Source: Antitrichia curtipendula
Taxonomy: Eukaryota; Streptophyta; Bryopsida; Hypnales; Leucodontaceae
Direction: 5' to 3'
DNA length: 64,000 bases
Assembly (NCBI GenBank): GCA_951230915.1
Contig: OX579638.1
Span: 17,502,696 to 17,566,695 of the forward strand
Shown here: positions 1 to 64,000 of the stretch, one piece after another
Numbering within the stretch: the first letter of the stretch is position 1
How the letters are laid out: every line of letters starts with the position of its first letter
Notes under the pieces: generated by a model
Databases searched by the model: none
Told to the model about the DNA's origin: nothing
Seen by the model: the letters and a program-made list of their open reading frames with translations, nothing else
Translations under genes and position numbers: made by a program

Positions 1-91
1 GTGACATTTTGATGGTAGATTGTTGATGAGAGAGCATGCTATTGTGACCATCATGTCCTATTGTGGAAGTAGTCTTATTTGGGGATTGCAG

Positions 92-280
92 GGTGGGCAG
101 CTCCGATCTTCTACCTCGACGACACGCCCCACCCGCGCTCTGACTAGAAGCGCACAAGCACCCCCGCCGACCAAGTTTGTTGCTCCTACACGAGCCCAAA
201 CAACAGCGAAGGGTGGAAAAGGCAGCCCTTCGAAGCCTGCAAATCAAACGAAGAAAAGGGAAGCACCTCGAAAGAAATGA
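92..280 (+). CDS. Possible 3' exon of a gene entering from the left (basic tail)
   Basis: An open frame runs to a TAA at 278-280. A splice-acceptor-like sequence (ggggattgcag) ends at 91, so the frame could be a last exon of a gene that starts outside the window. The encoded ~62 residues are Ser/Thr/Pro/Lys-rich and strongly basic (ends KKREAPRKK), with no recognisable domain. A further acceptor-like cttgcag at about 398-404 precedes a short open stretch (DNIWISSDIVRDAVLSA) that also ends in a stop. I do not recognise the protein; it may be a transposon-gene remnant. Confidence 0.25.
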   Translation, partial: GGQLRSSTSTTRPTRALTRSAQAPPPTKFVAPTRAQTTAKGGKGSPSKPANQTKKREAPRKK

Positions 281-829
281 AGCCGGGAGGTGATGTTCTT
301 ACTTTGGCCATATGCTTGAATTTGTTTATGTTATATTTTGTGCTTGACCGTAGGCTTCCTAAACCGCAGACATTCAGAACCGCATGATGTCTTGCAGGAC
401 AACATTTGGATTTCATCGGACATTGTTCGGGACGCGGTGCTCAGCGCTTGACGCTGCAGTGCACATCCCAGCTGGCTTGCAGGTGTTCATCACAGGGGTC
501 AATGGAGAAGGTCAAGTGCTAGTGCATGTTTAGGATTTACACTCTGTTGGTGCACCCTTGTAGCTAGTACATCAATTGTAGCAGAAAGCCCTCGCAGTCT
601 TGATGTTGTAATGCTTTGGATTCTTTGAATACAGTGTTTCTATTCCACTTAGTTGTCTTGCCGTTATTAACATAAGGGGGATTTGGAACTCTGTTAGTAC
701 CGGTTTCCTAGTGCAGACTTCATGAATTGGAACTGGGTCCAACTCAGGCTTTTAAACTTCAGTCACACTTCATAATTGAAATGTCTGTCCTTGCATTGAA
801 GTCCCTCTCTTGTTGAAGACGCAGCCATT
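281..829. other. Intergenic, nothing firm
   Basis: Moderate-GC sequence after the basic open frame. Apart from the short open stretch near 404-450 no gene, repeat or RNA is supported. Confidence 0.4.
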
Positions 830-1427
830 GTCATGAGTTTGTCGATCGTTAAATACCGCATGCCTGTCACTGTGTCAAACCAGACGTCAACAATGACCTG
901 AGTCTACTTCATGCATGACATCACGTAAAACGTAGGATGTCCATACCATCACAGTTGAAGAGAAAAACCACAGAAGTTTATAATATCGACAACGCGCACC
1001 AAGCACGTGACGTCTGAGTGCACATGAAGACCCTCTGCATTTATCGCTGTGTCGAACACGGGCACGCCTACTGGTACACGAGCATTGAACAGAATTTTGC
1101 CATGTGAAGACGTCAATATGTCCACCGACGACGTCAAATGCATAACATTCTTGTTCTCAGTGTGACATACGATGTCGTCAATGTGACGCTGTGATGTTAG
1201 CGCCCACATTCACTACTGCCGAATTTACGAAATCGACAACAACACATGCTAGAAATGAATGCCTAATGTTACACAGAGATATTAGAGTGGACATCCATAC
1301 GGACTTGCTAATGTATGTGTAGACGTCAAGACCAACATCCTATGTTACCCTGAAGATGTTATAAATGGTTTGTAAACACCTGCAGAAAACCTATCCAAAA
1401 TTCCATGTCAGCCCACCGTCCCGCCAC
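830..1427. repeat. Left flank: interrupted gacgtc/gacatc-rich repeat
   Basis: This segment is rich in gacgtc/gacatc words, as is 17659-17985 on the far side of the hAT element. If the hAT and one target duplication are removed, the two sides join as ...gccac-GTCCCCCT-atgacc..., so they are the halves of one older repeat. The right half ends in a CACTA-like terminus at 17985; the left terminus was not located. Confidence 0.45.
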
Positions 1428-1435
1428 GTCCCCCT
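1428..1435. repeat. Left target-site duplication of the giant hAT (GTCCCCCT)
   Basis: GTCCCCCT immediately precedes the CAGGG terminus and is identical to 17651-17658. An 8-bp duplication is the hallmark of the hAT superfamily. The exact match suggests an insertion that is not very old. Confidence 0.9.
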
Positions 1436-1445
1436 CAGGGTTGTC
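1436..1445 (+). repeat. Left terminal inverted repeat of the giant hAT
   Basis: CAGGGTTGTC, identical over 10 bp to the inverted right end. The next bases (cccgtcacgtcc) and the right-end equivalent (tatccggacgtgacg) share CGTCAC/GTGACG words but do not align as a longer perfect repeat, as is usual for the short hAT terminal repeats. Confidence 0.85.
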
Positions 1446-1449
1446 CCCG

Positions 1450-2085
1450 TCACGTCCTGTCCGTCCGTCAACATGTCCGGACGGACGTCAGGATTCAACC
1501 CCGGCATCCGTCAGGATGAAATCTGGACGAGAACCGTTGACAGAGGATGAAAACTACGGAAATGGATGGACGTTCTTCGCCGACGGGCGGCGAGCTTCCA
1601 TCGACGGACACGGAACGAGCGTGATGGATGGGTATCTGGACGGGCGGGATGGACGGATATCTGGACGGAAAACTAGACGACCATGTGGACGAGCGGGTGG
1701 ACGGGAGGGTGGACGGGCATCTGGACAAGCATGTGGACGAGAGGGGGGGCGGTTGTGTGGACGGGTATCTGGACGGGCGGGATGGACGGGTATGTGGATG
1801 GAAAACTGGACGGGCGGGTGGACGGGCATCTGGACGGGTAACTGGACGGGCGGGTGGACGGGCATCTGGACGGGTAAGTGGACGGGCGGGTGGACGGGCA
1901 TCTGGACGGGTAAGTGGACGGGCGGGTGGACAGGCATCTGGACGGGTAAGTGGACGGGTAATTGGACGGGCGGGTGGACGGGCATCTGGACGGGTAAGTG
2001 GACGGGCAGGTGGACGGGCATCTGGACGGGTAACTAGACGGTTCTGTGGACGGAAAAATAGACTGGACGGGTGGGATTGGATTTT
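1450..2085. repeat. GACGG array A1 (left subterminal), 12-bp monomer with 36-bp higher-order unit
   Basis: From about 1620 to 2040 the sequence is built from a 12-bp monomer of form TGGACGGG plus four variable bases. Three variants (ending cat, taa/taag and cgg) alternate as a 36-bp higher-order unit repeated several times near 1810-2035. Towards the terminus (1450-1530) there are looser GTCCGTCCGTC and CCGGACGG words. The period is a multiple of three, so long open frames appear on both strands with Trp-Thr-Gly or Pro-Val-His repeats; they are by-products, not genes. Confidence 0.85.
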
Positions 2086-2142
2086 TGGCTTAAATGCCTG
2101 AAGCACCCAAATCTGGTGTTGGCAAAACTTTGAAGTTAAATA

Positions 2143-2220
2143 AAACCTAACCAAGTTGCTATTTTTAGTAGTATCCAAGTTGCTATTTTTAGTAGTATCC
2201 AAGTTGCTATTTTTAGTAAG
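2143..2220 (+). repeat. 24-bp tandem repeat, three copies
   Basis: Three consecutive copies of a 24-bp unit (ccaagttgctatttttagta plus gtat), the last truncated into aagttc. It lies just inside array A1. Confidence 0.8.
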
Positions 2221-4286
2221 TTCTTCTTGAAGTCTAGTTATAGCATCAATAGTCTATTCTTAAAAATAAATGATAGTGATTTTTCGTTTCAAGACTTTGT
2301 GCAAGGGTACCCATTGCAATCTTGACTTCTTGTAGCATTGAGAGCTTTTGGAAATGTGCCTCGAAAATACAAGATCTTGGAGAAAAAATCACATTCAAAT
2401 TTTTTTTTTAATTTAAAAAAAAATATGGAGTATATTTTTAAAAGCCATAAATTGTTTGGGGTTATACATGTTCGGCAATTTAACCTCATATTTTTGTGGT
2501 CTAAATTTTTTTTAATTTTACTTGTGAAAACTGAAAAGAGGATTGGAAGACTTCACATCATTTTTGTAGTTTTAACACCCTCATGTTCAAACATTATAAT
2601 CTTTTACTCTATAAGTGATATTGTTGTGTTTTAGCAACCTATGAGCCCCTAATATGTCTTGTTTGAATTTATATGGTTACAATTTTTTTTTAATTGATAT
2701 GCCTAGTCACCTAATCAAAATGTTAACATTTTGTTCAATTTAGAGCAAATTTGTAGAAGCTCAAAACATGCCTTGGGCATCTAGGATTCTAGGGATTAAA
2801 GTTTGTTATTGAATTTTGAATTAGAGAAGTTGCTAAATTGATTTTACACTGACTATATGGCAAGAAATTCAAAAATATTAATCCATGTAGCCATGTAGGC
2901 CCTATGCTAATTATTGCCAAAAAAAATCCAAGTTGGCATTTCTCCATGTTCACTTTGAAATGAAATGAAAAAAAAAAAATTAGAATCTATTCAATTTAAG
3001 ACTTTCAAGTATAGGATCGCCATTCATAAAGTCATTTATTTCAGTTGATTTTCAAATAAATTTCATGTAGTGTGACCTTATCAAGTTAGCAATTGCAAGA
3101 TATTAAACTTTGATCATTTGATTTCCATAATGCCATTTGAGAAAAAATGGAAAATGTTCAATACTTTAATTTGTAAACTTTGGATTTAAAAATAAACATG
3201 AGGGAGTAGTCAATCAATAGTCCAACTAAAAAAACATTAAAACTAATAGAACAAAAGTTACAAAACGTGAATTATTTTTTGGTTTAATTTTAAAGACTTA
3301 AAGGAGATTTCATCAAATATGAAGCAATCAAATAATTTGTTACTTATTTCTTGCTTTGGTAAAGAATTTCCATTGTTTTTATTTCTTAGCCCCTAAAGTA
3401 ACATACTCTCATTGTCCTTTCTGCAAGGGACAAAATGGATTTTCGATAGGCTCCTATGATCTCATTTTTTACTGAAACTTTTGAAAACTTTTTCATAAGA
3501 ATGATAACATGGAATGATAGATAAACTTATGAGTTTATTCATAATACAATTTCTATTCCAATCGGTGCCTAGGAGCAAAGGGTATGCCACAATAACCTCA
3601 AACAGGGGAGATCGGGACACCGGGCGGTCCAAGACTCCGGGTAGACAAAAAAATCCACAAAAAAATGAAATACAAATTTGTATATTTTTTTTCCAGTTGG
3701 ATTATATTTTCTTTTAAATGGGAGGCTTTCATTCATCCCATTTGGATTAGGAATGGAAAAGTTATGGATTTTTTGTGGAGCGGGCAATCCTAGCGACTTC
3801 TTAAAATAAATTTGTTTCTTTCACTTCGAATGCTAATAACTTTCAATCCATACGGTCAAACATCACAAATTTTTTATCACATCATCTAAGACAAGTGTAG
3901 AACAAGATCCTTTGGTTCGATTCAAAAAATAAATTGGAAAATTTAATTCATAGGTGAACATAGCAAAAGTGGTGGTTTAGGGTGGTTTGGGCCAAAAAAT
4001 GGACTTCAAACTTTAGGGCTTCACCAAAAATAAAATAGAACACTCTTTTACCTACCATCTAAGCATACAAGCTTCTTCTATACTATTACAAAAAGTTCCA
4101 ATAGATTACAAAAATTGACAAAGGCGAAGCAACAATACACGAGGTGGAAAGAAAACAATAAATGTACATATTTTATAAATCCGTTGAAGTACATGGTAAA
4201 CTAATAAAGGCTTTACATAATTACATACGTTCGCTTTGTACAACTTCCAATATTTTATTCTATACATCTATCTAGTTGTACACAAT
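2221..4286. other. AT-rich interior of the hAT, no gene
   Basis: AT-rich filler with long A and T runs and no coding signal. It holds one copy of a ~60-bp dispersed module at about 3825-3884 (actttcaatccatacggtca core), also found at 13493 and in 52-56 kb. Confidence 0.6.
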
Positions 4287-6563
4287 CTAGTCTACATCTT
4301 CGATTACAACGCCGCGTGCTATGCTATTTCTCAAAAATCGTTGCAATTCTTCTTGCGATTCGAAAGTCCTCAGAAGCTGAAGTGCTTCTATATCGTATCT
4401 ATCATGTAAGTGGGAAAAAATGTCATTCACGAGGGCTGGCTCATGGAAGGTATTTTCTTCAGTGTACGCCATTTCTTCCTCATAGCTCAATTCCCCCTCA
4501 AATCCGACTGGCTGGCCTTGAGAGTTAAACATGATGTGTTGTGGATGTGGTGCGTGTATAAAACATTCTGGGCATTTCTAAGCATTCTGGGTCCCAATGT
4601 CCACCGGCAATCTGACCAAAATATAGTCGACGCCCTGGATCATTGTCTCCAAACACCCTCCTGATCACCTCTGTCACTTGGTTGTCACTCGTCCATGGTA
4701 TGTCAGCCACCGTTCCTGCCGGGAGGTGTCGGTTGTGGTGGCCCCACTTCCAAAGCCATGTCATGTCGGACCCCCAATGTACTCTATTACCGGGGCCCGG
4801 TAAATTTTCTTCATTGTACTCGTAATGTTGAGGCATGTGGTCTTCAAGGCCAAACGTTTTGTACAGTTGTGCATGAAATGGAGCCCTGCATTGCGCACAT
4901 CTCTTTCTGGTGACCATGTGTGGAATAAGACACACGGGGTGGTATAGATGGCCACATGTACCAAGATTCCATCCACCCTCGGGGCCAAACGGTTGTTGGC
5001 ACATTATACATGTTGTTCCATCTTTTACAAAATCTGGAACGGAAGGCCACACTAGTGGGGTAATGCCATCGTTGTTGGGTGGCCCGTACCGTTGGCGATC
5101 GATATTATATTGGAATTCCAAGTCTGGATGGGCATTCCAATCAATGCTTGAATTCTCCCTATACGCTGGCAAATCATCGGTGAACATTTCTACCACCCGA
5201 GGCCACAAGGTCAAGCCAAAATAACGTTGACCGCCATCATTGAATTCTGCAACCACTCTCCTCACTTCACGTTGCATTTGCTCAGCCTCTTTTAGCGCTA
5301 AGATGCATGTCAACTTCATGTTGCACATTTGAAGCAGCCTCTGCTCCGTCTGAGGAATTTGAACCAACTGCATATTTTCAACACTCAATGTGGTCATGGT
5401 CTGCTCCAAGGTTGTTCGAGCTGCAGTAACCACCGCCACCTCTGCCTCGGCGTTGTTGGCACGAAGTTCCAAAGCACGCATGGCGTTTGTTAATTCTTCC
5501 ATGTTTGTGCAAGTACTTCTAAGCTCTGCTTCAACTCGCTCAGCACGTGCACGCATAATATCCAATGTGGCACTTTCTGAACTTGGAAAAGTGGATCGTG
5601 ATTGCAGCACAAACTCAAATGTATTGCTCGGGCCTGGTATGTCTTCATCTGCACTGTATGTAGCACGTTCCACTACAAGATCGAGTGGTGGAACTCAGTC
5701 TGTGCTGACCCGCCTTTTACGCTCTACGAGCTCGGCTTCACGTGCGATGAGGCGCACATTTTCATCTTGAACGGCCCGCATCCTTGCATGATGAACTTCC
5801 AACACTGTAGCATGTTGTCGTCGTATTTCTTCTTTTTGTGCTTGCAGTGTTTGTACTAATTGGCGCAAGCGAATTACTTCTTCATCGTCAGCTTGCACTC
5901 CACCAATCACAGCTTGTTGGTTTACATCTGGACCGCTGCCCTGACCAACTTCTACCTCCATCAACTCCGTCCCTGGATGCTCCGCCAGTGGAACCACGTC
6001 CATTTGCACATTTTGGACATCATCCAATGGCACGGCAAGATTTGGTACATTGTCCAACGGCACAGCAGGATTTGGTGCAATGTGGCGAGTTCGATTTGGA
6101 AATGTATTATTCCGCGATTTGCCCAAAAAGCTGCTCCAGTCCACATCCTTGCCAAGAAAAACCTCCGCATATGCCATTTGGCACAATGAAAGTGTCCCGT
6201 CTTTTTTGGATCTTGCCCCCCAAAGTGCCAATGATACTTCAATCATCCTCTTCTTGAAGTGCAGATGTTGGCACTGGTCAATATTTACCATGCCAGATTT
6301 CACGTGCACCTCGTACCGGTCATGTGGCCAATGGCGGTTGATGTGGGCTCAATCTATATATTGACGACATATCACTCTTGTCCATGGGCCATCTGCCTCC
6401 AACCACCTAGGCTTTGCCATAACCTCTTCGGCATTAAGTGTGCCCCAATCCAAAGTTGCTCTGTTTCCTCTCTTCCTTCTACCTGGGGGTTCACCTGCAG
6501 GTACCAAACCTCCTGGGGGTCACCTCCAGGTCCCGAACCTCCTGCTACATCCTCTACGTCCAT
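4287..6563 (-). pseudogene. Coiled-coil / RING-H2 finger cargo gene, broken
   Basis: Reading right to left, a conserved-looking frame runs from about 6520 (RATLDWGTL, then VMAKPRWLEADGPWTRVI) through 5695, then 5692-4525, then a shifted frame 4532-4287 ending EDVD. A heptad-rich region (about 5290-5900) is probable coiled coil. At 4888-5010 is a RING-H2 finger: C-x2-C-x14-C-x-H-x2-H-x2-C-x10-C-x2-C, all eight ligands present. Such fingers usually act as E3 ubiquitin ligases; the target is unknown. Damage: TGA at 6349-6351 and at 5695-5697, both in frame, a frameshift near 4530, and another near 6490-6520 if the ATG at 6563 is the start. An acceptor-like ttttacag lies just 5' of that ATG, so an upstream exon is possible. 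The two TGAs fit TGG-to-TGA decay of methylated DNA. The gene is divergent from the kinase gene. Confidence 0.7.
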
Positions 6564-6974
6564 TCTTGATACCTGTAAAATGACACACACGATACTGTAT
6601 GCGAATACAATGACAATTTGCTTTGCCTTCTGTTGCGTGAAGGCAACTGAAATGTGGCAAAACAATGTCAAATGTATAACACTTCCCCTCAAATTGCAGA
6701 ACGAAGCTTTCTCAAGCTCGGACAGTGCAATTCAAAAGAGGAAGCACGTAAACTGTCCAAAAAAATTTACTTATACCCCCCAATTACCGACCCGATTAGG
6801 CAGGGTAATTAACATAACATCAGCCCGTCCCCCCCCGAATCCAGATCGTCCAGGGCGTGGGACAGCCCTAGAATGGACGGCCAATACGTCCACAGAGGTC
6901 CGACAGAGGGTTGGGACGCCGTCAACGGGTTCGGGGCGCCGTCGACAGGTTTGGGAAATAATTACACCGCCGCC

Positions 6975-7425
6975 CGAGACTTGGACGGACGGATTTTCCG
7001 TCCTCTCGACGGTCTGCCCGTCCCCTCGACGGCCTGCCCGTTCCGTCGACGGATTGCCCGTCCCCTCGACGGAATACCCGTCTCCTGGACGGCATACCCA
7101 TCTCCTGGACGGCATACCCGTCTCCTGGACGGCATACCCGTCTCCTCGACAGCATACCCGTCTCCTCGACGGCAAACCCGTCTCGTGGACGGCAAACCCG
7201 TCTCCTCGATGGGATACCCGTCCTCTGGATGGCCTACCCGTCTCTTGGACGGAAAGGACGTCCAAAAGGACGGGGTGCCCGTCTCTTCGACGGCTTGTCG
7301 CTGGTCGGGAACGGCCCGCCCATCCTCTCGACGGCCTGTTCGTGGTCTGGGACGGCCTGTCTCTGGTCAGGAATGGCCCGCCCATCCTCTCGACGGCCTG
7401 CCGAACGTCCTGGACGGCCCTTTAA
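6975..7425. repeat. GACGG array A2, 20-bp monomer with inverted GACGG/CCGTC pairs
   Basis: About 6990-7260 is a near-regular tandem of a 20-bp unit such as ctcctggacggcatacccgt (three consecutive near-identical copies at 7081-7140). Each unit contains GACGG and, inverted, CCGT(C), so the array is a chain of imperfect palindromes. To 7425 the pattern becomes looser. It lies 5' of the RING gene. Open frames across it on both strands are by-products of the repeat. Confidence 0.85.
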
Positions 7426-9939
7426 AAATTTTATTTTTATTTTTTTGAAAATTGATTTTTTATTTTTAGTAAAAAACAGTTTTTTTATTTCTTCATGTCA
7501 TGTCCATGTTAGAAAGTCTTGTAGCCATCTTAGAAAATGTTATGACTGTTTTAAGTGGGAAGATGACCATCATGGAAACAATTTTCTGCTGATTTGGGGT
7601 AGTCTACAAACTCTTTTGGGCTTACTGGACAGTACACTTCAAAAATTAAAAAAAAAATCACAATTAATCCAAAAAATAAAATTCCAATTGCGTTCTTCAT
7701 TTTTCACATGTGTCTTTGTACGGAAAAAATTTGATTATTTTTGCTAAAGGCAATACAACAAATCAGTCATTCTGCCTGTCATAGGCAGGTTTATCTTATA
7801 TCACAAGGATAATGACATTAGAATCCATCATAGCATAAACTTAATTTCCATTTCATGATTTATTTAGAATGTACTAAATGTAGTAGACATTAAAAACACA
7901 TTTGAAGTGCAAATCGCAATAATGAAATTTCATTTTTAGGGTCGTGTTGGGGGATTTTACATAAAATAGGAACTAGAGAAAATGAACTTTTGCTTGATAG
8001 TTAGACTCAAACTCAGAAAATATCAATTTGGGGGATAAATTTCAGATTTAGACTAAGGAGCAACAACTTCCCAAGATACATTAAAGTATCATTTTTTTTT
8101 TTTTTTTTTTTTCCTAATCTCTAAATTACGCGGAGGCAAATATCGGAAAGACTACAAAATCATTTGGATACACTTTGTAACTCAACATGGAAGGTCCCCG
8201 AAAAACGAATTGAACGCTTCCACAATCTTTCCATCTCATTGAAGTGATTGAATTGCCATCAAATTGGCACTAAATGATGTCGTTGGGCGTTCAGAGGTTG
8301 AAGTTTATTGTAAATATCTTGCAATCTACAATTCTATATAGGCAAAGTTTGTGAAATTTCTTCCGGTCAATTGAACACTACTCTAGTACTCTAGTATGAG
8401 ATCTTACATACTACAAGTAGATGTGCACCTTAAAGGCCTAAAGTCCTAAACACATTCATTTTTTTTTTTACATTCTTTACTATAGAAATGGCAATTTATT
8501 TCAGATATAGGATGCAAAAGAGGCCTTGGGACTTTAGTCAGTTTAGTGGTTAACATACGGTACTACATAAACAATTAATAAACAATCCATATGAAAAACT
8601 ATAATAATTCACCGTTAGTTGCTTTATAATTTAGAAGCCATAAAAAAAATATAGAGACCACAAAAATGTCAAGTTCATGTACTCAATGTTGCATTTCAAT
8701 TTTATTACACCAATCCACTCTTATTTGCTATAGTTACATAAACTTGAACATCAAATACTCTTAAAATTGCAACAGTGAAGAGGGTTTAGGGTTTAGGGTT
8801 TGGGATTTAGGGTATTGGCCTATAAGATTTACTTCAAAACTTAGCATGGACCGGAAACCACGAAAAATGTTCTTCCTTTTTTTAGTTGGCATTATAAGTG
8901 CAAAACTTGATCGAGATGTAGTCTTTGAAGTTTGAATTGGAAAAAAATAGATTAATGATTTAAAATCAAAGTTTTATAAAACATATTGAAGACACCAAAA
9001 AACGGCATAACAATATCTTTAGAAGGTAAAACATTCTTAAGTTTAGATGTATAGGGCTAAATTCTTTTTCTGTAATGTATGAATGGAAAGCCAAAACAAT
9101 GTTTTACATTAATCAATGATATGCATATGACATATGTTGTTTAGGAGGTCTTTCACTTATTTCATAATTAACCATTTCAGAGTTTTAATCTTACTACCTT
9201 TAACTAGAGCATTTAGAGGGTGGTTTTTGTCTTGGTCTTTGTATATTTGATCCGGGCTTAGTAAGTTATTGAATGTTTGTACGTTTGAGACTTTGAGTTT
9301 AGTATATTAGGGTAGACAGGGTTTAAAATTCAACAAAATACTAAATTGTCAGGTGCACTTACATGCAGGGAAGGATGGAATCAAAATACAATAATTCCAA
9401 AGGTGAAATTGTTCAAGTTATAATTGATAAAATTCATTTGAATTCGAATTTGAGCCCTACAGAATATAAATTATTTTAAGGGATTGCGAGATTCTGGGAT
9501 TTTTGTAAAAAAAACATTGCCCAATGCCAACAACTTTCGTGAAAATGGATGCAATTAGAATGAATCAAATATTAACATGAACATCCAAATAGAACATTCT
9601 AGGACTAACATTAAGAAGTTTTCAATTTGACCTTCTATGGTTTTTTCTATGTTTTTTCCATTATTTACGTGCAACAAAATATAATTCCATTCTAAATGAG
9701 CATTAAACCTTGTTTTTTGAGCATTTGAATGTCATCTCTGGTATTTATTTGTCCTCTAATTGAAACAAGTGTGAACATTAAGTTAACACTCTTAAACTAC
9801 CCGCCACCATAGTCTAATGCCCGATTGAGAGGGAGGACACCTGTCCTGACAAGTCCGAGAGTGCCAAACCACATAAATGAAAAATTCTCCGAACAAGGAT
9901 TAGAAATGAATTACACTCGGCCAGCACTGTTTTGAATGG
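7426..9939. other. AT-rich interior of the hAT, no gene
   Basis: About 2.5 kb of AT-rich DNA between arrays A2 and A3, with poly-T runs (8092-8112, 8460-8469). No coding signal. It holds the telomere-like patch listed separately. Confidence 0.6.
8782..8812 (+). repeat. Interstitial plant telomere-type repeat (TTTAGGG)
   Basis: gggtttagggtttagggttt followed by degenerate gggatttaggg, about four units of the plant telomere heptamer, in the AT-rich interior of the hAT. Confidence 0.75.
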
Positions 9940-10396
9940 CCCGCTCGACGACCTTCCCGCCCTCTCGACGGCCTTCCCGTCTCTCAAAAGTCTTCTCGTC
10001 CTCTCGACGGCCAGTTCGCGGGCTGGACAGCCTTCCCGTCCTCAAGCCTAAAATCGCAGGCTGGACGGTCTCCCCCCGTGGACGGCCTTCCCGTCTTCCC
10101 GACGGCCAGTCCGCGGGCTGGACGATCTCCACCTCTGGACGGCCTTTTCGTCCCCTGGACGGCTTGGCCCCTGGACGGTCTCCCCCCCTGGACGCCCTTC
10201 CCGTCCTCTCGACGGCCAGTCCGCGGGCTGGACGGTCTCCCCCTCTGGACGGCCTTCCCGTCCTCTCGACGGCCAATCCGCGGGCTGGACGGCTTGGCCC
10301 CTGGACAGTTTGTTCCTCTGGACGGCCTTCCCGTCCTCTGGACGCCTTGGACGGCCCTGGACGCTCTGTCCGTCCTCTCGACGGCCTGTCCGTCGA
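9940..10396. repeat. GACGG array A3, 20-bp monomer and ~57-bp higher-order unit
   Basis: Monomers of form cccgtcctctcgacggcctt (20 bp) alternate with segments containing gtccgcgggctggacgg; the combination recurs as a unit of about 57 bp near 10212-10320. GACGG and CCGTC alternate in orientation. It ends about 220 bp 5' of the TATA box of the kinase-like gene. Confidence 0.85.
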
Positions 10397-10407
10397 CGTG
10401 AATGATT

Positions 10408-10604
10408 GGGGTGAATTGACCCCCTCGCTCGGCCTTACTAGGGGTGCATGTAAAAAAAAGCCCTCTATTTTCGGCCGATCCAGGGTTATTATTTGATGTG
10501 ATTGAACTAATTAGGGGTCTTTATGAATTCAGAATTTGCAAAAAAGGAATGGCGCGGAAAACAGGGTCGGCCCGGAGGGCCGAGCGAGGGGGTCAGTTCA
10601 CCCC
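10408..10604. repeat. 197-bp foldback with 27-bp near-perfect inverted arms
   Basis: Positions 10408-10434 (starts ggggtgaattgacc, ends cgctcggcc) and 10578-10604 (starts ggccgagcgag, ends cagttcacccc) are inverted copies with one mismatch in 27. The element lies between array A3 and the TATA box at 10621. It could be a small MITE or part of the promoter. No clear target duplication was seen. Confidence 0.85.
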
Positions 10605-10620
10605 GGCCACGTGAAATGGG

Positions 10621-10628
10621 TATATAAG
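10621..10628 (+). promoter_or_regulatory. TATA box of the kinase-like gene
   Basis: TATATAAG in the context gggtatataagac, about 200 bp before the ATG at 10829. A transcription start about 30 bp downstream would give a leader of roughly 180 nt. Confidence 0.6.
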
Positions 10629-10828
10629 ACTATTTTTAGGGTACTTTCGCCACAGTCTCTCCTGCTCTGACAGTGCTCTCTTGTCTTGGATTGGTTGTAG
10701 TCCTTGCTTGCGAGCGCGGGTGCTGGGTAGAGGTTGTTTTGAGGAATAAGGGGGGCGGTTTTTCACTTTGTGGAAGACGAATTCCTAATTTCTTTGATTT
10801 TGATTATTTGTTACTTGTTACTGTCACG

Positions 10829-12490
10829 ATGGCTGGTCGCGATTTCTCGAAGAGAAAGGTTGATGATTGGTGGACAGGTGTTGGAGATGCACCGGTTATG
10901 GACCCGGATGCGGAATCACCAGAGCCTGTTTCAGAGGCCGTAGCTGCAGAAGGGTCTGTAGCTGCTGTGGGGGGTGGAGAGTCTTTGAAGGGGAAGAAAA
11001 AACAACGAAGGAGGCACAAGGCTACAAATCCAGAGAAGTGGCCAAGCAAGGGTGCAACGCGAAAATTGCATGAAGTGGCGTTGGAATTTTTTGATCAATA
11101 TTCGATTTTGCAGTTGAACTCAAAATACGTCTCATGCGGATTACAGGGAGTGGATAAAATTAAACAAAAGTTCCACCACATGTTCTGGACAACAATGAAC
11201 GCGGATGAGTGGCATGAAGACCGCACGAAAGAATGCTTCGATCATTGGTTGGAGTCACAAGTGCAAACGTGTATCTTCAACCTTGCCCAAGTTGCGGAAA
11301 AAATAAAAGGCTTTGAGAAGAGTGTAGTGCCCAGACAACAAGCATTGAGTTTGTTGCACAAGAAGGTGTATTGGTGGCACGATGTAGTGCGTGGATTGTC
11401 TTCAAGCAACATCCGTTCCGCTCTGTGGTTTCAACGAAGTCAGAACTTGGCCTTTGGTCAACAAGCTGCAGGAGGAGTGGTTTTCTTTGAAAGAGGAGTG
11501 GTGGTGGTTCCTTTGTTTGGCCATAGCAAACAAGGGGGGCATGGGAGGGTGCGCAAAGTATGTGTTCAAAATTCAAAACATATTCCCGAGAATATGGAAT
11601 TAGCTGGGAAATCAGCCTTGTGCGTGGATGAATTGAAGAAGTCTAGGGAGACGTTGTCCATCGAGGCATTGGTATGTCCGTGCGAGCATCCAGGGGTCAT
11701 CAAATTCTTTGCTATAAATGACATGACCATGGAGTGTTATTCGCAATGGTGGAATGGCGGTACTCTCGGCGCCATGTTTACCCTTGACGAGAAGAACCGA
11801 GATCCAGATGAAATTGGGGAGTTGGCTTACCATGCAACTCCCCAATCAATGCAAGAAGCCAAACGACTCATGGCATATAGACGCAAGCGCACTGAACTTG
11901 CGTGGGCGATGATTTGCATTGTGGATGCAGTGCAACAGTGCTCTGTATTGCACAACGACATCACACCGGAGAACATTATGCTTCATTTTCCGAATGATGA
12001 TGGAAGAACCGTGTGGATTGGTCTATATGATTGGGGAATGGGTAGCCGCATCAACGAAGAAACCCCTTCTCTTTACCAATTCAATTGTCCAAGGAAGTTT
12101 CAGGCAACCCAAGCGCAACGTTGGTAGGTGGCTCCTGAGTTGATGTACTTGATTGGAGAGACAGGAACTTCATCATCTCCTACTCGCAGGGTTAAGCCAC
12201 CGTGTGTTAGTATACACACGGACGGATACTCCATAGGGAAATTGGCTATGAAGGTATGGAAAAAAGATCGCGGAAATGTAGATATGATTCCGGACCTTAC
12301 GGCATTTGGTACGTTTCAAACCATGTTGGGTGAATTGTGCAAGGCGGAGCCACTACAACGACGCTCGGTGACTGGAGTCGTGCAACGTCTAAGTGGTGCT
12401 CCAACGTTTTGGACACCACCCATGGATTGCTACCGCGAGGCCCGCAAAGAACAAGACCTTCAAGAAGAGCAGGCGCGCAATGAAGATTAG
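10829..12490 (+). pseudogene. Protein-kinase-like cargo gene with one in-frame TAG
   Basis: The start chosen is the ATG at 10829 (gtcacgATGGct, good context); the frame is open further 5' but without an ATG. The product would be 552 aa plus one stop. Residues ~54-64 (KGKKKQRRRHK) look like a nuclear-localisation signal. A kinase domain follows: Gly-rich loop about 235-241 (QGGHGRV), candidate ATP-binding Lys261 in LAGKSA, catalytic loop HNDITPEN at 375-382 (Asp377, Asn382), metal-binding DWG in place of DFG at 401-403, then QRW-TAG-VAPEL with the stop at codon 433 (12125-12127), directly before the APE motif. The frame continues to a TAG at 12488 with kinase C-lobe-like sequence. The TAG removes the C-lobe unless read through, spliced or an assembly error. 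Substrate unknown. Confidence 0.72.
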
Positions 12491-13768
12491 ATAATAGTGT
12501 ATTACCATGTAGTTGCAAAATTAGTGTTTGCTTAGTACATGCGGTTATTATAGTATGGGCTTGAGGACATCCATAGCAATGTAGCACACTTTGTGGCTTC
12601 AATGCATTTTGTACTCATTTTGGTTTATATAAAGTTATAAACGTATTTTACCTAAACATTGAGTTGTAAAAAATTTCTTGTCTTTCCTAACATTATCATT
12701 TAAATTGCGTGTAAACACACATCTTATATCTTTAGTACTAAAAACTTTGAATTGTATATCACTACAAGAAATTTCAATTAGTTTTGTGCAAAATTGTAAT
12801 TGTCAACATTTTTGTTGCACTTCATGCCATAAATAAGTAAAAATAGAAAAAACAATTCAAGAGATTCTTAATTTTTAGTTTTTTACAAGAGGTACAAATA
12901 TCAATAGAGATTTCTAGTCAGAAAAATTTTCAATTGGTTATTTAATTTTTTATGCCCAAAACTAGTAAACAACCACAAAGAAAAGCTTGAAGTCAAATTT
13001 GACTATCAAACCAAATTTATATTTTTATTGAAAATCAGCATAATATTTTAATATTTTTCAACATACGTAAGAATTCATTTTCTATTTATGCTTTTTTTTT
13101 CCAGAAAATTCAATGGAAAATTGATTTTATTGTGATTTTATAAAGCTAAACGTGGAAATCAAATTTTATCAATTATAATATGTATGAGAATAATCTGAAA
13201 CTGGGGCCATAAATGAATGAATGAACACAAATTATAGTTTTATAATTTTAATTTTAATGAAATTTGAAAAAAAGAAAACATACATGAAAAAAACACCACA
13301 CTGTGTTATTTGGATTGCAAACATAGTTTCCAATTGCAATAATTCTTTCAAATTTTGACCTCGATTCTTGAATATTCAAAAAAATAATTCAAAAACAATA
13401 GTGCCCCGAAGGCCCAATTTTCCATAAATTACACTCAGTGAAAGTTAATCTGAAATTGCAAAGCTAGCATTCAGAAAACTAGTTTTTCCAAGTTTGAATG
13501 CTAATATCTTTCAATCTATTCGGTCAAACTTCATGAAATTTTTACCACATGATAAAAAACATGTGAAGTATAAGATCTTACGGTTAGATGTTATAAAAAA
13601 CATTTTTTCCGTATGTTGAGGCAAATGCAAGAGAAAAGACAGTTCTATGAGAATGAAAGGAACAAAAGTCATATTTCATATTAATGCTGATTTCAATATG
13701 CAAGGTATTGAGCCGCTAAAACCATTGCATTTGAAAACATGAAGACCCTATTGTCTTTTCAAAAACAT
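12491..13768. other. AT-rich spacer between kinase-like gene and transposase 3' end
   Basis: AT-rich, no coding signal. The converging genes end at either side. A copy of the ~60-bp dispersed module lies at about 13493-13551, in the same orientation as at 3825. Confidence 0.55.
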
Positions 13769-16700
13769 TCAACGTCTTCCATGCCTAAAAATGCGCATAG
13801 AAGTATTTGCATTTGCTTCTTGTACTATTGGTTCACTACCACCCATTTCTTCGAGTGGACCTTGTCGAGGCATCGGCCCCCTGTAATCACTATCTCCTGG
13901 AACCTCACCATCTTCACCTATAGTACCACCGATGGATTCACCATCATCATTGGATGTTGCACTACCACTTTCGCTAGAAGCCTCGGAATTGCGGTTTCGT
14001 TGTGGTTGAGCTATAGAAGACAACGTCCGAAAAGGTCGTTGGCCCATTGCGTCCATAATGCCATCTATATTGGGTCCTCCTGTTTGAACTTCTCTTGAAA
14101 ATGGTTGTGAAGCCGCTTCTTCCCTCCTCAGCCTTCTACGCGTTCTACTACTTACACGTTCACTAGTAGTACCTTGTAGTTGTGGACGCTTCCCTCGATT
14201 ATTGGCATGTACAGGTGGCCGCAATGAAGTCATATTTCTAGTCACACGCTGTGATACCATACCAGCCAATCGTGTACCTATCAACGAAGTTGGTTCATGT
14301 GGACGGCCGTCGGAATTAGACGGCCTTGATGAACTTTGGATTTGTAGATTTTTCAATATTGGCATTTGCCTTTGTGCAACCGAGACTCGATTTGGAGGGG
14401 CCATATGTGCTTCTTCAGCTTGAGGGGGCCCTTCACTGCGGGTGGTCCTCATGGGCAGTGACGGTGGTACTACTACGTCTTCTTCATGTCCTCTTTGAAC
14501 GTGAACACCATCTCTTTCTATTGTGGCATCAACTTGTACATCCATAGGGTCTGGACTTAGTGGTCTCGGTGCCACAACGTCCTCGTTTGTATTGCCCCCA
14601 CTTGGCCCAGCATTCCACATTTGTGGCATTCGTGGTGGACTTCCTTGATGTCCCTCGTAGTCATTGTCGTTGTTATCACCCTCTTCAAAGTCAAATATGG
14701 ATGCATCAATTAGAGGACGCACTCCTCCCGCCCCACGAAATCTATCAAACGGTGGCTCATTGTCGTCATTGGAACTATCATCTGAATCGTCATCATTGGG
14801 ATCAGAGAGAACCGAACCACGGTCTAGACCATCAGATTCATCTGTCATGGAATCCTCTGACATCATATTTTCAGTATACCACCTTGTCGGATTTGCTGCA
14901 GTCCTTTCTCTAAGAGTCTTGGAATTGGTATAAATGTAAACCAATTCCTCAGCTCGCTCTGATGTCAATCTATTACGTGATTTGTTGTGGACAAACGAAT
15001 ACATGCTCCAATTGCATTCACAGGATGATGCAAAACACACTTGCGCGAGGATCTTTCTGGCAATCGGTGCAAGTGTACGAGCACCGGCTCCGAGAAGGTC
15101 CCACCATTCGTGAGGTTGCAAATTCAAGGCGTTTACATCAGGAAGTCCACCGAAAATGCCTCGCCGATCTCTAAATGCTTGGTACTCAGACAAAGCTGAA
15201 GCAAATGCTTGATCTCCAACAGCCAATTTGCGCAAAACTCTCAGTATGGCTTCTCTTGCCTCATTATCATCCATTAGCATGACTTCGTCAAGTAAAAAGG
15301 GATTCAATAGAGCCCCAGCGTAATGCAAATCTGTCCTGAGCATGTCCCAGCGCTTGTAGAAATCATCGGTGGCGGAAATTGCATATCTACGCTCTAATGA
15401 AAATGGTGGATCCTCCAAAGATAAAACATGCTTTTCCACCTTTTTCATTACAAGCCATGCCTTGTCTAAGCACGGGTGCTTGCCATCAAACTCTCGAAGA
15501 GCAATCAACACGGGCTCCACTATGTGCACAAAGTTCAAACATTTCCTCCAAAATTCATCCGTTCGCACATATCGTCGCACATCGTTAGCTTTTCTTTGCT
15601 TTTGATTGGATGCCAATCTCCGCGTGTACTCATTCCACTGCGGATCGTGGACTGTCGATTCTATCGCTTCCCTCACCTCCACCAAACGTTCGATCATGAG
15701 GAACATGATAGCAAAGCGTGTTTGAACGGAATTTTTCAAAACGTGATTAGGAGAATGTTGTCGAAAGATTGCAAGTGGCATGTGATGCGTTCGAATGTAT
15801 TTCACAATTGACTTGGCTTTCTTGACCATACTTGTAATCCAATCTTGTTTTTTCCAATCTTCAAGTAGAAGGTCAAGTGCATGTGCTGAACACCCTTGAA
15901 AATATATGTGTGGAAATCTACAAAGTAACAGAGCGCCAGCGGCCAATATGTTTGCTGCATTGTCTGTACAAACTTGTACCACGTTCTGTGCCCCTACCTC
16001 GTCAATGTAATCACCCATGCAATTAGCCACGTAAGTAGCATCTTTGCATTCACCTGTTGTGTCTATCGATCCAAGAAAAACCTCTCCACTTGTACATGCC
16101 AACATGACATTCATCAATGGTCGATGTGTAACGTTGTCCCATCCATCAGAGCATATTGTAACGCCATATTTGTGGATTGGTGCCCTCGTCTTCTCTGCTA
16201 CAATTGCTGCCACTTCGTCTTTTGTAGATTTTATGAGCTTTGTACGAAGTGCATGGTACGCTGGAGGTTTGTAGCCAACTCTTGATTCCGATGTTAATTT
16301 CACTGCATCCAGAAAAGCAAGATGCCTCACTACATTGAATGGTATATTGGCTTCGTAGAAAAACTTAGCCCACTTCTTATCAAGTACTTGCTTGTTTGAT
16401 GCGTTCAGTCCTTCTTGTAGAGACAGTTGCCTCATCGATCGACTGTGGGTCAAACTAGGGTTGGGCGCCTCCGATGATCGTACTTGAGAGCTTTGCCCCC
16501 CAATGTTTTCTCCTCCATCGTTTGTCGAGATTGAAGCATCATGTTGTTGCTCACCACGTACTACACTTGGTAGTATCGTTGATGGTGATGTCACTTCCAC
16601 GTCGCGTCCAGTTCCATGCGAAGTGTCCGTAGGTATATGTCCTCCACAATTAAAAAACATTACCTTCACGGCTGCATTGACTTTAGTGCACGCTCTCACT

Positions 16701-16849
16701 CCAAGGAGGGTGTCATTTCGTCTATATTCCAAATGGAAAAGCAACCGATCCTTTCGATAGCTTAGCAAAGCTTCGCAAAACTTGCAAACAACTTTTCCAT
16801 CTGGCCGTAGTGTGTACCAAGGTTCCCACTGTGATCTTGCTCCACCCAT
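13769..16849 (-). CDS. hAT transposase (DUF659 / hAT dimerisation), intact frame
   Basis: The transposase excises and inserts the element. The ATG at 16849 (MGGARSQWEPW) gives 1026 aa; the frame is open 5' to about 16960 without an ATG, and a pyrimidine-rich tract ending gtgcag just 5' (about 16875-16890) may be an acceptor of an upstream exon. Residues ~12-40 are a BED-like zinc finger (C22, C25, His about 39). DUF659-type RNase-H-like core: SDGWDN at 234-239 (Asp235), CTDNAAN at 294-300 (Asp296), CSAHALDL about 320-327. C-terminal dimerisation region about 575-645 with HEWWDLLG (580) and SCECNWS (Glu612, likely third catalytic acid). Residues ~645-1026 are a low-complexity, Asp/Ser-rich then Arg-rich tail, longer than usual for the family. 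No stop or frameshift interrupts the frame, in contrast to the two cargo genes. Confidence 0.9.
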   Translation of the reverse strand: MGGARSQWEPWYTLRPDGKVVCKFCEALLSYRKDRLLFHLEYRRNDTLLGVRACTKVNAAVKVMFFNCGGHIPTDTSHGTGRDVEVTSPSTILPSVVRGEQQHDASISTNDGGENIGGQSSQVRSSEAPNPSLTHSRSMRQLSLQEGLNASNKQVLDKKWAKFFYEANIPFNVVRHLAFLDAVKLTSESRVGYKPPAYHALRTKLIKSTKDEVAAIVAEKTRAPIHKYGVTICSDGWDNVTHRPLMNVMLACTSGEVFLGSIDTTGECKDATYVANCMGDYIDEVGAQNVVQVCTDNAANILAAGALLLCRFPHIYFQGCSAHALDLLLEDWKKQDWITSMVKKAKSIVKYIRTHHMPLAIFRQHSPNHVLKNSVQTRFAIMFLMIERLVEVREAIESTVHDPQWNEYTRRLASNQKQRKANDVRRYVRTDEFWRKCLNFVHIVEPVLIALREFDGKHPCLDKAWLVMKKVEKHVLSLEDPPFSLERRYAISATDDFYKRWDMLRTDLHYAGALLNPFLLDEVMLMDDNEAREAILRVLRKLAVGDQAFASALSEYQAFRDRRGIFGGLPDVNALNLQPHEWWDLLGAGARTLAPIARKILAQVCFASSCECNWSMYSFVHNKSRNRLTSERAEELVYIYTNSKTLRERTAANPTRWYTENMMSEDSMTDESDGLDRGSVLSDPNDDDSDDSSNDDNEPPFDRFRGAGGVRPLIDASIFDFEEGDNNDNDYEGHQGSPPRMPQMWNAGPSGGNTNEDVVAPRPLSPDPMDVQVDATIERDGVHVQRGHEEDVVVPPSLPMRTTRSEGPPQAEEAHMAPPNRVSVAQRQMPILKNLQIQSSSRPSNSDGRPHEPTSLIGTRLAGMVSQRVTRNMTSLRPPVHANNRGKRPQLQGTTSERVSSRTRRRLRREEAASQPFSREVQTGGPNIDGIMDAMGQRPFRTLSSIAQPQRNRNSEASSESGSATSNDDGESIGGTIGEDGEVPGDSDYRGPMPRQGPLEEMGGSEPIVQEANANTSMRIFRHGRR

Positions 16850-17154
16850 TGCTCTTATCTGTCCTCCTTTACCTGCCCCTGCACCAAAAAAAAGATTAGT
16901 ATTCTGTTTGAAATGTGATGTGGAAACAACACTTGTTGCTCTCACAACAAGTGCCACCACAACACACTCTTCTTGGACTTTGCTCTACCACAATGGTTGT
17001 ACTCCAACCAAGTCATGAAAGGCAAAATCAGCAAGGGAAAGTAATCTTGAATAGGCAGAAGTCCTTAATATACACCTTGAAGCCCTCCCTAAAATCCTAA
17101 ACCCTAAACCCAGCTAGACGGAGTGACGGCTGATGGGGTGGACCCTAAACCCGC

Positions 17155-17640
17155 AGCCTTGCCAACGAAACCGTCCAAGGGGCGACTGTCCCGTCCTATG
17201 ATATTCCGGTCTAGGGGACGGGACGGTTTTCCGTCCAGAGGACGGAGAGGCCGTCCAAGGGACGGATTACCGTTCTGGAGACGAGAATTCCGTCCAGAGA
17301 TGGGCTCTCCGTCCAGGGGACGGCTTACTGTCCAGCGATGGACTCTCCGTCCAGAGGACGGCTTACCGTCCAGCGACCCACTCTCCGTCCAGGGGACGGC
17401 TTATCGTCCAGTGGACGGCCTCTTCGTCCACAGACGGGCTCTCCATCCAAGAGACGGATGTCCATTTGGCGACGGAGTCACCGTCCAGGAGACGGCCCGA
17501 CACCGTCGCAGAATGGACAAACTTCATCCGCGCTCCGGATGGTCTCGTCAGTATCGGCGACGGGCTGTGACGCGTCAGGACGCGTCAGGATGGACGCGTC
17601 ATGACATCCGGACGTGAAAAGCCCACGTCACGTCCGGATA
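17155..17640. repeat. GACGG array A4 (right subterminal)
   Basis: Tandem segments of form gtccagaggacggcttaccg alternate with accgtccagcgatggactctc (period about 38-40 bp) from 17200 to 17480. They are followed by gacgcgtca words and a pair of inverted acgtccgg motifs up to the terminus. It lies between the transposase 5' end and the right end of the hAT. Same GACGG/CCGTC core as A1-A3. Confidence 0.85.
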
Positions 17641-17650
17641 GACAACCCTG
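17641..17650 (-). repeat. Right terminal inverted repeat of the giant hAT
   Basis: GACAACCCTG, the inverse of CAGGGTTGTC at 1436-1445. Confidence 0.85.
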
Positions 17651-17658
17651 GTCCCCCT
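17651..17658. repeat. Right target-site duplication of the giant hAT (GTCCCCCT)
   Basis: Identical to 1428-1435. Confidence 0.9.
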
Positions 17659-17985
17659 ATGACCTGCCACATCGACTTGCTACATCAGAAATTTTTCATC
17701 CGCGGCCCGGATGAGACTGTAGTCCTACATGGCCTATGTCGCCCGCATGGCATTCACGTGGCAACTTCGTGGTAGCCACATGGCTTCTTCTCGTCGCCTG
17801 CAAACTTGGCTGAAATTTGACATCACGTCGATGGACATGGCGATGTCTGGCGTCTTTTTTGATGTCCATCTGAACATGCCTTTGGCGTATGTAATTTGAT
17901 CTCTACGTTGACATCACTTGACATCATATTGAACATCCCAATGTCTAAATTCGTGAATCAGCACAGACACGGTTTTCTTCTAGTG
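17659..17985. mobile_element. Right part of an older CACTA-like element interrupted by the hAT
   Basis: gacatc-rich sequence ending ggttttcttctagtg at 17985. Read inwards this is CACTAGAAGAAAACC, like the ends at 20314, 21466, 31488 and 31711, so it is a terminus of the same CACTA-type group. The matching left terminus was not identified. Confidence 0.55.
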
Positions 17986-17989
17986 AGTA

Positions 17990-18490
17990 AAAGTGTAAAA
18001 CGATTAGAGTTAATTTGGGAGTGTAATCTAGGAGTCAAATTCTCAAGTCAAATCTTAAGGTAGGTTAAGAGTAAAAGTTTAGAGTTAATTAGAAGCCAAA
18101 AATCCAATTAGAAAGTAGGAATTAAAAGTAAAGATTTTAGAGTAAAACTTAGGAAGTAGAATTTAAAGTCAATTCAAGGAAGAATATTTAGAGTAAAAAT
18201 AGGAGTTAAATTTGGAAGTTAGAAATTAAAAGTTAGGGTGAAACTTGGAAGTCAAAATTTAGAGTTAGGTTAGAAAGTCAAAATTTAGAATTAAAAGTCA
18301 AAAGTTAGAGCTAGATTTGGAGGATAAATTCTAGAGTTAATTTAGGAGTAAAAATACGAGAGTAAAGGTCAAAACATAGAGTCAAATTTGGAAGTTAAAA
18401 TTTAGAGTTAGTACTAAGGACTATAAGGAGTAGAAATCTAGAGTTATATTTTGGAAATTAGAGTAAAAGTTGGGCTTTAGGATTAGTCTT
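17990..18490 (+). repeat. Purine-rich degenerate short tandem repeat
   Basis: About 500 bp dominated by variants of aaagttagagttaaatttgg and gaagtcaaaatttagagtta, with a loose period near 20 bp and strong purine bias on the plus strand. No gene. Confidence 0.6.
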
Positions 18491-18659
18491 TAGAAATAGA
18501 ACTTCCAGGTGGAGTGTCAAAACACAAAGATAGTCTTAGGGGTTCATGGAAGAAACATAAGGGTTCCCCTTTCACGTAGTTAGGGACGTTAGAAATGGCG
18601 CCAACTACCCAGTCAACCCTAGACATAGGATAGATAGTTAGGGAGTTAGAATTTCACTA

Positions 18660-19450
18660 TCACCCCTGATCATTGCAGTTAGCCTGTGAGTTACCACATG
18701 CATTTCTAATTATTTTTGCTGCCCATCCACAACACTTAGGAAACATTAGCAAAAAAGATCCATTGCTTGGAAGGCACAATGGACCGCGCTCACAATACCC
18801 CCATATATTAAAAAAGTGGATAAAAGCATAGAACCTGGTCGGTATTCGCTTCATTACCAAGGGTGGGTAATCTAGTGCCGACAGAGCCCAGCCTCTTTCC
18901 TTGATCTTTCTCTTGTCCACAGTGTGTGCCATTTCAAGGAAAAGTCTCCAAGTAGTGCTCCTTCCCACTTAGAAATGGTTGGCTTTGGAATGTGATGCCT
19001 TTTCATCATTCGTTGCCTGTCTAGTTTGGCACTATATTCCATAAATGGGACTTGTGCTTGTTCCATATTCTACACAAATTTGTGGGGGTTCCATTTGATT
19101 TGGTCAAGGCGTCCGTAGTAGAATAAGATCTGCAGCTTCTTTGGGCCTCTTCTTACTACTATGATTCTCACCCTGTGGATTAAATCCTTGACATTGATTC
19201 CAATGTAGTTGACATTTTAACTTACTTTCAAGATTTGGGATTGGGGAAGAACTTTGTACCTTAGTATCTCTGTTGGAAATGACCAAGTGACTTTGGATGG
19301 GCCAATTTGGATCGTGAAACCGAGAGGAACTTGGGCCACAGCTCTGGGGAGAGGTCATGGTCATTGTGGAGCCATCCAATCCATTCGTCCTCTACTATTC
19401 TTGGGAAAGGGCTCTTGATGAGGTCGCCCCATCTTGCTTCCACTAGCTAG
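18660..19450 (-). pseudogene. Decayed LINE ORF2 C-terminal fragment
   Basis: Across shifted minus-strand frames the text KPTISKWEGALLG, FSLKWHTLWTRERSRKEAGL and further 3' a Cys-containing stretch resembles the segment after the reverse transcriptase in plant non-LTR elements (a zinc-finger zf-RVT-like region). Frameshifts and stops are frequent. Identification rests on recognition only; it could belong to another element type. Confidence 0.4.
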
Positions 19451-19980
19451 ATTGTTGCTTGCTAGGCGGGAGCTTCTTCTTGGTTGAACCCGTATGTAGC
19501 GGAGGCTTCATTAAATGATTGAAGCTTGTGACATGTTTTTGCATCCCTGATTCTCTCGACTCCCTTGTTGTGGAGTTGTGCGGCCTTCTTCCTTGAGAAG
19601 CTTAGACTGATTGTTTAGGCAAATAGAGACTACCATAGCAATTTAGAATCAAGCTCTTCCAGGGGGGTTGGTGGAATGGGAAGTGTAGGAGTACGAAAAC
19701 TCAAAACCTATAGAAATAGATTAGAATAGGATTAGAATAGAGTAAAAAAAAATTGACTTTTTGATAAAGCATAGAGAATTTGGTTCAATTATGAATTACT
19801 TTAGAATAGTCAGTTTTTGAATTTTTAGAGCTATTGCAGATGTTACGTCACCACAAGAAAGACGGATCCAAAATCTGGAAATGTACCAGGTGGATGGAAC
19901 CTACAGCCTAAAATTCAGGTCTAGGGAACTAGAATACCGTTATGGGAACGGATTCCTACCCGCTCTCCTCTGAGAGACTG
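19451..19980. other. Repeat-derived spacer, no gene
   Basis: Mixed sequence without a supported gene, between the LINE fragment and the promoter-like region at 19995. Confidence 0.35.
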
Positions 19981-19997
19981 AGAACTGTCGGCCGCTC

Positions 19998-20005
19998 GTT
20001 GATTA
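19998..20005 (+). promoter_or_regulatory. TATA box 5' of a plant mobile-domain gene remnant
   Basis: attatataagccctctg followed by a C/T-rich leader and the ATG at 20162, a layout expected of a transposon promoter or LTR. A short tggtatccaatgg near 20155 faintly resembles a tRNA-primer site but continues straight into the ATG. Confidence 0.4.
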
Positions 20006-20310
20006 TATAAGCCCTCTGCCACTCTTTTTTCTCCCTCTCTGTTTTATAGGACTCTGCGTGCGTATAATTGATTGAAAGAATGGTGAGTTAGAGTTTGTGC
20101 TAGGGAGAGAAAGGTGAGGTCGGTGTTGTTTGCATTGAAATAGGATTTGTGTTGGTATCCAATGGCAGAGGGCAGTGATCCAAAACTCCAGAAGCATACG
20201 GTTGCGGCTTGGATGGTCTATCCCGCTATCCCTTCCAATCCTACTACCCGGAAGCAGTTAGATGAGGATCTGATGCGTATAGGGTGCGTTGGGCTAATAC
20301 GAAGGCTGTA

Positions 20311-20313
20311 GAA
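20311..20313. repeat. 3-bp target duplication GAA, left
   Basis: GAA precedes the CACTA-type terminus; the same GAA follows at 21467-21469. Confidence 0.7.
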
Positions 20314-21466
20314 TACTACTAGAAGAAACAATGATCAAATTAACAAAAATTCAACACAAAAGTGTTGATTTGTTTGTTGATTTGATCCCATTTTATTTTT
20401 TAAATATTATTATTATTATTATTATTATTTATAAAAATAATTAAAACTACCACATAGCAAGCAATTCAATTGCCACGTGGCATTTGCCACCACCAAGGTT
20501 TGATTCTTGGACCTCATAGTTGAGGCGCAAGGACCCTTACCAATGCATCACATACAAATTTACATGACTGTGACTTATGTAAAATTTTTTCCCTATAGTT
20601 TTTTCATTTTTTTTCCATTAGTTTTGAAAACCAGCAGACTTTGGAGGCGATTTTGGCCTAGTAAATGAACTTTTCTTAAAAAACTATGAGCTAAGAAAAT
20701 TTGTAAAATCAAACCAAATTTCACCTCCAAAAATCCGTTTGAGATTTTAAGCCTTCTATCAAAAGTTATGGACAAAAACCAGAGAGTATGTTTGATAATG
20801 TCACAGAAAATGTCCATTTCCACATCTTTCTGACTTTTGTCTGTAATGTTTGATTGAAGGCTTGAAATCTCAAACAGGTTTTTTGGAGGTGAAAGTTGGC
20901 TTGATTTTACAACTTTTCTTAGTTCAAATATTTTGAAAAATGTTCATTTACTAGGACAAAATCGTCTTTAAAGTTTTTAAAGTTCAATTCAATCCCTCTC
21001 TGAAATTTATTCATAACTTTTGATTAGAGACTTGAAATTGCAAACGGTATTTTGGAGATGAAAGATAATCTGATTTAGAAACTTTTCTTAGTTCAAAATC
21101 TTTAAAAAAAAAATTATTTACTATTCTTAAATGGCCTATGAAGTCTGCTGACTTTGAAAAATACCGAATTGTGAATGATTTAGTTAGTTTTTTTAAATCA
21201 CATTATTTAAAGAATACTAACCATGGTGATTTAAACTTTTTTCAAATCAAAAAATTACATGAGATTCTTGAAAGTGAAAATTAACAAAAAAGTATTGATT
21301 TTTTCGTTGATTTGGAGTTGCAATATCCAAATCAACAAAAACATTTGTTGATTTCGACAGTTTTTACCAAAATCAACAAAAAATTGTTCAAATGGACGAT
21401 GCAATATCAAAATCAACACTTCTATATTGATGTTTTGTTGATTTGGTCACTGTTTTTCTATTAGTG
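20314..21466. mobile_element. CACTA-type non-autonomous element, 1,153 bp
   Basis: The left end tactactagaagaaacaatg and the inverted right end cactaatagaaaaacagtg align over about 20 bp with one gap, continuing into atcaaat.aacaaaa on both sides. The flanking GAA duplication (3 bp) is typical of CACTA elements. It has no coding capacity. Internally it has a long inverted repeat (20630-20985) and a (TTA)n tract at about 20404-20430. It interrupts the mobile-domain gene copy 1. Confidence 0.8.
20630..21130. repeat. Long inverted repeat plus a third direct copy inside the CACTA element
   Basis: About 20630-20790 and 20835-20985 are inverted copies (caaaaatccgtttgagattt / aaatctcaaacaggtttttt, with aaaagttatggacaaa beyond). 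21000-21130 is a further diverged copy in the orientation of the second. A related inverted repeat occurs at 43300-43672. Confidence 0.7.
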
Positions 21467-21720
21467 GAACCTCAAGAGTGAGGAGATGATTAAGGACTCA
21501 GGAGCTCATCTTAGGAGTTCCGAATCAGTACAAGTTGATAGTGAGAGGTTGACCCGAAGATTGGACCAAAGATGTTTGGACGGAGGTGTATTCGTTTAGG
21601 AAAAGCGGATCTGGATTAGCCTCTCGGACGGATAAGTACGCAAGCGGAAAGTTCTGGAGTCCGGCCAATGTAAAGGAGGGATATTGTTGCAGCACAAGGT
21701 AGGTAAATTTTCCATTATAC

Positions 21721-22860
21721 TCACAAAAATTGCCCTAGAGTATAATTAAGTGACTCTAAAGATCGAACCCACAAGATTCTGTGAAGTATCTAGCCTTATT
21801 AAGCAATTAAATCTAGTCAGTATTCAAATCCTACTTTTTGGTCCTTTTTCTAAATCCGGAAACATAAAAACACCAAGAAAACTATAGGTTGGATTTCTCC
21901 CACCTTCCGATTCCAACTAGTTATCCGGTATTCAAATCCAACACAACCCTAGGATCTTACCACTTCCGATCTTGGTATCCGTCTAGACCAATCCGCTCAG
22001 GATGGCCTATAAGTATCTTCACTCCTATCTGGTTTGGTTTTACCTCTGTTTAGCCATCAGAAGGGTTGCCGCTTGCTTTTGAGAGTGGTAGGCCCACCAC
22101 ACCTTTCGTAACTTATAGTGGCTGAAGACCTACTATCCTAATCTCTAATCTCCTAAACTATCCCGGATCCGGTTTGGTCCTTCACAACAGCCTAGATAGC
22201 GATCCGGATTGTAGGTAACACAAAGACCCCCCGTACGATCCTCTCAATACTACAACGACCTTGGCGCCACTTCCTATCCGTACAAAGCTAGGCGATTACG
22301 AGTGCATCTGTCCATTCCAATATCAACCAAAGTTTTTTTGTTTACCACTAAGGCAGTGAGACCTCACAGGAGATCGGATACAAAACTGGATTTTCTACCC
22401 GGGAATTCTAGCGCAACTAAGGAATCCCTTCCTATCCGCCTAGCCTAACAACAACTTTTTCATCTGAAATCTGAAACTCTAGATGTACTGAGGAATTGAA
22501 ATTCACTTCCAACTCTTTTCTACCTGCTCTAATATACTTAGAATCAAAACTGAAACGCCAAAGGGAGAAATCCTTCACAAATCCGCTCGCGCCTTTTTAA
22601 CTTCTCACCATACAACCCTGCCATACACTTGGGAGAGACACACAACAAGAGAGCAAATAGAAAACACAAGAAAATTGCAAAGTGAAGACTCCCAAATTCC
22701 ATCACAGAGACTAGCTTATATACAATTGTAAAACTTCCAAAAATACAAAAAGGCAAAAGTGCTTGTGAAAGTCAACCATTTTCTGGATCAAGTTTCCAGT
22801 CCTTTCTAATACTACCGGATCGAATTACAAGTCCGGATCCGTTCCCGTCCTATCCTACAC
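21721..22860. other. Retroelement-derived non-coding region
   Basis: Rich in cggatcc/ggatccg words shared with 22.9-28.7 kb. A minus-strand TATA-like ttgtatataagc lies at about 22715-22726. No open gene. Possibly LTR or untranslated sequence of the mobile-domain elements. Confidence 0.4.
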
Positions 22861-24210
22861 TTACAAAAATATCCTACCTACAATGCAATCCAACGCACCA
22901 GCATAGGACTTAGGCTCCGGTTCCAATTGATCGAAGACATCATCCAAGTTCTTGTTCCGCTCCCCGGCTATAGGATTCGGGAGATTGGATCCGGGTGATG
23001 AATCCAAATCAATTGGTGTAGTTTGGAAAGGTTGATTCTTCTTTGACTGGGGAGTCTGATCTTTACCTTCCCTCGGATTAGTCCCATCCGGAAATGACTC
23101 CGGCATTGAGATATCTGACAAATGGATTCTCATGGATTCGATCAACTTCTGGCTGCACTCCTCCATCTTGTTTGCTCCCTCCCGTGCTTTGGCCATTGAT
23201 GCTTCCACTTGTTCGGAGAAGTCAGTCAAGATCCAAACCATCCGGGAACCGGATAGTTTCTTCTCTTCCAATACTCTCTCATCAAACAACTTTGCTTTGA
23301 TGGCAGCGGTTCCAATTTCTCTAAAAGAAGCTTTCACCGCTGTTACTACCTTTTGCGTCTATTCCGCCATTTCTCAAGTGGCGGCCACGTTGTTCTTGAA
23401 GGTGAAAATCTTCGCCTTCAACATGTCGACTTCCTCCTGAAGTCGGTGAATCTCTGCTTCCTGCTTCCAAATCTCGGCCGGATTGGTGATGCAATCCACC
23501 ACTTTCGCTGGTAGCTCGCTCTTCGAGGACGCATCCACCAGCTTCCCGATCTTGAGAGGGTCCTTTTCTAGACCTTCCAATTCCCTCGTATGTTGCAGAG
23601 GATTCCAATCAACTGTTCGAACGGATCATCGGGATCCGTTTTCTCGGAGACCGACTTCTCAATTTCTGGTCTCTTCTCTGGAGTAGACTTGTCTCTATGA
23701 GGCGTTCCTCTTCCGTGAGAAAGTGTCGTCTTTTGCCGCTTATTCGTCGGCCTCTCAAGATCTTCCTCTTCTTCTTCTTCCGTCTCTTGTTCGGATCTGG
23801 ATCCTTCCTCAACTTCATCATCCGTTTTTTATTCTCCGTACTTTAGGAGAACTTCTTGAGCCCTCCATTCCTTCTCTTCCGTATCCGTGAGGAGTTGGTT
23901 GTATTACTGATAAAGGTGGAAGAGGTAGGGACACAAAGGTGTGGGCCTATTCCTTCCGATCATGGTAGTAAGCTGGGATACCAGATCGAACAGAATCCAG
24001 GCCCAGTCTGCTTTTTGGTCTCCGCTTAGGGCACCGAAAATGGTGTTGCCGAGGAATATTGTCACCCTTGTCGGTTTTTCCAGGTGGAAGATTGGAATGA
24101 GAAACTGGAGGAGGTTCCGGTGTCGATCGTCTACACAATCTTCGACCGCGTATTCATCCTTCAGGTTCACTGCTCCCCGGAACTTACACCAGATGAACTC
24201 GTCTTTTTGA
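22861..24210 (-). pseudogene. Plant mobile-domain (gag-like) gene remnant, copy 2
   Basis: Starts at the ATG at 24218 (MANQKDEFIWCKF). It contains YAVEDCVDDRHRNLLQFLIP, TIFLGNTIFGALSG, then RPTPLCPYLFHLY, stops, a long Glu/Asp-rich acidic stretch (about 23760-23830) and a coiled-coil-like C-terminal part (23337-22861, EKKLSGSRMVWILTDFSEQV). Several in-frame stops and shifts. The core matches copy 3 (FLIPLLYPEKPTWITVTVAN; PISLYLFHFY). Layout resembles plant transposon proteins of the putative-plant-transposon type (Pfam PF20167-like); that name is an inference. Function in the element unknown, possibly capsid-like or regulatory. Confidence 0.6.
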
Positions 24211-24218
24211 TTGGCCAT

Positions 24219-24812
24219 CCTCTGACCCCCTAACCAGAAACTATAAACCGTTGTTGTGTTGAGAGCGTTTTGTCTCGGGAAATCACAGGGATTCTGGCTA
24301 CAACAAGAAATGACTTAGGAAGTAAAATTTTTGTAGTCGTGTAGGTTCTTCAAACTTGATTGTTGAATCTTTAAACTCGATCGTCGAATCTTCAAACTGC
24401 TCCCCGTTGGCCTATCTTGTAGTGGTTCTAATTGGGTTTCAAGGTTAAAGTAGGTAATAAGAAACCATGGTCTTCGGACATGTAAAACGGGATGGCCAAA
24501 CCACAAACTGAACCATCTGAGGGATTGGATCCTAAATTTTCAAATCCACAGTGACTAACAATTATGCCTCACCAATGGAAACAATAAAAAAGTACAACCA
24601 TGTAGGTGATCAACCCCACTTTGTTGTATCCACAACACAAAAGAGGCTAAGCAATGGTTTCACCCATGCCGCCCGCAACAACAAAGTTTACAAGAAAAGA
24701 CAAGCTATAAGCCACAATACACAAGTCTTTGTTTCCAACTCCAACTCTTCCTTCAACTCCAACTCCTTGACTGAACTTCAACTGAGTGCCGTCGATGCTT
24801 CACAATTCCAAA
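24219..24812. other. No supported gene
   Basis: Mixed repeat-derived sequence; a CTACAACAAGAAATG at 24297 resembles a CACTA-type end but no partner was found. Confidence 0.35.
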
Positions 24813-24816
24813 TGAA

Positions 24817-25370
24817 ATGAATGATAGCTTTTTGGAAAGCTTACACAAATTTCTATTTTTCCTCCAAATTTCTATTTTTCCTCCAAATTTCTATTTTTCC
24901 TCCAAATTTCTATTTTTCCTCCAAATTTCAAGTCATTCTAACACTTTCCATTATCTATGGCCACCCGAAGTTTCGGCCTTTAAAATTGAGGGTAGCAGAT
25001 CCTTCTTCACTTCAACATACACAACTCTTTCATAAATACTCCAAATAGAACAAATGATAGCTTGTTAGAAAGGCTAACAATATTTACTTCAAACTCTTAA
25101 ATTTTTATTTCAAACTAAAGAACTGTCCATCTTCTATGGTCGGTCGAAGTCTCTGTCCCTTATTGTGGGAGGCAACAGACCTTTCTCCACTCAAACTAGC
25201 ACAAATTTCAATTCACAACTTCAATTCAAGCATGAAAGAACTTTTTGGAAGCACAACACCATGATATATAATTCCTCCAAATTTCATTTCAAACCTCATA
25301 ATATTCAACACCCTATAGTTCCTCAAACATTTGGGCCTTATCAACAACAACGAGAGAGAAGATGAATAGT
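24817..25370 (+). repeat. Degenerate tandem duplication, 2-3 units of ~170-240 bp
   Basis: Units begin at about 24817 (aatgatagctttttggaaag), 25051 (caaatgatagcttgttagaaa) and 25226 (gcatgaaagaactttttgga), each followed by tttcaaa-type text; the first two also share ctatggycrbycgaagt and a TTCACTTCAA/CTCCACTCAA stretch. Unit one contains five copies of a 19-bp repeat, tttctatttttcctccaaa, at about 24848-24930. Confidence 0.6.
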
Positions 25371-25681
25371 GTTCCCCCATTTCCTCCACCTTATCTTCTA
25401 TCTAAACCATATAAGTCAAGTGGATTTCATCCCATGCCTTGACCATGTGACTCCCTTAATCTCCATTGGTTGTGAATTTTGACCAATAGACTAATTTCAA
25501 ATCTCTAGTTAGAAGATAATTCACCTCAAAATATTTAGAAGATAATTATTTCAATATTTTCCTTGTACAACTTCATAAACACAAATTTAATTTATAAAAC
25601 ATACTTTAAGTATAGAATAAAGAACTAAAAACTAACATATGTCTAATAGAGGTTAAAAAATAGAGCTCCAATCGAAATATC

Positions 25682-25895
25682 ACTCCATCTGCAAGAACTT
25701 GAGAATGCGTCTAATGGTAGCAGCAACATAATCGATATGATCCGCCTTAATTAAAGGATTAACTGGTCCTTCCAATCATTATTGATGACCACAACTTCCT
25801 CGATAGGCTTGACCATGCAATAATACTGATTGATGTTTAAACCTTCAAAACAACCTTCAAATGTCACTTCACGACTATCGGGCTCAACGCATCCA
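25682..25895 (-). pseudogene. Unidentified conserved-looking exon fragment
   Basis: After an acceptor-like ttgttgcag (about 25896-25904) the minus strand reads VGCVEPDSREVTFEGCFEGL then VVVINNDWK; one frame over it continues PVNPLIKADHIDYVAATIRR and ILKFLQME to a stop. The text looks like real protein with one frameshift. I do not recognise the family. Confidence 0.3.
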
Positions 25896-25904
25896 ACCTG
25901 CAAC

Positions 25905-27130
25905 AAGAACACCAATGTCCGAGCGTCATGTTGAAGATTCATGTGCCATTGTTTCTCCACACGAGGTTGCTTTGGTGGTCAAAATGGTCCAGCTTCATCT
26001 TGTGGACGCCCATGTGGCAATGGCAAACCCAACGACAGTTGAAGTTGGTCTGACAATTGCGATAAAGGAAACTCAAATTTACACTCCGGTTGAGATTCTT
26101 CATCTTGAGACTCAAAACCCCCCCTCTAGTTCGACATAGTATGACTTAAATGAAAACTCAAGAATAATAACATCAAGTACAATGAAGCTCACAAATGAAC
26201 TCTTCTTTCTATATTTTATCTATCACAATAATGAGAAGCGTCACCTTGAAGCCATTCCCAATGATGTCTTTTCCCCTCACTATTTTATAAATATCAAACT
26301 CATCTAAAGAACGTAAATATATATTTTTATATAGTATCTGCATCTGCAGCACGACACCACTCTCCACATCTCTTCCGTCCATTCACTCGGAAAACCTCAG
26401 ATGGTGTTGTCAAATTGATTTGACAACTTCCCTAACAATTCTCAAACCATTCGCTCCTCTCTAAATCCCTAAGGTTTATCTATCAACCCTAGGCATCCCA
26501 TCGCGGCGAGATCTACCATGAGATGATTCTTTTCCTGCTCTTCGGAAGGGATGATTGGAATCACCTTCCGGAGCTTAACTGCGGTTGCGGAGGAAGTAGA
26601 CGACCCCGATATATGCTTGCGGAGCAACGGCATGGACACAAACTACTCCTGGCCGGATCCTTTCTGATACTACCTCACCTGCTCCTAGCCGCACGTCCCG
26701 ATCTCATTTTCTCTCTCCGATCTCAATCGAAAAATCACATAGGCTGGCGCACGCACGGAAATCTAACCCTGCAGCACACTCTAATGCACTTCGATCTTTT
26801 GCACATTCACACTCATAGAAAACCAAAATGCGGAGCAGAAAACAAAGAGTGCAGAGAAATCGTCTTGCCAAACGGAGTTTGGAAAAGGGGCGCAACTAGA
26901 ATGGTCCAGCCCTTATATAGTCTCAGGACCCAGACTGGTCATCATGACTTTTTCCGATCCAGTTCTCAGCATTCTAGTCTAACCCTAATCCGATTCTTGA
27001 CATCTCCGGATACGATTCCGCTCCTGAATACTGATACATGGACCGGATCAGATCCAGTTGTTCCATTACTTTAATACCCTTGTTTATTTTTAGTCTTCTC
27101 TTGTTTCTAAGCTGAATCCGGATCCTAATT
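25905..27130. other. Repeat-derived region with promoter-like segment, no gene
   Basis: A 183-codon open frame at 26523-27074 has no recognisable domain and lies in sequence resembling a retroelement LTR or leader (ccggatc words, TATA-like cttatatag at 26914). I treat it as non-coding sequence 5' of copy 3. Confidence 0.35.
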
Positions 27131-27189
27131 GCTAGTTTTCGTTCCATATTTTAGGTAAACAAGAAGAAACCAAAAAAATTGTTTGCGAT

Positions 27190-28660
27190 AGATACGCCAT
27201 TAGGATTGTAGGAACGATAGGCATAGACGAGTGCTGGAATTTTTGATTCCGCTCCTTTATCCGGAAAAGCCTACCTGGATTACAGTCACGGTGGCCAACA
27301 CCATCTTTGGTACTATGGAGGATAGATTCGTACATTGGGATAGAGTGCTCGTATGTGTAGTGTCCAAATTGGCTAAGCATATGCCGAGGGGTAAGCACAG
27401 CCCTATCAGCTTGTATTTGTTCCACTTCTACTACCAGAAGGAGGTTCTGAGTGGTCAAAAGATAGTGGCATATGACATCGGGGCCACAATCTTGTAGTAT
27501 GGACTCACGGATGAAGTGGAGTCGGATCATCTGGAGTTCGAGGAGGAAGAACATCCGGAGGAGAGAGTGGAACTTGTCAAGCGTTGGGATAAGCGGAGGA
27601 AGACAATCGATCCGGCTTTGAGAGGAAAATTACCAGCATCGGAAGGTGGAGAGCCCAACCATGTTTTGGAGGGTGAAGGAGTTTGGGAATTCTTCTATAC
27701 CGGAATCCAGTGGATGCGGTAGGCGAAGCAGTTGCACGACAACATGACGGATCTTCTCATAAAAATTATTGAGGAGGTGAAGGTGGAGTTGGATAAGCTC
27801 ATGGCCAAAATCAAGTGACGACTGGGTCCTGAGGTGCTACGCGCAAAGGAGGAGCAGATCCAGAATGTGGAGAAGGAACAAGATGACCTTTGAATCCGAG
27901 TGAGTTGGATGGAAAGGGAACTTACGATAGTAAGGCAAAAAGAGGCAGAGGCTCTCCAACTTGTCCGGAACCTTACAGCGTTGGTCGAGCAACTAGCGGA
28001 GCTTGTGGTTAGATCCAACCTCTTCAACAATCGGCTGCTAAATAACCGGATCGAAGGTGGTGACAATTTTAGTCGATGTTCAAGCCTAGATGAAGACGAT
28101 ATTGAAGGAAATTGGCAAGTTGCTAGAACACCTTGATCCGGAAAAAGGCTTGAGGTCCCTTCTAAGGCCACATGTAGGTCTTTCTTCAAGTCAATCACAG
28201 ACGTCGCTGACAAGTGTGAATCCAGTACCCAAACCAGAAAGGAACCAAATCCAAAATCCATTCCGGTGCAACTGGAAGTTTATGCCCGGCGAAGTGCTTT
28301 ATCACCTTGACCAAGTGCAATAGGGGCATTCATGATGCCCGGAATGAAGGTCCATAGCGATCTCATTGATTGGATTGGGATCTTATCGAATCTAACTTGG
28401 ATTCATCCGGAAGACTTCTCCCACATGCAACAGCCTTTGTCCAAACAAGACAGCACGATGGTGGATCTGGTTGAGACTTGAGAAGCAGCTAAATGTACAA
28501 TGGATCGAAGACTTCGAGGACAAGGAGTTTGAGACCGGATCCACGACAAAAACTGATGAGGAGTCGCCTCCACCTACTACATATAAGATTCAAATCTGGG
28601 CAGTAATCAAGTTGACTCCGGTGAAGACCATTGTCAAGGCACTAGTGAGTTAGGGTGGTA
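27190..28660 (+). pseudogene. Plant mobile-domain (gag-like) gene remnant, copy 3
   Basis: Core at 27235-27500 (FLIPLLYPEKPTWITVTVAN, PISLYLFHFYYQKEVLSGQK), then a TAG, a Glu-rich stretch (ESDHLEFEEEEHPEERVELV) and a long coiled-coil region (27720-28080; KAKEEQIQNVEKEQDD-like heptads, ELTIVRQKEAEALQLVRNL). In-frame stops at about 27498, 27719, 27816 and 27891. Same domain order as copy 2, in the opposite orientation about 3 kb away. Decayed. Confidence 0.6.
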
Positions 28661-29490
28661 GCAGTTTGAAGAAGGCACAAAAGGGGAAGTAGATAGGGTG
28701 TTTTTTGTTAGTCAGGATTTCAATTTTAGTTCCGGAACGGATTTTTTGTGTCTGGGCCCGAGTTCCAAATTTCTTAGGGATTGGCCTGTGACTTTCCGGT
28801 TATCTCGAAGGGTCATTGTATAGTCGCCTTGAATTTAAGGTGTCTCTTTGGCTTTTGGTTTTGGTTTTTAAGGGTGGATATGACTGTTGCCCTACCATTC
28901 CATCCAAGCGCATTTTCAAATGTTTATTTCATTCTTTTCTTTAATTTGAGCCACCAAGTGAACATTCTGACTTTATGCAAAGAATTTGTTGGTTTGTTTA
29001 TGTGAATGTTGGGTTGTAAAAGGGAATGGGAGAGGAGGAATTCGGATTTTAGGCAATTGGATCAAGTTGAGAGGATACGTTTGTGACAATGTTTAGACTC
29101 ATGAATGAGGATTTGTGTGTGGTGCCTTTAAATTACCGGAACGATAATCTGGCAAAATCCAAGAGTGGTGTAGATGCAAGTCCAGAATCAAGCATGGTTT
29201 TGTGCGGACACAAGCAAGCGCTAGAGGGAAATCCCCATTCATCGAAAAGTCTGCCAATTGCATGATCAATCTAGCAACTAGAAAACAATCCTCTATTAGC
29301 TCCGGGTGTCTTTGATCTGATGTTGTAGTGAAGGGAGCTGGACGTGTCTTTGAGTGACTTGCTTTTCGGATAGGCTATCCGTAAAGTTGTGAGGGTGCTA
29401 ATTTTCCTTCTCTATTACAACACATTGTTTGTTTGTTTGATTGTTTGTTTAGTAAGAGTGGAAAATGTGAGGATGCTGAGTAGTGAAGTC
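28661..29490. other. No supported gene
   Basis: Mixed sequence between the mobile-domain remnant and the LINE; a TTTG tetramer run near 29428-29450. Nothing else seen. Confidence 0.4.
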
Positions 29491-29499
29491 CCTACCCCT

Positions 29500-30782
29500 C
29501 TAAAAGATCAAGAACGGACCCTCTGAGGATAAAACAGAGGAATAGAAAACCAATAATTTGGAGAGATACAACCAAGATCTAGAAAGGGCTGGATCTGGAA
29601 TGAATTCCGGGTAGTATTTGTAACTGGAAGAGAGTAAGAGATTGGACAGGTTGCTTGGATTTTTGGAAACAAATAAAAAAATGCAGATACTTTAGTTTGT
29701 GAGTTGTGACAACATACTAGAATCCCTTGGGACAATATTTCAAGTCATTTTACAATGTTCGGGTGTTGTAAGGATACTTATGCCTAGACCATGTGATCGA
29801 CAGGGAGGGCTTCAAGGTTCAGCTTCCTCCATGACTTTGCTACCTTGTTCCATATGGTGGAGCCCTTTAACCTTGGAAGTAGTGAACCATGAAGAAATCT
29901 AAATTAGGTGTCTAATTTCCTTTGGCATGGGGCTAGAAGTGACTGAGCCTATGGCCCAACAAGTGGTGGAGATTGGAGGCGTACAATTCTCAGGCTTTCA
30001 TTATCCACTTGACCATAAGGGCGATGAGGGTATCTTGCGAGTTGATCAAGTTAATGCCTCCATTCTCAATGCTTTTGTAGCACTGAATTTGTAAAACTTT
30101 CAATCTAGTTCTATGGATGGAGCCTGACTATAGGTAGTTCATGATCATTGATGTTACTTTTTGTATTTCTGCTTGAGACCAACCCCATATTGTTGCAAAT
30201 AATAGTATTACTACCAACAAAATCTAGTTGACAATGATTGTTCTTCTAGTGACATTGATTTTTGCCGTACTCCAATATTGGAATTTTTGAAGCGTTGATC
30301 CATACTATTGGAAGTTGATTGGTCCAGTCAAGTCTACCATTCTCAGTGCTGTGTCTCCAATATTTCCTTGACTTTGTCTAATTTAGGACAAGACCTGAGG
30401 CTCTACAGAATCTCTTGATCGCTCCGATGGCATTTCAGACAAGGATTTCTTCTCCAAGCAGGGTGAGGGAGGTATTGTCCGCAGATTATACCGAAAGTTG
30501 TTGCTTCATTCTCCCGGGAGAGTTATGCCTCTAACAATGCCTCTATCCATGTTCTTCATCATCATCACATTGAGTACTTCAACCACCATTAGGAATAGGT
30601 AGGGGGCAAGCGGACAATCCTGTTTTACTCCCCTTTTGATTGAGAGCATGGAAGAGCAGATGCCATTCATACTAACTGCAGCTTATGCATCTAGGAATAG
30701 CATTTTTGTCATCGTCACAAAAGATGGCGGGATACCAAGGCAAGCATTGTGCAAGAAAGGAAATTCCAATCAACTGTTATAG
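29500..30782 (-). pseudogene. LINE reverse transcriptase, second part (dead)
   Basis: Continues the LINE interrupted at 34374. Minus-strand text in shifting frames: LEFPFLHNACLGIPPSFV, GVKQDCPLAPYLFLMVVE (about 30630-30577), then a catalytic box reading SADN at 30474-30485 where active enzymes have Y/FADD, followed by TSLTLLGEE and RASGLVLN, and further 3' the thumb/connection region (TIIVN-ILLVV, IHRTRLKVLQ, GGINLINSQDTLIALMVKWI). Stops and shifts throughout. The loss of the second Asp of the box makes catalysis impossible even apart from the stops. Confidence 0.8.
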
Positions 30783-30805
30783 ATAGCCTAGTCAAACCAT
30801 GGTTG

Positions 30806-31125
30806 TCTAGGTCACGTCATGTCACGACGTCAGTATGTCGCGACGTTGACGTGACGTAATTCCCAAAGTCCGTCATGATAGAATATTCTATTATTTTGAT
30901 GGAATATGTTAAAATTCTCTAGGAAGATCAACATAAATTACGCTAACATGTTAAGTAGCAGTAATACATTAAATTTTCCATCCATGATTGTCAAAAAAAT
31001 TATAAAAAAAATATTTATTTTTTTTGAAATTTAGAATTTAGGGTTAGGATTGTCAAGATTTTTATGGAATCATGACGTGTCACGACGCGTCATGACGTGA
31101 CGTGACAGACATCATGACGTAAAAA
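30806..31125. repeat. Paired TGACG/CGTCA clusters
   Basis: Two ~50-bp clusters, 30806-30860 and 31068-31125, contain about nine TGACG or CGTCA words and share gtcacgacg. They flank 200 bp of AT-rich DNA and are roughly inverted, as the ends of a small element would be. TGACG is the core bound by plant TGA-type bZIP factors; relevance here is unproven. Confidence 0.5.
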
Positions 31126-31487
31126 TCTAGAGTCACATCAGGATAAACAAAGTTGAGTCAAACTATAAATTTGCAATTTTGGATTAAATTTTTGGGTGTT
31201 TTACCAAATTTTGACAGTTTATTTATTAAGTTTGAATCCAAATGGGTCATTTTGTTTGGTTGCTTTAATCTAGTTGGAGTCTTTTTTATGTATGTCTAAT
31301 TAGAGAAGGGAGGATTATAGCTAGGTTAATTGCCCAATTTGGAAGATGTCAATTTGTCTATCCACCTGGCTAAGGTGTGTTAAAAGGATATTAAGTGAAT
31401 CTTTAGTCCTAGTTGGCATTGTGTCTAGTTGGTCAAGCCTAGTTGGAAGGGATTTGAATGTAGTAAGGGAGGAATAAATGTTGTATA

Positions 31488-31711
31488 TACTAGAAGAAAC
31501 CCATGTTTTTATGACATGCCTAGTATTTTTATGACAGATGTTTTTGGTCTTTTGGACATCTATTTTGACATCTAGCTGTCTTTATGTCAACAATAACATC
31601 CGGTGAGTATCATAAACAATATAAAAATAATTAAATGTCAAAATAGATGTCCAAAAAAATCCGCTATAAAATATTGGACATGTCAAAAAATAACATGGGT
31701 TTCTTCTAGTG
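31488..31711. mobile_element. CACTA-type MITE, 224 bp
   Basis: Left end tactagaagaaacccatgtt and inverted right end cactagaagaaacccatgtt differ in one base over 20 bp. Flanking trinucleotides are ATA (31485-31487) and GTA (31712-31714), a 3-bp duplication with one change. Interior rich in gacat/atgtc words like 17659-17985. No coding capacity. Confidence 0.85.
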
Positions 31712-32544
31712 GTAGTTGTATTCAGTTGTCAATTAATTTTCTAATTGGTAGTTGCAAGTGGTTAGGTCGTCCTCCTTCCCCTTGTGGTTCTTATTTGATT
31801 TGTTTTTTCTCTCATTTTTCTTCACTGTATGATGGAATGTTAGTTGTGTCCCAGCGAGTTTGTGCTACATATTTTTGTTATTTGTGTATTCGAAGTTGAT
31901 TGCTTGGTGTGATTGAGTGATGAGTTATGCAACGATGCTAGAATGTGAGCGGGGAGCAACGAGCATTTAGACTTGAACACTCAATAAGACTTTTTTTACT
32001 AAAAATAGATATGTCAGAGTCATAAATAGTGATGTCAGATCCAAAAATAGTAATGTCAAAATTACCCAAATAAAAAAATTTTAAAATAAAAATTTTAAAA
32101 AATCAATTTATTGCTAGAACTTGTTTAATTTAAGGTAGTTATTTAGCACTCAAATGTTGTAGATAGGGCCAAAAATAATAGCCTAACCTCTCTCACAACA
32201 TGAAAGGTGGTACAATTGAAGTGATGTACGAATGAATTTCATCCATGTCATCCATTCATTTTTTTGAAATAATTGAAAAATAATTTCAAATACTATGAGA
32301 ATTAATTAATAGAAAAAAAAATTATGTAGCAAACGGCTCATTGGATCCAAGGAAACATTTCTTGTTGCCAAAGGACCTTCCTTCTATGAGTTTGGGGGGT
32401 TATTTAAAATGTAATTTAAAAGATAAAAAATCAAAAAAAAAAATTTGGTATAAGAAATTTTTTTTTTAAATAATTAATTTTTTGGTCAAAATTTGTGTTT
32501 TCCCAAAAGAAAAAATATTCAATTTTTTTTCAATCAACAAATGA

Positions 32545-33115
32545 CTCCTCGGATCCGAAGAGCAATTTCTTGCTGCTAGAGACACCTTCCCTCTATTCAT
32601 TTAGAGAATCTTTGAACTATAATTTAATTAAATTAAAAAAACAAAAATTAAAAAATTTCAATTTTTATTTTTTTTAAATTAGTAAAATAATTCAGCTCAA
32701 GGCTCCACGGAATCCGAGGAGCCTTCATTGGGCTCCGAAAAGCCTTCTATTAGTGCAAACGGACCTTTACAAAGGACTTAAAACCTTTAAATAACCCCCA
32801 AAGGCCCAAACAACTTTTCTTGGCACCCAAAAAGGGCTCTTCGGAATCGAGGAGGCTTCTCTTGGTAGTTAACACTAGCAAGGAAGAGCTCCTCGGAATC
32901 CGAGGAGCTCTAAATAAAAATAATAATTTTTTTTTTTTTTAAATTGAAAAAAAAATTTGAAAAATAATTTTGAAAAAAATTTTGAAAAAAAAAGTTTTGA
33001 ATTTTTTTTTAAAAAGATAATCGAATTTTTTTTAATAGTAGTTTAAATTTTTTCTAAATCAATATGGAAAAGGTGCCTTTAGCAATAGAAAATTGCTCCT
33101 CGAATCCGAGGAGCC
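32545..33115. repeat. Five recurrences of a CTCGGAATCCGAG palindrome in AT-rich DNA
   Basis: Near-palindromic words at about 32545-32563, 32701-32722, 32836-32856, 32886-32910 and 33094-33115. The one at 32886-32910 is 25 nt and symmetrical except at the central base (gagctcctcgg / ccgaggagctc). Spacing is irregular (roughly 40-200 bp); between them are A/T runs. Confidence 0.75.
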
Positions 33116-34036
33116 ATCTATATTATTAATTTTTAATTATTTTTTTGCAAAATAGAAATTTTCTTTTGAAAAAAATAATTATGAAGTTTTAAAATTTCAA
33201 TTTCAATTTAAATAAACTCCCACATTAATATAGGGAAGGTCTTTTGGCAACTTCTCTACCTTTAATTCAAGGTACTTGAGCATCGATCTGTATCTTAAAT
33301 AACTAAGTTTTTAATCCCATTCAAGATACATTCATCATCTAATGCAATAAACAACAGACGTATTTCATCCATCAAAGTGAACTACAAAAAATTCATTGAA
33401 ATTTATTCATCTCCATTCATCTCCATTCATCGTCTTTAAACTCATTTATAGCCATAAATGTTTATCCTTAACCACGGATATAGGCATCTTATGGTGAAAA
33501 GTTTTAAATTTATCAAATTTAAAAAAAAAAAAATCACTGTTTAACGCTCATCGCTCGTCGCTCACTACTCAACGCTCGTTGCTCCCTGCTCATATTTTAG
33601 CAACCCTGATGAGTTATGTGTGTGTCATAGTTGGAAAGAGAGGAAGATGTAGAGATTATGAGTTACACAAGGGTGTGATCAAATTGGAGTGTGTTAAAAG
33701 GAAGTCTGTAATTTGTTTAAGAGTGGAGAAAATGATGTATGTGTCTAAGTTAGAGAATGTGCTGGAAGTTGGAAGGTTTATGGGTTAATAAAGAGATTAT
33801 GGAGTTGTAAATGAGAGTACAGAAGGTGGTCTATTGTCAATTGAAGCCATGAAGATATTTTGAATCCTAATTGGAGTTATGGAGTGATAAGAATGGAGGG
33901 TTCTAAATCAAAGAGAATATGAATGTTAGCTGTGAGAAACTAAGATAAATAGTGATGTGAAACTATAAGTTGTAATGGTGATTTGTCACCAAATCGGAGT
34001 TAATACAAAATATATTTTCATATGTGATGGTGTTTG

Positions 34037-34038
<2 letters not shown>

Positions 34039-34089
<51 letters not shown>

Positions 34090-34113
34090 ATATATATGTG
34101 TGTGTGTGTGTGC
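34039..34113. repeat. Microsatellite (TA)n(TG)n
   Basis: About 15 TA units followed by TG units, a short TA interruption, then TG again. Confidence 0.95.
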
Positions 34114-34373
34114 TTGGTTGATTGATTGATTTTAGTTGCTAAGTTTGGAAGTTTGATCCATGAGCCGAGTTGGAATTTAGTATTATAAGTGCAATGTCAT
34201 TGTAGTTATGTTTTTGGCTATGGAATTCCAAGTTGGATTAATGAATTTAAGTCAAAATATTTTGATTTTATATATAGTACATATTAGCATAGATTTCCTA
34301 CTTGACCGTCTCCCTTGGAATGAAATTATTATATTAATAGGATAATTTCCAATTCAGTCATTATTCTTCTTTA

Positions 34374-35300
34374 ACAACCGTGTCGAAGGCTTTAGCGAAG
34401 TCAAGTTTGAAAAAACCCAGGGGCTGTTTCAAATGATCTGCCCATGCTATGGTTTAATATATAATCATGATATTATCGAGTATAAATCTAAGAAGCAAAA
34501 AGGTTGATTGGTTTATATCTATTACCTCCATCAGAATGGGCTGAAGCCGGATTTGCAATGTCTTAGTAAATATTTTGTATGTAACAATTAGTAAGGTTAT
34601 TGGTCTCCAATTCATAAGTCTATCCTTCTCCCCGCCTTTGTGGATGAATGTGATGAGTCCATCGATGGTCCTTGTGGAGAATTTTCCCTCCCTCAGTACC
34701 TTGGTTATTTTTCATGATAGTTGTCTTTGATCAAATTCCAGTATCGTTTGTGTAATTCGGCCATAACACCGTCTTGCCAAGGGGTATTTCCTCTGCTATG
34801 GGCTCTTAGAGCTTCAAAGCTCTTCAGAGGTGATTGGCTTCGATAGAGCTTCTTTCATTGATTCAGTGAGTTTGTCTAAGTGAGAGGGTAATATCCTCCT
34901 CTCTTTCTCCAGTAAGCTCCTCTGCCATATATAGCCTAGAGTAGAAGTGAGTGCAGATGACCTCTAGACTTTTCTGGTCGGTTCTCAAGATCCCATGTTC
35001 ATCCTTCAGCATTGATATTTGGAAGGCTTTGGAATGAGGTTTGGCGGCTCTGAAGAATTTGTGTATGCAAGCGTCACCCACCTTGACCCACTTGGCTTGG
35101 CTATGGATTCATTTCCCTTCTTCCACATACTTTTTAAATTCTTGTAGGTGAGCGACCGTGAAACTTGTTTTCTCTTTATCTCCTCGGTTGTATGGGTTGC
35201 CTTGAAGGACGGCTTGTGAAGATGAGAGTTTGTGTCGCAACACCTCCTTGGATGCCCTTTGCTCCTTGGCCTTCTGCTTGCAATGTTGCCTGTAGAATGT
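34374..35300 (-). pseudogene. LINE ORF2: linker and reverse transcriptase, first part (dead)
   Basis: The minus strand reads MGDACIHKFFRAAKPHSKAF and LKDEHGILRTDQKSLEVICT (linker, 35081-34863), then GLITFIHKGGEKDRLMNWRP, ITLLIVTYKIFTKTLQIRLQ and FKLDFAKAFDTVV (reverse-transcriptase motif A) in broken frames down to 34374. The rest of the domain is at 29500-30782, beyond the insertion. Confidence 0.8.
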
Positions 35301-35382
35301 GGTTATCTTACATAGCTTACCGGTGAAGTCCAGGCATGCATTCTATGTCCAGATTTGTGGGATGACCACCTTCACTTCTACA

Positions 35383-36205
35383 TCATTCAGATGGAAATTG
35401 TTTATTTTGTATGGTGATTTGCTCTCCTCCGTTGGTTGCAATTTGTATAGTATAAGCAATGGGCATGTGGTTAGCAATTGCACAGTTAGCTCTGATTTGG
35501 TAGTTTGTGATCAAGGGAAGGCCCGCACAGTTCACCAGAAAGTAGTAACATCTATCTAATCTTGCAAGGGAGCATGACTTGCCACATCTCCTATTATTCC
35601 AAAAATATTTACTTCCTGAGTTCTCAGAAAAATGATCCTTGACCTCAAGTGCGTCATTTAATAGGATGAAGACTCTAGTCTCACATATGAAGATGATGCA
35701 ACCATGTAGGTTGACTTTGTCCTCTTGCCGTTCAACGAAGTTCCAGTCGTCACACATCATCCATCTGGTGTCCTTGGGCATAGTTTCCAGGAGAGTTTCC
35801 CAGAGTGATACTCTCCCCCTTGTATTGTTTGAAGCGTATGATGGAGAGTTTCCTTCCTAAAATTCCCTCTAAACTTAACCACTAGGCCCTACCATATAAG
35901 AATTGTCTTTGTGTCATGATCTGTTGAGGGATGCAAGATCTGATCCACATGTAAATGCCCCTTGTGCTAGCCCCTTGGTCTTAAAAGGAGTGCCCAAAGC
36001 TAGTAGCTACTTCTTTGCCTAGGAAGTTGGCGTCGGGCCAAATTGTATGTTCTAGGTCCTTCAATTTGTTTCCTCTCAATTGGTGTTTTTGCAAGCAGAG
36101 GATGTCCAAGTCCTTGAGGAATAGGTAGTAGTAGTTCCTTACTGAACGTACTTTGGCAGGGTCATTAAGACCTTGCACTTTCTGGAACATTAGTGCAACT
36201 TTCAT
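35383..36205 (-). pseudogene. LINE ORF2: AP-endonuclease domain (dead)
   Basis: 36205-35981 reads QGLNDPAKVRSV, DLDILCLQKHQLRG and TIWPDANFLGKE, the N-terminal half of an endonuclease/exonuclease/phosphatase fold (the usual catalytic E is K in LQKHQLRG). After a shift, 35781-35383 reads CDDWNFVERQEDK and LARLDRCYYFLVN, the C-terminal half. The two halves are separated by stops. Confidence 0.8.
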
Positions 36206-36570
36206 GTCGTAATGTTGGTGAGATTGGTGTCAGCCAAAGCCACATTTCTCAATCCATGACTCTCTAAATTTCTTTGGGGGCGTATTTCTTCTTTGTAGAA
36301 GAAATAGGAAGCATTGCCTTTTGTTGTCTCCACAACCTTATACCTTTGATTTCACTGGTTGGGCGTAAGACCTCAGGTATAGGGGGTGGCACGTGTGTCA
36401 TTTTGCATTCTCTTCATCAATTCAAAGAATGCTTCGCGATATTCTGGTGAGATGGCAATGGTTGTAGGCGTGCATGGGGAGGCAGGTTCAATGAGTGAGA
36501 GAGTCTGTCCATTGGTTGCCACATTTTTGATTTGCGGATAAATCTTTGAGTTTTTCCTACGACTGTTGGT

Positions 36571-38470
36571 TCAAGCAACAGAAGTAGAGATTGCGACTAT
36601 CTCGTTTAGGTCGATACATTGTTTAGTGGTGATGAATAGAGGAATATATGGATCCTGCATATTAAGTTTGATTATGACCTCTGTTGGGGTGGAGTTGAGA
36701 ATTGAGTCGCGTAGCTCTACTTGTTGTCTGCTTGAGGGTGTAGGGCCTTCATTCTTGACTCCTACTACCGAGGCGTTACTAATCTGGGCACGGTCGACAT
36801 TTGTGCTTAGGGCAACACCTTGCAAGGTCGGTCCCTCCTGCGTTGGAGGAGGGGCAAGTGAAAGCAAGGGGCTAATCGATGTACATCTGACTGAAAAACG
36901 GTTGAATGTGTTGATTTGAGTTGTTGTTGGGAGTTGTTGTTGGTAGATGTAGTCGAGGAGGACGTTACTCGTTCTTGGCTCCAATTCTCTGGTTGTTATC
37001 ACCAAGTGACCCCTTTCCTCTTGCCTATTAGGATGCTCTACCGCCCGGAGCTTGGTTTTTAATATGGAGTGTGTGTCTCTGCGTTTGCCTCCCATGTCTC
37101 TATTGGGGCTATGAATATTGTGGGGAATCTGTCTATGATTCCCAGATCTTCCCTTGTCAAGCAAGATTTAGGCTTTGTCGATCAACTATTGGATGGAGCT
37201 ACGTTTGTGAGTGGTATTTGTCGGGCTATAGTTGCTAGAGCCCCCTTTTTTTTTCCTTGCTACGATTTACCAGCCTTCCTTTACTTTGATTGGACGAGCC
37301 TCTAGAATTGCATATTGGGCGGCCATGCCTGATGGAGGGTCGGCGCTGCTAAGGGAGTCTTCGTTGTTGAGCATAATTGTCGGGTTATGCCTATCTAAGG
37401 ATAGCGGTAGAGGTAGTAATGAAGGCATGGATTGGCTTGCGTGAATTCTTTCTATCTCCCTTGTCACATTTGTTTTTTCTTCCAAAATGCCTTGGGGCCA
37501 TGCATCCGCCTACGCTTGCGTTGGACTGGAGGATGTTGGATACCTTTTTATGCCTAGGCGCTTCTGGATTAGGTGGCCTATCGAGTAGCAAAATTTGCAA
37601 CATATGAATAGATTGTAGTAATCGATTGCAATGGGTGTGAGGGTGTCGTCTCATTGGTAGTGGCATTGTCAACTATCATTTGTGTTTGCCACCCTCAACC
37701 CGCACGGAGTGCCACATAGAACCTCTAGTCTACAAAGTAGGGGTTCCTCCTATTGCTCTCCATCAAATTGCCCAAATTTGTAGCTATATCTTGTGCAACG
37801 TTCAAGAATTTTCCAGGTATACCTCTTAGGATTACCTAGGTCGGAACTTTCACCTTCTTGGGCTTGCTGGCGTTGAACTCTGATGTCCAAGCTTGGAACA
37901 TGCATGTCCTCCACTTGGAGAGATGGAGAAAAAATGTGAGAACCTTTTGGGTGGGATTTTTGGCCCTCGTCAGAATCTGGAAGAAGCCATGCCCTAGGTG
38001 ACTAGATTTCTCCCCACTCCAACATAGTCCCTAGCTTGTGCTTGGATTGCCGCAATCCATTGCTTTAGGATTGCCTCTGATTGTTTCCCACCTATAAAAT
38101 TTGCAATAATTATAGCATATTTTTGCAATCTCTCCATCTCTCGCCTGACCTTTTTTTGATTGACTTTGACCACAAGTAGAATATTGCATAAAAGAAAATG
38201 AGTGGAGCTACATGAATACCCATCTGGTAGGTGCTCGCCCAACGTTGCCTTTTCCTCATGTTTCCCTAGGTTTGTCACTTCAACAACCAGCTCGGGTTCA
38301 ATTTCTTCCCTTGCTCATTACGCTCCTTCGTCAATGTTGCCTCTTTCCATTTGCACAACTAGCGGGGCATGGGCGATTTTGTCTCAAAGCGTGTCCGCAT
38401 ACAATGATTTCTCCATGTCAATCTTCCACTCAGGCTCGATAAGGAAAAATCCTAATTTTGCCCTAAACTA
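36571..38470 (-). pseudogene. LINE ORF1: DUF4283-like domain and CCHC zinc knuckle (dead)
   Basis: Minus-strand text in several frames: RETWGKGNVGRAP; then KWRTCMFQAWTSEFNASKPK and VILRGIPGKFLNVAQDIATN (37700-37930), matching the nucleic-acid-binding DUF4283-type domain of plant LINE ORF1 proteins; then CKFCYSIGHLIQKR at about 37553-37595, a CCHC knuckle whose last Cys is Arg. A Ser/Thr/Pro-rich tail follows to about 36571. Several stops. In active LINEs this protein packages the RNA. Confidence 0.65.
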
Positions 38471-38474
38471 GAAG

Positions 38475-41400
38475 CATTCTTTCCTACTCAGAGCCAATCC
38501 AATGTTCACCTCGGTAGCTTGGAAGATAAGTGCCACCCTACAACTAACCTACAGCCTTGAATTGGAAAATATAAATCTTAGCCGCTACGCTAACTATGTT
38601 GCTCTCAAAGAATTTTTTGAATGTGTTTGGGGCCATTGGAGTTGCACTGTGACCATCTCAATACATGGGGCATTTGGAATGCACAGTTCAGTTGTTGCTC
38701 AATGTTTCATGTTGGAAATGCGGTCACAAGTGTCAATGAACATCAGTTTGGTATGCTTTAATAAGCAAGTTTAGTATCCATCCGGTTATAGGAATCAGGT
38801 CCAATAACCGTCCATCCTTGTTCCCTACAAAGTCAAACTTGTCCAATGTGGGCATAGGTTGTGATTAATGAACTAGTGCAGAATCTCATGTTATCCAATC
38901 GGTCTATTAAAAGTTGGATCTAGCGCATGAAGGTTTTGATGTACTTATGAAATTAATCAACCTTGCCATTAAGTTTTAGTCTCCAAATTGACAAGTTTGT
39001 AATAAAAACAAAGTCTTTAGCCCGTGTGGGGGAAAAGTAAATGTATTGGTTGTATACTTAATAGTAAAGCAAGCCTATTAATTTATCAATACAACAAATC
39101 AAATTGTTGAGTCATGAATTTTTAGCTATTTATTAATAACTTTTAATTAGCACTTGAGATAAATGATCAAATGTCCCAGAATATTTAATCATTAAGGCTT
39201 ATATACGTTTGTCACTTAATAAGTCCACACTATGTACCTTAAGGGATTACATTCTAGTTTGTGTAATTGGACATAAATGTGTCAGTTACAGCCTTTGCCT
39301 AGATAGGTGTATTAGGTCTTAATTCAAAGGTTTTGGCGTGTTAGATGTTGTAGGTTTAACATTTGTAATTCCATTCATTAGTACATTTCTAATATTGTAT
39401 CAAATTGTTAACCATGAGTAATTTTCAATCAAGAATCTGATATTTGAAATAGGAATCTCCAAAAAAATAAAATGTGACAAATTAGAGAAATTGAATTTTA
39501 AATATAAAATGATTTTGGATTTAATATTCAAAAATTATAGCTTTATTAAAAATCAATTTGGCAAAATGCTACCATAATTGTTTGGTCTTTCTTGCAGTCA
39601 CCTTCTACATTTCTAGGTGGAGGGACCAACACGACATCTCAAATGTGCACATCATCATTTGCCAGTGCTAGCATTAAAAGTTTAAAAGTTATAGCTTGGA
39701 TAAATACGAGTTGGACAAAACTTTAACAAAATTGTTTGGTCTTTCCTACGATCATTCTTTCTTTCTATTTATTATTTTTTCAAGCATGAATATCAATTAT
39801 TTTTTGTTGAAATTTATTATATATATTCCCAACTTATTTCTTTATCATATTATGCATCTGTACATTTTTTGATAAAAAATTTGAAAGATGAAATCTAACC
39901 ATTTGAAAAAAATTTAACCATATAAAAATACTTCTTTTTTAAACCTAAACATCATGTTCTTGCAATCACTAGGGTTTTTTATTCTAAAGTTTTAGAAGGG
40001 TGTACTTTAACAAATTAACAAAAAGATTTTGCTGTCAAATTTGCTAAAAAATTAATATAAATGAAAATTTTAGCCTTGCTTTGAAGATTAGTATTTTGAA
40101 GTTGTTTTTTAAGCATGAAAGAATTTAAGGGATTAAGTAAATATTCGTTAGAACTCTCACCTTGGCCACCTACATCTATTCCTTAACTAATTACCTTGCC
40201 GCCCAAACCCATACCAATGTTTGAGAAACTTTTGAGTTTTATCGACTAATTTCCTTCAATTCTCATATTGAACTGGTTTTTGAAGAATTGAGTCCATTTA
40301 TTTTTTTCTATTTTGTACGAAAAATAGAAACTTAGAAGATTTTTCCATTGGATATTTGCTAATGTTTTTAAATTGCAACCAATTTTTTCTCCAATTCCAC
40401 CAGCTAACATTGAACTAACCAACATTTTTTTCCAAACACTAATCCATACATCTAAGCGCCCACCGCTTTCTCCTTGCTCTAAGGTCACCATTCCTACCAT
40501 TTGAGCCATGATTCCAATATAAAATGTTATGTCTACAACCACCATGCCATGTCACTCACTCAAAGTAAATTACAATAATTTATTTTCCATTTTGCAAAAT
40601 TTGAAGCCCTAAAAATTCTAAGTGGTTTGTCCTATCTAATTGGGCTGCTTGACAGACATGTACAATAACCTTGACCCACTTCATATAACAACCCTAATGT
40701 CCAAGGGTCGCTATTATGTGAGCATAGGAGTGTGAACCCATGAGTCTAGAATACTACACAACTATGTTATAGGTGTATATACTATAGAAATTGTCTATGA
40801 TTGTGTGATATATATGTCACAAATATCCATATTATGGGTACCTATATTATAGGCTCAATGCTCATAGCTCGCATTCTTGGCTCATATACTAGCAACGTTG
40901 ATTTAGAAGTATTCTCCAATATTAAGGTCATTGCAACCTTCAAAATTTTAAATTGCTTTTATATAAGTAGTAAATTTTTTTTATCATTATCATGGGCGCC
41001 TATATATAAAGAATGGAATTAAAATTGTATTTTTTGACTTGACTTATTTTTATTAGTATGCCAAATTTTTGGCTTGAGATTTGTTCTCAAGACATTAGAT
41101 GAGATTCAACTACTCAACAAGGACGTAATTTCCCCCAGGTTTCTAGATTGTGGAAATTCGATCATAGCAATAATCTGACAAGGCAGAACTATTGTCATAT
41201 AAAATAATAATGATAAATAAATTTTAAAATAATTAATTATTATTATTTTTAAACAATTATTTATTTATTTATTTTTAATTTTGGCTAGCAGTGGCTATGT
41301 CACAACAAGGAGAAGAAGCTTAAAACGACCTTCCAATGCCCCCAAAAAACATCTAATGGTGATGAAAATTTATGACCAATATTTTTGTCGTGCACAATTT

Positions 41401-42100
41401 TTTGCCATTTGAATACAACCAAAAAAAATTCATTTTTTTTGGTCAAAGTAACCAAAAAAAATTCAAACTTACTAATGTATTTTAAGTCCAATAGCCAATA
41501 TCAAGTATCACCTAAGTATCACATGAATATTGACAAAAGTGACTAGCTAGTTCTCCAAAATAATTAAAAAAAATACCAATAATGACTAATAGAATATCTT
41601 TATTAGGCATATTTAGGGTCCTCTTTTGGTTTCTTTCATTTTATTTATTTTTGACAAATGGAAAGGAATTTGCATATTGGACTTCGGAAGTTGTTAATGG
41701 GTATGTTGCCCAAACTGTGTGTTGGTTTGTAAAGTAGCACTTTCCTGGATCTCTAACAAGATGGAGGAGTAATTATTTTCTAAACAAGGAGACATAAGTT
41801 ATGTCACAACCATGTCATTGTGACTCAGTTGTCTTATTAGAGCATTCGCAAGGCAACTCACCAAGGGGCTCAACACGGTCACTAGATGAGCCAAAGCTGC
41901 ATCAGGAAAGTATCCTTCATTGCTTCAATAGTGGTAGTCACACCATGTTCACAAGTTGAGTGAACAATGGATATTGAGAAGTTGGTGAAGGTTTAGAGGA
42001 GCCAATGGGAAGCCGCGGTGGGTGAACAAGATGTGACTCCCAAAAGATGTGTCGACAATGAACAATGGGTGAAAAAGGTGTGACATGGCGCCAATGAGCT
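38475..42100. other. AT-rich DNA, no gene
   Basis: No coding region supported; short open frames lack any domain. Short T/A-rich microsatellite-like tracts, e.g. 41255-41280. Confidence 0.5.
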
Positions 42101-42129
42101 AATGAGCGGTTGAATCATGGAGCACAAAG

Positions 42130-42226
42130 GAATATACTTAGCTTGCTAATGAATGTTCATGCCCAAAATTCACCTCCGGAGGAGAAGATTGGGCATGAAT
42201 ATTCAATAGCACGCTAAAAATATTCC
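42130..42226. repeat. Foldback centred at 42180 (tccgga)
   Basis: Left arm 42130-42180 (gaatatactt...cacctccgga) and right arm 42181-42226 (ggagaagattgggcatgaat, then caatagcacgctaaaaata) are inverted copies with scattered mismatches. Confidence 0.7.
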
Positions 42227-42499
42227 ACTGGGGAGCAACAAACCCAAAGCTGCCACATCTTCAATATTCATTGTTCACCTTGTCTATAAACAAGCCATGA
42301 CTACCACTAATATTAGCGGTAGTCACACTTTCTTCCCTAGGCAGGTGGAGAATGGAGAATGACAAGTTCGTGAGGATTTGGAGGAGCCAATGGGGAGTCC
42401 CGATGGGTGAAGAAGGTGTGACACCCACAAAAGTTGTTTGGAGAATGAGAGGGAAGAATAGGAAACCAACATTTGACGTGGAGCGTAGGATGAACATAA

Positions 42500-42660
42500 A
42501 GATAGTTTACAATACAAGATGGAGAATATACTTAAATGAACAAGTCTTCACCACTCCCATTATTCACCTCCGGAGGTGAAGACTAGGAGTGTGAAAGATA
42601 TAACTAGTTAAGAATATTCTAACGTGGAGGGCCAACATGAAGCCAACCTTAAGCCACCAC
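42500..42660. repeat. Foldback centred on an 18-bp perfect palindrome
   Basis: ttcacctccggaggtgaa at 42563-42580 is a perfect palindrome. Flanking arms (gaatatacttaa...gtcttcacca / gtgaagactaggag...aagaatattc) extend the inverted symmetry. Related to the foldback at 42180, so the two form a tandem pair. Confidence 0.7.
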
Positions 42661-42703
42661 AGTCCATTCTCCATTCTCCAAGTGCGGAGTGAAGAAGGTG
42701 TGA

Positions 42704-42876
42704 CTACCCCTATTGTTGCATTACTGCAAGTAATAATGCAACAATATAGTTTCAATGGGAATACTGCATTTTTAGTAGAAGTATATTGTTTCAAGTACTG
42801 AAACAATACACTTTCAATACTACACTTTCAATACTATATTGTTAACCTATTGAAACAGTATTGCAACAATGGGTGG
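42704..42876. mobile_element. MITE-like element, 173 bp, hairpin-rich
   Basis: The left end ctacccctattgttgcatta and the inverted right end ccacccattgttgcaatact match over about 22 bp with few differences. Inside are two further hairpins (ttgcattact/agtaataatgcaa near 42715-42743 and tattgtttcaagtactgaaa near 42783-42805). No clear target duplication. Confidence 0.6.
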
Positions 42877-43299
42877 CTTTTTTCCAATGCGTGAAAGTGT
42901 CGCACAGCAGGCTTGCCAAATGGGGAAAAACGACTATCTATTGCAAATTTTGAAGAGAACACGGGCAAATGAAGTGACTAGAGCGTGGCTCGCTATGAGT
43001 CATTTTGACTTCCTTTTTGAAGTACTGAAACCCCAATTGGCCAATGAAATACTGGTCCACCAACCATGCACTACAGGCTAGTGCGAGGACCTCAGAAACA
43101 AGTGTACAAATCAATTACAAATATTATTTGACAGATTGCGGTCATGAGGAATGTTGGTTGGCTTAAAGGATTACAGAAGAAGGTGGACTTCGAAGGACGA
43201 GAGGTTGATTTTATAGAGAAACCCATTGTCCATCATGAATCCTCAAATGGTACGGGATAATTAGAGGAAAAGAGCTTGACTCCTCATTGTAAAAAGTTG

Positions 43300-43672
43300 G
43301 AATTGTGCTGGAGGTATAAGTTTAGACCTGATTTAGGTATAGTAAATAATTTTTTCTAAAAAAATTTTAACTAAGAAAAGTTGTTAAATAGACATAATTT
43401 TCACCTACAAAAATCCGTTTTAGATTTCGGTCTTCTAATCAAAAGTTATAGACAAATTTCAAAGAGGGATTGGAAAATAATTTTTTCTGACATTTTCAAA
43501 CATCCTCTCTGAAATTTGTCCATAACTCTTTATTGGAGAATCCAAATCTAAAACGGATTTTTGTAGGTGAAAATTATGTCTAGTTAACAACTTTTTTTAG
43601 TTCAAAGTCTTTTAGAAAAAGTTATTTTACTATGCCTAAATCAAGTCTGAAATTCTACTTTCAACACAATTC
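43300..43672. repeat. Long inverted repeat, arms ~170 bp
   Basis: Arms 43300-43470 and 43500-43672 are inverted copies: caaaaatccgttttagattt / aaatctaaaacggatttttg, with aagttatagacaaatttcaa and gacctgatttagg/cctaaatcaagtc further out. It resembles the inverted repeat at 20630-20985, so both derive from one foldback family. Confidence 0.8.
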
Positions 43673-44130
43673 CTATTTTTGAACTTAACTATGTGCAACT
43701 AGCTCCTAGTAATTCCAATTTACATATACCATATAGATTGTTCTACCGTTGACTCACCCCTCATGCATATAAAGAGATTCTCTACTACCCGTGGAGTTCG
43801 AATTCTGAAGTAGATACTTGTAGTGCTACATAAGGTAAATGTCCATGAATGGAAAATTAATTCTTGTAGTTCGATTTCTGATTCATAAAACTACCCCACT
43901 CTTGGCGCGTCCGTTTGGCGCATCCGCCGTCGGACGCAGATGGAGCAGTGAAGCCCCACTCACTAAAACCAGACGTCAAACAAGCATCTGGCGCGCCCCC
44001 TTGGCGAGTCTGCCCTGGGGATGCTCAAATGCACTTTCAGCACTGCAAGCAACAGGCCTTGTACAAAGCTTGAACATGCTTTGAAATCTTGTTCTTTAAC
44101 AACATCTGTAAATAACCTCAACTTCTATAA
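43673..44130. other. Intergenic, 3' of the membrane-protein gene
   Basis: Contains a GC-rich patch at 43895-44010 with two loose copies of ttggcgmrtcygcc. No gene supported. Confidence 0.4.
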
Positions 44131-44136
44131 ACTACC

Positions 44137-44152
44137 GGGGACGGAGGGAGTA
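44137..44152 (-). mobile_element. Isolated Stowaway-like MITE terminus
   Basis: ggggacggagggagta read on the minus strand is tactccctccgtcccc, the classic Stowaway (Tc1/mariner) end with its TA target. No partner end was found within 1 kb, so it is a truncated or rearranged copy, or chance. Confidence 0.4.
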
Positions 44153-44291
44153 ATAACATAGAAAACTGTCTCTGAATCACACCAACTGATTACTCTAAGT
44201 AGCTAGAAGATTACCCTAAACCACTCCAGTTTCATAGAACTACCCAACAGGAGCATCAAGATCGAAGCTTGCGCAAGCTGTTGATGGTCCA

Positions 44292-45871
44292 TCAAGGTTC
44301 GCCGATCTAAGCCCAACAACAACAGAACATTGTCAATTAATGCGCATTACATTCAACCAACCACACAAAAACCAACAGCAACGCACAGAATTTAATCCTC
44401 AGACTCAAAATTTGAAGCACCTCCAGATCGTCATACAGCAGTAAGCAATCACAGCAAACAATTGCAGAGTCTTCCACTTACATAGGTAACCGAACCCTTC
44501 CCTTCCACAATCGGGTCATACGAATGCTCCGTCGAATCAATCCGCTGGAACACCGGGATCCCCGCGCTCTCAACAGCATCAAACCTCGCTTTGTATACGA
44601 AATACATCACCACCGACACCACTCCAAAGTACACACGAAACACCAAATCTACCCCCCCGCTGACTACTTCGAGAACAATTTTCGCCCACACGGGCATCCC
44701 GCTGGTCGCAATCCCTTGCGTCAGGACCGTCAACAGCACTGATAGTGAAATCGCAGTGAGCGTGACAGCGACAATCGTCCCCGCTCTTCCGATTCTCGCC
44801 AACCTCGTACTCCGTTTGAGCGCCTCTATTCCGTAGTTTCCAGGCTCCAATACGGCTATCACTTGCGCTAGTGCGAACACGATGGCTAGGAAAATGGTGC
44901 CAGCGAGGAAGAGAAAAAGCGCAAATAAGTAGAGTAAGTTGGGGTCCGACCAGCCAGCGGTGACGAACATGATGGTGCAGAGGATGCCGCCGATGATGAT
45001 TGTGAAGAGGGAGAGGAGGACGTAAGCTAGGACTTTCCAGAGTTGGGTTATGAGCATGCGGAGAAAGGCGTGGGGGAGGAATTTGAAGACTTTGGGGATG
45101 ATGGAGCGGTCATCGTCGGTGTCGGTGGGGTTGTAGAGGTAGGCTGTGATGTAGGAGACCGCGCCTGTGCCGAGAGTTCCCAACACGTAAATCAAGAAGA
45201 AGAGTGTCCAAGATAAGATCTTTGTGAATGACTGGTCGCCTGTTGGGTCGGTAGTCTGCAGAATGGGGAGCCAAAGAGTTTCAGTTACAAAAGAAAGGCG
45301 TATTTTCGAATTGAAGCATGGAAAACAAGTTTCCGAAGTCTTCAAGAACTGAAACATGGAAAAGCTAGTTCCCGATCTCTTCAGGAATTGAAGCATGGAC
45401 AAAGCTCTCGAACTCTTCAAGAGTTGAAGTATGGACATGTTCCTAAACTCTTCAAGAAATGGAACATGAAATCGCTTTCGAAATCTCGAACTGAAGCACG
45501 GAATAGTTCCCGAACTCTTCAAGAAATTGAAGCATGGAAAAGTTTTCGAATTCATGAACTGAAGCAATAATAGTTTCCCGAATTCTTACAGCATAGAAAA
45601 GTTCCCGAGTTCTCTACTAATTTCGAAGTGGGGAGAGATAGGGGCCGGGGACTGTCGTTACCTGCGCAGTGTTGACGGCGCTCTTGACGACAGGGGGCGT
45701 AAAGGATGGTGGCAGCAGCACGGTTTTAAACACTGTAGCAATCGAGATCGGGAGGTAGAAGGCGAGGAAGAATGGCAGAAACAGACGGTAGTGCTTGCGC
45801 AGCAGTCTCCCTGATTCCTTGAAAATGGATGCCACGCCCCATCTCTCCATCTCCTCCGGGCGCATCCCCAT
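44292..45871 (-). CDS. Six-helix plant membrane protein, three exons
   Basis: Exon 1 45871-45662 (ATG, 70 codons, ends CAG|GTAACG); exon 2 45255-44482 (after ctgCAG|, ends TAT|GTAAGT); exon 3 44306-44292 (after cttAG|; IGEP and a TGA). All junctions are phase 0 and GT-AG; introns 406 and 175 nt. The product is 332 aa. About six hydrophobic segments: residues ~30-53, 82-106, 130-165, 170-200, 220-245 and 255-290; no signal peptide. N-terminus MGMRPEEMERWGVASIFKES and the short C-terminal ...TYIGEP resemble a conserved land-plant family related to Arabidopsis AT1G31130/AT4G19950 (annotated as polyadenylate-binding-protein-binding, function unproven); this is from memory. Exon 3 is very short and least certain; without splicing the frame runs on to SGRLCNCLL. 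No TATA box seen. Confidence 0.75.
45310..45615. repeat. Minisatellite in intron 1 of the membrane-protein gene, unit ~40 bp
   Basis: Six to seven imperfect copies of a unit containing cgaactcttcaagaaatgaa and gcatggaaaagttccc. It fills most of the 406-nt intron and begins about 50 nt from the acceptor. Confidence 0.75.
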
Positions 45872-45949
45872 AGCTCAAAATAGATCAGCTCTTCTGCAAG
45901 ACTGCACGATGAGCTCGATGTGTGCGCAACGCCAACTTGTGAAATGATC

Positions 45950-46310
45950 GAAGGATTTGGAAGAAAGAAATACTCGGTGTTTTGTTACCGACAGACCTTG
46001 CTTGTCAGGACAGGGACTACCTAACTAGGAATCGACTCTGACGCAACTGCGGATGTGAATAATGTGTCCATCTGCCAACAAGCGTGTTTGTTCAATTTGA
46101 CAGTAGAGTGCAAAATGTCTTCAGTTGTGGATGGGGCAGGTTCAAACTTGTCAGAGTGATTAAAATTCGCCACAAAAATAAAACACTGAATGATCTATTG
46201 GTACGGAACTTGCAGAAGACTGGTGGAAATCACTGAGCATTCGTTGACTACTAGAATATTTTAACCCCCAAGAATCCCTGGGGAGTGTACTTTTGGAGCA
46301 ATCTGTACAT
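45950..46310. repeat. Duplicated intergenic segment, copy 1
   Basis: Contains ggatttggaagaaagaaata, then gcttgtcaggacagggacta and, further on, cattcgttgactactagaat; all recur at 47676-47900. In this copy about 140 extra bases separate the parts. It starts 80 bp upstream of the ATG of the membrane-protein gene and so covers its probable promoter. Confidence 0.75.
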
Positions 46311-47675
46311 ACAGACAAATTATTCACATAATATCTTCATGTTTGATTGAGTGGAATTTAGACGTGCGATCTTTATTATCTCTGTACACGTAGAGATATC
46401 TAACGGTGGTATGCAGCGGATCAAAAGTTCAAAAGTTATGTAGGTAAAATAAAACAAAACAAGTGTTAGAAGGAGTAGTGATATGTTAGACAGGGCCATT
46501 GGGTCAAACCACAATCAAAGGTACCAGTGGGATTACTTTGCTAGGACAAGTCTCGAGTCCTTTTTTTAACTTTTAAAGCTCTAAAGTACTTTGGTGTTGT
46601 CATTTTTAAGAAAAAATTATAGATGGATAGTATTGCAATGTTTTCCTTAATTAAATTGAAGACAAAATTTCATGGAAAAAATCCTTAAAAAGACGTAAAT
46701 CACCAATTTTAAGGCTAAGTTTAGTGTCTTTTTAACAATATGGCACTTTAAAGCACTTTAAAAGGATATTTTCATCCAATTGTTTTATACTTCTCAAACA
46801 TACAATTATTTAAAAGAATTTTTAGTGATTAAATCTTGAACTTAAAATAGTCTAATTTTTCAGTTAATTAATTGATTATTGACAAATTATTGATTTCATC
46901 TAATACAAAATTTAGACATTCAATTCCAAAAACAGCTTATATAAGGATCCTAAAGTCAATAATGTATAAAAATTTTGTTTTGACACAATCATCATTTGGA
47001 TTATTTTTTATATTGAAAAGGACGTTCAGAATTTTTTAATTCTGAATATTATAGAAAATGAAGAAGTATTCAAATTGTAGCAAAATAGTCCCTTTTTACT
47101 CTATCATATGATTTTATTTATACAGGATTTTTTTGGATTCAATCACATTATTATTCATAAAAAATTAGAATCCTTTTTTATCATTAAAAACCTTGACATG
47201 TTGACATTTGAACTTCAATTGGAACTATAATAATGAATTTTTTATTTTTTGATGAATAAAACGGTATTAGGCTTAACTTGACTTGAAATACGAATCAAAA
47301 AAGACTAAACTACCTAAAATTAATGGATTAGCATTAAAAAAGGATAGCTAAAAAGAAGTTACATTGTAGATTTTAGTGGGTTCTACCCCTTTTGTGGTAC
47401 ATTTGAGTGTGATTTGACCCCATTATTCCTTCAGAATTCATTTTTTTGCTATCTACAAGAATTGTGATGTGTGGATATAGGAGTAGTAGCACTGTAAGGT
47501 TGTTAAATAGTGGATTTTAGTATTTCCAATCAATACAAATCAAATAGAGAATTCCACTAAAGATTACATGAAAAGAGGTGTAAAAAAGTAACACATGTAA
47601 CTATTATCTATGCAAACTCTCCTCCCGTTTGGTCTAGATAGAGCACAAGAAAATGAGATACTATGAATTAACAAA
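46311..47675. other. AT-rich intergenic, no gene
   Basis: AT-rich DNA between the two duplicated segments; no coding region supported. Confidence 0.5.
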
Positions 47676-47900
47676 GGATTTGGGAGAAAGAAATAAAGTA
47701 CTCAGTGTTTTGATACCGACAAACCTTTGCTTGTCAGGACAGGGACTACCGGACAAGACATCGACTCTAAAGCAAAATCATGTCCACCACGGAACTTGGG
47801 GAAGGTGGAAATCAGTGAGCATTCGTTGACTAGTAGACTACTTTAACCCCTTGGGGGAAGGGAAAATGTAGATTTGGAGCAGTGTGTAAAACTCCTTCCC
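47676..47900. repeat. Duplicated intergenic segment, copy 2
   Basis: Same order of motifs as 45950-46310 (ggatttgggagaaagaaata; gcttgtcaggacagggacta; cattcgttgactagtagact), same orientation, about 1.7 kb away, more compact. Confidence 0.75.
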
Positions 47901-48130
47901 TCCAGAAAAGCAGCCTTGTGGCAGTTTACCGTTACCCCTGCTGATTCGGAGTATTCAATTTTAATGTTGTCGATTGAAATATGATCACTAATACATATCA
48001 ATATTATTAGACTTAACTCCACAAATTTCCCCACAAAAACACACATGGTACAGCTCAAAAATACCAACATTTGAGCAATCTGATAGATAAATGTCAGCAT
48101 CTCAAGGTTTAGTACATCAACGTTCATCAT

Positions 48131-48824
48131 GACTTCTGGCTACCTTTAGATTCTGAAAAACCGAGTTTCACAAGCTTGCCAATCCACGAAGAGACCATGC
48201 TGCCTGAAAGCCTCATTACCCCCATCACTCTGAAACATCAAAAGGATCTTGATTGGTAAAAAACAACTCGCCATGCTCAACTACAAAGTGCACAGGTCAG
48301 TTGTAGGCTCTAAAATAAAGGGATCACTAGAAACGTAAAAATTAATCAGACCTACTTCACTGCTAAAACCTCACACCTAGTGTCACTCAGAAGAACAAGA
48401 ATAAGTCTAGCCTTCGAGACCCATGTGCATCAACAGTCCGTCTGCTAACTACACAGCCCACAATCGTTACAGACTGAGACCCTTGGTGCCTCCCTTCAGA
48501 CGTAGACCCTAAATGACAAACGTCACTCAAAACCTAAATCCGTCACTATTTCCAAGAATCAATGCAAACTGTTTGGTGGATAACAAACCGTACCTGAGCA
48601 CAGAAATGTTCGCAAACCTCCTGAAGAGTATTTAATGCACTCACACGATGCTTAAATCCATCAATCTGCGTCGAAAAATAAATATCTTTCCAAGGGTGAT
48701 ACCAACTTCTAATGTAAATACAAGCAGAAGCAGCTTCCAAAGCACTTGAAAATGCTTCGTCATTCTCTTTCGACAATCGCGTTCAAATGTACAGAAAAGT
48801 CGGATGAAACTGGACATGAGACTC
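48131..48824 (-). other. 3' region of the TLC-domain gene
   Basis: Follows the stop at 48825. A 76-codon open frame at 48776-48546 (ends CAQVRFVIHQTVCIDSWK) has no recognisable domain; it may be 3' UTR or an alternative last exon. Confidence 0.35.
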
Positions 48825-50159
48825 CTACTCTCGTCGTTTCAGAGAAGACCTCTCTCGCATCAAAGCTTTGTAAAGCCCTTGCCCCAGCATTACGTTCAAC
48901 ACATTCAGACCCACCATGCCTGTCAAGGCCAGCGGCCATTCAAACCCACGAGGAAACTTGGAAGCATCCCAAAGAAGCTTGGCTGTGATCCAAATATGAC
49001 AAAAAATACGGGTCAAGAAAAACGCAATCCAGTTCAGTGTCCAGTTGATGAAACTGCCCCAAGTGCTCTTTGATTTCGTCGTGGAACAGAGCTTCCTCAC
49101 TTTGCGCAAGTGCAGAAATATAGAGTGGACCTGGTGCAGCCAAATCCAAGAGTTAGGTTTAGGGTTTACAAAAATGCAAAATTTAATCCAGGCAAGCAGC
49201 AGCAAAGCAATTCAGTCATTCAATTATTCGTAGTCCGGCTAGTTTGCATCATAGAGGATCTGGAGGAAACCCAGTATACCATAAGGTCTCTTCCTCCACA
49301 CCCTGAAGATTTGAAGACCCTGCAACCCATCCCGGCCTCACAATGCTCTTCAAGACTTTCACAAAGCATAAAGCTTACGAGGCAGAGCAAGTAGGGTTTC
49401 TCATAGCTAAGCCGAACAAATAGGGTTTCTGATGTAAGAAAAAAAAGGTCCCACAAGCCTTGATCTCATTGACCTTTGGTTTTCATGAATACACCAGACT
49501 CGTCCAGACTACTTTTGTCCCAAGACTCCAAATTGCAAACACCCCTATTGATTTCCGGCATCATCGCTTGTACCTCGCATATGAGAGTGAGAATCAAGTA
49601 GTTGATGCACAAGTCGCGCTGAAGAGCGGGACTGAAACAAGTGAGCAGAACTGCATGATGCACAAGCAGGTGAGGCGCATTGGCACTGTACAGATGCTTC
49701 CGTATCATGTCCCATTGATCATAAGCGAAGTATCCACACGACATCGCCAATGCAGTGTAAGCTCCAGGCCATGGCCGGTTGAAAAGCACGTCGTGGGACA
49801 GCATGTTCGGCAATCCTGAAATTTGCGCTTCCTTCACCATCAACCCAATCACTGCAAACACACGCTTTGCAATTAGGCATAGCAGTATCCAGCTACTTCA
49901 ATATTAAACCTCTAAAGAATTGTAGAGCACTGCTTGAGTGAATGCACTCATTCGTTTTGGCATTTGTGTCTACCAGATTCATTGCAAGCACAAGTAACAA
50001 AATATAGATTGAAACAAAGAATATCATTCTTTCGCTACTTTGTAATTTTCCATGACACATGCCTCACCTGATAAGGAGAATGATAGAGGAATGTACAAGC
50101 GACACAGACGTGTTTAGAAAATCCGCTGCCACCTCGAGTGTGAGTCCAGCAGTGATCCA
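48825..50159 (-). CDS. TLC (TRAM-LAG1-CLN8) domain membrane protein, multi-exon
   Basis: Exons seen: about 50159-50068 (LEVAADFLNTSVSLVHSSII, ends CAG|GTGAGG); 49851-49574 (after ttgCAG|; VLFNRPWPGAYTALAMSCGY, FAYDQWDMIRKHL, LVHHAVLLTCF; ends GAG|GTACAA); 49130-48825 (after caccAG|; VHSIFLHLRKV, NWTLNWIAFFLTRIFCHIW, LTGMVGLNVLNVMLGQGLYK; TAG). Joining the last two gives E-VHSIFLHLRK in phase. The D-x-W-D-M, HH and E-x-x-S-x-F pattern and multiple helices identify a TLC protein (lipid sensing, synthesis or trafficking in ER-type membranes; exact role unknown). The first junction is out of phase by one base as drawn, so a small exon, another splice site or a defect is likely. The true start was not found; it should lie between 50160 and 50900. 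Confidence 0.72.
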
Positions 50160-50952
50160 TCACAAGAAAAGGCTCGGAGGGGACACCTATAGCAGCGGCA
50201 ACCCCACCCACCATCACCTGGGAAAGCACAGGGTTTATTGAACCGGCACCCGCCCCCCTCTTCATCGCACGCAATGAAAAGCTAGGACCGCCTCCCAACA
50301 ACCCGCCTCCTCTCCATCGCAACGAACAAAAGCAATCGGAAACCTACGAACGGGAAGCGGTAGTTGAACGCCCTTCCGCGATGAACAACTCCGATGGTCC
50401 AATGAAGTCAATCTGTCCTTGTAAGGGCTGCCTGGCAATTCAGGGGCGCCATCGCTGAGGTCGTCGTTGCTACATACTACCCGGCTCAAAGACTGATTGA
50501 CTCCTTTAAAAAATGCAAGGGCAGAAAATACTTGCTACATGCTTGAGTTCCCTTCTTTGATCTACCTAGCACAACCCAAATTGCGAGCAATAGCGAAAAG
50601 AAAACGCCAGGCGCGTCCACTCTCCATGTGCTTGCTGGGGGGGTCTCCCCCACAACCTTCTGCGCACCCTCCATGGGTACCACACCAGACTGCCTAACAA
50701 TAAAGCAAACAATAATTATATCTGTGAGGCAGAGCTCCTACCAAATCCAGCTAAAGAAAGCACATGCCATTCTCTCTCGCTATTAATCCACAAACAACAA
50801 GAGCACAGAAGCTCCGCAATGACCCAAAAAATTACAGAAATGAGAACTGAAAGCAACCAAAATGAATGCAAGAACGTCACGTTTTGGACACCAATCACTC
50901 GGAGAGACACTGCGAATCAGAGTTTGAAAGGCGGCATTTACACAGTCGGCAC

Positions 50953-50960
50953 CTTAAATA
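50953..50960 (-). promoter_or_regulatory. TATA-like box for the TLC-domain gene
   Basis: Minus-strand gcTTATTTAAGGtg. A start about 30 bp downstream (near 50925) would give a leader or 5' exon extending to the first TLC exon at about 50159. Position and sequence are plausible but not decisive. Confidence 0.4.
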
Positions 50961-52327
50961 AGCTTCAACGGAAGTTCACAGGGCTCCTTCGAAGTTAGTT
51001 GAAGCAGTTGACGGGACAGAGTGAAGCGAGTGCAATGAAGCTCACGTGATATGCGTCACCCGCGTGGGTCTGTGGTTGGTGGGCTTTTGGTTTTAATTTG
51101 AATCAAGCAAGTTGGAGCTTTTCTTGCGGTTGAGGAGACCCATGATGCCACAAATCCATCATTTGAAAGAGTGTGAGGTCAGGAACATGGGTGACCAGTT
51201 GTATCGGTTTTGAGTGAAATATTGCTAAAAGAAAATTTAGTGACAAGGTGAAGTGAAGGTGTGGTGAAGGTGTGGTGATATTATTAGGTGTAAATTTTAG
51301 CTAGGTGGCTACTATATAACATTGTTAAGCAAGTTTAGCTCCATCCCCCAGTTTAGCTCCATCCCCAGGTGAAGGTATAATCCCCCCAAGATAATTTTGG
51401 GATGAATTTTGTTTAAGATTCGATGTTCCAACTGGTTGTGAAAGGTAATTAGATGTTATGTATAGTGGGACAGGTTGGTAAGCTGTCTCAGGCACTTCAT
51501 TACACAATCATGTACAATGGAACCAGTGAAGCGAATTTCACGGAGCAGGTGCTTGGCTTTTCACAAGTTGTAATCTTTGTGTTGGGTGGTGAGTTCCACA
51601 ATAAGGGCTCTTGCTTTTGGAGGGAGGAAAAGGGACCCCCCCAACAATGTTTAACAATGTTATGTATACTTGAGGGTGAGCTTTGAAGAGGAAGTGCTGA
51701 AATTGAATTTTCTAGGTGAAGTATTAGGAGGTACATGTGACTTGAAACCAATCAAATGATGACATATGGTACTTTATGACAAGATTTACTTAATTCATTC
51801 CAAAATGGTTGGAGTAATAATAAAATTCTTTGGATATATTATTAATTAAATTTTATTGGGCAATCATTATAGACTCTCGCATGAATTGATTCTAATATCT
51901 CCTAAAAATACATGAATATAAAAGAACCCAAGCATCACCCAAATATCACCTAAATAGATATGAGTATAAAAAAAATTCTATGAAAGGTTCCATCTTTGTA
52001 GCACAAGTTCACTTTTGAGTAAGGTCCTAATCTTTATATGAAGCTTGCATCAATTCCAAGCCTCTTCTTTAGTCTGAAGCCAATAATTTGTAAATTTAGA
52101 CTTCCTTGCTACCCCCAAAATGGATGAGATTCCAACAAAACTTGAAGCAATGGACAAGACTTGAACAAGTTTAAACCATTATATAAGGTCTAAAGGTGAA
52201 ATGACCTTGGATGATCAAATATGGTTTAAATAGATTGGACTAGATGAATACTCAAATTGTTACACTCTGAAGTACAATTGTGGATGGAATTTTTTGGGGA
52301 AGTTGAAGTCAATGAATTGTCTTTCTT
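50961..52327. other. Intergenic, no gene
   Basis: Upstream side of the TLC gene, then AT-rich DNA. A small direct duplication of gtttagctccatcccc lies at 51337-51375. No coding region supported. Confidence 0.45.
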
Positions 52328-53274
52328 TTAACCCCTAAAAGACCAAGGGTTTTTTCAAGAAGACATGGACAAAAACTATGGGTTTGAGGTATGTTATTCA
52401 AAAACAAAAATTTGAACTTTTTTTTTAAACTTCAATTGTATGAAACTGAAGTAAAGTATCTTATCGTAATGTGGAAGATATTTCATTCCATTTGACTTCA
52501 TGGATTGAAAGATTAGACCAATAATGTTTGAAGTGAGGGAAAAACTTTTTTTAAATTCATGCAACAAACTTTGGACCCTTTTGGAATAGATTTTTTTGTT
52601 CTATATGAAAATGAGGATATTGACCATTTATAAATATATGATATTAGGTTTACTTATAAAAAAAATTTAGAAGCAAATATGAAGTCTAGCTTATTCTAAA
52701 TCAACTTGCATTGCAAAAAGGTCAAGTGAATTGGCAATACACTAGTCATTTTTTGATAATTCCTTGTGCAATGAAGAATTTTTTGTTTAAATTCCAAACT
52801 ATAGAGTATTAGAGACAAACATTTAGAATATGTGGAAAAAATTTCAAGAATTTTGACTTCACAAATTGCAAGATAATAAGACTTGAAGTTAGAAAAAAAT
52901 GTTTTTTTCTTGAAACTGCCCCCACATAGCTAACAAAGTTTGACTCCTCTTAGAATGTGATTTGAGGACTAAAATTTGTTTTTCGGGGGGACAATTGTAT
53001 GCCATATTTTATTAGGTACATACATGCAAAATTTCAAAAGTTGATGAGTTTTTTGCAAAAGATTCCCAAATTGCCCAAGCTACCCCAAAAGTTTAGGACA
53101 TCACAAGTTTTGATCCAGACATTTGATTGGAAAAAAATTAGTTTTTCACCAAGGAAGTACATGTTTATACATTGTATCTAAATTTCATGAACATCAAACC
53201 AAAAGTGACTTTGTAGGCACCTACCCGAGATTTCTTGTGTACATTGAACGGATGCTTGGTCCTTCAGGGATTAA
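52328..53274. mobile_element. TTAA-flanked inverted-repeat element, copy A (947 bp)
   Basis: Left end TTAACCCCTAAAAGACCAAG and inverted right end TTAATCCCTGAAGGACCAAG match at 16 of 20 bases. TTAA stands at both outer edges. Non-coding; contains two copies of the ~60-bp dispersed module (52469-52530, 52828-52888). Same ends and length as copy B at 55359. Confidence 0.7.
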
Positions 53275-55358
53275 TTGAGTTACTCACAATCATAGATGTA
53301 TACAAAATTTGTAAATGAAAACTATTTTTCTTCATATACCTAGTAACTTAGCCTTCATCTTCAATTTTTTGACTACTTAAGGCAAAAAAATCACTAAATT
53401 CTTACCTTAGTCTTTTGGTTTAAGAACTTTAGATGTATACATGTACATGGGATTTTCATCAATATTGTATGCCCTAGTAGTGTTGTGGATATCCCGGGTG
53501 TTGCTTGTGCAAGAATTCTATGTAGTTTTATATGAGTTTTAAAAACTGGTGACTTTGGAAGATTTGCACAAATTTGTGAAGGTTTACTACTTTGGTAGTT
53601 TCAGTTTCTTGTTGTCATGAACTATTTCAAATTTTTTTTTTGAGTTCTTAATAATGTCAAGTTGTTATGAGTATTTTGCAATTTTGAATGATTAATATTG
53701 ATATTGATTGTTTTATTGTTGTTGATTCTCTAGAGCTTTTGAAAACACAAGTATTTCTAGTTCTTTTGCAAATTTAAGGATTGTTGTTCAAATCAAATTT
53801 CATTATATTTACTCATTATGATTTTATTGTAGTGTCAATGCAAGTTCTCAATATTATTTTTAGACATCTCAAATACTACAAATAGGCTACCAAGGAATAT
53901 TGAGAAACCTTCTAACAAACATGTAACATACGAGTCATGTGATGTAGAAGAATATTAATCCACTAATATTATCCAACCAATTTGATCATGGCATAAGAAG
54001 ATTTATGCTAGAAAATTATGAAGAATACCAAAAATAAAGACTCTTGCAATGAAAGTTGAGGAGATTGATGAACAAGGTATTATTTTCCCACATGCAACAT
54101 GTCTTTTCAAAAGTTTTATTTCCTCTTTTTGAGTTATTTAGTGTTTTTAGAATCCTAATTTTTGGTTGAGTGTGTTGTAGTTGGATTTTGTTGTACTTCA
54201 TGATATAATGGGGATGTAGTTAGGTTTATTTTTAGTTGAAGTGTTCATTTTCTTGAGTGGTTTCTTAAAATGAGGTCCACTTTTTCAACACATATTCTTG
54301 GTGGTTGTTTTTGAGATGATATCCTCTTTTCCAACAATTGTCTTGAATTGTGGTGCACTTCTTGAACAACTTTTCTTTTGAATAAAGTTTGGATGCAATT
54401 GTTTTCTAAGAGGATTGTAAGGTCAATAATATTGGAGACAAAGATATTAGTATTGTTTGAAACTATTTGGTTTTTATTTGGTTTCAACTACAAGGATTTT
54501 GCTATTAGATTGAAGACAACTTTTTTTATCACAATAATGCAATGAAAACTGTAGATGCTTGATGTATTTTATAAAGGGATTGTTGCTTGCCAAAGCAAAA
54601 AAATTATATAGGATGTTTTGTACAATATTTTCAAGAATTTCAGTATTGGAATAGTACCATCATTACAAATGCATAAATTTTAATTAAAATTAAAGGCACA
54701 TAGCACTAGTCTTCTACAATCCTTGTCTTCTATCAAATATGTTGACAATTTATAGTTTATCTTAATTTGTGATGCTAATATTTGTGGTTAAAGTCTTGAT
54801 GTTGACATAGGTGATGTTTGAGGTTGCAATCATAAAAATATTGTCAAGCCTAGTGGATACTTCTTTGAGTGATATCACAAACTATACTTCTTTATTGCGT
54901 TAAATTGCATTTGTTAAAGAGTATGTTCCATGCTATTGAAATTAAAGGATGATTTGCATAACTTTTCCTAGAGGACACTACTATTGAAATTGCATTTGTT
55001 ATGGTATTGTTGTTAAAATGTTAATCAATAGTTTACAAAGTATGTTTTGCAATTCTAGAATTAAAGGGTGAGGTCCAAAAATTCTTGGATGTTAGAAATA
55101 TACAGAGAGAGGTAGGAAAATAGTGTCATTGTATTGGTACTGGTTAAATTTTTTTGGCCAATCACATATTGACAAGAAAAGAAGAGTCACTTAAATTAGT
55201 TTGACTTTCATTTGTGGCATCTACAAATCATTAACTATAGATTTTGCTAATTTTCATAGAAAAATATCTTTATAACAGAAGTGTTGTTTCAAGAGATACT
55301 TACAAGAACTAGTTTGAGCTTCATTGCAATAATGATGAAAATGAGTTCTTAAGTTTAG
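53275..55358. other. AT-rich intergenic, no gene
   Basis: No coding region, RNA gene or clear element seen. Confidence 0.5.
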
Positions 55359-56300
55359 TTAACCCCTAAAGGTTTTTGACTATGTTTTCACCAAAACCGC
55401 TCCAGAACTGCCATTTCTAATACTAGTGCCAAATTTTAGAAAAAAAACATTTTTGGACACTTGTAGCCGTAGGATCTTGTAGTAAACTTGTTTGAAAAGA
55501 TGTGGAAAAAATTTCAGAATTTTCCACCAAGTGGATTGCAAGATAATAGCGTTTGAATTGACAAAAATCCTTTTTTTGTCCCTGCGAAAAAACGGGCAGC
55601 TGCCCTCCACAAGGTCACATTTGTATGAAAAAATGTCCAAAATGATGGTTACTCTTTGGATTTATTCTTCAAGGCAAGTTGGCTATATGCTTGAAAAATT
55701 TCAGATCATTTGGAATTGTACAACATATAGGAAAAAAATAGTAAGTAGGAAGAGGTAGAGAATGATTCAAAGCACTAAATTGTCAAGAATTTATTTATGA
55801 AATTGAAAAATGCCAATCCCAACGATTGTAATGTTGTAATAAACAATGTACACCCAATGTTTTTATTTTTTTTCAAAAATATTGAAAATCGAGTAAAATA
55901 AAGGACTTCAAAGTTTATTTTAGAGTAGAGATTCCATAACTACCTTCAAACTAAGAATCCTCATAACTTTTGACTCATTGATTGGAATGGAATGATTCAA
56001 AGCCTCCCACGTACATATAAATCTAAAGAACCAATTTCAAATTTTAGTTTTTCTTAAAAGTGATTTTTAAAGAAGTTTTTTTTGCTGCCCCGGCTGCCCG
56101 CCAAACAATGAAAATAACATATCATGTAATAACTTTTTAACCACGTAGTCAAAAGTTACAAAATTGTTGGACCTTAAAGCTACTCCTCGGGCACATCTTA
56201 TGTGAAAATTTCAAAGAAAAAAAAGAAAAATTCCGGTCATAGTGAGCTGCCCAAAATCGCTATGTTGTGAAAAAACAGTGTTTGGTCCTTTAGGGGTTAA
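55359..56300. mobile_element. TTAA-flanked inverted-repeat element, copy B (942 bp)
   Basis: Left end TTAACCCCTAAAGG and right end CCTTTAGGGGTTAA are perfect inverted 14-mers. Further in, ccgctccagaactgcc and ggcagctc-type text is loosely symmetrical. Includes the dispersed module at 55498-55557. TTAA at both edges followed by CCC is the arrangement of piggyBac-type elements; no transposase is present, so the assignment is tentative. Confidence 0.7.
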
Positions 56301-57642
56301 TGGCAAATTTTGTGACTTTATCAATATAGTAGTTGATACTAAAAGTGATTCAAGTTTCATATAATTTAGCTTAATAGATTCTTGTATAAAATGGCAAAGA
56401 ATTTAAATTTAAAAACATCATCATTGCTCAGTCTGACAATTCCAAAACTTGGTTAATTGTTACAAACTAGGCTTGATTAACATTTTAAGGAAGTGATGAA
56501 GTATCATCTAAGATGTTCTAAGTAAAATCTTGTAGAGTTTGAGGATAAACTTCTTTTTAATGTCTAGTTTAATACAAAAAATTGTTGAGAATATTATAGT
56601 AGTAAAAATCACATTGGCTTCAATTGAACAAATAGGTGGGATTGTTATTGAAAATGAAAGTCTCAATAATAAGAGCACAAGAAAACTTGACATCTTTATA
56701 ATGGAGTAGAGTTTGAAACTTGTTGAGAAAATTATGATTATTATTGGCAGTAGAGACTATAAGTCATATTAGACCTATTAGACAATCTTCAAAACATATA
56801 CAAAACAAGTTATATTGTTTGGTTGGTTTTGAGCTAATTATTATAAAGGTGCAGGTCTTAATGAACACTTTAATCTTTAAAGCCCCCTTGTGTCTTCTAC
56901 AAACAAATGAAAGTTCAAGTAAGTTCCGATAATCTCAAATTTTAAAAAGACTTTTTGAAACTTAAAAAAAATTAGAAAAACACATTAGCTTTTGGGGAAT
57001 ACAATTTTTATTTCAATGGGGGACTTGGGGCAAAAGTTATGTCATTATAAGCCCAAATTTTAGGTCACCTGGCAAAATAAATATCCACAAAAATTTAATA
57101 TTAAAATTTAAAATTAATTTTTTTGTAAATTATATTTTTGTTGTTTAACTGAGCAATTTTTATTCATTCCATTTGGATTAATGTGAAAGTTAAGGATTTT
57201 CTACTTTTATAGGCCCATCACAAAAAACTTTTCAAATATAATATATTGTTTTGTATTTATTTTAAACTCAAGTTTCACAATTAAAAAAATTAAAACCAAC
57301 AAGGTTGAGTATGCTTGCTAGCACAATCTGATCATTGAAATTAGTGTGTTTCAATTCCATCCTAGAAATATTAAATTCCAAAATATTACATTGGCCATCA
57401 CTAGTAGTGTGAAAAGCAATAGGCCCTAACTAATTTTTTTAATTTTTTAGATCTAAGAATATTTATCATGCTTCTTTGATGTCACCAATCAATTCTTAGT
57501 TTTTCTTCAGTAAGATTTGCCATCCATTCTTTAAATTATTTTCTTAGTTTTGAACGACTTGCAATTGCATGAATATTCATAATTATAGTTTATTTTAGTT
57601 GAGCATTCAAATTGGTTCAAATCGGTTATATTACATCCACGT
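56301..57642. other. AT-rich intergenic, no gene
   Basis: Nothing supported up to the assembly gap. Confidence 0.5.
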
Positions 57643-57842
57643 NNNNNNNNNNNNNNNNNNNNNNNNNNNNNNNNNNNNNNNNNNNNNNNNNNNNNNNNNN
57701 NNNNNNNNNNNNNNNNNNNNNNNNNNNNNNNNNNNNNNNNNNNNNNNNNNNNNNNNNNNNNNNNNNNNNNNNNNNNNNNNNNNNNNNNNNNNNNNNNNNN
57801 NNNNNNNNNNNNNNNNNNNNNNNNNNNNNNNNNNNNNNNNNN
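57643..57842. other. Assembly gap (200 N)
   Basis: Exactly 200 unknown bases; open frames across it are meaningless. The round size suggests a placeholder rather than a measured gap. Confidence 0.99.
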
Positions 57843-57965
57843 GGGGACGCAAGGAAGTGATGTCTACTACTTGAGATGCATATCTTTGAGGAGTGGGGGA
57901 GCAAAATCAACTCGGAGGACACCTAAGGTGGGGAATATTAGAATCTTAGGGGATGCACTTAGTTC

Positions 57966-58484
57966 TACTACAACAAACCATGTGCGAACAATTGATTTCT
58001 AATAAACTATAATTTCAACCAAAAATCTTGAGCATTGTTTAATAATGACTATAGGTTTCTATTGCTAAAATTTCCAACTCAAATAAAATATGAAATGATT
58101 TCTAAAAGAGGTTGAAAATGAACTAAAATGGCATGTTTTTCAACTCAAATAATTATAGAGAACACATTTAGATGACCATTGAATCAATATTCAGTTCAAA
58201 ATGAACTTTCAATAGAGAGATATTTTTAGGAATTTTTTGTTCATTTTTTAGACTAATTTTTCTTATATAATATAGGATTGTGAAAGTTATTTTTCAATTC
58301 TATAGTGTATCTTTTTACTTCAAAAATTTGTAACTAATTATTATTAACAAATAAAAATATCAATAATTCAAAACATGAACTTTCAAAGTAGGAAAATCTA
58401 TTCATATTTTATTTATTTGTTTTTATTTAAAATTCAAAAAGTATATAGGGAGTCCAAAGTTTTGTTTGCACGTGGTTTCTAATG
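57966..58484. mobile_element. Probable inverted-repeat element, ~519 bp
   Basis: Left end tactacaacaaaccatgtgc and inverted right end cattagaaaccacgtgcaaa share aaccaygtgcraacaa. CACTA-like lettering at the left. No target duplication could be confirmed. No coding capacity. Confidence 0.45.
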
Positions 58485-61400
58485 GATATTGTAATGAACC
58501 CCCGAGATTAGAGTCTTAGTGTTTCATATAATATAAATTCATCTTTATATGTATAAAAAGTTCATTCTATGCTTTTATATTAGATTAATTAAATCAAAGT
58601 TATTAGCCATTCTAAAAAAAAGATAAAAAATTAGAAATTAGCCTAGTAGAATCCAAATTCAAATAGTATGAAGAAAGGTGCAACCAAAGACCAAAGAGAT
58701 GTGTTTTTATGACTAAAAATATGCCAAGAGTCAATTGATATATTGGTTCATTTAGATTTCACACCAATCCCAATCCACCTAACACAATAAAAGGTAACAA
58801 TAGACGAACTTTCTTGTGAAAAGTGCAGAGTAAGAATATAAACTTGCACTCAGTGTATACAATCCTTTAGAGGTCCAATGTAAGAATTTTGATGTTTTTA
58901 GATTATACAAATTCTTTTTTCAAGAAGTCAATTACTATAATTTATTTTGATAAATTCTTAGAAATTATCTAGATTGTGATAAAATTCCAATAAAAATTAG
59001 AGTAGAATTTTAGTAGCAATATAGGGCCCCAACAAGCTTCAAGGTACTCCAATACCGACAAGGACTCAAATAGATGACTCCAATAATTAATTAACAATGA
59101 ATTTTTTAATGAATTCGAGGTGTTGACTGGAGTCCTCAAAGCATATAACATCTAAATGAAGTCCAAGAAGAATCTTTTCTGACTCTCCAAATCCGTTTGA
59201 ACACCTTTAGTAAGTAAGAATCCTTCAAAAGTGTAAATTCTTTCATATGGGATTTTACAATACTTTATTTTGACAATTCTCTAACTTTATAAGCTTGAAT
59301 GACTTTAGAAAATGGATGAAGGGATTGCAAAAGGTTAATTTGGGCCTTCTACAGCCAATCGTGCAATTTGTTTGGCATTTGGATTTGTCTCCAAATGTTA
59401 GAGTTTAATCAATTGTAACTTTGGGAGGTAATTGGAGGTGAAACACTAAATGTCTTGGGGTAAGACATGGGATGAGGCCTTGAAGCAAAGTATAAAAGGC
59501 CTTTATTTTCTCTATCCAAACAATGCCATTTTTTCATATTGTACCTTGTTCTTTTGTTTTATTTAGTAATTTTGGTCTTTTGACCAAATTGTTGTCAACA
59601 TGGTATTTTTCAAGCATGTTTTCATCATTTTGTAGTAGTTTTTGAGTGCACTCTTTGAAGGATGTGAGAATCCCTTTAAATATTGTCACCTTTCTTACTC
59701 TAATGCTTTGTAGTTTGTATCTCTAATATTTGTGTTTTTATGACTTTTGCTCAAACTTTTGAATCATTGGTTTGTGTTTGTTATTTTGCACGAGCTTCTT
59801 GTATAAGAATCTAAATTCCTGATAATTCCCCCTAAAGCCTTGATATGCAAGATTGTGGTCCTTGTTAAAATTTTACATGCTTTATGTGTTTTATGTTATA
59901 TTCTTAAATTGATGATAAAGCTTAGACATTATTTATAACAATTTTTTATATTGTAAAGTCATTTATCTCCTTTTGTTAGTATTCTCCTATGCACCTTAGC
60001 TTTGTCCCTCTAAGTATCTTAGGAACCACTTAGTTTTAGCTTACATTCCACATCCCATCAAAGTTCTAATTAATCTAATTCAATTTCAAGTTTGACTCCT
60101 AATTAAATTAAAAAGGAAAAATAAAAAAAAATGCAAAGTTGACCAAATTAAAGGTTATGATTTTAGTATATACTTAATATGAGTTCATGATAATTTGGTC
60201 ATCTTTTTTGTTTGATTTCAAAGTCAGTTAGTAACAACAATTAGGATTAAAGTCAACTTTGCACTACTTCAAATATCCCAAGAAAATAGCCAGAAAAATC
60301 CCATTATGAAATTGTCCATTAAAGTAGTGAGCACAACAAGCAACTAAAAGTGATCAAATGGAGCTCAAAGACGTGGATGATAAGATGGGCGTTGGAAAAC
60401 AAGGATGTGGTACATATCTAATTTCTTTTTTTCATTTTCATTTCAAAATCATTGATTAATTAGAATTAAAGCGTTAGAATTAGATCCTCTAGTTTGCTAA
60501 AATCGGTAGTTTCATGGATGAGTGCCACAAAGTGGCACCTGTGGCTTCACTATAAGTCACTAAAATAGAAGGCTATTCCTTTTGATGACTACTACATTGG
60601 AAATGAATAGAAAAAAAATTCAAAGTGAAAGGTAGCCCACTTTAATCTTTTAAAATAAAACACAACAAAAAAAAATAATGATAGTTACTTATAAAAAAAG
60701 TCCCCAAAACTAGACTTTCATTTTAACTACTAAAAAATTCCTAATTCTATATTAAGAGAAGTTCTTATAATATAGAAAGCATTTCATCCAAGCAAAACCT
60801 TTAGGGCACTCATAACAAAGTTACTAGGCAACATTTAAATATATCTATATTTTCAAAGATGTCCATATGTAATGTTTTGTTTAGTTGGGACAAGTCCATA
60901 TACTACACTTTAAAAGTCCTATACTCCTAGTAAAAATTGAAAGTTCTTAAACAAATTACATAAATGTCTTCATAATCAAGTTGTTAAGTATTTTTAGCAA
61001 AAAAATTGTAAAAAGACTTGACCATTTGTGACCTAGGGTCTTTGTAATGCTAACATTTTCTGAAAGCACCTTTTTGATTGGCTTATTGAGACACACATCC
61101 ATAAAAATGGACAAATATCCAAATACAAACTTCAAATTTGCATGGACAATCCTTACAACTTACACGTTTTCAAAAACATCCCATATTCAGATAATAAATG
61201 AAAAAGAATAAGATAGAGTAAGATGAATTTTGATAGTGAATTAGACTAGTTTTTGGATGAAAAATGCAACTATTAATCCAATAGACTAAAAGAAAATCTT
61301 AAAATCTGATTACAATTTAGAGCAAAGATCTGAAAGTAAAAGTCAATTTTGGCATATCAATCAATAGGAAACGCTAGATGATGTTTTCTAGAATGAATCA

Positions 61401-62129
61401 TACATAACACTTTATTGAATCATAAATTTTGCTATGAAAATCTAATATTCTAATTACAAAGTGTTTTATCATTTTAGAATAGGAATTTAATATTCTACAA
61501 ATCAAATTAGAGGACCAAAATTTTGGCCTAGATTGGCCCTCAAACCCTAAAAAACTAACTTTGGCAGATTTTACCAATCTTAAGTGAAATTTAGAATACT
61601 TCAAACTTATTTCTAAAAAATGCTTATTCATTATTCAGAAGGCCAATTGGATGACATTTAGACACCTAACCTTAGGATTTCAAACACAACAAAGTAAAAC
61701 CCAATTGTCTCCACTTTATCTCAAGGGTGGTGATAAAACATTCACAACCTTTTTTTTCTTTGTATATTCTGATTTCAGATCAACAAATGACTTTTCAGAC
61801 CGTTGCACACACATATGCAATGATTATCTCTAGGCCCATGTAGCCTACTACACCATCTTCATATTTTTGCACTCACAAGATGTCAATGCTCTCTAGAACT
61901 ATCATAATGGAAGATGTAGTTCTCCGTAGTAAAGACCAATCCACTCTATGTTGAAGTCTCCCTTTGCATATATCATAGGCTAAATTGCAATTCTAGTTTT
62001 GTTTCTTTTTACCTTTGGGGTGTTATATAGGTGTTGAAGTACATGAATGCATATTTCAAAAAATAATAGGTCCCAACAATGGTGAAGATTTACCACATGG
62101 AATTTGCAATAAATGGTGTGGCACTCCTC
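58485..62129. other. AT-rich intergenic, no gene
   Basis: No coding region, RNA gene or clear element seen. Confidence 0.5.
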
Positions 62130-62132
62130 AAT

Positions 62133-62298
62133 CACTATAAAAACCCAGAGTTTTTTTATGTCTAAGTTGAAGATGTTATTTAGGACGTCACTATTGACAT
62201 AAAACAAGGGTTGTTAGATTTGTCATCACCTAAAATCCATCAACTGAGACATTGATTGTAATATAAAACATCACCTAAAACACGATTTTCTTATAGTC
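62133..62298. mobile_element. CACTA-type MITE, 166 bp
   Basis: Left end cactataaaaacc and inverted right end gactataagaaaatc, flanked by a perfect 3-bp duplication AAT (62130-62132 and 62299-62301). No coding capacity. Confidence 0.75.
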
Positions 62299-62318
62299 AA
62301 TGTATTTTTCACACGTCT

Positions 62319-62336
62319 TTAGGGTTTAGGGTTGTG
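62319..62336 (+). repeat. Short TTTAGGG telomere-like patch
   Basis: ctttagggtttagggttg, two heptamers, just 3' of the CACTA-type MITE. Confidence 0.6.
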
Positions 62337-64000
62337 GTTGGTCCTCGCAACCTATAAAAGCATTATTTTTAAGACCAAGTAGGATATGCAAGCACTTTTT
62401 CATTGGCCCAAAAATCCATGACCTATCGAAGTCTCTAGACTTATTAGTCCTACTAGACAAGACTAATTCATTTCCAGATATTGATAAACTTTACAAAGTT
62501 TAATTCCGATGTCACATTGTGGACCATCTACTAGTTGAAGTAGATATTTTTGTATGTTAAATGATCAGCATAGTGTAGGGCATTGTTGTTACTTAATTTT
62601 GTTAGTTGTCAGTTGATAACTAGTTGATTAGTAGTTAATATTAAGATTAGTTGATGGTTAGCCTCTTAGACTTATGGTTATCTACTTAGAGGCAAAGACC
62701 AGTCCCTTGTCTCTATCTTGATTTTTGGTAAGTTTTGCTGCACTTGAGTGCTAAGTTGTACATTTCTTGGTTATATATTATTGAAAGAAGCATTGATGTG
62801 AGGAGTTTGGGGTTGTGTTTTAATAAAATATTGGATCAAGAAAAAAATTTGAATTTGATTTTTAGAATAATTAATCTACTATGATGCCAATTTTTAGATC
62901 TAAATCTATTGTAGAGAAGGAGATATGAGGCTTCAAAGTGAAGGTATTTGGATTTCAATGTAGTCAATCATTAGGAAAATTTAATCTTATTTACTTTTTT
63001 GATATGGATATGAAATATAGAGGGTAGCTTTTAAAAATTATTTGTTATCTAGTATCAAGAACTTGGTTACAATGAATTTGGAATCTATAAGTTATGCATA
63101 AAATACCTTAAAAGGCCTTAAAAGGTTAGAAAGTGAGTAGTGGAAAAATGTCTACCAAAGTTAGAGTCTATCTTATTTTGAGATGAAAATTGATGTCTGA
63201 GTAGTTGAGCAATTGAGTAGTTGAATAGTTGATCTATAATTTGGTGAATTTTCAAGTCATTTGGAGTGACTTTCCTTCATTTATGCTATGTCAAAGCTAG
63301 CTATGGTAGTTTTTAGGTTATTGTGGGAACTATTTGATAGGGATTTGGGAAAAAGGAAATTTGAAAATAGGTTTAGCATTATTTAGGAAGTTAAATTTAC
63401 AAAGAAAGTACATGTAAAGAATTCCATATAAATTTTTATCCAATTTGGGAGTTTAAACAAATAATTTATAATTTGTTTTAGGGAGGTTGTTTAATAGGGT
63501 TGTTTTTCTAATTTCTAATTGGCCATTGCAACCAAAGATAATAAGAAAATGTTCCTTGACTTTTGCCCATGTGTTTTTCTCATGCGTAATTCTAATTGCA
63601 AAATTCTTTTATTCCACTCTTAAAGGCTACAAGGGTGAAGATTTTTCCTAGTTAATTTTAATTTTTAGTTTTTAATAATTTATAACATTGAAGGCTTGAC
63701 ACTTCAATTTTTTTTCCAAATCGGACTCTACTTTAGATACAATTTAACGAAGACCTTTGAATTTCCGAATTGGTCCTTTACGCTCACAGCTTTGCCTTGT
63801 CTTCTTTTATAGGAACAACATGATCTTCATTCACCAACTTGACTTTTACACCGTTGACTTCACAACTTGGTTTCACAACACTTTGATAACTACAGAATTG
63901 ACATTTCTAATACACCAACTTGGAATTTGTCATTGCAACCTCAACAATATTTATTGCTTAAATGTTGCTCTCCTTATTCTAGAAGTTAATTGTCACCATA
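62337..64000. other. AT-rich intergenic, no gene
   Basis: Nothing supported to the window end. Confidence 0.5.

Follow-up and report, generated by a model that had tools for sequence, protein, structure and literature searches.

The window analysed here is the whole stretch of 64,000 nucleotides from Antitrichia curtipendula (contig OX579638.1, positions 17,502,696 to 17,566,695 of the forward strand). It contains a hAT element that carries a transposase gene, a protein-kinase-like gene and a RING gene, together with four arrays of the motif GACGG/CCGTC. The features are given below in order of position; the end of the RING gene at 4287 was counted by eye from the printed frame.

1428..1435, unstranded: left copy of the 8-bp target site duplication (TSD), GTCCCCCT
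1436-17650: the whole hAT element, 16,215 bp, a single insertion bounded by inverted ends
1436..1445, plus strand: left 10-bp terminal inverted repeat, CAGGGTTGTC, the extended left end recurring in the genome
1446..2075, plus strand: left subterminal GACGG array of 12/36-bp units, with 36 GACGG/CCGTC
4287..6563, minus strand: RING gene of ~760 codons, a single exon in open copies and broken in the window copy
6830..7430, unstranded: GACGG array made of 20/62-bp units, upstream of the RING gene, with 34 GACGG/CCGTC
9930..10400, unstranded: GACGG array made of 57/110-bp units, upstream of the kinase gene, with 24 GACGG/CCGTC
10829..12490, plus strand: protein-kinase-like gene of 553 codons, a single exon, with an in-frame TAG at 12125-12127 in the window copy
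13769..16960, minus strand: hAT transposase, an open frame of 1063 aa with a possible start ATG at 16849
17130..17640, unstranded: right subterminal GACGG array made of 38-bp units, lying upstream of the transposase as well, with 24 GACGG/CCGTC
17641..17650, minus strand: right terminal inverted repeat, GACAACCCTG, the extended right end recurring in the genome
17651..17658, unstranded: right copy of the 8-bp TSD, GTCCCCCT, a perfect duplicate of the left copy

A preliminary description of this DNA had proposed a single insertion on the basis of inverted ends at 1436 and 17650 and a perfect 8-bp duplication 16 kb apart, and this was confirmed. The TSD is identical at 8/8 positions, and the 10-bp ends are short terminal inverted repeats, as in the hAT superfamily; CAGGGTTGTC and its reverse complement each occur once within the 64-kb window. 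The window's own genome (400,189,583 bases in 303 contigs) was searched for both ends using the extended window sequences as queries and allowing up to 3 mismatches. The left end gave 482 matches (237+245) and the right end 549 (285+264), and the reversed-pattern controls for both ends gave none in the same genome. Pairing was performed with 100 left ends (all without mismatch) and 100 right ends (84 without and 16 with one mismatch) among the matches listed, each listed left end being joined to the closest of the listed right ends that faced it, up to a distance of 60 kb. This produced 30 pairs, and 70 of the listed left ends had no listed partner. The pairs measure 15.7-20.6 kb in 24 cases and more than 30 kb in four, the other two being 337 and 356 bp long; among the 30 pairs from listed ends there were none at 2-14 kb.

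The flanking 8 bases were then compared for 12 further copies with a known exact right end, with 20 bases read at the left end. They were identical at 8/8 positions in ten copies, at 7/8 in one and at 3/8 in one, against a maximum of 6 identical bases in 132 mismatched pairings of flanks, which shows that the two ends are a true pair. In two copies with a matching TSD the left end is located more than 25 kb from the transposase. The TSDs of copies C1 and C8, read by eye, agree at 7/8 and 6/8 positions respectively. Chance pairing of the ends is ruled out by their recurrence, the 0 control matches, the matching TSDs and the sizes of the pairs. An Rfam scan of the window returned nothing at gathering scores.

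The transposase frame is open, in line with the earlier description of an intact transposase. Its 1063 aa match DUF659 (PF04937; E 5e-39, 133.8 bits against a cut-off of 34.7) and the C-terminal dimerisation domain Dimer_Tnp_hAT (PF05699; E 3e-6, 27.4 bits against a cut-off of 21.4). There was no Mutator-type family among its Pfam matches, and no Pfam match to a BED zinc finger at E 0.1 or better. A CxxC was spotted by eye near the N-terminus. For the genome as a whole, 43 transposases, 97 kinases and 108 RING genes were scored, out of 1835, 1365 and 1288 first-look candidates respectively. The 43 scored transposases, which include that of the window, are 93-100% identical, and four of them, again including the window's, are without a stop. 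In other assemblies 51 relatives were found, the nearest at 81%, and the only named ones are from Ceratopteris (fern) and Linum (flax) at 27-31%.

Open frames of the kinase gene are present in the genome, as eight of ten examined genes are open from the start to the family stop; these ten had been preselected as having no stop listed in the first 432 codons, hence the proportion is not a rate. There are 11 relatives in other assemblies, six of which span the whole query (549-569 aa) at 58-81%. One of the relatives, P0004 (73%), is probably on one contig with the transposase relative P0025 (57%), both having a longest contig of 6480 bases. The relatives P0001 and P0008 score 33.2 and 34.9 bits against PF00069 (cut-off 31.7), and the window kinase fragment alone scores 21.5 bits, which is below the cut-off. 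Across 10 relatives, some of them fragments, residues N381 and D400 of P0001 are invariant and K260 and D376 nearly so; we take these to be the catalytic residues of protein kinases. By its Pkinase profile and these residues, the predicted kinase-like protein is a member of the protein kinase superfamily. The predicted structure of P0001 was too poor for use (pLDDT 48). No kinase relatives were found in viral contigs with P0001 as the query, or in prokaryotic genome contigs with A1 as the query.

The RING gene of the window contains two TGA stops, at 6349-6351 and 5695-5697, and its frame changes between 6477 and 6537 and again between 4529 and 4585. In five further regions RING sequence was present at the expected place in all five and fully open in none, with a stop in three, a shortened gene in L056 and an interruption by an insertion in L059. 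Frames of at least 800 codons with no stop inside the matched part are nevertheless present among the matches listed. With copy C8 as the query, 10 relatives at 25-67% were found in other assemblies, and three of these span the whole query (733-796 aa, 42-67%). Seven ligand-like positions of P0012 (C553, C556, C571, H576, C579, C590 and C593) are invariant in the 10 relatives, and the eighth varies. Pfam scores for PF13639 are 22.4-25.9 bits, under the curated cut-off of 27.3, and a RING profile matches the RING structures of RNF24 and RNF38 at E 2e-6 to 1e-3. A model of the relative P0012 gave weak RING matches, with a best Foldseek E of 0.07.

The two cargo frames had been described as near full length and uninterrupted by introns. 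The second part holds for the open copies seen, which contain no introns, but the window frames are interrupted in other ways, and because of the stop in the kinase and the stops and frame changes in the RING gene neither cargo gene is intact in the window copy.

The transposase, kinase and RING genes recur across copies in a fixed order. A convergent kinase lies 1647-1706 bp away from 31 of the 43 scored transposases (the window's included), and a RING gene is in the expected arrangement for 34; both cargo genes accompany 25 of the 43 and at least one accompanies 40. Starting from the RING gene, a kinase is in the expected arrangement for 67 of the 108 scored genes, 65 of these at 4763-8721 bp, compared to two wrong arrangements. 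The search for the same three gene types in other copies, which had been suggested as a check, therefore shows them together repeatedly. The 100 listed left ends give a similar picture: within 40 kb a scored RING gene was found for 45 (43 of them at 2.9-3.6 kb), a kinase for 43 (38 at 8.8-11.3 kb) and a transposase for 22 (17 at 12.1-14.3 kb), and 42 had none of the three scored genes within that distance. According to the scored gene lists, at least nine of the 24 pairs at 15.7-20.6 kb contain all three genes, at least 16 contain two or more and two contain none; such counts are lower bounds as few of the first-look candidates were scored. All of the 30 best scoring transposase loci, a non-random sample that includes the window's own, continue with their 1.5-kb flanks into the 3' region of the kinase.

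Copies C8 and C1 were obtained over their full length; they are colinear with the window copy and ~94-98% identical in long stretches, with lower identity in the arrays. Each carries one nested insertion of ~3.5 kb, and two of the 12 TSD-tested copies span at least ~30 kb, which shows that the element does receive insertions. These same observations would favour an explanation in which three separate genes or elements came by chance to lie between unrelated ends, as composite or nested insertions. This is extremely improbable, as the spacing and orientation are fixed in tens of copies, TSDs match across 16 to >30 kb, and 24 of the 30 listed end pairs fall at 15.7-20.6 kb. Cargo in the form of separately bounded insertions, raised earlier as a possible refutation, is ruled out by the colinearity of C1 and C8 and by the fixed kinase and RING spacing. 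The recurrence in fixed order, the transposase loci reaching into the kinase and the perfect TSDs indicate therefore that the cargo is resident, and the recurring gene set, matching TSDs and colinear copies support the original suggestion, a lineage of giant hATs in which the cargo is resident. Elements that share the ends but lack the cargo do exist, as had been considered, but the two seen among the 30 pairs are those of 337 and 356 bp, which also lack the transposase and are miniature derivatives without any of the three genes.

Whether the cargo is under selection was examined by comparing variants among the copies. Among 30 transposases, with a mean K2P of 0.025, the ratio of amino-acid-changing to silent variants is 366:149 for singletons and 152:57 for shared variants; among 13 kinases it is 132:51 and 32:15. 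When C-to-T-type changes are left out, singletons and shared variants give 109:43 vs 20:9 for the transposase and 40:8 vs 6:2 for the kinase, with no difference. In a comparison of the older with the younger kinase subfamily (ten copies each), fixed differences are 7:6 vs 146:68 for singletons (P = 0.22). There is thus no sign of purifying selection on the transposase or the kinase among copies in this genome, and the suggested test of the cargo across copies did not show it for the kinase. Both tests are weak because the copies are a recent burst and many of the variants are C-to-T-like. By their sequence, the variants among the copies look like decay after insertion.

These results bear on the explanation that the kinase and RING genes are passengers, i.e. 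genes of the host that an ancestral hAT captured on one occasion and that the burst then carried along, of no use to the element. Transposons are known to pick up genes, the variants of transposase and kinase among copies both look neutral, and in the window copy the cargo is broken while the transposase is open. However, full-length relatives exist elsewhere (the six kinases at 58-81% and three RING proteins at 42-67%), and useless frames would not be expected to last; open cargo frames also persist in the genome, and none of the 30 listed end pairs has a size of 2-14 kb, which gradual loss of useless cargo might leave. The full-length, alignable proteins elsewhere, in which the kinase catalytic residues and most of the RING ligands are kept, argue for long-term constraint on the cargo. 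Passenger genes are on balance an unlikely explanation.

The GACGG arrays are a further component of the element. The array stretches were chosen by eye, and shuffles of their bases, which control for base composition only, contain ~2 GACGG/CCGTC with maxima of 6-8 (for the left array a mean of 2.4 and a maximum of 8). The remaining 13.8 kb of the element contains 8 GACGG/CCGTC, and the 46.3 kb of the window outside the element contains 23. Copies C8 and C1 also have four GACGG clusters, at corresponding positions. The distance from the transposase to the outer end of the element varies from 628 to 972 bp in 25 copies, a variation in length that probably stems from the right array.

hAT elements commonly have subterminal repeats (PMC3260210, PMC8097297). 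The Ac transposase binds AAACGG subterminal hexamers (PMC3260210), and the preference of hAT-derived DNA-binding proteins usually includes CGG or CGC (PMC8097297). By analogy with these proteins and with the array-binding protein of VANDAL21 (below), we infer that a protein of the element, most likely the transposase, may bind the GACGG arrays. The commonness of subterminal repeats is also consistent with the possibility that the cargo is resident but the arrays are merely structural repeats, or ends on which the transposase docks, with no part in cargo expression. This is doubtful, as two of the four arrays are internal, each located just upstream of a cargo gene, with repeat units that differ around a common core, and the motif is otherwise so sparse in the element.

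To our knowledge, the usual description of hAT elements includes no gene other than the transposase, and autonomous ones are described as a few kb in size. The family described here departs from this, with 24 of the 30 listed end pairs at 15.7-20.6 kb and with kinase and RING genes present. Judged on sequence, the element is a hAT by its transposase, ends and duplication, and is unlike the usual hAT in its size and gene content. Ac/Ds of maize has a hAT transposase, an 8-bp duplication and CAGGG-type ends, as does the window element, and Ac is not known to encode anything but the transposase. VANDAL21 of Arabidopsis is a Mutator-like element, and its VANC is not known to be a kinase or a RING protein. 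Pack-type elements contain variable host-gene fragments and are not known to have a transposase of their own; they are similar to the window family in having non-transposase coding sequence between transposon ends, but the latter has the same near-full-length genes in a fixed place and order, plus a transposase. A literature search, with most subscription papers outside its scope, listed no hAT with kinase and RING cargo.

The likeness to Ac extends to multiple subterminal motifs ending in CGG, which in Ac is AAACGG (PMC3260210). Ac is however 4.6 kb long (PMC3260210), whereas the window element is 16.2 kb and has the kinase and RING genes and arrays upstream of its cargo. The rust-fungus elements hAT7, with a TET/JBP gene, and IS3EU, with an alpha-kinase gene, are also DNA transposons with a conserved gene for a non-transposase enzyme, and the IS3EU kinase gene runs in the opposite direction to the transposase (Kojima 2025, PMC12730594). 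Both are fungal; hAT7 has 7-bp duplications, and IS3EU belongs to another superfamily than hAT (PMC12730594). The words 'ring' and 'ubiquitin' have 0 occurrences in the main text of that paper (PMC12730594). On its account of hAT7 and IS3EU, DNA transposons can therefore keep enzyme cargo (PMC12730594). VANDAL21 (Hi) is similar as a plant transposon with three genes (VANA, VANB and VANC), and in that its non-coding sequence contains rapidly changing tandem arrays of a short motif, upstream of VANA21 and in introns of VANB21 and VANC21 (PMC5735166). The VANDAL21 arrays are bound by an anti-silencing protein which the element encodes (PMC5735166). In the window element, by contrast, the transposase is of the DUF659/hAT type and array binding is only predicted.

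Taken together, the window element is quite likely a copy of a high-copy hAT family of ~16.2 kb, with a transposase, a kinase-like and a RING gene as its normal gene set and with cargo that helps the element. At the level of sequence the family and its gene set are supported by the paired ends, the 8-bp duplications, the fixed gene order and, for each gene, open frames elsewhere in the family, and a transposon structure is almost certain. For the cargo itself, we lean towards it serving the element, and a specific helper role of the kinase and RING proteins is put forward tentatively.

In such an element, the transposase would excise the element and reinsert it, docking on the terminal repeats and the GACGG arrays. 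The cargo promoters would probably also be under the control of the transposase or another protein of the element, since the same motif forms arrays upstream of both cargo genes. The kinase and the RING protein, a probable E3 ligase, may act as helpers which alter or remove a host factor that limits the element, such as one with a part in silencing or repair; alternatively, they may regulate the transposase itself. A self-regulating giant hAT, in which the transposase acts on GACGG arrays at ends and promoters and the kinase and RING proteins jointly disable or rewire a protein of the host's silencing or repair systems, is a speculative and as yet rather doubtful form of this proposal.

If this is true, VANDAL anti-silencing would have a hAT-based parallel of independent origin, one that has been retained in different lineages and has multiplied to hundreds of copies. 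As the four arrays have a common core but differing repeat units, the idea of one trans-acting factor for all of them can be tested directly. That a kinase and a probable ubiquitin ligase belong to the normal gene set of a high-copy hAT suggests that signalling machinery can be the cargo of a cut-and-paste element, and the three-gene hAT offers a concrete example on which to test how transposons might counteract control by the host.

Two miniature elements whose left and right ends exactly match those of the window's hAT family were found on one contig (C6) of the genome from which the window derives, and neither contains any gene of this family:

C6:8057580-8057935, miniature element, 356 bp
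C6:8123642-8123978, miniature element, 337 bp

Among the matches listed for the right end in this genome there are 16 with one mismatch, many of which have the last-but-one base changed in common, and a scored family gene lies near one of the 16, the gene lists being lower bounds. These ends perhaps represent a separate non-autonomous or related subfamily. A second set of ends, CAGGGTTGTCAA, was detected at 62 places in the genome (26 forward and 36 reverse), whereas the reversed-pattern control gave 5 and 14 respectively. They differ from the ends of the window's hAT family, the first 10 bases being common to both, and may belong to another hAT family.

Outside the 1436-17650 element, the following features were identified in the window:

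24846-24929, perfect 19-bp tandem repeat, 4.4 copies
44449-45567 (-), 372-aa frame
45308-45587, tandem repeats overlapping the start of this frame
57501-58000, interval containing a 200-N run, which may be an assembly gap or withheld sequence

By eye, the 372-aa frame is repetitive at its start and has a membrane-protein-like stretch; a Pfam search of it (E 0.01) returned no match.

The scored gene lists also contain kinase-gene pairs in opposite orientation, spaced ~28-37 kb apart, on four contigs:

C8:23623354-23655068, kinase-gene pair
C5:32729037-32764687, kinase-gene pair
C3:10278709-10308059, kinase-gene pair
C1:45161073-45199486, kinase-gene pair

Both kinases of a pair have identical scores on C8 and C1 and near-identical scores on C5, and the RING genes on C8 and on C5 are likewise paired with equal scores in these lists, a pattern suggestive of either large inverted duplications or an effect of the assembly.
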